From Neocallimastix lanati (nom. inval.) (Eukaryota; Neocallimastigomycota; Neocallimastigomycetes; Neocallimastigales; Neocallimastigaceae), in NCBI GenBank assembly GCA_016946835.1, contig JACVTC010000031.1, positions 1-42,500 of the forward strand: a stretch of 42,500 nucleotides of DNA. The letters run 5' to 3'. The notes beneath the pieces are model-generated. The model saw only the letters and a program-made list of their open reading frames with translations, was not told the origin of the DNA and searched no databases. Position numbers and translations under genes: made by a program. The number at the start of each line of letters is the position of its first letter. Within the stretch, counting starts at the first letter, position 1. Positions 1-42,500 of the stretch are shown here, piece by piece.

Positions 1-600
1 GACTCTTATGCCCTTCCTTATATTGACGAGATATTGACAGTCTAGATGGTGCCAAAATCTTTACTACTATGGATCTATACTCAGGTTACCATCAAATCCT
101 AATGGACGAAGAAAGTGTTGAAATAACCAGTTTTACAACCAAATTTGGCAAATACCAATTCAAAGTTATGCCTTTGGATTAACTGGAGCTCCGGCTACCT
201 TCCAACGGGAAATGAATAGAATTTTATTTCCTTTAATTGGAAAATGTGTTTTCAACTTTATTGATGATATACTTATATATTCAAAACTGTCGAAGAACAT
301 ATCCAACACATAAAACAAGTATTAGCAATCTTCAAGGAACATAAATTAAAAATTAATATTGAAAAATGTCACTTTATGCAAACGGAAGTTGAAGTTCTTG
401 GTCGCAAGATTTCTACTAAGGGTCTTAGTCCTCAAAATAGTAAAATTGAAGCAATTAAAGCCTGGAAAGAACCCACGAATATACATGAGTTAAGATCATT
501 CTTAGGTGCTGTAGGATATTATAGGAACTTTATAAATGAATATGCTCAAACCTCAGCTCCTCTTTGTAAGCTATTAAGAAAAGGCGTAAAATATAAATGG
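1..600 (+). pseudogene. Ty3/gypsy reverse transcriptase fragment (frameshifted)
   Basis: The finger-palm part is readable in short frame-shifted pieces. These include [13 protein letters not shown] near 135-175, the TGAPATFQ motif near 185-205, and the catalytic FIDDILIYS box (the YxDD equivalent) near 258-286. The thumb follows from 376, with LRSFLGAVGYYRNFI, a signature of gypsy RT just before RNase H. Frame changes lie near 45-55, near 170-180 (the codon run for MPFGL is one base short), near 287, and near 605-615. There is no single open frame, so no active enzyme could be made. The N-terminal palm lies outside the window. Confidence 0.92.
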
Positions 601-604
601 AATA

Positions 605-1083
605 ATGAACAAACAAAGTTTTACCAAATTAAAAGAAAAATTAATTAATGCTCCTATTTTAAAATATCCTGATTTTTCCAAAGAATTCATTATTCGAACA
701 GATGCATCATATGAAGGTATTGGTGGAGTTTTATTGCAGAAAGACGAATCGGAAATAGAACACCCGATTCATTTCATTAGCCGTAGCTTAACCAAAGCAG
801 AAAAGAATTATGGAATAACCGATTTGGAAGGAACGGCTTTATATTATTGTATTACTAAATTAAAACCTTATATTATGGGAAGCCCCTTTAGAACCATAGT
901 TTTTTACAGATCACAAACCTCTACTAGGTTTATTTAATAATAAGGAACCGAATAATGCACGACAAACAAGATGGTGTTTGACTGCAAGTATGCTAAAAGT
1001 GGATATTCGCTATGAGCAAGGTAAAAAGAATGTAGTAGCCGACGCTTTATCTAGAATGAAGAACGATAAAGAACAAAGGTATT
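605..1083 (+). pseudogene. Ty3/gypsy RNase H domain remnant
   Basis: The frame from 605 to 937 reads through PILKYPDFSKEFIIRTDASY, the RT-type RNase H entry with its first catalytic Asp in RTDAS. It continues through GIGGVLLQKDE, HFISRSLTKAEKNY and LEGTALYY. A frameshift near 895-905 destroys the usual FTDHKPL box, which is readable one frame over. The tail ADALSRM near 1035-1060 is the classic end of gypsy RNase H. The frame then stops near 1080. Function would have been removal of RNA template during reverse transcription, and this copy is inactive. Confidence 0.9.
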
Positions 1084-1229
1084 AGCTATAAAAACGAATA
1101 AAGATGATGAAAATGATTCACTTTCTAAAGTAATTAAAGAATTTATTGAAGAAAAATTTACAAAGATTGATGGTATAGATTATTTTATAGATGGAAATAA
1201 TTATAGAAAACTTGTTACCGAAACAAATG

Positions 1230-2274
1230 AAAAACTAAAATTAATTCTCGAAGCACATCATGTTGGCCATGAAGGTTATTATAAAACATATCAAAGACTT
1301 AGAAAAGTTACTACTGGAATGATATGGTCAACGATATAAAACGGATAATTTCAAAATGCGAAAAATGTCAGTTAAATCGCCCTCAGCCATATCCAGAAAC
1401 CAACCGAAAACATTCCAACAGAAGTTGAAGGCCCTTTTACTCATCTTGGACTTGATATTATTGGTACCTTTAATAAAGACTGGTAATAAAAACCAATATA
1501 TCATTGTTGCGGTGGATTATTTCACAAAGTGGGTGGAGGCTGAACCTACTGTAAATATTACATCTAAGGACATTATTAAGTTTTTAATAATGTTTTCGCT
1601 AGACATGGAGTTCCTCAAGTCATTACAACGGATAATGGCGTTCAATTCACATCGGATATGACTAAAATATTCCTGGACTATATGATGTTTACGTAAAATT
1701 TACCACTACCTATCACCCAGAAAGTAATGAATTGGTTGAAAATAGGAATAAAGAAATTGGTAAATTATTGAGATTACTTGGTGAAGAAAATAAAGACTGG
1801 GATGAGGTATTACCTTCAGCCTTGTGGGCCCTTAGAACTACAAAGAATTCTGTAACCAAACATTCTAGCTTCGAATTAGTTTATGGTCGTGAGGATCAAC
1901 AGCCTTTCGACATTGCTGCTAGACCTACACAAGGAGTGAATAAATCTTCAGATGAAATTCTTTTAGAAAAATTTATCTCACATTATAGGTGGACCATGGA
2001 AGCAGCTGAAAATGTAAAGAACGCAAGTAAATATTGGGCCAATCGAAGGGAAGAAAAAAATAGCATGAAAAATTCCAAAAACATAAGAATCGGTGATTTA
2101 GTTCTTGTTCGAAATTTTAGTCGTTCTAAATTAGAACCTTATTTTGTCGGTCCTTTAAAAGTAATAAAAAAACAATTTAATACCGTAACACTTGCGGACC
2201 CAAATACTATGATTCAAATGAATCGTAATGTTCATTTGAAGAATATAGTAAAGTATAACTCAGCTATAGATTAG
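1230..2274 (+). pseudogene. Ty3/gypsy integrase (H2C2 finger, core, GPY/F C-terminus), frameshifted
   Basis: The zinc finger is visible as HHVGHEGYYKTYQRLRK near 1254-1305 and CEKCQLNRPQ near 1353-1385. The core carries the three catalytic acidic residues of DDE retroviral-type integrases: Asp in GLDIIG (about 1450), Asp in TDNGVQF (about 1630), and Glu in ELVENRN (codon 1738-1740). The frame from 1732 to 2274 is intact for 180 residues. It includes WDEVLPSALWALRT, HSSFELVYGR and a GPY/F-type motif EPYFVGPLKV near 2134-2165. Breaks occur around 1330, 1385-1430, 1590 and 1660-1690. All catalytic residues survive, but in different frames. Confidence 0.92.
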
Positions 2275-2281
2275 CTTGAGT

Positions 2282-2376
2282 CTTAGTGGGGGCATCTTGG
2301 TAAAGAACGAACATATAATGGATTATTAATTAGAATTTCAACTTACTTTAGAATCCATTATATTATTCTTTACTTA
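2282..2376 (+). other. Polypurine-like tract and probable start of 3' LTR
   Basis: Just after the integrase stop comes AGTGGGGG, a G-rich purine tract of the kind that primes plus-strand synthesis. A short spacer follows, and then TGGTAAAGAACG from 2298. The sequence from 2298 folds back on about 2350-2374 (GTAAAGAA near the start, TTCTTTAC near the end). LTR-like sequences starting at 4937 and 5887 in this window also begin with TG, a TAAAGAA- or TAAGAAA-type box and a foldback. That suggests one LTR family. The LTR's 3' end was not found. Confidence 0.5.
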
Positions 2377-3126
2377 ATATTACTTTACTATATTTTCTAT
2401 ACTAAAATATTTTCTAAATATATTTTTTTTATATTTTTATTAAAAGTTTCTAAAATATTATCAATAATTCTATATTTTTAATATCAATATCTATAATTTA
2501 ACCTTAAATTTTATTATTTTATTAAAGTGTTTATTATCAATATTAATATTTTATTTTTATTTTCAAATATATTATTATATTATTATTATATTGTATCAAT
2601 ATTAAACTTGTATTCTTCTTAGTATTTTATTTTATTTTTAAATTGATTATTTTATATTTTTATTCCCCACAAATAAAATCAAATCTTAATTGATTAATAA
2701 TAAATATTAAATATATTATAGTTTTTAAATTTAATTTATATAAAATATAAGAATATTATATTAACATTCTTGATTAAAATAACTTTACTTTTCTGTAAAA
2801 TCTTTTTAAATTTTGTTTGTTACTTTTCGTATATATTAAATAATTTAGTTTTAGTATATGAAAAATAATATAAAATTATATAAACAAAATTTATTAAAAT
2901 AAAAATACTTATGAATTAGTTAATTTAAATTAATATAAAATTTTAAGTAATTAGTAATAGTAAATATTTTTTTTTAAATATGATAATAAAATGTAGAAAG
3001 GCTTTACATATTTATTTTTTTTTAAAAAGTATAAATAAGTGAAGTTTTTCAATAGTTAAAATGTAGACAGAAAAATATTAAAAATAAATAATTAAATAAA
3101 ATTCTAATAAAACCCGAACCATAACA
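2377..3126. other. AT-rich non-coding stretch, probably LTR remainder
   Basis: Almost pure A/T with short homopolymers. I see no coding signature, no RNA gene and no clear tandem repeat. It lies between the gypsy 3' end and the LTR-like block and may include the rest of the 3' LTR. Confidence 0.5.
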
Positions 3127-3128
3127 TT

Positions 3129-4932
3129 TGATACGGGGTGTCACTAAATACCTTGTATTTCTTATTAAATACTCTTAATAATAATAAAATAAAATTATTA
3201 TTAAATATTCTTATTAAAATCTTTTATTAATATCAAATATAATAAAAATTATTATTAAATATTCTTATAAATTTCTTTTATTAATATTAAATATAATAAA
3301 AATTATTATTAAATATTCTTATAAATTTCTTTTATTAATATTAAATATAATAAAAATTATTATTAAATATTCTTATTAAAATCTTTTATTAATATCAAAT
3401 ATAATAAAAATTATTAAATATTCTAATAAAAATCTCTTATTAATATTAAATATAATAAAAATTATTATTAAATATTCTTATTAAAATCTTTTATTAATAT
3501 CAAATATAATAAAAATTATTAAATATTCTAATAAAAATCTTTTATTAATATTAAATATAATAAAAATTATTATTAAATATTCTTATAAATTTCTTTTATT
3601 AATATTAAATATAATAAAAATTATTATTAAATATTCTTATAAATTTCTTTTATTAATATTAAATATAATAAAAATTATTATTAAATATTCTTATTAAAAT
3701 CTTTTATTAATATCAAATATAATAAAAATTATTAAATATTCTAATAAAAATCTCTTATTAATATTAAATATAATAAAAATTATTATTAAATATTCTTATT
3801 AAAATCTTTTATAATAAAAATTATTATTAAATATTCTTATTAAAATCTTTTATTAATATCAAATATAATAAAAATTATTAAATATTCTAATAAAAATCTT
3901 TTATTAATATTAAATATAATAAAAATTATTATTAAATATTCTTATTAAATATTCTTTTATTAATATCAAATCTAATAAAAATTATTATTAAATATTCTTA
4001 TTAAATATTCTTTTATTAATATCAAATCTAATAAAAATTATTATTAAATATTCTTATTAAAATCATTTATTAATATCAAATATAATAAAAATTATTATTA
4101 AATATTCTTATAAATTCTTTTATTAATATTAAATATAATAAAAATTATTATTAAATATTCTTACTAAAATCTTTTATTAATATCAAATCTAATAAAAATA
4201 ATTATTAAATATTTTATTAATATTAAATATAATAAAAATTATTACTAAATATTCTTATTAAAAATTATATAATATTTAAATCATTACTAATTCTTATTTT
4301 TATATTAAGAATAATAAAAACCTATTTCAATAAATATTTGATATAAAATACAGAATTATAAGTTTCTGTATAATATTTTCTAAAACCTTTGAAATAAACT
4401 AAAAACAAAAATTAAAAATAAATTAAATCTTTATTAAAATAAAAATGAACTAAAATACAGAAGAATTCCAATAATAAAAATGATCTAAAATACAGAAAAT
4501 ATCAATTCTGTATAATTTTCTCTCTGAATAACAATATCAAGAAGAAGCTACCGCCCGGAATGCCCTTCGTGATACAAGCTCTAAATTAATTTTTTATATT
4601 TTAATTTAATAAATGTTATTTTTTTTTTTTAAAAAAATAATTTAAAATAATAGTTAAAAATTAAAATAAAATAGTTATAATAGTTTTTTTTTTTTTTATA
4701 AAAGAATATATTAATAATAAATAAAATGTATTAAAATAATAGTATAAAAAGAAGAATAAATTTCTTTCTTTTTAATACTTGGAACAAATAATTTTAATTT
4801 TAAATTTAAATAAAGAATATTTTAAAATTTAATTTTTTTTTTCTTGTTTCCAAACTTATTTTTATAGTTATGTGTTAATATTTATTTTTTTTTGTTTTGA
4901 ATATCTTAGTGTTTCAACCCCAGCCTGTATCA
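3129..4932. repeat. LTR-like block of 1.8 kb with TG...CA ends
   Basis: The block starts TGATAC and ends GTATCA. With flanking bases it is bounded by a perfect inverted repeat, TTTGATAC at 3127-3134 and GTATCAAA at 4927-4934. After the end come three bases and then TGGTA, the spacing expected between an LTR and a primer-binding site. The left part is a 54-bp minisatellite. The right part (about 4260-4932) is single-copy here but recurs at about 8275-8961. It contains two TACAGAA/TTCTGTA foldbacks (about 4349-4375 and 4491-4513) and a GC-rich island at 4541-4577. No matching target-site duplication is evident, so the LTR reading is tentative. Confidence 0.45.
3175..4262. repeat. 54-bp AT-only minisatellite, about 20 copies
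   Basis: The unit contains ATTATTAAATATTCTTAT, then CTTTTATTAATATYAAAT, then ATAATAAAAATT. Successive AATAAAAATT boxes at 3241 and 3295 give a 54-bp period. Some units are a few bases shorter. Variant positions (AATATTAAAT versus AATATCAAAT; ATAAATTTC versus TTAAAATC) alternate in blocks, which suggests segmental expansion of several units at once. Confidence 0.9.
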
Positions 4933-4936
4933 AATT

Positions 4937-5807
4937 TGGTAAAGAATGAATTAATAACCTTTATTTTATTATTAATAATTCTTTACTAAATTGTACTTTC
5001 CTATATTCTTGATAACCTAAACTTAATAATAAAATTTAATTTATTTTGATATAAATTAATTTTAACTTGTAAATAATGTAAATAAATTTTAATTAATTAC
5101 TTTATTGTTATATTATTAAATATATGTATATTAAAATACAATTGTAAATATTAAAATTATACTTTTAAGATACTAAATTATTAAAACTATTAATTAAATA
5201 TTATTCTAAAAATTATTATAAATTATTAATATTATAATTATTAAATATTATTATAAAAATTTATTTATTATAACTATTAAATATTATTATAAAATTATTA
5301 AGATTATTAATTAAATTTATTATTAAAAATTATTATTAAAAATTTTTACTTATTATAAAAATTATTATTATCAAATTTATTAATTAAATATTATAAAAAT
5401 TTTATTTTATTTTGAAAATAATTACAAGTATTATTTAAAATAATTAAAGATTATTAAATTTATTATATTAATCTTTAAAAACAATTTATTTAACTTAAAA
5501 ATATCAAAGAAAATAGTAAAAACTATTTTCTATATATTTATTTTATAATTATTTTTAATTAAATTATATTTGAATATTATATTATTATATTTATAAAAAT
5601 TAAAACAAAAATGAATTATTGATATAAAATTAATTCAATAATTCTATAAAATTACTTAAATTATAAACAATTAATTATACTTTAAATTTATAAAAAAATA
5701 TAAATATTGTAACAATTTCTTAAAAATTAAATATGTGTACTTTAAATAATAAAATTTTATATTAATAAATAATAAACACTTTTTAATAAAAAAATTTTTT
5801 CTTTGTT
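4937..5807. other. AT-rich spacer opening with an LTR-start-like foldback
   Basis: Positions 4937-4993 (TGGTAAAGAATGAATTAATA ... TTATTAATAATTCTTTAC) form a foldback resembling the putative LTR starts at 2298 and 5887. It begins in the same position, just past an LTR-like end, as the solo LTR at 5887. The rest of the stretch is AT-rich with ATTATTAAAT-type short repeats, and I see no gene. Confidence 0.4.
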
Positions 5808-5851
5808 AAAATCAAAGCAGGGTAATACCCGTCCCCCCCCTGCTTGATTTT
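5808..5851. repeat. GC-containing inverted repeat with C8 run
   Basis: AAAATCAAAGCAGGG (5808-5822) pairs with CCCTGCTTGATTTT (5838-5851), with one bulged base. The loop holds TAATACCCGT and a run of C. It is one of very few G/C-bearing spots in the region and may be a transcript-end hairpin in the 3' part of an LTR-like element. Confidence 0.7.
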
Positions 5852-5886
5852 AAATCAATAAGAATCACCCCGAGTCTACCAAATTG

Positions 5887-6367
5887 TGTAAGAAACTTAG
5901 ATAAATTTATTATAAATTTATCTATCTTTCTTATTTAATACATTAATTTAATACATTAAATTATTAAATTATTGTATTTATTTTAACCAATAATATTTAA
6001 TTATTAATTTATATATATTTGATTCTCTTGAGTTCTCTTCGAGAAATCAAGAGTTATTATTTTAGAATTTTTATAATAAATAATAATTCAAATGAAATAA
6101 TTAATTAATAAACAAAACCCTTTTTAATAAAACATATTCTATAAATATTTGTGTCTTTTATTCCTTTTGTGTTATTGTTTATTATAAACTTTCTATAATA
6201 AACTCTATCTTATATTTAAGTTAAGTATAATTATTTATTTATTTTATTTTATATTTATTTAATTATATTTAATTTTATTTTCTCAAATTAATGTTAATTA
6301 GTAATAATTAATGTTAATTTGTAGTTAAGAAATTATTTATAATTAATTTTATAAGTAATTTCTTACA
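5887..6367. mobile_element. Solo LTR (481 bp) with 5-bp target-site duplication
   Basis: The element starts TGTAAGAAA and ends TTTCTTACA, which are perfect complementary 9-bp termini with TG...CA ends. It is flanked on both sides by AATTG (5882-5886 and 6368-6372), the 5-bp duplication length made by Ty3/gypsy-type integrases. No coding sequence lies inside. The first 50 bp fold back on themselves, as at 2298. Removing the element and one copy of the duplication rejoins an LTR-like end (CCCCGAGTCTACCA) to AATTGGTACAAGACC. It therefore appears to have landed in the LTR/primer-site junction of an older element. Confidence 0.8.
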
Positions 6368-6370
6368 AAT

Positions 6371-6391
6371 TGGTACAAGACCGATTGAAAT
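6371..6391 (+). other. Primer-binding-site-like sequence
   Basis: TGGTACAAGACCGATTGAAA lies here, and a near match, TGGTACAAAACCGAATGAAA, starts at 8966. Both sit three to four bases after an LTR-like CA end and begin TGG, as tRNA-primed sites do. A matching tRNA 3' end cannot be identified from this window. Similarity over 21 bases may simply reflect shared element sequence. Confidence 0.45.
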
Positions 6392-6624
6392 CCATAAAAT
6401 TAATATAGCCTTAGAGTGGAATGTTAAGATAATAACTGAATTTACATTTAATTCAATTTCAATTTCAATTTCAATAATTCAGTTATTTGAATTTCAATAT
6501 TAATAATTAATAATAAAATAATAATATTATTAAAATATTTAGGAAATAGTCTAGGCCAACTAATTACTAAATATTATTAACATATTGAAATTAATATATA
6601 TTAAATTAATATATATTATATTAA
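6392..6624. repeat. AT-rich DNA with inverted repeat AATAACTGAATT
   Basis: AATAACTGAATT (6431-6442) pairs exactly with AATTCAGTTATT (6476-6487) around an AATTTC microsatellite. No gene is visible. Confidence 0.6.
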
Positions 6625-7160
6625 TTTATATATTTAATAATAATTATTAAATATTAAATTTATATCTTTTGATAATAATTTTTATAATATATTATTAATT
6701 ATTCATTATTATATTATAATTACTATTATAATATATATTAAATTACATATTATTTTATAATATATTATATTATATTATTTATTTTATAATTATATATTAT
6801 TATATTAAAATATAATAATATTTTTATATTTAACTTTAATAGGATTTTTATTATATTATACAATATATTATTATGTATTATTTTATATTTATTTTTTATT
6901 TTACATATAATATACATTTATTATTTAAATATAGATATTGTATTCTTATATATATATAATTTATATTATATGTTTAAAATATATTTCATACTATTAAATT
7001 TTATAATTTTAAAATGTAATTTCTTAATAATAACCAATTTCTAATAAATTAATTTAGAAAGGGGGTTTTTTTAGTTTTTAGGAAAAGGAATAATAAATTA
7101 AATAAAGATATAACTATATTATTATAATAAAAATATAGCACATAAAAGTCCCATATATCA
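6625..7160. repeat. Dispersed repeat, copy 1 (matches 30100-30649)
   Basis: The sequence aligns nearly continuously with 30100-30649. Both run from TTTATATATTTAATA through TTTAACTTTAATAGGATTT and TAGAAAGGGG to AAAAGTCCCATATATCA, with a few small indels. Both copies diverge abruptly after TATATCA, which suggests a real element boundary or a break at the hairpin that follows. No coding potential is visible. Confidence 0.85.
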
Positions 7161-7209
7161 ATAATGTAAACACGTGATTGTCATTATGATATACGGGACT
7201 TTTATGTGC
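7138..7209. repeat. 23-bp-arm hairpin at the end of the dispersed repeat
   Basis: GCACATAAAAGTCCC starts the left arm (7138-7160) and GGGACTTTTATGTGC ends the right arm (7187-7209). The arms are complementary over 23 bp with one mismatch. The 26-bp loop contains the palindrome CACGTG. The 30.6-kb copy keeps only a near-match of the left arm, so this looks like a terminal inverted repeat or foldback end. Confidence 0.8.
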
Positions 7210-7496
7210 AATAATTTATAAGCAGTGGGTTTTAAATAATGGTAGTTTAGTAAATTTTATTAATAATATTATAATATTCGTACAATTAAAATAATAATTC
7301 TAATTCCTAAAAATTTACAAGAGAGTTCTCTATTTCTAATATAAATAATCTAATCTATTTATAAGAAATAGGTAATATATTAATTATATATTCTAATATA
7401 TAGAAATATATAAATTTTATATGAAATAAAGTATTATAATTATTATAATTATAATAATACATATTGAACACATATTGAAATAAAATAAAATAAAAT
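7210..7496. other. AT-rich spacer
   Basis: I see no gene or clear repeat beyond short TATA-type tracts. It separates the hairpin from the inverted partial repeat. Confidence 0.5.
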
Positions 7497-7590
7497 AATT
7501 ATTATCAAAAAGATATAAATTTAATTTATATAATATTTAATAATTATTATTAAATATACAAATATGTTACTACACGTATTTGTTTTATAT
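7497..7590 (-). repeat. Inverted partial copy of the dispersed repeat
   Basis: The reverse complement matches about 30076-30165 (CAAATATGTG/AGTAACATAT, then TTAAATTTATATCTTTTTGA) and, in part, the start of the 6625 copy. The 6.6-7.6 kb block is therefore bounded by inverted copies of the same end. Confidence 0.75.
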
Positions 7591-7721
7591 CAATTAAATT
7601 AATTTCTACATATTATATTTTTATTATAAAATATAATATTTAGCTAATATTATATTCTTATATTTTATTTATATTTGATATTGATAATATAAAATAAGAT
7701 AATAATATAAATATTTAATAT

Positions 7722-8961
7722 ATATTACTTTTATTAATATTAAATATAATAAAAATTATTATTAAATATTCTTATAAATTTCTTTTATTAATATTAAATA
7801 TAATAAAAATTATTATTAAATATTCTTATTAAAATCTTTTATTAATATCAAATCTAATAAAAATTATTATTAAATATTCTTATAAAATTCTTTTATTAAT
7901 ATTAAATATAATAAAAATTATTATTAAATATTCTTATAAAATTCTTTTATTAATATTAAATATAATAAAATTATTATTAAATATTCTTATAAAATTCTTT
8001 TATTAATATTAAATATAATAAAAATTATTATTAAATATTCTTATGAATTACTTTTATTAATATTAAATATAATAAAAATTATTATTAAATATTCTTATAA
8101 ATTTCTTTTATTAATATTAAATATAATAAAAATTATTATTAAATATTCTTACAAATTTCTTTTATTAATATTAAATATAATAAAAATTATTATTAAATAT
8201 TCATATAAATTTCTTTTATTAATGTTAAATATAATAAAAATAATTATTAAATATTTTATTAATATTAAATATAATAAAAATTATTACTAAATATTCTTAT
8301 TAAAAATTATATAATATTTAAATCATTACTAATTCTTATTTTTATATTAAGAATAATAAAAACCTATTTCAATAAATATTTGATATAAAATACAGAATTA
8401 TAAGTTTCTGTATAATATTTTCTAAACCTTTGAAATAAACTAAAAATAAAACAAAAATCAAAAATAAATTAAATCTTTATTAAAATAAAAATGAACTAAA
8501 ATACAGAAGAATTCCAATAATAAAAATGATCTAAAATACAGAAAATATCAATTCTGTATAATTCTCTCTCTGAAAACAATATCAAGAAGAAGCTACCGCC
8601 CGGAATGCCCTTCGTGATACAATCTCTAAATTAATTTTTATATTTTAATTTAATAAATGTTATTTTTTTTTTAGAAAATAATTTAAAATAATAGTTAAAA
8701 ATTAAAATAAAATAGTTATAATAGTTTTTTTAATAAAGAATATATTAATAATAAATAAAATGTATTAAAATAAAAGTATAAAAAGAAGAATAAATTTCTT
8801 TCTTTTTAATACTAGGAACAAATAATTTTAATTTTAAATTTAAATAAAGAATATTTTAAAATTTAATTTTTTTCTTGTTTCCAAATTTATTTTTATAGTT
8901 ATGTGTTAATATTTATTTTTTTGTTTTGAATATCTTAGTGTTTCAATCCCAGTCCATATCA
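7722..8961. repeat. Second, 5'-truncated copy of the LTR-like block
   Basis: The left part (7722 to about 8275) is about ten units of the same 54-bp minisatellite. The rest matches 4260-4932 almost base for base, including the TACAGAA foldbacks, the GC-rich island (8584-8621) and the end GTTTCAATCCCAGTCCATATCA. The TGATAC start is missing. A primer-site-like TGGTACAAAACCGA follows at 8966. Confidence 0.85.
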
Positions 8962-8986
8962 TTTTTGGTACAAAACCGAATGAAAT

Positions 8987-9688
8987 ATTTAAATTTAATT
9001 TATAAATTATAATTAAGAAAATCTAGAAATATAACAACATTAATCCATAAAAAGTTAAATTAAAAAAAAAAAAAAAATTAATTTAAAATAGAAAGAGAAA
9101 GAAATAATTTTTTTTTAACAACCAATGTTTATTTTTTAAATAGTAAAAATTTATCAAAAAATAATTTAAATGTAAAATTGAGATCAATGAGATCTCAAAA
9201 TTGAAATTACTAAAAATTAATAAAGACAATTTGAAACTAAAATAATTCTGATTTTTAAATTAGTGTTTTAAATAGTTATATTATTGCAAATTGTTTTTTC
9301 TTACTAATATATATCAAGATAATTAATTGTAAATTGAGAATTTCTTTTGTAATGTACCATTTTTGATAAATAATGAAATTATAAAAATTAAAATAAATAA
9401 TATATAATAAATTCTGTTAAAATTAAGATATAAAATAGCTTTATAATTACTAACGTTACTAGGTTAATATGTTGAATTATATATTAATAATCAATAATTA
9501 ATTAATAATAAAATAATAATTAAAATATAATAAGTTAAATAATTAATTTATTTAAACACTTAATATTTAATGAATAATTTAAACAATAATTTATTTGAAG
9601 ATTTATAAAATATTTATTTATTTAATAAAAGTTGAATTATTAGTATATAATTATTATTTGAAGATATACTTGTAATCGATAATGAAAT
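8987..9688. other. AT-rich spacer
   Basis: Only A/T-rich sequence with a poly-A tract near 9062-9077 lies here. It is placed where a retroelement leader or gag start could have been, between the primer-site-like motif and a gag/protease remnant. No coding frame is recognisable until about 9690. Confidence 0.5.
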
Positions 9689-9689
9689 A

Positions 9690-10455
9690 GAAGATATAGA
9701 AATGAATAAAGATAATCAACAAAATAAAACTAATACTTTGGAAAAATTAATTTCAACAAAAACTAAAGAAACTAATAATGGAAATACTTAGTTAGTAAAG
9801 AGGAATATCAAAATGATGAATAATAAAGAACCTTACAATATAATGGATGATTTAAATAATCTTAAATCCAGTATTACGATAGGTCAACTCTTGAATACAT
9901 GTCCGAAAATTCGTTCACAATTAACTCAAGGCTTAAAGTTAGAAAAATCTAAAATAATTGGAACTGTAGACAATGTAATAAATGTAATAGCACGAACCTT
10001 ATTAGTAAATAACTATGATCATAGCTACATAAGTAAAAGTAATGAAGTAGCTGAAGAAGACTTAGCAATGGTTAATGTAAGTGTTGATGGAGTACTAGGA
10101 AATCTTTTAATTGATTCTTGTAGTAATCTTAGCATCGTTACTAAACAGTATTTTGATAAATTACCTGGTGAATATGAAACAGTTGGAAAAAGTCGTGGAA
10201 GAATCCAACTAGCAGCACAAAATGAAGAATACTCAGAAGGAATTGTTGTTCGATCACCAGTAAAAATTAATAATTATGAATTTAATGCAGACTTTAGAAT
10301 TATTGAAAAAGAAGATTCTTTTTATGATATGTTAATAAACTTTAAGACTCAAATCGATCATTGTTTATTTATTCATCCGACTTTAAACAGTTTATGTAAA
10401 CTTTTGTCAGAAAGTGAATGTGGTTTTCCTAGTATTATCGGGTGCTTTAGTGTTT
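9690..10455 (+). pseudogene. Retrotransposon gag end / aspartic protease (retropepsin-like) remnant
   Basis: A Lys/Asn-rich frame (about 9670-9790) ends in TAG. A second frame, open from 9813 to 10496, begins with a YNIMDDLNNLKSSITIGQLL block and continues to a retropepsin-like fold. There, NVSVDGVLGNLLIDSCSNLS corresponds to the active-site region, followed by SIVTKQYFDKLPG, a flap-like stretch, and YDMLINFKTQID. In retropepsins the catalytic triplet is D-S/T-G. Here it reads D-S-C, so this copy is probably inactive. The last 30 or so residues are hydrophobic read-through into AT-rich DNA. I infer a Ty3/gypsy family like that at 1-2.3 kb, but the two cannot be joined. Confidence 0.7.
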
Positions 10456-10587
10456 TTCTCTTTTTATCCATTTACTTTTGTTATAAATTTATTTAATTTA
10501 TATTAATGTATTCACTTAGTTAATATTTATCTAAATAATTATTGATCCATTCACTTATTTAAATTTATTTAGTTGATATCTATTTGT

Positions 10588-10968
10588 TCACTTAATTTCT
10601 TTAAATATATAAAGAATAATAAAAATAAAATAAAAAAATAAAAATTTTTTTTGAAAAATTAAATGTATAAAAATTAATAATTTAAATAAATTATTATTTC
10701 TGTTCCTCCTTCTTTTGGTTTCTATATCCTTGGAGGGTCTTCGCGGGTCCATCATTCCTAGCAGGGCCATGATGGCTATCTTCCTTTCGCGATTATACTC
10801 ATATCTTTCTAAGTACTTGTATTTATAATCCGCGGGGAAAGTATTACATCTTCTTAAACATGTTACATAACCTTCTAATGTTTGTTTTTCAGCAGCTATG
10901 TCATAAAAAGCTTCCCGGACCGAAGGTCTTTCTTGCTGTACCAATAATAGCCTTTTAGTTTCATCCAA
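10588..10968 (-). CDS. Unrecognised coding fragment (5' truncated or degraded)
   Basis: This island is more GC-rich than its surroundings and reads DETKRLLLVQQERPSVREAF and ETKRRRNRNNN, with a balanced amino-acid composition over about 95 residues. The 126-codon frame starts at a non-ATG codon (TTG at 10966-10968). The same frame stays open further upstream (SEFIRLIRILQLL), so the true start is not here. After the basic RNRNNN stretch the translation becomes a Phe/Ile/Leu tail that looks like read-through into non-coding DNA. An exon with a lost splice site or a truncated transposon protein would both fit. I do not recognise the family. Confidence 0.4.
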   Translation of the reverse strand: MDETKRLLLVQQERPSVREAFYDIAAEKQTLEGYVTCLRRCNTFPADYKYKYLERYEYNRERKIAIMALLGMMDPRRPSKDIETKRRRNRNNNLFKLLIFIHLIFQKKFLFFYFIFIILYIFKEIK

Positions 10969-11049
10969 AAGCTGAAGTATTCTGATTAATCTAATAAACT
11001 CGGAGAGATATCTGTAAAGATAGTAAAGATATCTATATATTAAAAAAAA

Positions 11050-11985
11050 AAATTTTTTATTATTTAAATATTTGCTTTAAACAAATAAATACATCAATAT
11101 TAATCATATTTTCATTAATTTATTTATTTGTTCATTTAATATTTTCAATTAACGAAAAGCACTGGCAATATATAGATTTTATTATTTTTTTTTAAAGTAC
11201 TAAAAATTTTATATAAAGATTTTTATTTTAATTTGTTTTTTGTTTAAAATTTATTAGAAAAGAATAAGGAGAATTTTATTTAGATAATAAACATGAAAAT
11301 ATATAAAAAGAATACAGAGATTTTTATTTAGGTAATAAACATAAAGTATATATAAAAGTATATAAAGATTTGATTTTATTTTACTTTTTTTTTAATTTTT
11401 TTTGTAAAAAAATTATATTTTTGTAAAAATGTATATAATCAGTGTTTATGAAATGAGATTAATATATACTAAATAACTTGATCAAAAACTCATCTTTAAA
11501 CATTTTAAAATCTAAATGAAATAATTCAAGAATAATTAAATTAAGTAAATCAATAATTTTTTTAGTATAAAATTTATTAGAAAGGAATATATGGAATTCT
11601 ATTTAGAAAATAAACATGAAAGTTAAAAAAAAAAATAATTGTTTTTTTTTTTAAAATTTTATTTAAAGAATTTATTTTTAATTTTTTTTGCTAAAATGTA
11701 CATAATCAGTGTTTATTAAAAGAGATTGATATCTACTAAATAACTTGATCAAAAATTCATCATTAAACATTTTATGATTTAAATGTAGTAATTCAAGAAT
11801 AATTAAATTAACTAAATCAATGTTTTTTTTTGCATAAAATTTATTAGAAAAGTGTATAGAGAATTCTATTTAGAAAATAATCATGAAAATAACTTGATCA
11901 AAAATTCATCTAGAAACATTCTAGGATTTAAATGAAGAAGTAATTCAAAAATAATTAAATTAACTAAATCAATGATGAGATTCTT
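11050..11985. repeat. Degenerate repeat of about 267 bp, 2.5 copies
   Basis: Shared blocks are AATCAGTGTTTAT (11438 and 11705), then ACTAAATAACTTGATCAAAA, then AATTCAAGAATAATTAAATT, then AAATTTATTAGAAA, then GAATTCTATTTAGA and AATAAACATGAAA. A third partial copy lies near 11890-11975. The last blocks recur at 15100-15730 on the other side of the coiled-coil gene. Confidence 0.75.
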
Positions 11986-12129
11986 ACATGCACAACTAAT
12001 TCTTGATTTTTCTTCAGGTGATGTCTTCATGTTTAATACAACCTAAATATTGCAACTATAATACTTTTATTTAATATTGTTAAATGAGCCACTACTATCA
12101 CTAACAATTACTTTTTTACATTTACTAAA

Positions 12130-12245
12130 GCAAAAATATTAGTACTTTTTACCTTTTCCTTTCTACTACTGCCTTCTCTTTTTCTTCTTTCTCTAATCTT
12201 TCTCTTTCCTTATGTTTTCCCACTATTTTCATGAGATCATTGTTA
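12130..12245 (-). pseudogene. Fragment of a paralog of the coiled-coil gene
   Basis: The reverse strand reads NNDLMKIVGKHKERERLEK, which aligns with NELMKLVGKQEERKWSEK in the intact gene downstream (DNA about 13420-13510). The match is short, and both ends run into other sequence: AT-rich DNA at one end and the transposase relic at the other. It looks like the remains of a duplicate copy. Confidence 0.6.
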
Positions 12246-12254
12246 AGGGTTTTT

Positions 12255-12900
12255 CAGATTTAGACGGGAAAAAGGAAGTGTTAAACTTTCATATATTGGA
12301 GGGGTTGAGAGCGCAAAATATTGGATTAGCGTGATGAAAGATCTCAAAAAGTCGCGGAGCTCAGAATGTTTTGATATTTTTGCTCCGAAAATCTGAATGG
12401 AATTTCAGAGGCTATCAAGATTTATTATTCACAATCCGACCATCAAATAATGTATAATCCACCAGATTCGAAATTCAGGAAAACACATCGAATACAAGAA
12501 TTAAAGGAAGTTTGTGCGTATTTGAAAAAAAAATTTACACAGCTCCAAGTGCTGATATTGGACTGGAAATTTTAAATGATTTTTCTGAAAAATGGGATGA
12601 CAAATATACTTATATTTCAAGGAGTTGGTGTGACAATTGGGAGCAACTCTCCACTTTTTGATCTTATCCTGACGAAATTCGGAGATTGCTATATACCACA
12701 AATCCAATTAAGAGTTTTAATCAGTGTTTGCGAAAAGTTAAGAAAAATCGTCCGTCTTTTTTCTGACGAAGAGTCCCTGATTAAGTGCTTGAGAGAAAAT
12801 GGACTCCGAAAATCTCTAATTAAGGTGTAATATACTCTCAGCTTCAGATTTTATTCAATGAGAGGTTGAATGTTTCTGGGCCGATGAAATCTGGTTTGAA
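12255..12900 (+). pseudogene. IS256-family (bacterial Mutator-type) transposase relic
   Basis: In shifting frames the plus strand shows a row of IS256/Mutator signatures. These are DLDGKKEVL (about 12260-12285), ESAKYWISVMKDLKKS (about 12308-12355), NLNGISEAIKIYYSQSDHQ (about 12390-12446, where the family has a DGLxGFPEAI motif), IYTAPS then NDFSEKWDDKYTY, SWCDNWEQLSTF, YPDEIRRLLYTTNPIKSFNQ, LRKVKKNRPSF, and DEESLIKCL. A TGA replaces one residue after STF, and frame changes occur near 12300, 12360-12390, 12530 and 12755. The family encodes a DDE transposase of about 400 aa. Here only the C-terminal half to two thirds is recognisable, and it is inactive. No terminal inverted repeats were found. 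Confidence 0.8.
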
Positions 12901-12931
12901 GGCTCCGCAAGTAACAATTTAGTAACTGATT

Positions 12932-15079
12932 TTATTCATATTTTTCTATCTTTCTCCAAATCTTCTCTTCAGTTGGCATTTGGTAATAACTATTAATTTC
13001 TTGATACTTTTTCATATTAAAAAGTTCACCCGACTTTTTGTAATAAGCTTGTTTTTTGGCCTTTGTTTTTGCGTTATCCTTTAGAGTAAAAGGAATGACA
13101 TACGTAGAAAGAATACCTTGAAGTTTTTGTTCATATTCCTTAAATACTACAAGCAGACTGCGGTTTGATATTTGATTATTCTGAGGGTTTATCAAACACA
13201 CTTCCTTTTTTCCTTTTTCTCCGTAGGTAGTTTGCGGAATAACCAAAAATTCAGTAGGAACATTCAATATTTCGGAAACTTTGGCTATCGCCTCTTCTTC
13301 ATCTTTTTCACTATGTAGTTCTCCGATTATCTCTTTAATTCTTTTTTTTAAATCGAATTCATCTTCTTCTGACTCTTCTTCGCTTTCATCTGAGTCTTCT
13401 CTTAATATTCTTTCTCTCACCTTTTCTTTCCTCAATCCCTTTTGTTCATTTTTCTCTGACCATTTTCTTTCCTCCTGTTTTCCCACTAATTTCATGAGCT
13501 CATTTTTAAATGTTTCCATTAACCTATTTTGTCCTCCCATTTTTTCATATATTGATGACACTTCATGGTTTAAACCTTGCATCTGTCGGGATAAATCAGC
13601 AATTTGTAATTCCTGATCTTTTTTCTGCTGCTTCAGCTTTTCTTGCTGTTCTTTTTGTTGCCTTTCCCAAAAGGTCAGAAGATCATTATTTAAAGCTTCC
13701 GAAAATTGCTTCTGTTCAGACATTTTATTGTTTAAATCCTGAAGTTTTTGAACTAAATCACTAATCTGATCCGTACTTTTTCCATACACATGCTTAGTCA
13801 GATTATTGATTTTAGAATTCAATCCAGCAACATTGCTATTAGACTCTTCCAATGATTTATCTTGCTTCTCAATTCTTTCAAACACCGACGTCATTTTACC
13901 ATTAAGATCTTGTACTTGTCTGGTCATATCTGTACTTCCTCCATACACATCCTGTACTTGCTTAGTAAGATCAGTGATTTTGGAATTCAATCCGTCAACA
14001 TTATTATTAGATTCTTCCAATGATTTATCTTGCTTCTCAATTCTTTCAAACACCGACGTCATTTTACCATTAAGATCTTGTACTTGTCTGGTCATATCTG
14101 TACTTCCTCCATACACATCCTGTACTTGCTTAGTAAGATCAGTGATTTTGGAATTCAATCCGTCAACATTATTATTAGATTCTTCCAATGATTTATCTTG
14201 CTTCTCAATTCTTTCAAACATCGATATCATTTTACCATTAAGATCTTGTACTTGTCGAGTTATATCTGTACTTCCTCCATACACATCCTGTACTTGCTTA
14301 GTCAAATCAGTGATTTTGGAATTCAATCCGTCAACATTGTTATTGGACTCTTCCAATGATTTATCTTGCTTCTCAATTCTTTCAAACATTGACGTCATTT
14401 TACTGTTAATTTCTTGTACTTGTCTGGTCATATCTGTACTTCCTCCAAACACATCCTGTACTTGCTTTGTAAGATCAGTGATTTTAGAATTCAATCCGTC
14501 AACATTGTTATTGGACTCTTCCAATGATTGATCTTGTTTCTCAATTCTTTCAAACATCGATATCATTTTACCATTAAGATCTTGTACTTGTCTGGTCATA
14601 TCTGTACTTCCTCCATACACATCCTGTACTTGCTTAGTAAGATCAGTGATTTTGGAATTCAATCCGTCAACATTGTTATTGGACTCTTCCAATGATTTAT
14701 CTTGCTTCTCAATTCTTTCAAACATCGATATCATTTTACCATTAAGATCTTGTACTTGTCGAGTCATATCTGTACTTCCTCCATACACATCCTGTACTTG
14801 CTTAGTCAAATCAGTGATTTTGGAATTCAATCCGTCAACATTATTATTAGATTCTTCCAATGATAGATCTTGCTCCTCAATTCTTGCAAACATCGACATC
14901 ATTTTACCATTAAGATCTTGTACTTGCCGAGTCAACCAGTTAATTTGTGAACTTAAATTGGCAATCTGATTGTCTACTCCTTCTCCTAGACCTTCATTAT
15001 TTTCCACTGTGAGATTCGAGCTGTATTGTGACACTCTTTGACGAGTACTAAAATTATTATTATCCTTATCGAAATACAT
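12932..15079 (-). CDS. 715-aa coiled-coil protein with seven 56-residue repeats
   Basis: This is an intact frame from ATG (15077-15079) to stop. Residues 1-40 are polar. About residues 40-440 hold seven copies of a 56-residue unit (168 bp). The unit contains QDLNGKMxSMFERIEKQD, SLEESNNNVDGLNSKI, TDLTKQVQDVYGGSTDMTR, with heptad-like spacing of L/I/V/M as in coiled coils. A longer Gln/Lys-rich coiled coil follows (LQDLNNKMSE, then QQKEQQEKLKQQKKDQ), then a charged hinge (DSDESEEESEEDEFDL). The C-terminus is a non-repetitive domain of about 140 residues containing VPTEFLVIPQTTYGEKG and LLVVFKEYEQKLQGIL. There is no signal peptide and no membrane segment. I do not recognise the C-terminal domain, and an intracellular scaffold or structural role is only inference. 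Confidence 0.85.
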   Translation of the reverse strand: MYFDKDNNNFSTRQRVSQYSSNLTVENNEGLGEGVDNQIANLSSQINWLTRQVQDLNGKMMSMFARIEEQDLSLEESNNNVDGLNSKITDLTKQVQDVYGGSTDMTRQVQDLNGKMISMFERIEKQDKSLEESNNNVDGLNSKITDLTKQVQDVYGGSTDMTRQVQDLNGKMISMFERIEKQDQSLEESNNNVDGLNSKITDLTKQVQDVFGGSTDMTRQVQEINSKMTSMFERIEKQDKSLEESNNNVDGLNSKITDLTKQVQDVYGGSTDITRQVQDLNGKMISMFERIEKQDKSLEESNNNVDGLNSKITDLTKQVQDVYGGSTDMTRQVQDLNGKMTSVFERIEKQDKSLEESNNNVDGLNSKITDLTKQVQDVYGGSTDMTRQVQDLNGKMTSVFERIEKQDKSLEESNSNVAGLNSKINNLTKHVYGKSTDQISDLVQKLQDLNNKMSEQKQFSEALNNDLLTFWERQQKEQQEKLKQQKKDQELQIADLSRQMQGLNHEVSSIYEKMGGQNRLMETFKNELMKLVGKQEERKWSEKNEQKGLRKEKVRERILREDSDESEEESEEDEFDLKKRIKEIIGELHSEKDEEEAIAKVSEILNVPTEFLVIPQTTYGEKGKKEVCLINPQNNQISNRSLLVVFKEYEQKLQGILSTYVIPFTLKDNAKTKAKKQAYYKKSGELFNMKKYQEINSYYQMPTEEKIWRKIEKYE
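13780..14940 (-). repeat. 168-bp in-frame tandem repeats within the coiled-coil gene
   Basis: Boxes such as CTTCCTCCATACACATCCTG recur every 168 bp. Adjacent units differ by few bases. The third and sixth units share the same variants (MISMFERIEKQD), which is consistent with recent unequal exchange or conversion. Confidence 0.9.
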
Positions 15080-15084
15080 CCCAC

Positions 15085-15410
15085 TTTATTTTTTTTTTTA
15101 TTTAGATAATAAACATGAGAGTATATAAAGATTTTATTTTTTTTTTTATTCCGATAATAAACATGAAAGTATGTAAAGATTTTATTTTGTTTAATTTAAT
15201 TTATTTTTTTATTTAGATAATAAACATGAAAGTATATAAAGACTTTATTTAGATAATAAACATGAGAGTATATAAAGATTTTATTTTGTTTAATTTAATT
15301 TATTTTTTTATTTAGATAATAAACATGAAAGTATATAAATATTTTATTTTTTTTATTTAGATAATAAACATGAAAGTATATAAAGATTTTATTTTATTTT
15401 ATTTTTTGAT
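15085..15410. repeat. Tandem motif upstream of the coiled-coil gene
   Basis: Six copies of TTTAGATAATAAACATGAAA followed by GTATATAAAGATTTTATTTT lie directly upstream of the start codon. On the gene's strand each unit contains a TTTATATAC box, so the array may be its promoter region. Similar units lie near 11280-11370 and 11600, so it may instead be dispersed repeat sequence. Confidence 0.75.
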
Positions 15411-15417
15411 AAAATTT

Positions 15418-15420
<3 letters not shown>

Positions 15421-15471
<51 letters not shown>
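15421..15471. repeat. Poly-T run of 51 bases
   Basis: It is a perfect homopolymer, and its length is probably unreliable in any assembly. Confidence 0.95.
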
Positions 15472-15472
<1 letters not shown>

Positions 15473-16431
15473 AATAAAATTTATTAGAAAAAAAAATATA
15501 GCGAATTCTATTTAGATAAAATATATATATATATTTAGTGTATAGAGTATAGATAATTTAAAATATTTTAAATTAATTTAAATTATTTTAAATTAAATAG
15601 TAATAATATTATTATTACTAAAACAAAAGTAAAAAGTAATATAAAATGAAAATAAAAATAGAATTTAAATATAAATAAAATTTATAAAAAAATAATTTAT
15701 TAGAAAAGAATAAGAGAATTTTATTTAGATAATAAATAAAAATAAAAATAAATTTTATATATAAAAAAATAATCTATATTAAAATAAAAGTTAAAAAAGA
15801 ACAAATAAAAAAAAAAAAAAATAAAATAAAAGTAAAAAACAATAAAATATTTAGTGAATATAATTTTTTATCTTTTTTTTTTTTTTTTTTTGAAAAGAAC
15901 TAAAAATTTTAAATTAGGATCAAATATAAAATTTATAAATTCACTATAGAAGAATTTTTGTTTTATATAATTTTTTTTGAGAAGTACTACAAATTTTATA
16001 AAAAGATAAAATATAATATTTAAATATTTTTTTTTTTTTTTTAAATTTTTCATAAATAAATAAATAAATATTGTATTTATAATATTTTATAATATTTTTT
16101 TTTAAACCTTCTTAGTTATATAACTTAGAATATAATATTATTAATGTATTTAATAATTAAACATGTATTGTTATGTAAATATATTATGGCGCATGTATAA
16201 TGAATATATAATTATATACATAACCAAATATAGTTATATTAAAAAAAACTTAAAATGTAATAAATATTATTTATATAATTGTATTATGGGAGGTGTGTGA
16301 TGTGGCTTATACTATTTTTAATTAATTGCCACGTTATATAATTTTTTTAACCAATAAATAAATAATTAAATAAATAATTAAATAATAATACTTTAAATAT
16401 TTTATTATAAAATATTTTTAAATAAATAAAT
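15472..16431. other. AT-rich spacer
   Basis: It carries further copies of the AAATTTATTAGAAAA and GAATTCTATTTAGAT motifs near 15478-15515 and 15695-15740, poly-A and poly-T runs, and no recognisable gene. Confidence 0.55.
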
Positions 16432-16740
16432 AATTAAATAATAAATAGTAAATAATAAATAATAAATAATAAATAATAAATAATAAATAATAAATAATAA
16501 ATAATAAATAATAAATAATAGAATAATAAATAATAAATAATAAATAATAAATAGTAAATAATAAATAATAAATAATAAATAATAAATAATAAATAATAAA
16601 TAATAAATAATAAATATAATAATAAATAATAAATAATAAATAATAACAAATAATATATATAATAAATAATAAATAATAAATAATAAATAATTGAATAATA
16701 AATAATTGAATAATAAATATTAAATATTAAATATAATAAA
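16432..16740 (+). repeat. Heptanucleotide array (TAATAAA)n
   Basis: About 40 units of a 7-bp repeat with a few short or variant units. The same motif appears in the opposite orientation at about 26.91-27.99 kb. Short open frames across it are artefacts. Confidence 0.93.
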
Positions 16741-17296
16741 TAAATAATATTAGAAAATAAAATTTATATCTTATTCACTTTATTAATTATGAAGAGTTAC
16801 ATATTTTTATATTGATTAAGGCTTATGTAAAATGGATACAGATTACATGTATTTATATATCTTAAATGTGATTTAACTATATTAGAAATAACTTAATACA
16901 TGAATATTCTAAGAACTATTACATTAGTAATGTATTTTTAATTATTAGTAATTAAAAAATAAACTCACATATTCTAATATTCCCTCTTAAACCTGATTAT
17001 TCAGTAATGAATAATTTGGTTTACTGGTGAATATGTGTATATAAAATTATTCTATTCTATGATATTATTAATTTTCATTCAACTTCATTCATTGATTCGA
17101 CTACGCTCACTCTCGGGTGATCTCGAGTCTCTACACAGCTTCACTACGTTACGTGCTCGATCTCTCACACCCCTTCTTTCGCTTCATCTCATTTAAACAT
17201 TCATTTGTTTCATTCAATATTTTCAGTTTTTTGAATATTTAAAACCATATGATTTTTAGCATATATTTGTATAAAAACCATACCATTTTACATTTA
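16741..17296. other. AT-rich spacer with a GC-richer island at 17086-17200
   Basis: The island contains GATTCGACTACGCTCACTCT, CGGGTGATCTCGAGTC and TTCACTACGTTACGTGCTCG, unlike its surroundings. It has no open frame of note and no tRNA shape that I can draw. It may be a remnant of a mobile element or of a transferred fragment. Confidence 0.4.
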
Positions 17297-17399
17297 TTAA
17301 TATAGGCTCCAAAAAATATATATATATAAACAGTATAGTTTTTAGCATATATATAGCATAAAACCCTATTAATTATTAATAATTTGGAGCCTATATTAA
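17297..17399. repeat. Perfect 17-bp inverted repeat
   Basis: TTAATATAGGCTCCAAA (17297-17313) pairs exactly with TTTGGAGCCTATATTAA (17383-17399) across a 69-bp spacer. Variants of AGCATATATA and AAACCATATAG are scattered through 17250-17640. Confidence 0.8.
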
Positions 17400-17820
17400 T
17401 TGATAATAAAAACGACTATGATTATATATAAACCATATATGTTTTGAATGTTTAATAAACCATAAAACCCTGATATTTTAATTAACAATATAGCTGTTAT
17501 GTTTAAATAAACCATATAGTTTTATCGTTAATATTAGCAATATATGCATATGTTTAATTAACAACATAGCTTTTTGGAATAATAATAATAATATAAGCAT
17601 ATATTGCTAATATATGTGTATTTATGCTATGTTTATGCTAAAACTATGTATATATTTGATTATGTTTTTTTATTTTATTTTTATTTTATTTTTTATTTTT
17701 ATTTTATTTTTTATTTTTATTTTATTTAATTTTTTGTTTTATTTTTTAATGAATTTGGGTATGTTTTTAGCATAGTTTTGGCATCAAAACCCTATATTCT
17801 ATGATATTATTAACTTGACA

Positions 17821-18031
17821 TTATTAAACTATAAATTATTTCTTTTCTAACCTAACTACACTTTTTCATAACTACAATAATCTTACATCATATTAATATA
17901 ATATATATGTAACCATTTGAGTCTTGAAATTATTAAACTATAAATTATTTCTTTTCTAACCTAACTACACTTTTTCATAACCACAATAATCTTACATCAT
18001 ATTAATATAATATATATGTAACCATTTGAGT
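17821..18031. repeat. 109-bp tandem duplication
   Basis: TTATTAAACTATAAATTATT begins at 17821 and again at 17930. The two units differ at only a few positions, and the second abuts the copia remnant. Confidence 0.9.
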
Positions 18032-18039
18032 AATGAAGA

Positions 18040-18690
18040 GTTTAAGACAGTATTTTATAGATACAACAGATATACTTGTAATAGTTTAGAAAAAGCCACA
18101 GAAGATAACAATATGGAATTATGGCACAGACGTATGGGTCATTTCAACATAGATTTGCTAAAAGATAAAATATCTAAAAAATAAACAAATTCCCTTACCC
18201 ACCAGCAAAAAATAATACCAAAGTAACGTTCGAACTTATCCATATGGATCTTGTATATGTACCAGATTACTCAGTTTATGGAAACAAATACTTTTTAACA
18301 ATACTAGATGACTATTCCAGATAGAGTTGAATTTTGTTTTATAGAAAATAAAAGGAAAAATCCTTTGAGGCATTTATCAATTGGAATAACAAAATTAATA
18401 TATTTAATAATTTTATTAAAAAATATTTTTAAGACTGACAATGGTACTGATTCCTTTTAATAATAGATTTTTAAAGAATTTTATGATAAAACCTGTATAA
18501 ATACATGAGAGCACTATTCCTTACAACCCTCAACAAAATGGAAGAGTTTAAAGGTTACGTGGAACTATGACTTCTAATGCAGAGGCAATGCTTGAAGATG
18601 AAAAGTTAAAGTTAAACCACAAATTCTAGGAAGATGCTGTTTCAACTTGCAAATTATATACATAACAGGTTACCACAATATTTTTTAGTT
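18040..18690 (+). pseudogene. Ty1/copia integrase remnant
   Basis: A gag-pre-integrase motif, NNMELWHRRMGHFNIDLLK (about 18107-18165), is followed in another frame by the integrase core: FELIHMDLVYVP, then YGNKYFLTILDDYSR (about 18229-18320), then KTDNG (about 18430), then PYNPQQNGRV and TSNAEAMLEDEKLKLNHKF (about 18520-18630). The catalytic Asp codons in HMDL and TDNG are visible. The catalytic Glu that should follow NGRV is a TAA stop. Several frameshifts and stops make this a dead copy, and neither reverse transcriptase nor LTRs are seen. Confidence 0.88.
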
Positions 18691-19185
18691 TTATTCGTAT
18701 TTTTATTATTTTCACCTAAATAATTAAATACTAATTTAATATTCATTCATTTATTTTATAATATTTTTATAATATTTTTATTTTTTAGTTTTATTCGTAT
18801 TTTTATTATTTTCACATAAATAATTTAATACTAATTTAATATTCATTCATTTATTTTATTATATTTTTATAATATTATTTTTTTGAATTTTACATTAATA
18901 ATTAAATATTAATTTAATATTCATTTATAATATTTTTTTTTTGAATTTTACATAAATAATTAAATATTAATTTAATATTCATTTATTTTATAATATTTTA
19001 TAATATTTTATAATATTTTATAATATTTTATAATATTTTTTTTTTTTTGGTTGTTTTAACTTGCAAATTATATACATAGCAGGTTACCACAATATTTTTT
19101 AGTTTTATTCGTATTTTTATTATTTTCACCTAAATAATTAAATACTAATTTAATATTCATTCATTTATTTTATAATATTTTATAA
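18640..19185. repeat. Duplicated copia tail plus AT-rich repeat (spacing 414 bp)
   Basis: AACTTGCAAATTATATACAT, AGCAGGTTACCACAATATTT and the following TTTAGTTTTATTCGTATTTT occur at 18644 and at 19058. The first 40 or so bases are still copia coding sequence, so the duplication happened after the element inserted. Between them, units with AATACTAATTTAATATTCAT recur. Confidence 0.85.
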
Positions 19186-19513
19186 TATTTTTTTTTTTTT
19201 TTTGAATTTTACATAAATAATTAAATACTAATTTAATATTCATTTATTGTTATAATTAATTTAATATTCATTTATTGTTTTTATAATACTATATAATATA
19301 TAATTTATTTTTATTTTTATTTTTATTTAAATTCTATTTTTATTTTCATTTAATATTATTTTTTAGTTTTATTCGTATTTTTATTATTTATTTTTTATTA
19401 CTTTTTTTTTTTAATTGCTCTTTTAACTTTTATTTTAATATATATATTATTTTTTATATATATATATAATTTATTTTTATTAAAAATTCTATTTTTATTT
19501 TCATTTAATATTA
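19186..19513. other. AT-rich spacer
   Basis: It holds T-rich sequence with repeated TTTAATATTCATTTATTGT and ATTTTTATTT tracts, and no gene. Confidence 0.5.
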
Positions 19514-20168
19514 GTTTTTATTTTTATTTGTAATTTTTAATTATTTTAATTTCTATTATCATTAAAATATTTTCTTTAATAATAATAATAATATTACTAA
19601 AATAAAAATAAAAAAAAAATTGTTCTTTAATAATAATAATATTACTAAAATAAAAATAAAAAAAAATTGTTAAGGCCGTCTGACACAAAATATATAATTT
19701 ATATTAATAAATTTTATGATAAAAAGGACTCGATTATTTAATAAATTTTATGATAAAAAAGACTCGATTATTTAATAAATTTTATGATAAAAAAGACTCA
19801 ATTATTTAATAATAACAAATTGTTTAATGTACAATATATAGTTTTTATTTTTATTTGTAATTTTTAATTATTTTAATTTCTATTATCATTAAAATATTTT
19901 CTTTAATAATAATAATAATATTACTAAAATAAAAATAAAAAAAAATTGTTCTTTAATAATAATAATATTACTAAAATAAAAATAAAAAAAAATTGTTAAG
20001 GCCATCTGACACAAAATATATAATTTATATTAATAAATTTTATGATAAAAAGGACTCGATTATTTAATAAATTTTATGATAAAAAAGACTCGATTATTTA
20101 ATAAATTTTATGATAAAAAAGACTCAATTATTTAATAATAACAAATTGTTTAATGTACAATATATATA
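19514..20168. repeat. Tandem duplication of about 326 bp
   Basis: The units begin GTTTTTATTTTTATTTGTAA at 19514 and 19841, and they share TAAGGCCRTCTGACACAAAA (the CTGACAC boxes are 326 bp apart). Each contains three copies of a 34-bp subrepeat, AATAAATTTTATGATAAAAA followed by RGACTCRATTATTT. The copies are nearly identical, which implies recent duplication. Confidence 0.92.
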
Positions 20169-20216
20169 AAATCATATAAGTCTTTAAATAAAAAAAAAAT
20201 TTAAATTATTTTATAT

Positions 20217-20218
<2 letters not shown>

Positions 20219-20247
<29 letters not shown>
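20219..20247. repeat. Poly-T run
   Basis: A T homopolymer of about 29 bases lies just before the 870-bp duplication. Confidence 0.9.
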
Positions 20248-20251
<4 letters not shown>

Positions 20252-20266
20252 ATTTAATTTTACGAT

Positions 20267-21946
20267 ATGAATTTTCATTACATTAAATTTATTATTTCCA
20301 TTAAAATTATCCAGAATAAAACCAGTCCAAAATAACATCCAAATCAAATGCATTTTGTGGGTATTTTATTTATGCCAAAAACAGGCCAAACAGCCTATAT
20401 CCAATATCTATGTATTGATAGCTGTTTTTTAGCATATACAATCATTTACTATTATTATTGTTTTTTTTTTAATTTTAATTAAATTATTCTATATTTAATT
20501 TTTTTATTTTCATTTTTTATTTTCATTTTTTAATTTTATTAAATTAATCTATAAATTATTCTATATTTAATTTTTTTATTTTCATTTTTTATTTTCATTT
20601 TTTATTTTCATTTTTTAATTTTATTAAATTAATCTATAAATTATTCTATATTTAATTTTTTTATTTTCATTTTTTATTTTCATTTTTTAATATGAATTTT
20701 TTTAAATTAATCTATAAATTATTCTATATTTTATTTTTTTATTTTCATTTTTTATTTTCATTTTTTAATATGAATTTTTTTAAATTAATCTATAAATTAT
20801 TCTATATTTAATTTTTTTATTTTCATTTTTTATTTTCATTTAATTATTTTTTTTTCTTTATTTTTAATATTACATTACTTTCAATATTATTAATTTCATT
20901 TTAAATCATTTTATTTTTTTTTTTCTTACTTTTTATAATATATAAATTTTATTTAATTATACTATTCTTATTTTTAAATTATTAATATATTAAATTTTAT
21001 TATTAATATAAAATTCTATAAAGTAAAAAATATACACAAAAACATTTCTCCACTTATTTAGTTGTTTTTTTTTTTTTTTTTTATATTTTTTACTCTTTCC
21101 ATATATTTTTTTTTAAAAAAAATGAAAATAAATAAAATGAATTTTCATTACATTAAATTTATTATTTCCATTAAAATTATCCAGAATAAAACCAGTCCAA
21201 AATAACATCCAAATCAAATGCATTTTGTGGGTATTTTATTTATGCCAAAAACAGGCCAAACAGCCTATATCCAATATCTATGTATTGATAGCTGTTTTTT
21301 AGCATATACAATCATTTACTATTATTATTGTTTTTTTTTTAATTTTAATTAAATTATTCTATATTTAATTTTTTTATTTTCATTTTTTATTTTCATTTTT
21401 TATTTTCATTTTTTAATTTTATTAAATTAATCTATAAATTATTCTATATTTAATTTTTTTATTTTCATTTTTTATTTTCATTTTTTAATATGAATTTTTT
21501 TAAATTAATCTATAAATTATTCTATATTTTATTTTTTTATTTTCATTTTTTATTTTCATTTTTTAATATGAATTTTTTTAAATTAATCTATAAATTATTC
21601 TATATTTAATTTTTTTATTTTCATTTTTTATTTTCATTTAATTATTTTTTTTTCTTTATTTTTAATATTACATTACTTTCAATATTATTAATTTCATTTT
21701 AAATCATTTTATTTTTTTTTTCTTACTTTTTATAATAATATATAAATTTTATTTAATTATACTATTCTTATTTTTAAATTATTAATATATTAAATTTTAT
21801 TATTAATATAAAATTCTATAAAGTAAAAAATATACACAAAAACATTTCTCCACTTATTTAGTTGTTTTTTTTTTTTTTTTTTTTTATATTTTTTACTCTT
21901 TCCATATATTTTTTTTTAAAAAAAATGAAAATAAATAAAAAATAAA
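20267..21946. repeat. 870-bp tandem duplication, two near-identical copies
   Basis: ATGAATTTTCATTACATTAA starts copies at 20267 and 21137. Each has a less AT-biased head (AAACCAGTCCAAAATAACAT, GCCAAAAACAGGCCAAACAG), then a nested array containing TTTTTATTTTCATTTTTTAT and AATTAATCTATAAATTATTC. The tail in each is TTTTACTCTTTCCATATATT. The second copy has lost one subrepeat. No coding frame is evident in either. Confidence 0.93.
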
Positions 21947-22152
21947 TTAAAAAAAAACAAACAAATAATATATATAATTTATATTTTTTAGTATTTAAAC
22001 TTTATGAAAATATTTTAAAAATTTATAATATATATTAAAAAAATTAAAATATTTTCAAATATTTAAATAATGAAAATATTTTAAAAATATAACATATATA
22101 TTAAAATTTAGATTAAAATATTTTCAAAAATTTAAATAAACAATTAATTTAT

Positions 22153-25100
22153 TTATTGTTCATCGGCAGAATCTTCAGCTTCTTCAATGTTGGCATCAAC
22201 TTCTTCAGCAGAATCAACTCCTTCATCGTTGGCTGGTTCAGCATCAACTTCTTCAGCTGATTGTTCAGCAGCTTCAGTTTGCTGTGGTTCTTCAGCATCA
22301 ACTTCTTCATCAGCTCCTTCAGTTACTTCTTCAATAACAGTAGTTGTAATGTATTCAGTAACTTCTTCTTCGTCGTCAAGGTAAATTACTTCATCATCAG
22401 AATCGCAGTCTTCAACAGAAGAAACGGTGTGATCTTCAGATGGAGTTTCTTCCTTAGCTGGAGTTTCATCTTCTTCCTTAGCTGGGGTTTCTTCCTTAGC
22501 TGGGGTTTCATCTTCTTCCTTAGCTGGATTTTCATCGTTAACGACTTCATCACCAGATTCACAGTCTTCTTCATTATCGACAGTGTATTCTTCTTCTTCA
22601 GCTGGGTTTTCCTTAACTGGAGCTTCTTCATCATTAGATTCTTCAGCCTTGTCATTAACATTTTCTGGAGCTTCAGTTTCTTCTTCAGCTGGGTTTTCCT
22701 TAGCTGGAGTTTCTTCCTTAGCTGGAGTTTCATCTTTAGCTGGAGTTTCTTCCTTAGCTGGAGTTTCATCTTTAGCTGGAGTTTCATCTTTAGCTGGAGT
22801 TTCTTCGTTAACGACTTCATCACCAGATTCACAGTCTTCTTCATTGTCGACAGTGTATTCTTCTTCTTCAGCTGGGTTTTCCTTAACTGGAGCTTCTTCA
22901 TCATTAGATTCTTCAGCCTTGTCATTAACATTTTCTGGAGCTTCAGTTTCTTCTTCAGCTGGGTTTTCCTTAGCTGGAGTTTCATCAGCTGGAGTTTCAT
23001 CAGCTGGAGTTTCTTCTGGAGTCTTAATGACTACTTCATCACCAGATTCACAGTCTTCTTCATTGTCGACAGTGTATTCTTCTTCTTCAGCTGGGTTTTC
23101 TTTAGCTGGAGCTTCTTCATCATTAGATTCTTCAGCCTTGTCATTAACATTTTCTGGAGCTTCAGTTTCTTCTTCAGCAGATTCTTCAGCAGCTGGGTTT
23201 TCCTTAGCTGGAGTTTCTTCAGCTGGGTTTTCTTCCTTAGCTGGAGTTTCTTCAGCTGGGTTTTCTTCCTTAGCTGGAGTTTCGTCAGCTGGTTTTTCTT
23301 CAACATCAGAATTTTCAGCAACTGGGTTTTCTTCCTTAGCTGGAGTTTCGTCAGCTGGAGTTTCTTCCTTAGCTGGAGTCTTAATGACTACTTCATCACC
23401 AGATTCACAGTCTTCTTCATTGTCGACAGTGTATTCTTCTTCTTCAGCTGGGTTTTCCTTAGCTGGAGCTTCTTCATCATTAGATTCTTCAGCCTTATCA
23501 TTAACATTTTCTGGAGCTTCAGTTTCTTCTTCAGCAGATTCTTCAGCAGCTGGGTTTTCCTTAGCTGGGGTCTCATCAGCTGGGTTTTCTTCCTTAGCTG
23601 GAGTCTTAATGACTACTTCATCACCAAATTCACAGTCTTCTTCATTACTGACGGTGTATTCTTCAGCTGGAGTTTCATCATCTGGAGTTTCTTCCTTAGC
23701 TGGAGTCTTAATGACTACTTCATCACCAGATTCACAGTCTTCTTCATTGTCGACAGTGTATTCTTCTTCTTCAGCTGGGTTTTCTTTAGCTGGAGCTTCT
23801 TCATCATTAGATTCTTCAGCCTTGTCATTAACATTTTCTGGAGCTTCAGTTTCTTCTTCAGCTGGGTTTTCCTTAGCTGGAGTTTCATCAGCTGGAGTTT
23901 CTTCATCATTAGATTCTTCAGCAGCTGGGTTTTCCTTAGCTGGAGTTTCCTTAGCTGGAGCTTCTTCATCATTAGATTCTTCATCAGCTGGGTTTTCCTT
24001 AGCTGGGGTTTCCTTTGATGGAGTTTCCTTAGCTGGAGCTTCTTCATCATTAGATTCTTCAGCAGCTGGGTTTTCCTTAGCTGGGGTTTCCTTTGATGGA
24101 GTTTCCTTAGCTGGAGCTTCTTCATCATTAGATTCTTCAGCAGCTGGGTTTTCCTTAGCTGGGGTTTCCTTTGATGGAGTTTCCTTAGCTGGAGCTTCTT
24201 CATCATTAGATTCTTCAGCAGCTGGGTTTTCCTTAGCTGGGGTTTCCTTTGATGGAGTTTCCTTAGCTGGAGCTTCTTCATCATTAGATTCTTCAGCAGC
24301 TGGGTTTTCCTTAGCTGGAGTTTCCTTAGCTGGAGCTTCTTCATCATTAGATTCTTCAGCAGCTGGGTTTTCCTTAGCTGGAGTTTCCTTAGCTGGAGCT
24401 TCTTCATCATTAGATTCTTCAGCAGCTGGGTTTTCCTTAGCTGGAGTTTCTTCCTTAGCTGGGGCTTCATCACCAGAATCTTCAACATTTTCAAGGGCTG
24501 GAGCTTCAGTGCCTTCTTCATTTTCAGAATTTTGTCCTTCAACTGGAGCTTCATTAACATCTTCTTCTTCTTCAGCTGGATTTTCTTCCTTGGCTGGAGT
24601 TTCTTCATTAGCTGGAGCATCTTCATCCTCTGAACCTAAACCAAGAGCATCTTTGATAGTGTCAATAACTTCTTCAACACCATCAACGATCTTTTCTGGA
24701 ATAGTTTTGTTTTCATCTTCAGCAGATGAATCTTCGGTATCTTCTAATTTTTTGGCTGGAACATCTTCAGAAGAAGATTGTTCATCAGCGACATCACTTG
24801 GTTCAGCAGCTTCAGTATTGTCTTCTTCATCATCATCAGCATCATCCTCATCACCTAATTCATTAGTTGGATTTTCTTCTTCACCATCTTCAATTAATGA
24901 AGTTTCTTCTTCAGAATCATCTTCCTCTACATTATCAGCACCTTCTGTAGTATCTGGAACTTCTTCTTCATTAGAATCTTCATTATTTTCTAATACTGGT
25001 AATTCTGGAACATTGTTTTCTTCAGCAGAAAGTTCTGCTTCAGTTTTATCTAAAACATTTTCTGGAGCAGTAACTTCATCAGCTGAAGCTTCAGCAATGT

Positions 25101-25194
25101 CTGAAACTTCATTAGCATTTGGAATTGGTGAAGCCATAACCATCATAGCGTAAGCAATGAAGGAAAGTAAGATATGTAAGTTCTTAATTTGCAT
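22153..25194 (-). CDS. 1013-aa secreted, extremely acidic repeat protein
   Basis: This is an intact frame from ATG (25192-25194). Residues 1-22 (start MQIKNLHILLSFIAYAM) look like a cleavable signal peptide. The rest is dominated by E, D, A, P, N and T, with very few aromatic residues. Residues of about 25-225 are non-repetitive and acidic. The centre is an array of units such as AEESNDEEAPAK and ETPAKENPA. The last 500 or so residues alternate ETEAPENVNDKAEESNDEEA with EEYTVDNEEDCESGDEVV. The only seven cysteines are one per YTVxNEEDC-type module, the last degenerate (HTVSSVEDCDSDDEV). I see no GPI-type or membrane C-terminus. An extracellular or cell-wall role is inferred from the signal peptide. 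I recognise no family. Confidence 0.9.
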   Translation of the reverse strand: MQIKNLHILLSFIAYAMMVMASPIPNANEVSDIAEASADEVTAPENVLDKTEAELSAEENNVPELPVLENNEDSNEEEVPDTTEGADNVEEDDSEEETSLIEDGEEENPTNELGDEDDADDDEEDNTEAAEPSDVADEQSSSEDVPAKKLEDTEDSSAEDENKTIPEKIVDGVEEVIDTIKDALGLGSEDEDAPANEETPAKEENPAEEEEDVNEAPVEGQNSENEEGTEAPALENVEDSGDEAPAKEETPAKENPAAEESNDEEAPAKETPAKENPAAEESNDEEAPAKETPAKENPAAEESNDEEAPAKETPSKETPAKENPAAEESNDEEAPAKETPSKETPAKENPAAEESNDEEAPAKETPSKETPAKENPAAEESNDEEAPAKETPSKETPAKENPADEESNDEEAPAKETPAKENPAAEESNDEETPADETPAKENPAEEETEAPENVNDKAEESNDEEAPAKENPAEEEEYTVDNEEDCESGDEVVIKTPAKEETPDDETPAEEYTVSNEEDCEFGDEVVIKTPAKEENPADETPAKENPAAEESAEEETEAPENVNDKAEESNDEEAPAKENPAEEEEYTVDNEEDCESGDEVVIKTPAKEETPADETPAKEENPVAENSDVEEKPADETPAKEENPAEETPAKEENPAEETPAKENPAAEESAEEETEAPENVNDKAEESNDEEAPAKENPAEEEEYTVDNEEDCESGDEVVIKTPEETPADETPADETPAKENPAEEETEAPENVNDKAEESNDEEAPVKENPAEEEEYTVDNEEDCESGDEVVNEETPAKDETPAKDETPAKEETPAKDETPAKEETPAKENPAEEETEAPENVNDKAEESNDEEAPVKENPAEEEEYTVDNEEDCESGDEVVNDENPAKEEDETPAKEETPAKEEDETPAKEETPSEDHTVSSVEDCDSDDEVIYLDDEEEVTEYITTTVIEEVTEGADEEVDAEEPQQTEAAEQSAEEVDAEPANDEGVDSAEEVDANIEEAEDSADEQ
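22440..24450 (-). repeat. In-frame minisatellite inside the acidic secreted gene
   Basis: Units such as CTTAGCTGGAGTTTC and GATTCTTCAGCAGCTGGGTT (plus strand) recur throughout. Four consecutive, almost identical units carrying TTTGATGGAGTTTCC lie at about 24000-24270. Long frames on the opposite strand are by-products of the repeat. Confidence 0.9.
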
Positions 25195-26292
25195 GATGAA
25201 TATTAAAATCTATATTAAAACTTTAAATTAAAAAAAGGTATATGTATAATTAAATTAAGATGTTAAATTCTATATTTTATATTATTAAAAGGTTTATTCC
25301 TTTCAATTAATTTATTTGTTTGTTTTTTTTTAAGTTTTTATTTTCTATTATTTTAACAAAACCGTGATATATATATATAATTTCTATAGTTTATAAATTA
25401 TATATATATATATTCTAAATAAAATAGAATAACTTTTTTTTTATTTTTTTTTTATAATTTTTTATATATGGAATATTGAAAAAAAAAGAAATAAAAGATT
25501 TTTTTTTTCTTTTATACCATTTTTAAATAAATAAATAAAAATAATAATAATTAAATTTTAAAAGAAAAATTATATTTAATATATTATTTAATATATTATT
25601 TAATATATTATTATATATAAACATATAATATTATAATATAAATTTAATATAAGATTTGATATATTTAATATAATTTAATTGGTTAATTTTTCTTGTAATG
25701 AAAAAAAATATATTGCTTTAATAAATTATTTATATTTATTATTATTGATATTTTATTTATATTTATTGTTATTGATATTTTATCCTATAAAAATTACAAG
25801 TAAATATTAATATTAATAAAAATTTATATTTAAAAATTATAATAAAAATTAAATAAAAATTATTATAATAATAAAAATTAATATTACAATATTAATAAAA
25901 ATGATAATAATAATAAATATTAATAAAAATTAATATTTAAAAATTATAATAATAAATATTAATATTTATAAAAATTAATATTTAAAAATTATAATAATAA
26001 ATATTAATATTTATAAAAATTAATATTTAAAAATTATAATAATAATAAATATTAATATTTATAAAAATTATAATAAAGATTATAATATAAATTATAATAA
26101 AAATTATAATAAATATTAATAATAAATATTAATAATTTTTAATAATTAATTATTTTATATAAATACATGTTTAAATTCTTTTGATTAATCCTTTGTAGGA
26201 TTATTGTAATTTAAATTATAGTAATAATTATATAAAATAATAATGTAATAAAATATTATTAAAATTAAATAAAATTTATATTTTAAACAAAA
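25195..26292. other. AT-rich spacer upstream of the acidic gene
   Basis: A poly-purine and TATA-rich stretch immediately precedes the start codon. From 25850 to 26110 there are short repeats of AATAAATATTAATATTTATA and AAAATTAATATTTAAAAATT. No gene is visible. Confidence 0.55.
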
Positions 26293-26360
26293 ATAAAATC
26301 TTTTATTAATATCAAATATAATAAAAATTATTATTAAATATTCTTATTAAAATCTTTTAT
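26293..26360. repeat. Isolated 54-bp minisatellite unit
   Basis: AAAATCTTTTATTAATATCA, AATATAATAAAAATTATTAT and TAAATATTCTTATTAAAATC match a little more than one unit of the 3.2-4.3 kb array. This shows the unit is dispersed in the genome. Confidence 0.85.
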
Positions 26361-26571
26361 AATAATAAATATTAATATTTAAAAATTACAATATATATTA
26401 TAATAAAAATTAATAATAAAAATTATAATAATAATAAATATTAAATTCAATAAAAATTAATATTTAAAATTTTATAATAAGAATTAATATTTAAAACATA
26501 TTTTATTTAAATAATATTTAAAGAGTATTTTATATTGTTCAAAAAATATTTTTTTTAAAACAAATTTAATC

Positions 26572-26624
26572 TTAAATAGTATTTAAAATTATTCCAGTCC
26601 TACTAAATTTTAAATACTATTTAA
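26572..26624. repeat. Perfect 19-bp inverted repeat
   Basis: TTAAATAGTATTTAAAATT (26572-26590) pairs exactly with AATTTTAAATACTATTTAA (26606-26624) over a 15-bp loop containing CCAGTCC. Confidence 0.85.
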
Positions 26625-26912
26625 CTAAAATAATAAAAATAAAAAAAATAAAAAAATAAAAAGTAACCAAAATATATTAAAATTAAAATTAAATTTTATT
26701 TTTATTAATATAAATAATATAATAATTAAATAATAATTAAATAATATAAAATAATATAAAATAATATAAAATAATATAAAATAATATAAATAATATAAAA
26801 TCAATATAAAATAATTTATTAATTTTTTAATTAAGATGTTTGTGTAACTGACACCGAAATAAAAAAAAAAAACAATAAATTTAAAGATTTAATTTATTGG
26901 AAAATAATTTTA

Positions 26913-27993
26913 ATTATTATTTATTATTTATTATTCCATTATTTATTATTTATTATTTATTAATAAATACTCTTTTCATTATTTAATTACTCAATTATTA
27001 TTTATTAATATATATTATTTCATTATTTCATTATTTATTATTTATTATTTATTATTTATTATTTATTATTTATTATTTATTATTTCATTATTTATTATTT
27101 ATTATTTATTATTTATTATTTATTATTTATTATTTATTATTTATTATTTATTATTTATTATTTATTATTTATTATTTATTATTTATTATTTATTATTTAT
27201 TATTTATTATTTATTATTTATTATTTATTATTTATTATTTATTATTTATTATTTATTATTTATTATTTATTATTTATTATTTATTATTTATTATTTATTA
27301 TTTATTATTTATTATTTATTATTTATTATTTATTATTTATTATTTATTATTTATTATTTATTATTTATTATTTATTATTTATTATTTATTATTTATTATT
27401 TATTATTTATTATTTATTATTTATTATTTATTATTTATTATTTATTATTTATTATTTATTATTTATTATTTATTATTTATTATTTATTATTTATTATTAA
27501 TTATATTATTTATTATTTATTATTTATATTGTTATTATTTATTATTTATTATTTATATTGTTATTATTTATTATTTATTATTTATTATTTATTATTTATT
27601 ATTTATTATATTATTTATTATTTATTATTTATTATTTATTAATAAATACTCTATTTATTATTTATTATTTATAATTTATTATTTATTATTTATTATTTAT
27701 TATTTATTAATAAATACTCTATTATTTATTATTTATTATTTATTATTTATTATTTATTAATAAATACTCTATTATTTATTATTTATGATTTATTATTTAT
27801 GATTTATTATTTATGATTTATGATTTATTATTTATTATTTATTATTTGTTATTTATTATTTATTATTTATTATTCAATTATTTATTATTCAATTATTTAT
27901 TATTTATTATTTATTATTTATTATTTATTATTTATTATTTATTATTTATTATTTATTATTTATTATTTATTATTTATTATTTATTATTTATTC
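26913..27993 (-). repeat. Heptanucleotide array (TTTATTA)n of about 1.1 kb
   Basis: There are roughly 150 units, long stretches of them perfect, with interspersed variants including TTAATAAATACTCT repeated near 26960, 27640, 27705 and 27760. It is the reverse complement of the motif at 16.4 kb. Frames across it are artefacts. Confidence 0.95.
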
Positions 27994-28017
27994 AATTATT
28001 AGTTTATTATTATTTTT

Positions 28018-28068
28018 TTGAATTTAATATTTCATTTTATTGAATAACAAATAAAATATTAAATTCAA
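28018..28068. repeat. 15-bp inverted repeat ending the heptanucleotide array
   Basis: TTGAATTTAATATTT (28018-28032) pairs exactly with AAATATTAAATTCAA (28054-28068). Confidence 0.8.
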
Positions 28069-28790
28069 TGAAAATTAAAATTAAAAAACAATATTTACAT
28101 ACAGTAATGTTTTTGTAATTATATATAATTAGATATAATTTTTTAATTTTTAATCTAATTTACAAAAAACATTGGTCTAATAAGAATAAATAATAATGTA
28201 TTAAATATTACCCTTCCCATTTGATAAATGAAGTAAATTAAATTAAATAATATGTGTATTGTATTAGATTTTCATTTTCATATTTATCTATTAATATGTG
28301 TATTAGATTTTCAAAGCATTATGAATAATGTATATATGCACATATTTATGTTTGTATTTATATTTTAACATTTTTCTTTATATATATATATATTTTTATA
28401 TATTTATTAAAATTATTTATTATTTATTATTATTATTAATTTGAATCTATTAATTATTTTATTATAAAATTAATTTTCTCTTCAATTTATAAAAAAAAAA
28501 AAAAAAGAAATTAATAAATAATTATTGTTAAAAAAGAAATTATTTTTTTTTTTTAACTATAAAAACAAATGTCTCCAATCCACAATATTCCCAATATCTT
28601 TCAATATTCAATATATTAATAAATATTAAATATTTATATTGATTTTAAATTCTATACTAAAATCAAATTATAATAGAATGTTTATTAAGATTTCGAATAT
28701 AAACATGGTATAATAGAGCAGTAAACAATTAATAAGTATATTTATTGGATTACAGTTTTTTGAAATATGTTCAAAATATGAAGAGATACT
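28069..28790. other. AT-rich spacer
   Basis: Apart from TATA-type microsatellites near 28380-28400 and a poly-A run near 28490, I see nothing that suggests a gene or RNA. Confidence 0.5.
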
Positions 28791-28920
28791 TTGATTTTTT
28801 TTTATTTCAATTATATAAATAATATTTATGATAATTCAGTAAAGTATATTTATTGGATTATGTTCAAATTATGAAGAGATAGCATAAATAATTATAATAA
28901 AAAAAAATTAAAGAATTAAA

Positions 28921-29280
28921 CAATATATATATATACTTTTTTTCAATTTTATATTATTTTAATAATACTTTTTTTATGATTTTTTTTTATTTCAATTATA
29001 TAAATAATATTTATGATAATTCAGTTAATTTTTATTATAATTTACATTATATATATAATATTTATGAAAATTTAGTTAATTACTGTTGTTATATAAATAA
29101 TTAACTAAATTTTTATTAAACAATATATATATATACTTTTTTTCAATTTTATATTATTTTAATAATACTTTTTTTATGATTTTTTTTTATTTCAATTATA
29201 TAAATAATATTTATGATAATTCAGTTAATTTTTATTATAATTTACATTATATATATAATATTTATGAAAATTTAGTTAAT
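28921..29280. repeat. 200-bp-period tandem duplication
   Basis: The 160 bp at 28921-29080 are repeated identically at 29121-29280. Each ends with the left arm AAAATTTAGTTAATTA of an inverted repeat. A shorter relative of the same sequence starts near 28791. Confidence 0.93.
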
Positions 29281-29396
29281 TATTTATATAACAACAGTAA
29301 TTAACATTATATATATAATATTTATGAAAATTTAGTTAATTATTTATATAACAACAGTAATTAACTAAATTTTCATAAATATTATATATATAATGT
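29067..29396. repeat. Palindrome cluster with a spacer in both orientations
   Basis: The same 16-bp left arm, AAAATTTAGTTAATTA, occurs at 29067, 29267 and 29327. It is followed each time by a 15-bp spacer and the complementary right arm, truncated in the middle copy. The spacer is CTGTTGTTATATAAA at 29083-29097 but its exact reverse complement, TTTATATAACAACAG, at 29283-29297 and 29343-29357. The third copy is a perfect 39-bp-arm palindrome (29304-29342 with 29358-29396). Confidence 0.92.
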
Positions 29397-29413
29397 AATA
29401 TTATTTGATACTT

Positions 29414-29473
29414 TAACAACGGCAACATTTATTTATATCTTTCAAATAATATAAATAAATGTTGCTGTTGTTA
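29414..29473. repeat. 25-bp-arm hairpin
   Basis: TAACAACGGCAACATTTATT (left arm from 29414) pairs with the arm ending at 29473 (AATAAATGTTGCTGTTGTTA), with one mismatch. Confidence 0.85.
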
Positions 29474-29520
29474 TATAAATAATATTTATGATAATTCAGT
29501 TAATTATATTACTTGATACT

Positions 29521-29582
29521 TTAACAACAGCAGAATTTATTTATATTTTTCAAATAATATAAATAAATGTTGCTGTTGTTAA
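29521..29582. repeat. 26-bp-arm hairpin, sister of the 29414 hairpin
   Basis: TTAACAACAGCAGAATTTAT (from 29521) pairs with AATAAATGTTGCTGTTGTTA (to 29581), with two mismatches. The loop (TTTTCAAATA) is almost that of the first hairpin. A single inverted arm of the same kind recurs near 29663-29695. Confidence 0.85.
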
Positions 29583-30099
29583 ACTTTCTATCATATATAA
29601 ATATAACAATATATATAGTGAATGAATTACATGCATGTTGCATATATTAGCATTAAAGCATAAACATATATAGCAACAACAATATTTATTTATATTATTT
29701 GAAACTATTAATAATATTTCAAATATAATTATTATAAAAATAATATAAAAATAATAATAATAAATGAATGAATGAATAAATAAATAAATAAATTATTAAT
29801 ATTTCAAAATTTAATTATATAAATAATATAAAATAATAATAATAATAAATGAATAATTAAATAAATAAATAAATTATTAATCCCTCCCCTTATATATAAT
29901 ATTCTTAAATTCCGGAATTAATATAGACTAAATACTGTCCTAACAGTGGGCCTAAGAGGGTTGCGCTAGTAACTGTCATTAATATACTTACGAGGGAATT
30001 CCTAGCATATAGTTTCATATACACGTAGCTTAACTACGAATAATCAATCTGCTAACTAAATACTAAGTGTGATCTAAAACAAATATGTGTAGTAACATA
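29583..30099. other. AT-rich spacer with a GC-richer island (29930-30065)
   Basis: The island reads CTGTCCTAACAGTGGGCCTA, AGAGGGTTGCGCTAGTAACT and CACGTAGCTTAACTACG. It has several short palindromes and no convincing frame. It directly precedes copy 2 of the dispersed repeat and may be part of that element. Confidence 0.4.
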
Positions 30100-30649
30100 T
30101 TTATATATTTAATAATTATTATTAAATATTAAATTTATATCTTTTTGATAATAATTTTTATAATATATTATTAATTATTCATTATTATATTATAATTACT
30201 ATTATAATATATACTAAATTACATATTATTTTATAATATATTAAATTATATATTTATTTTATAATTATATATTATTATATTAAAATATAATAATATTCTT
30301 ATATTTAACTTTAATAGGATTTGAATAATCTTATTTGATTTTATATTATATAATATATTATTATTTATATAATATATTATTATGTATTATTTTATATTTA
30401 TTTTATATTTTTACATATAATATACATTTATTATTTAAATATAGATATTGTATTCTTATATATATAATTTATATTATATGTTTAAAATATATTTCATATT
30501 GTTAAATTTATAATTTTAAAATGTAATTTCTTAATATTAATTTAGAAAGGGGTTTTTTTTAATTATTTAGGAAAAGTAATAATAAATTAAATAAAGATAT
30601 AACTATATTATTATAATTAAAATATAGCATATAAAAGTCCCATATATCA
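30100..30649. repeat. Dispersed repeat, copy 2 (matches 6625-7160)
   Basis: The alignment with copy 1 is nearly continuous, with one extra block of about 25 bp around 30320-30370. The match ends at CCCATATATCA, after which this copy continues into a GC-richer coding-like island rather than a hairpin. Confidence 0.85.
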
Positions 30650-30895
30650 AAGTGGGCTAACACGTGGCTCATTGAGTTAGGTTATTCTAACCTCGAAAAA
30701 GCATTCCAAGAAAAATCGTTCTAAAAATCTCAGCAATAATATGTATGGTTAGAGCGCCAATGCTGAATAAACAGTAAGGCTGTCCACTAGGGACTATATC
30801 CACCTGTGTAAAAGCACACCAAAGTGTTGTGACTACCTTAATATTCCCATGTCTTGAGAGGGGCTTAGGGCGATACACACCGGAAATAAAAAAAA
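30650..30895 (-). pseudogene. Unrecognised coding-like island
   Basis: On the minus strand an open frame of about 65 codons (stop near 30687) reads GVYRPKPLSRHGNIKVVTTL, then WCAFTQVDIVPSGQPYC, then IIAEIFRTIFLGML. Composition is ordinary protein-like, unlike the surrounding DNA. There is no ATG start, and both ends merge into AT-rich sequence. It could equally be untranslated mobile-element sequence. I do not recognise it. Confidence 0.3.
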
Positions 30896-31532
30896 TATAT
30901 ATATATATATTAATATTTCAAATTTAATTACTATAAAAAAAAATATAAAAATAATGATAATAAATAAATAAATATAATATTTCAAATTTAATTATTATAA
31001 AAATAATATAATAGTAAAAATATTAATATAATAATAATATTAATAAATATATAAATAAACTATTAATAATATTTATTTATTTATATATTTATTATTGTTA
31101 TTGTTTATATTAAATTATTCTTATGATTATATAATAAAAAATTTATAATACAAAAAATAATATTTATAATTTATATAATAAAATGTCAAATTTGTAATAG
31201 CTATATATAATTAAATTTGAAATATTATTAAAAGATATAATTATTTTATAATACAAAAAATAATATTTATAGTATTTAATAATATCTTATTAAATGATTA
31301 ATTATTGATGTAAAATTTAATATAGTATGAAATTGAAAAATGAAAACTTATATTAAAAAGATATTATTAATATGAAATTGTAAAATGAAAATTTAGATTT
31401 TATAATAATAGAATGAACATTAAAATATATTATTTTGAAGTGATAAATCATCACTGAATGGAACACCAAGGTAAGTGAAGTATGAAGTCTTATAGGAATA
31501 GAAATATATATTAAGAAGATAATTAGAATCTT
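30896..31532. other. AT-rich spacer
   Basis: It contains short AATATTTCAAATTTAATTAT-type repeats. A slightly more complex stretch near 31440-31500 (CATCACTGAATGGAACACCA) gives no recognisable product. Confidence 0.5.
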
Positions 31533-31604
31533 TATAAAAATGTAATTGTCGAAGTCAAGAGGCTATATTATAAAAATGTAATTGTCGAAGTCAAGAGGTT
31601 ATAT
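31533..31604. repeat. 36-bp tandem duplication
   Basis: TATAAAAATGTAATTGTCGA starts at 31533 and 31569, and both copies continue AGTCAAGAGG. Confidence 0.9.
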
Positions 31605-31849
31605 TAATCAATGTTTGTCATTAATTTTCATGTAACTTTATTTATTTTTATCAATTTTAAAAATCTATTTTGGTAATATTTCTTTTTTTTTTTTTTTTTT
31701 AATTAAATTTAAAAATCTATGTTGGTAATATTTCTTTTACTCATAAGTTTTTTTTTTAATTTATTCTCAATACTATTAAAATATTTTTCATAAGGAATAC
31801 AGTTATAATTTAAATAAGTTTAAAAAAAAAAAAAAAAAAAGGTTACTGA

Positions 31850-32400
31850 TTTACTTAATATATATCGAACTATTCCCATTGGAAAATTCTTCCAGTATAG
31901 TCCTGAATTATCTAGCTTCTGTGTACTTCTCGTTCTTTCTTTCTTTGATCCAAGTAGAGGTGTGTAATATGAAATTTGTCCAATTGCTCTAGCTGACATT
32001 AATATTCGTTTATAAGGGATAATAATATGTGGATTATTAAGAAATCCTTTTTATGGAATAAAGTGTTTTTTCTAACTATATTATTCATTCTCTGTATGAT
32101 TGGTTTTAATTCTAATTCATTTGAAAACAGTACACTTAAGTAGGTATAGCAATTCGTTTTAGGTAACTATTGACTTGAAAGATAAAAAATGGGGTTATTA
32201 TTATTAAGAAATTTGGAAACTTCCCCTCTTACTACTAAACTTATACATTTATTGATACCAAATTTCATTTCATTACTTCTATCCCATTTACTGGACATAT
32301 TTATTGATACCAAATTTCATTTTATTACTTCTATCCCATCTACTGGCAAATTATAACAATTTCTTAAGTTGAGATCTTGTTCATCAACTCATACAAAAAC
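31850..32400 (-). pseudogene. LINE-type (non-LTR) reverse transcriptase remnant
   Basis: On the minus strand, across frames, the sequence reads KWDRSNEMKFGINKC then ISLVVRG (about 32305-32230), then LPKTNCYTYLSVLFSNELEL then KPIIQRMNN (about 32180-32090), and then GQISYYTPLLGSKKERT (about 31985-31935). Non-LTR reverse transcriptases have a KxKFGxxKC..V.RG strand, a YLG-type turn and a Y..PLLG....RT helix in this order, past the catalytic core. A stop replaces a residue before LPKT, and at least two frameshifts are present. The KFGINK segment is duplicated as a direct repeat (about 32248-32340). The catalytic half is missing. Confidence 0.7.
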
Positions 32401-32561
32401 CTTAAATGATATATATATGTTTTCAATACATTTTATTACACTTACCTCTAATACTTAAGTGATGATTTTTCATTAATACATTAAATAAAGTTCAAAAAAG
32501 CAAGATAAGTATCTTTATTATTAAATTTTTGTCACAGATATTAAGAATTATTTGTATTTTT
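32401..32561. other. AT-rich spacer
   Basis: Nothing coding is recognised between the LINE remnant and the trinucleotide array. Confidence 0.4.
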
Positions 32562-32846
<285 letters not shown>

Positions 32847-32939
32847 AAATATATATAAGCAATATTTCTTTTATTATTAATTAATTTAAAAATCTATTTA
32901 TGTAATATTTCCTTTATTTTTAATAATATAAAAAGTATA

Positions 32940-33034
32940 TTTAGGTCTTTGATTTTTTTTTTTTTTTAAACAAGGAATCAAATACACTTCCAATGTTTAT
33001 TAAATAGATAATTATATTTTTATGTATTACATTT

Positions 33035-33077
<43 letters not shown>

Positions 33078-33350
33078 ATTATATAATTTAAAGATAAAAA
33101 AATAAAATGTTTGTAAATGATAAAGTAAAATAAAAAAATAATAAAAATTATAAATAAATTTATTAATTAATTATAGAAAATTTAAATATGATGAAGAATA
33201 AAAATATGTTCAAAAGTTAAAAAAAATTTCTGTGTATTGTATATTATGTTTAGTAATATGATTCACCATAAAAATTTAAAATAATAAAACAAAGAAGTAA
33301 CATCTTTAAAATAGAAAGTGTGGTGTCCAATAAACACTAAACTCTCCTTT
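32940..33350. repeat. Dispersed repeat B, copy 1
   Basis: AATACACTTCCAATGTTTAT, then ATAATAAAACAAAGAAGTAA, then ACTCTCCTTTGAACCACAAG match 34628-34975 in the same order. GATTGGTATTGTATTAGAAA and GAACTTTTTAGGAGTTGTTC (33570-33660) also match (at about 35000-35095), although copy 1 has an extra 200 or so bases in between. It contains a 38-base poly-A run (33039-33076). Confidence 0.8.
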
Positions 33351-33870
33351 GAACCACAAGAAAAATCATCAAAAATTGAATTAGTTACTAATGGTTATAT
33401 GTTCGGAGCTTGTGCTGTTAGTAAGTGTGCATGAATGAGAATTAACAGTACTACTAATTACACTATTATTATGCTATATTAGTATGACAATCAGCACTCT
33501 TGGTAATGAAAATGCTTTTTTTTTTTAAACTTCTTAAAATAAAAAAATAATAACTCAATAGAGCTACTGATGATTGGTATTGTATTAGAAAGATACTCAG
33601 CAAGCCTCATAATAAACAGAACAGTAGAACCCTGTGAACTTTTTAGGAGTTGTTCACTTAAATGTCTTTGTTTTCCAGTATTGAATTGTAGTTCATTTAA
33701 AGCTTAAATTCCACCAAGAAGTAATGTATATATATACCTGTTTATGAAATTTTCATATTCTAACATATTAGAATAGAGAGGAACTTACTATTACCAGTTT
33801 CCTAAATTCATATACATACAGGTTTAAATACTGAATTTAAATACATAATACCATCTCTCTTTTCAGAATT
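33351..33870. other. Moderately AT-rich sequence, no gene recognised
   Basis: It includes the later part of repeat B and a more complex stretch (GGTTATATGTTCGGAGCTTG). Frames are short, and none looks like a protein I know. Confidence 0.4.
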
Positions 33871-34293
33871 CTAACCATTTATATTCCAGCTAGAGCATAA
33901 ATTGAAGAAAGAGGAGCTAAAATAAAGATGACATGAATAGAAATCTCTGGGAATACCGGATTTAATTTTTTCTCCTGATTCTTTTAATTTTTTGAACTTT
34001 ATTATAATTGAATTTGAGGTCATTATAATTTGAACAACCTTTACATTCTTTATAGTTAATTTTAACAGAGGAATGAAGACCATCATTTAACAAATCATAG
34101 AATTATTTAATGGTATTACTATTGAGAGCATTTACTTTAATAATAAAATAAGAACCATATAATGGTGAAAATTTTCTAACTATTGAAAAGATGATATTAA
34201 AAAAAGAACTAGATAAATTACTAATGCAATTGTAATTTTTTTTTACTGACCAATTTTTGAGTTTATGAATGAATATCATATAGAAAAGACGAT

Positions 34294-34328
<35 letters not shown>

Positions 34329-34329
34329 C

Positions 34330-34330
<1 letters not shown>
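33871..34330 (-). pseudogene. Coding-like minus-strand remnant, unrecognised
   Basis: Two short minus-strand frames in succession read NIIFSIVRKFSPLYGSYFII then KVNALNSN (up to about 34130), and GLHSSVKINYKECKGCS with KFKKLKESGEKIK in neighbouring frames (about 33960-34080). The composition is more protein-like than the flanking DNA. It lies between the two copies of repeat B, close to LINE remnants, so a mobile-element origin is plausible. The evidence is weak. Confidence 0.25.
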
Positions 34331-34362
<32 letters not shown>

Positions 34363-34619
34363 TAAAGTATATATATAAATTAGTAAATATAAAAGTATAC
34401 ATAAATATATATATATAAGATAAAAGAAATAAGAAAAGTTAGTAAAGAAAAAAATTAAATAGTTCCAAAATCCTTCCTAATAAAAAATTAAAAAATAAAA
34501 ACTTTGATTAAATAGAAATAAAAATGAAATGAAATTGGTAAATTAAATTTATAAACTTCTACAGACTGATCATTAATATTAATATTTCTTTAAAATTGAA
34601 GAAAAAAAAAATTATTAAT

Positions 34620-35100
34620 GATTAAATTTTTTTTTTTTTAGACTAGGAATAGAATACACTTCCAGTGCTTTATTAAATAGAGTAAAATATTTTTATGAAT
34701 TACATTTAATAAAAAAAATAATATATAATTTAAAAGTTAAAAAAAAAATATATGTAAAAGATTAAGTAAAATAAAGATAACAAATTTTAATTAATCATAA
34801 AAAAAAATTTAATGTAATAAAGAATAAAAATAAGTTCTAAAGTTCGGTGTGATGTATACTATGTGTAAAAACATGAACACCAGTTAAATCAAAAATAATA
34901 AAACAAAGAAGTAACGTCTTTAATATAGATAGTGTGGAATCCACTAAACTCTTCCTTGAACCACAAGAATTAATGATTTAAATATAAATTAAAAGAGATA
35001 CTTATGATTGGTATTGTATTAGTAAAAATATTCCGCAATCCTCACATTATACGGAATGGTGAACTACCTGTGAACTTTTCAGAAGTTGTTCACTTAATTT
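34620..35100. repeat. Dispersed repeat B, copy 2
   Basis: It matches 32940-33660 with roughly three quarters identity by eye. Shared blocks are AATACACTTCCAGTGCTTTA, ATAATAAAACAAAGAAGTAA, CTTGAACCACAAGAA and GATTGGTATTGTATTAG. Confidence 0.8.
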
Positions 35101-35200
35101 CCATAAGGAATAAAATTATAATTTAAATAAAAAAAAGAAAAAAAAAAATAGAAACAGTTACTGATATACTTGCCAAGGCACTTTTGAGCTTATAAGTTAG
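35101..35200. repeat. Short match to the LINE-remnant flank
   Basis: CATAAGGAATAAAATTATAA, then AATAAAAAAAAG, then GTTACTGATATACTT correspond to about 31788-31860 next to the LINE remnant. This suggests a second, 5'-truncated LINE tail here. Confidence 0.6.
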
Positions 35201-35324
35201 CATAATTAGATATCTTAAAATAATATAAACACACATTCATTAATTTGTTAATTAATACCAAACTAATATTTATTTTTAAAAATGAAATGCATACAAAACA
35301 AAAAAAAATCATAAAAATAACACA

Positions 35325-35360
<36 letters not shown>

Positions 35361-35532
35361 ATTTATTTTTTTATTAATTATTTTATTAATTATTTTATTA
35401 ATTATTTGCTAAAATAATAATATATTAATATTTAAATCAACTATTTATATATAAAATTATAAATATTTTATTTTATTTAAATTTAAAATTCAAATAATAG
35501 ATTTCAAATTTATAATATATTTAATAAATAAT

Positions 35533-35575
<43 letters not shown>

Positions 35576-35912
35576 GCAATAAATTATAATTTTAATTTTT
35601 TATCAACTATTTATAAATAAAATAACATTATTTGTTTTTTTATTTAAATTTAAAAATTAAATAATAGATTTCAAAAGTTAATAATAAATAAAAAACTTAT
35701 TAATAATAATTTTTTTTTCTTTTTCTTTTTTTTTTTTTTTTTTTTTTTTTTTCAATTTTAAAGAAATATTAAATTATAATATAATTAATCAAAAATAAAT
35801 TTTTTTTCCCATTAGATTATAAATAATGAAAAATGGCTATTAAAATAAATAATACCTTTTATAATTATATATATTATATATATATATAAACTTTTAAATT
35901 TAATTAATAGAT
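35201..35912. other. AT-rich spacer 3' of the chitin-binding gene, with long homopolymers
   Basis: It holds poly-A of 30 (35330-35359), poly-T of 37 (35535-35571), poly-T of 27 (35726-35752), and two related segments around the poly-T runs (AAATAATAGATTTCAAA near 35490 and 35657). No gene is visible. Confidence 0.7.
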
Positions 35913-37004
35913 TTACCAACATCTACCATAACGGGATTGACATCCAGAACTCCTTCTACAGTATTTTGAAGATGTACCACAGTAACCATACTTACTACAG
36001 CATTCACCATGAGGACATCTACCAAACCTTCCACCACATCTTCCATTATTAAATCTTCCTCCAGCTCTTCTAGTAGTGGTCCTAGTAATGGTCTTCCTAA
36101 CATTACAGTTTCCAAATTCTGATTGACAGCCTTCACTTACGTTACAATATTTACTAGAGGTTCCACACCAACCATATTTACTACAACATTCACCTTCTGG
36201 ACATTTTCCAAATATACTACCACATCTTCCATTAGTACTAATAACTTCATTACATTTACCAAATTCTGATTGACAACCTGCTCCACAATACTTTTCACTC
36301 TTTCCACACCAACCATATTTACTACAGCAGTATCCTTCAGCACATTTACCATAACCTTCACCACATCTGTCAGTATTTCCTTCATTTACTTCAGGTTCAC
36401 CTTGACAAGTACCAAACTTAGATTGGCAACCATTATCTACCTTACAGTATTTATCAGACTTTCCACACCAGCCATATTTACTACAGCAGTATCCTTCAGC
36501 ACAGCTACCATAACCTTCACCACATCTGTCAGTATTTCCTTCATTTACTTCAGGTTCACCTTGACAAGTACCAAACTTAGATTGGCAACCATTATCTACC
36601 TTACAGTATTTATCAGACTTTCCACACCAGCCATATTTACTACAGCAGTATCCTTCAGCACATTTACCATAACCTTCACCACATCTATCAGTATTTCCTT
36701 CATTTACTTCAGGTTTACTTTGACAAGTACCATACTTAGATTGGCAACCATTATCTACCTTACAGTATTTATCAGACTTTCCACACCAGCCATATTTACT
36801 ACAGCAGTATCCTTCAGCACAGCTACCAAAACCTTCACCACATCTATCAGTATTTCCTTCATTTACTTCAGGTTCACCTTGACAAGTACCAAACTTAGAT
36901 TGGCAACCATTTTCTATCTTACAATATTTATCAGATTTTCCACACCAACCATACTTACTACAACAGTATCCTTCAGCACAGCTACCAATTCCTTCACCAC
37001 ATCT
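35913..37004 (-). other. Seven CBM18 (hevein-type) chitin-binding domains
   Basis: Each domain has the pattern RCG-x4-C-x4-CCSKYGWCG-x5-YC-x(2-5)-GCQS-x3-C, the eight-cysteine hevein fold. The aromatic residues of the chitin site (Y/W in KYGWCG and Y in KYC) are present in all seven. The last domain has YGYCG instead of YGWCG. The first four domains repeat with a 159-bp (53-residue) period and a QGEPEVNEGNTD-type spacer. The fifth is shorter (KYCGAGCQS). The sixth and seventh diverge (FGKCPEGECC, FGRCPHGECC) and are separated by a basic Arg/Thr-rich stretch. The protein ends YGRCW. Confidence 0.92.
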
Positions 37005-40000
37005 CCATGGATCTTGAGTTGGTTGTGCTCCACTTTCAGTTGATTGTACACCTCTTTCTGTTGTTTGTGTTTCACTTTCTGTTGGTTGTGAACCAGTTTC
37101 TGTTGGTTGTGAACCTGTTTCTGTTGTTTGTGAACCAGTTTCTGTTGTTTGTGTTTCACTTTCTGTTGTTTGTGAACCAGTTTCTGTTGTTCGTGAACCT
37201 GTTTCTGTTGTTCGTGAACCTGTTTCTGTTGTTTGTGAACCTGTTTCTGTTGTTTGTGAACCAGTTTCTGTTGTTTGTGAACCTGTTTCTGTTGTTTGTG
37301 AACCAGTTTCTGTTGTTTGTGTTTCACTTTCTGTTGGTTGTGAACCAGTTTCTGTTGTTTGTGTTTCACTTTCTGTTGTTTGTGAACCAGTTTCTGTTGT
37401 TTGCGTTTCACTTTCTGTTGTTTGTGAACCAGTTTCTGTTGTTTGTGAACCAGTTTCTGTTGGTTGTGAACCAGTTTCTGTTGTTTGTGAACCAGTTTCT
37501 GTTGTTTGTGAACCAGTTTCTGTTGTTTGCGTTTCACTTTCTGTTGGTTGTGAACCAGTTTCTGTTGTTTGTGAACCAGTTTCTGTTGTTTGTGAACCTG
37601 TTTCTGTTGTTTGTGTTTCACTTTCTGTTGTTTGTGAACCTGTTTCTGTTGTTTGTGAACCTGTTTCTGTTGTTTGTGTTTCACTTTCTTTTGGTTGTGA
37701 ACCAGTTTCTGTTGTTTGTGTTTCACTTTCTGTTGGTTGTGAACCTGTTTCTGTTGTTTGTGAACCTGTTTCTGTTGTTTGTGAACCAGTTTCTGTTGTT
37801 TGTGTTTCACTTTCTGTTGGTTGTGAACCAGTTTCTGTTGTTTGTGTTTCACTTTCTGTTGTTTGTGAACCAGTTTCTGTTGTTTGTGAACCTGTTTCTG
37901 TTGTTTGTGAACCAGTTTCTGTTGGTTGTGAACCAGTTTCTGTTGTTTGTGAACCAGTTTCTGTTGTTTGTGAACCAGTTTCTGTTGTTTGTGTTTCACT
38001 TTCTGTTGGTTGTGAACCAGTTTCTGTTGTTTGTGAACCAGTTTCTGTTGTTTGTGAACCTGTTTCTGTTGTTTGTGTTTCACTTTCTGTTGTTTGTGAA
38101 CCAGTTTCTGTTGTTTGTGTTTCACTTTCTGTTGGTTGTGAACCTGTTTCTGTTGTTTGTGAACCAGTTTCTGTTGTTTGTGTTTCACTTTCTGTTGTTT
38201 GTGAACCAGTTTCTGTTGTTTGTGAACCAGTTTCTGTTGGTTGTGAACCTGTTTCTATTGGTTCTTGATTTTCTTCTTCTTCTTCATTTTCTTCTTCATT
38301 ATTTTCTTCTTCTTTTCCATTTTCATTTTCTTCTTCATCATTCTCTTCATTATTTTCTTCTTCTTTTCCATTTTCATTTTCTTCTTCATCATTCTCTTCA
38401 TCATTTTCTTCTTCATCATTCTCTTCTTCTTCATCATTTTCTTCTTCATTATTTTCTTCTTCTTTTCCATTTTCATTTTCTTCTTCATCATTCTCTTCAT
38501 CATTCTCTTCTTCATCATTTTCTTCTTCTTCATCATTTTCTTCTTCATCATTCTCTTCTTCATTTTCTTCTTCTTCATCATTCTCTTCTTCTTCATCATT
38601 TTCTTCTTCTTCATCATTTTCTTCTTCATCATTTTCTTTTTCATTATTTTCTTCTTCATTATTTTCTTCTTCATCATTTTCTTCTTCATCATTTTCTTCT
38701 TCTTCATCATTCTCTTCTTCATCATTTTCTTCTTCATTATTTTCTTCTTCATCATTTTCTTCTTCATCATTTTCTTCTTCATCATTTTCTTCTTCATCAT
38801 TTTCTTCTTCATCATTTTCTTCTTCATCATCATTTTCTTCTTCATCATTTTCTTCTTCATTTTCTTCTTCTTCATCATTCTCTTCTTCATTTTCTTCTTC
38901 TTCATCATTCTCTTCATCATTATTTTCTTCTTCAACATTTTCTTCTTCATCATTTTCTTCTTCATTATTTTCTTCTTCATCATTCTCTTCTTCATCATTC
39001 TCTTCTTCATCATTCTCTTCTTCATCATTCTCTTCTTCATCATTTTCTTCTTCTAATTCAATATCTCTTTCTTCCGCTTCAATTGCTTCTTCTTCATTTT
39101 CTTCTTCTTCATTCTCTTCTTCATCATTCTCTTCATCATTTTCTTCTTCATCATTCTCTTCTTCATCATTTTCCTCTTCATCATTCTCTTCATCATTTTC
39201 TTCTTCTTCATTACAACCAACACATTCTTCTTCTTCATTCTCTTCTTCATTATTTTCTTCTTCATCATTCTCTTCTTCATCATTCTCTTCTTCATCATTC
39301 TCTTCTTCATCATTTTCTTCTTCATCATTTTCTTCTTCATCATTTTCTTCTTCTTCATTTTCTTCTTCTTCATTTTCTTCTTCATCATTCTCTTCTTCAT
39401 TTTCTTCTTCTTCATCATTTTCTTCTTCATCATTTTCTTCTTCATCATTTTCTTCTTCATCATTTTCTTCTTCTTCATCATTCTCTTCTTCATCATTTTC
39501 TTCTTCTTCATCATTTTCTTCTTCATCATTTTCTTCTTCTTCATCATTTTCTTCTTCTTCATCATTCTCTTCTTCATCATTTTCTTCTTCTTCATTTTCT
39601 TCTTCATCATTTTCTTCTTCATCATTTTCTTCTTCATCATCATTTTCTTCTTCATCGTCATTTTCTTCTTCATCATTTTCTTCTTCTTCATCATTTTCTT
39701 CTTCTTCATTACAACCAACACATTCTTCTTCTTCATTCTCTTCTTCATTATTTTCTTCTTCATCATTCTCTTCTTCATCATTCTCTTCTTCATCATTCTC
39801 TTCTTCATCATTTTCTTCTTCATCATTTTCTTCTTCATCATTTTCTTCTTCTTCATTTTCTTCTTCTTCATTTTCTTCTTCATCATTCTCTTCTTCATTT
39901 TCTTCTTCTTCATCATTTTCTTCTTCATCATTTTCTTCTTCATCATTTTCTTCTTCATCATTTTCTTCTTCTTCATCATTCTCTTCTTCATCATTTTCTT

Positions 40001-42500
40001 CTTCTTCATCATTTTCTTCTTCATCATTTTCTTCTTCTTCATCATTTTCTTCTTCTTCATCATTCTCTTCTTCATCATTTTCTTCTTCTTCATTTTCTTC
40101 TTCATCATTTTCTTCTTCATCATTTTCTTCTTCATCATCATTTTCTTCTTCATCGTCATTTTCTTCTTCATCATTTTCTTCTTCTTCATCATTTTCTTCT
40201 TCTTCATTACAACCAACACATTCTTCTTCTTCATTCTCTTCTTCATTATTTTCTTCTTCATCATTCTCTTCTTCATCATTCTCTTCTTCATCATTTTCTT
40301 CTTCATCATTTTCTTCTTCATCATTTTCTTCTTCATCATTTTCTTCTTCATCATTTTCTTCTTCTTCATCATTCTCTTCTTCATCATTTTCTTCTTCTTC
40401 ATCATTTTCTTCTTCATCATTTTCTTCTTCTTCATCATTTTCTTCTTCTTCATCATTCTCTTCTTCATCATCCTCTTCTTCATCATTTTCTTCTTCATCA
40501 TTTTCTTCTTCATCATTTTCTTCTTCATCATTTTCTTCTTCATTTTCTTCTTCTTCATTATTTTCTTCTTCATCATTTTCTTCTTCATCATTTTCTTCTT
40601 CATCATTTTCTTCTTCATCATTTTCTTCTTCATCATTTTCTTCTTCATCATTTTCTTCTTCTTCATCATTCTCTTCTTCTTCTTCTTCTTCTTCTTCATC
40701 ATTCTCTTCTTCATCATTTTCTTCTTCATCATTTTCTTCTTCTTCATTTTCTTCTTCATCATTTTCTTCTTCATCATTTTCTTCTTCATCATTTTCTTCT
40801 TCATCATTTTCTTCTTCATCATTTTCTTCTTCATCATCATTTTCTTCTTCATCATCATTTTCTTCTTCATCATTTTCTTCTTCATCATCATTTTCTTCTT
40901 CATCATTTTCTTCTTCTTCATCATTTTCTTCTTCTTCATTACAACCAACACATTCTTCTTCTTCATTCTCTTCTTCATTATTTTCTTCTTCATCATTTTC
41001 TTCTTCATCATTTTCTTCTTCTTCATCATTCTCTTCTTCATCATTTTCTTCTTCTTCATCATTTTCTTCTTCATCATTTTCTTCTTCTTCATCATTTTCT
41101 TCTTCTTCATCATTCTCTTCTTCATCATTCTCTTCTTCATCATTTTCTTCTTCATCATTTTCTTCTTCATCATTTTCTTCTTCATCATTTTCTTCTTCTT
41201 CATCATTCTCTTCTTCTTCTTCTTCTTCTTCTTCATCATTTTCTTCTTCATCATTTTCTTCTTCATCGTTTTCTTCTTCTTCATCATTCTCTTCTTCATT
41301 ATTTTCTTCTTCATCATTCTCTTCTTCATTTTCTTCTTCTTCATCATTTTCTTCTTCATCATTTTCTTCTTCATCATTCTCTTCATCATTCTCTTCTTCA
41401 TCATTTTCTTCTTCTTCATCATTTTCTTCTTCATCATTTTCTTCTTCTTCATTATTTTCTTCTTCATCATTTTCTTCTTCATCATTTTCTTCTTCATCGT
41501 TTTCTTCTTCTTCATCATTCTCTTCTTCATCATTTTCTTCTTCATCATTTTCTTCTTCATCATTTTCTTCTTCTTCATCATTCTCTTCTTCATCATTCTC
41601 TTCTTCATCATTTTCTTCTTCTTCATCATTTTCTTCTTCTTCATCATTTTCTTCTTCATCATTCTCTTCTTCATCATTTTCTTCTTCTTCATTATTTTCT
41701 TCTTCATCATTTTCTTCTTCATCATTTTCTTCTTCATCGTTTTCTTCTTCTTCATCATTCTCTTCTTCATCATTTTCTTCTTCATCATTTTCTTCTTCAT
41801 CATTTTCTTCTTCTTCATCATTCTCTTCTTCATCATTCTCTTCTTCATCATTTTCTTCTTCTTCATCATTTTCTTCTTCTTCATCATTTTCTTCTTCATC
41901 ATTCTCTTCTTCATCATTTTCTTCTTCATCATTTTCTTCTTCATCATTTTCTTCTTCATCATTCTCTTCTTCATTTTCTTCTTCTTCATTATTTTCTTCT
42001 TCATCGTTTTCTTCTTCTTCATTTTCTTCTTCTTCATTTTCTTCTTCATCATCATTCTCTTCTTCATTATTTTCTTCTTCATCATTCTCTTCTTCATTTT
42101 CTTCTTCTTCATCATTTTCATCTTCATCATTTTCTTCTTCATCATTCTCTTCATCATTCTCTTCTTCATCATTTTCTTCTTCTTCATCATTTTCTTCTTC
42201 ATCATTTTCTTCTTCTTCATTATTTTCTTCTTCATTATTTTCTTCTTCATCATTCTCTTCTTCATCATTTTCTTCTTCATCATTCTCTTCTTCATCATTC
42301 TCTTCTTCATCATTTTCTTCTTCTTCATCATTTTCTTCTTCATCATTCTCTTCTTCATTTTCTTCTTCTTCATCATTCTCTTCTTCTTCATCATTTTCTT
42401 CTTCTTCATCATTTTCTTCTTCATCATTTTCTTCTTCATTATTTTCTTCTTCATTATTTTCTTCTTCATCATTTTCTTCTTCATCATTTTCTTCTTCTTC
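35913..42500 (-). CDS. Giant acidic protein with C-terminal chitin-binding (CBM18) array, 5' end outside window
   Basis: One reading frame (minus-strand codons whose lowest plus-strand base is a multiple of three) is open from the right edge to a TAA at 35913-35915. It gives at least 2195 codons. The N-terminal part in view (42500 to about 38265) is over 1400 residues of E, D and N, with only an AIEAEERDIELE island and four CVGC motifs. Next come about 410 residues of a Thr/Ser/Glu/Gly/Gln linker (units TTETGSQ, PTESETQ), then seven CBM18 domains. CBM18 binds chitin or chito-oligosaccharides, so I infer a cell-wall or secreted protein with a glycosylated linker. The frame lacks Met, so ATG-based ORF finding shows only off-frame Lys/Met or Phe/Ile shadows. 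The signal peptide and start lie beyond 42500. Confidence 0.85.
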   Translation of the reverse strand, partial: EEEENDEEENDEEENNEEENNEEENDEEENDEEEENDEEEENDEEEENEEENDEEENDEEEENDEEENDEEENDEEENDEEENDEEENNEEENNEEEENDEEENDEEEENDEEENDEENDEEENDEDENDEEEENEEENDEEENNEEENDDEEENEEEENEEEENDEEENNEEEENEEENDEEENDEEENDEEENDEEENDEEENDEEEENDEEEENDEEENDEEENDEEEENDEEENDEEENDEEENDEEEENDEEENDEEENDEEENNEEEENDEEENDEEENDEEEENDEEEENDEEENDEEENDEEEENDEEENDEEENDEEENDEEEENDEEENDEEENDEEENNEEEENDEEENDEEEENDEEENDEENDEEENDEEENDEEEENEEENDEEENNEEENDEEEENDEEENDEEENDEEEEEEEEENDEEEENDEEENDEEENDEEENDEEENDEEENDEEEENDEEEENDEEENDEEEENDEEENDEEEENDEEENDEEENNEEENEEEECVGCNEEEENDEEEENDEEENDDEEENDEEENDDEEENDDEEENDEEENDEEENDEEENDEEENDEEENEEEENDEEENDEEENDEEEEEEEEENDEEEENDEEENDEEENDEEENDEEENDEEENDEEENNEEEENEEENDEEENDEEENDEEENDEEEDDEEENDEEEENDEEEENDEEENDEEEENDEEENDEEEENDEEENDEEENDEEENDEEENDEEENDEEENDEEENNEEENEEEECVGCNEEEENDEEEENDEEENDDEEENDDEEENDEEENDEEENEEEENDEEENDEEEENDEEEENDEEENDEEEENDEEENDEEEENDEEENDEEENDEEENDEEEENEEENDEEENEEEENEEEENDEEENDEEENDEEENDEEENDEEENDEEENNEEENEEEECVGCNEEEENDEEEENDEEENDDEEENDDEEENDEEENDEEENEEEENDEEENDEEEENDEEEENDEEENDEEEENDEEENDEEEENDEEENDEEENDEEENDEEEENEEENDEEENEEEENEEEENDEEENDEEENDEEENDEEENDEEENDEEENNEEENEEEECVGCNEEEENDEENDEEENDEEENDEEENDEENDEEENEEEENEEEAIEAEERDIELEEENDEEENDEEENDEEENDEEENDEEENNEEENDEEENVEEENNDEENDEEEENEEENDEEEENEEENDEEENDDEEENDEEENDEEENDEEENDEEENDEEENNEEENDEEENDEEEENDEEENDEEENNEEENNEKENDEEENDEEEENDEEEENDEEEENEEENDEEENDEEEENDEEENDEENDEEENENGKEEENNEEENDEEEENDEEENDEENDEEENENGKEEENNEENDEEENENGKEEENNEEENEEEEENQEPIETGSQPTETGSQTTETGSQTTESETQTTETGSQTTETGSQPTESETQTTETGSQTTESETQTTETGSQTTETGSQTTETGSQPTESETQTTETGSQTTETGSQTTETGSQPTETGSQTTETGSQTTETGSQTTESETQTTETGSQPTESETQTTETGSQTTETGSQTTETGSQPTESETQTTETGSQPKESETQTTETGSQTTETGSQTTESETQTTETGSQTTETGSQTTETGSQPTESETQTTETGSQTTETGSQTTETGSQPTETGSQTTETGSQTTESETQTTETGSQTTESETQTTETGSQPTESETQTTETGSQTTETGSQTTETGSQTTETGSQTTETGSRTTETGSRTTETGSQTTESETQTTETGSQTTETGSQPTETGSQPTESETQTTERGVQSTESGAQPTQDPWRCGEGIGSCAEGYCCSKYGWCGKSDKYCKIENGCQSKFGTCQGEPEVNEGNTDRCGEGFGSCAEGYCCSKYGWCGKSDKYCKVDNGCQSKYGTCQSKPEVNEGNTDRCGEGYGKCAEGYCCSKYGWCGKSDKYCKVDNGCQSKFGTCQGEPEVNEGNTDRCGEGYGSCAEGYCCSKYGWCGKSDKYCKVDNGCQSKFGTCQGEPEVNEGNTDRCGEGYGKCAEGYCCSKYGWCGKSEKYCGAGCQSEFGKCNEVISTNGRCGSIFGKCPEGECCSKYGWCGTSSKYCNVSEGCQSEFGNCNVRKTITRTTTRRAGGRFNNGRCGGRFGRCPHGECCSKYGYCGTSSKYCRRSSGCQSRYGRCW
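37005..38262 (-). repeat. 21-bp-based repeat encoding a Thr/Ser/Glu/Gln linker
   Basis: The plus strand repeats GTTTGTGAACCAGTTTCTGTT with variants GTTTGTGTTTCACTTTCTGTT and GGTTGTGAACC. In the gene's frame this gives TTETGSQ, TTESETQ and PTETGSQ heptads, roughly 58 of them. The Thr/Ser content fits an O-glycosylated spacer, by analogy with fungal wall proteins. Only silent and conservative variants are seen. Confidence 0.9.
39225..40220 (-). repeat. 498-bp in-frame tandem duplication in the acidic tract
   Basis: CVGC codons at 39711-39722 and 40209-40220 are exactly 498 bp apart, and so are those at 39213 and 39711. The sequences following each appear identical over the several hundred bases compared by eye. 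Confidence 0.88.
41461..41930 (-). repeat. 240-bp in-frame tandem duplication in the acidic tract
   Basis: The 60-base blocks starting 41461, 41521 and 41581 equal those starting 41701, 41761 and 41821. The match fades near 41928. Confidence 0.9.

Follow-up and report, generated by a model that had tools for sequence, protein, structure and literature searches.

The micro-exon genes (MEGs) of Schistosoma, 72 in 25 families, consist mainly of exons of 36 bp or less and carry signal peptides (PMC8293314; this paper and those below are cited from excerpts). Aphid bicycle genes, which encode putative secreted effectors, have many tiny internal exons, nearly all of one phase, and the megacycle gene of M. 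sacchari uses 118 exons for 2092 amino acids (PMC9168663). Exons of 3 nt are spliced in mouse Ncam and Drosophila TnT (PMC8042270). Exons of 1 nt occur in APC11 and VPS55 of plants, and a rice transcript has two microexons, of 5 and 12 nt, next to each other (PMC8831610). At recursive splice sites an adjacent acceptor and donor, AG|GT, are used stepwise (PMC13149111). Our search of the open-licence literature found no report of dozens of 3-nt exons arrayed in series, or of microexons in anaerobic fungi.

Yeast flocculins and adhesins are built from a head, a long repetitive stalk and a C-terminal wall anchor. CBM18 modules bind chitin in other proteins, which is established for the family.

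Here we describe a gene whose 3′ part lies in the window, the whole stretch of 42,500 nt analyzed, from the anaerobic fungus Neocallimastix lanati. The best explanation, to which we give a probability of roughly 70%, is a gene in which an array of micro-exons leads into a giant acidic CBM18 exon, and whose protein would be a wall-anchored adhesin or polyanionic brush.

The giant exon and its paralogs

As the original prediction held, the minus strand from 42500 to 35913 is a single open frame of 2195 codons, ending in TAA at 35915–35913. It is predicted to be the last exon of a gene for a secreted-looking protein. The 2195 residues contain no methionine, so an in-frame ATG is absent from the window part of the exon. 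The opposite strand is likewise open in the repeat frames of this exon, as expected of a repeat based on 3 nt; with both strands open, openness alone is weak evidence for the frame. The strand is instead assigned from the CBM18 modules and the paralogs. On the contig (C235), 5000 N at 42501–47500 adjoin the window end, and the 5′ start of the giant exon sits inside this N stretch. Upstream of the window there is no simple continuation of the frame; the gene resumes past the N stretch as many small exons. The warning that ATG-based gene finders would miss or misframe the gene was well placed. The most unusual part is the 5′ side of the tract, where the gene is divided into dozens of small exons, over half of which measure 3 nt in the window gene.

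The proposed architecture, a D/E/N tract joined to a Thr-rich linker and a CBM18 array, was recovered with lengths of 1411, 417 and 367 aa. The acidic tract occupies 38268–42500 (minus strand) and comprises 875 E, 287 N and 219 D, giving a net charge of about −1089. GAA, GAG, GAT, GAC, AAT and AAC make up 97.9% of its codons in frame 0 and 0.6% and 4.8% in the alternative frames; in each of the 14 segments of 300 nt along the tract, frame 0 is the best. The DNA is a tandem repeat with a 15/33-bp unit. Four CVGC islands, candidate disulfide sites, lie inside the tract on the same strand at 40941–40952, 40209–40220, 39711–39722 and 39213–39224.

The linker, at 37017–38267 (minus strand), is mucin-like and rich in Thr, Ser, Glu and Gln, with TTETGSQ and TTESETQ heptads encoded by a 21-bp unit in 59.2 copies (TRF). 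From 37016 down to the stop at 35913, the same strand encodes seven CBM18 modules. The PF00187 profile matches seven stretches of the frame with E 3.5e-47 and 158.8 bits, well above the curated cut-off of 27.8, in agreement with the CBM18 array first suggested. The CCSKYG[WY]CG cores begin at 36965, 36806, 36647, 36488, 36329, 36188 and 36002. In the same genome the profile matched all 150 candidates scored (150 of 1081), many of them in frames of 500–2200 codons.

Elsewhere in the window, the minus strand at 22153–25209 encodes a second secreted-looking acidic repeat protein, 1013 aa from MQIKNLHILLSFIAYAMMVMASP, with 38% D+E and EAPAKENPAEE-type repeats; its only Pfam match is to HC2 and is sub-threshold. 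A 717-codon frame at 12932–15085 (minus strand) is built of a repeated coiled-coil-like unit (EESNNNVDGLNSKITDLTKQVQDV...) and matches 48 Pfam families at E ≤ 0.01, many of them coiled-coil. On the plus strand, the frames at 1666–2274 and 9792–10496 resemble retroelement integrase and protease fragments by eye, and a Pfam search of the two returned nothing at E ≤ 0.01. The GC content is 1.9% at 27001–28000, a stretch of low complexity to judge by its frames, which read LLFIIYY repeatedly.

The genome (199 Mb, 762 contigs) was scanned for the family. A DNA pattern for ECVGCNEEE had 26 matches on seven contigs, and the reversed pattern had none. Seven loci share the same order of parts: a giant frame with an acidic tract, a Thr/Ser linker, six to seven CBM18 modules and a stop. 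The genome carries at least six further loci like the window gene, three of them near-identical. Their giant frames have 4901 (C104), 5109 (C268), 3796 (C643), 2057 (C445), 1624 (C571) and 1981 (C621) codons, and that of the window copy (C235) has 2195 in view. The CBM18 tails of the six are 93–100% identical to one another, and that of the window copy is 70–71% identical to them. The tails of C445, C571 and C621 are identical and were counted as near copies. The frames of C571 and C621 begin after a TGA with GAA-rich sequence just upstream; with the TGA inside the tract, each of these loci seems to carry a frame break, which is absent from C445. All three sit near the end of a contig: the C445 copy some 4 kb from its start, the C621 copy some 5 kb from its end, and the C571 copy on a contig of 15 kb. 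This suggests subtelomeric copies or assembly duplicates.

The acidic tract ranges from 1411 residues (window copy, cut by the N stretch) to 4485 across the loci, lengths that depend on assembly through long low-complexity repeats. This range, together with the short period of the tandem repeat, would fit a tract without function of its own, largely a runaway GAA/GAT/AAT repeat that a secreted CBM18 protein tolerates, so that only the CBM18 modules and the head matter. However, the frame is kept throughout the window tract, and both the CVGC-type islands and the E/D/N bias recur in all seven loci. We consider a merely tolerated repeat unlikely.

Arrays of 3-nt exons upstream of the tract

The regions upstream of the seven loci, that of C235 past the N stretch among them, can be aligned (part of the alignment was inspected). 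These regions contain tandem units of about 135 bp; in C445, TRF reports a 135-bp unit in 50.8 copies and a 404-bp unit in 15.6 copies. The typical unit reads ...AAATAG, three variable bases and then GTAAGTATAAATA, giving a 3-nt exon the context AG|NNN|GTAAGTA. On the sense strand of the seven regions, 112 of 128 pairs of [CT]AG and GT[AG]AGT found within 40 nt are spaced by 3 nt, and the antisense strand of the same regions has no such pair.

A splice-site matrix, trained on these same arrays, gave 15 matches of length 3 in C235, 16 in C643, 18 in C104, 22 in C268, 23 in C571 and 57 in C445. C621, whose contig ends 1.8 kb upstream, gave none. Other sense-strand candidates are fewer. The commonest length among them, 7 nt, can result from a second GT within GTAAGT. 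Antisense candidates of any length number 0–2 per region, and base-shuffled controls (three regions, five shuffles each) had 0.2–0.6 matches per shuffle. Genome-wide, with gaps of 0–30 allowed, all 48 strict acceptor-donor pairs have a gap of 3; they lie on 11 contigs, many are mutual duplicates (19 in C445 alone), and the search skips very common words. The reversed control of this pattern had 0 forward and 2 reverse matches.

Six further places were also examined, C351 and C431 being left out. The six hold nine 3-nt units on C112, eleven on C90, five on C135, eight at C104:7.5–10 kb, ten at C643:717–719 kb and one on C31. The nine units on C112 (L038, C112:491501–496500, at 1441–2636) are followed by unrelated sequence and form a truncated array. 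Those on C90 (L040, C90:1466501–1469000) are spaced by 134–269 bp. The second place on C104 (L042, C104:7501–10000) is a second family member on this contig, with a 21-nt exon and TTGGAACGGATG near-identical to those of the main C104 gene, and the ten units at the second place on C643 (L043, C643:716501–719500) are on the minus strand.

The frame-blind matrix lists were read for stops at the exon junctions. Phase 2 has 2–30 per locus and phase 0 has one (TAG, C268). Phase 1 has one each in C104 and C268, both falling where a 12-nt exon separates two listed units, and none in the other four loci. When the unit order was shuffled, phase 1 had 0.46–1.41 stops on average and 17–59% of the shuffles were stop-free. 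The counts exclude phase 2 and leave phase 0 and phase 1 undivided. The assignment to phase 1 therefore depends on three things: the longer exons, a TAG unit common to C104 and C268, and the protein P0022 (see below).

These arrays could in principle be a non-coding satellite in one or more long introns, in which the AG-NNN-GT spacing is inherited and the 3 nt never enter the mRNA. The units are tandem duplicates, so their common spacing is partly inherited, and repeats of ATG-ATT-TTG in C445 reflect recent duplication. The unit order, moreover, is not significantly poorer in phase-1 stops than the shuffled order of the frame-blind lists. A satellite does not sit well, however, with a 3-nt spacing that is constant while the unit lengths vary, or with a GC content of 0.23–0.52 in the 3-nt slots against 0.07–0.09 in the flanks beside them. 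P0022 bears on the same question more directly.

Full gene models, curated by hand with phase 1 as guide, cover C104, the window gene, C268 and C445 and leave out C643, C571 and C621. The small exons between array and tract were exposed by aligning C104 with C268, and the start was placed by comparing C104 with C235 by eye. In the window gene, 34 small exons, of which 18 measure 3 nt, precede the N stretch; they run from a start codon at C235:54267 to a last small exon ending at 47560. C104 has 41 small exons, 22 of 3 nt; their coding sequence totals 445 nt, is spread over about 8.2 kb and reads MLLKYFRILYIILFQEFLINFVKAQNFEEVCSAG... into EEEE. C268 has 67, of which 47 are of 3 nt and one of 6 nt, with 520 nt of coding sequence over about 12 kb from a start at C268:229297. 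C445 has 80, 61 of 3 nt, and is stop-free with a run of DDF repeats.

The four models are phase-consistent and without stops, and in all of them most exons are tiny and symmetric. From the third exon onward every length is a multiple of 3 nt, and the first base of each junction codon comes from the preceding exon. From there on the introns split a codon after its first base, so that a 3-nt exon contributes a single residue without shifting the frame.

A hydrophobic start is encoded by the first two exons; it ends in VKA, by eye a plausible signal peptidase site. The start exons of the window-gene and C104 models read MIFKYFSILIIILSQEFLTKFVKA and MLLKYFRILYIILFQEFLINFVKA, signal-peptide-like by eye. 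The start codon and signal peptide that were to be sought by extending the contig are placed past the N stretch, with MIFKYFSILIIILSQEFLTKFVKA, found by paralog comparison, as the candidate signal peptide of the window gene. Compared with each other, the N-termini predicted for C104 and for the window gene show 45% identity.

Several other starts and models were rejected. A gene start just past the N stretch at ATGAAAAAAGAATTTAATA was discarded, as homologous exons go further upstream to the conserved start at C235:54267. The C104 ATG opening METNSFFLFF has no usable in-frame donor that we could see, and the neighboring ATGCTACTGAAATATTTTAG is common to other loci and fits P0022. A scripted scan for signal-peptide exons gave one C104 candidate, which lies inside the array and was set aside. 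An automatic splice chain found most 3-nt exons, missed weak or larger ones and made some doubtful placements, and was not kept as the final model.

The window copy might be a decaying paralog, the relic of a family with other working members. The divergence of its CBM18 tail from the others points that way, as does the N stretch, which is expected from the C104 model to hide exons together with the tract start. Other copies also look broken, namely the truncated array on C112 and the frames of C571 and C621 that begin after TGA. Yet the window gene has its 34 exons with a candidate signal peptide, a consistent phase and no stop, followed by 2195 open codons. We judge decay to be improbable and the copy to be presumably expressed, as a gene of the micro-exon type proposed above.

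P0022, a relative of the array without introns

The predicted N-termini of C104 and the window gene were used together as the query for a spliced relative. Of 36 candidates one scored, P0022, a protein of 248 residues on a contig of 1132 nt, with E 3.6e-51. Aligned with the C268 model, P0022 agrees at 174 of 179 positions and has one residue more. One of the five mismatches is an end effect of the cut points. C268 reads HGRGW where P0022 has HGIGGW; the other differences are N/K and, in the later part, S/T. Among the residues of the C268 model whose last two bases lie in a 3-nt exon, 45 of 47 are matched.

The C268 exons extend over about 12 kb, and a contig of 1132 nt therefore cannot contain the introns. 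The match to the 67-exon model shows that the C268-type array is spliced and read in frame. P0022 could come from RNA or from an intronless copy, and in both cases the introns have been removed. For the array of the window gene, splicing is predicted by homology with P0022. By carrying these residues in order, P0022 contradicts a satellite whose 3 nt never reach the mRNA, in the case of the C268 type, and we regard that explanation as very improbable. The arrays are thus taken as coding micro-exons.

Before P0022 was known, the automatic chain on C268, bound to phase 1 without stops, read ASLRSNGRGPCVRGPYNKSVELIFGTD, where P0022 has ASLRNCNGRGPCVRGPYKKSVELIFGTD. At one place the chain gave S for the NC of P0022, and several exons escaped it. 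In the C268 model, ACT and CTATTA entered as exons once P0022 was known, and AAG by homology with C104, so these three have weaker support than the rest.

P0022 passes from a Cys-rich N-terminus directly into EEEENEEENEEEE. This argues against a transcript that starts near 38.2 kb and omits the acidic tract, an outcome that the original prediction had named as contrary to it; for the window gene the argument is by homology. P0022 ends inside the acidic tract, and the joining of tract to CBM18 modules in a transcript is predicted from the genomic frame. A Pfam search of P0022 gave no match in the N-terminal part, the best hit having E 1.2 and lying in the acidic part. The idea of an LRR or other known domain as the N-terminus, taken from CBM18-bearing LRR proteins, was rejected on this ground. 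An AlphaFold2 model of P0022 was poor (pLDDT 47.9) and was set aside. A search for longer relatives matched none of 63 candidates.

The proposed protein and its relation to known systems

In the explanation that we favor, the mRNA would begin with two signal-peptide exons and a few small Cys-rich exons, followed by the tandem array, in which some 20 to 60 exons, each exactly 3 nt long, alternate with introns mostly of about 130 nt. More Cys-rich small exons would follow the array and lead into the giant exon with its acidic tract, linker and CBM18 modules. The arrays would grow and shrink by tandem duplication or loss of a unit made of a 3-nt exon and an intron, each event adding or removing one residue. 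Such turnover of whole units is suggested by near-identical units in series and three-unit repeats in C445, and by the additional residue of P0022 relative to C268. Where a unit loses one of its splice signals, a longer intron appears to absorb it; C445 has a unit whose donor GT reads AT within a 408-nt intron. This suggests that coding sequence may grow by tandem duplication of an intron together with one codon.

The C-terminal CBM18 modules would hold chitin and serve as the wall anchor. The linker and the polyanion of 1400–4500 residues may form an extended, hydrated, cation-binding stalk, since an acidic chain of 1411 to 4485 residues is unlikely to fold compactly owing to its charge. The CVGC cysteines might cross-link stalks by disulfides between chains. 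A Cys-rich head with a changeable segment would stand at the far end of the stalk. The order of the parts fits that of a fungal wall adhesin, with a candidate signal (by eye), a repetitive stalk and a putative CBM18 anchor at the C-terminus. The head segment spelled by the 3-nt exons differs strongly in length and sequence between paralogs. More conserved residues follow it, SVELVFGTD, SVELIFGTD and, in C643, SVGEIFGED, which are partly coded by 3-nt exons.

The protein could instead act solely as a secreted, chitin-bound polyanion, an ion or water reservoir or a charge shield without any ligand-binding head. The net charge, already large in the window and −3527 in C268, would suit such a coat. 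However, the four modeled genes all retain a Cys-rich domain at the N-terminus, variable in one segment, which is beyond the needs of a simple coat, and we hold a headless coat to be possible though rather doubtful. For the adhesin with a head, a further and equally tentative proposal is that the array is a codon-by-codon generator of diversity. Each unit of the satellite-like repeat would supply one amino acid, and duplication, loss or skipping of units, always neutral for the frame, would remodel the exposed head one residue at a time. This would happen within populations and, through alternative splicing, possibly inside a single cell. If so, the change between HGRGW in C268 and HGIGGW in P0022 would be one such step.

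The locus bears on the minimum size of an exon and on the number that can be spliced in one gene, as an intron-free sequence matches 47 exons of 3 nt except at two residues. Standard gene finders and read mappers will probably overlook 3-nt exons; the N-termini of this family, and perhaps of other genes in AT-rich genomes, may therefore be absent or wrong in annotations. The loci also define a family of secreted-looking polyanions, with a testable role at the fungal wall, in which a single open exon can reach about 5100 codons.

Among described proteins, the nearest in the C-terminal part are the CBM18-bearing proteins of anaerobic fungi. Of 20 matches to the CBM18 tail, three are named as proteins of Neocallimastix, one of Piromyces and one of Anaeromyces. 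Seven of the 20 were read, two of them named Neocallimastix proteins. The CBM18 modules are C-terminal in six of the seven, following Thr-rich stretches in five, and N-terminal in P0008. Their other parts are LRR or other domains, and the giant acidic tract is present in none of these seven. The proposed order of head, stalk and wall anchor is shared with the yeast flocculins. The present protein differs from them in its polyanionic stalk, in a CBM18 anchor in place of a GPI signal, and in a head without Pfam match.

With respect to splicing, recursive sites retain zero nucleotides in the account cited (PMC13149111), whereas here each site contributes 3 nt to the product, as seen in P0022. All 48 strict pairs are spaced by 3 nt, and P0022 retains the codons, which sets these sites apart from zero-nucleotide recursive sites. 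Known microexons occur singly or a few per gene in the excerpts of PMC8042270 and PMC8831610, against 20–60 in series here. The internal exons of aphid bicycle genes start at codon position 2, as do those here from the third exon on (PMC9168663). The megacycle gene of M. sacchari has about 53 nt per exon, compared with 3 nt in the present arrays. CBM18 modules or a polyanion are not mentioned in the excerpt of PMC9168663, and the likeness is one of exon structure alone.

The Schistosoma MEGs are alike in encoding secreted or surface proteins in numerous short exons, symmetric ones whose removal leaves the frame intact (PMC8293314, as excerpted). Here the arrays are made of 3-nt exons, dozens in series within a tandem DNA repeat, they are followed by a giant acidic CBM18 exon, and they occur in a different phylum. 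We accordingly call the predicted family micro-exon genes by structure, not by descent.
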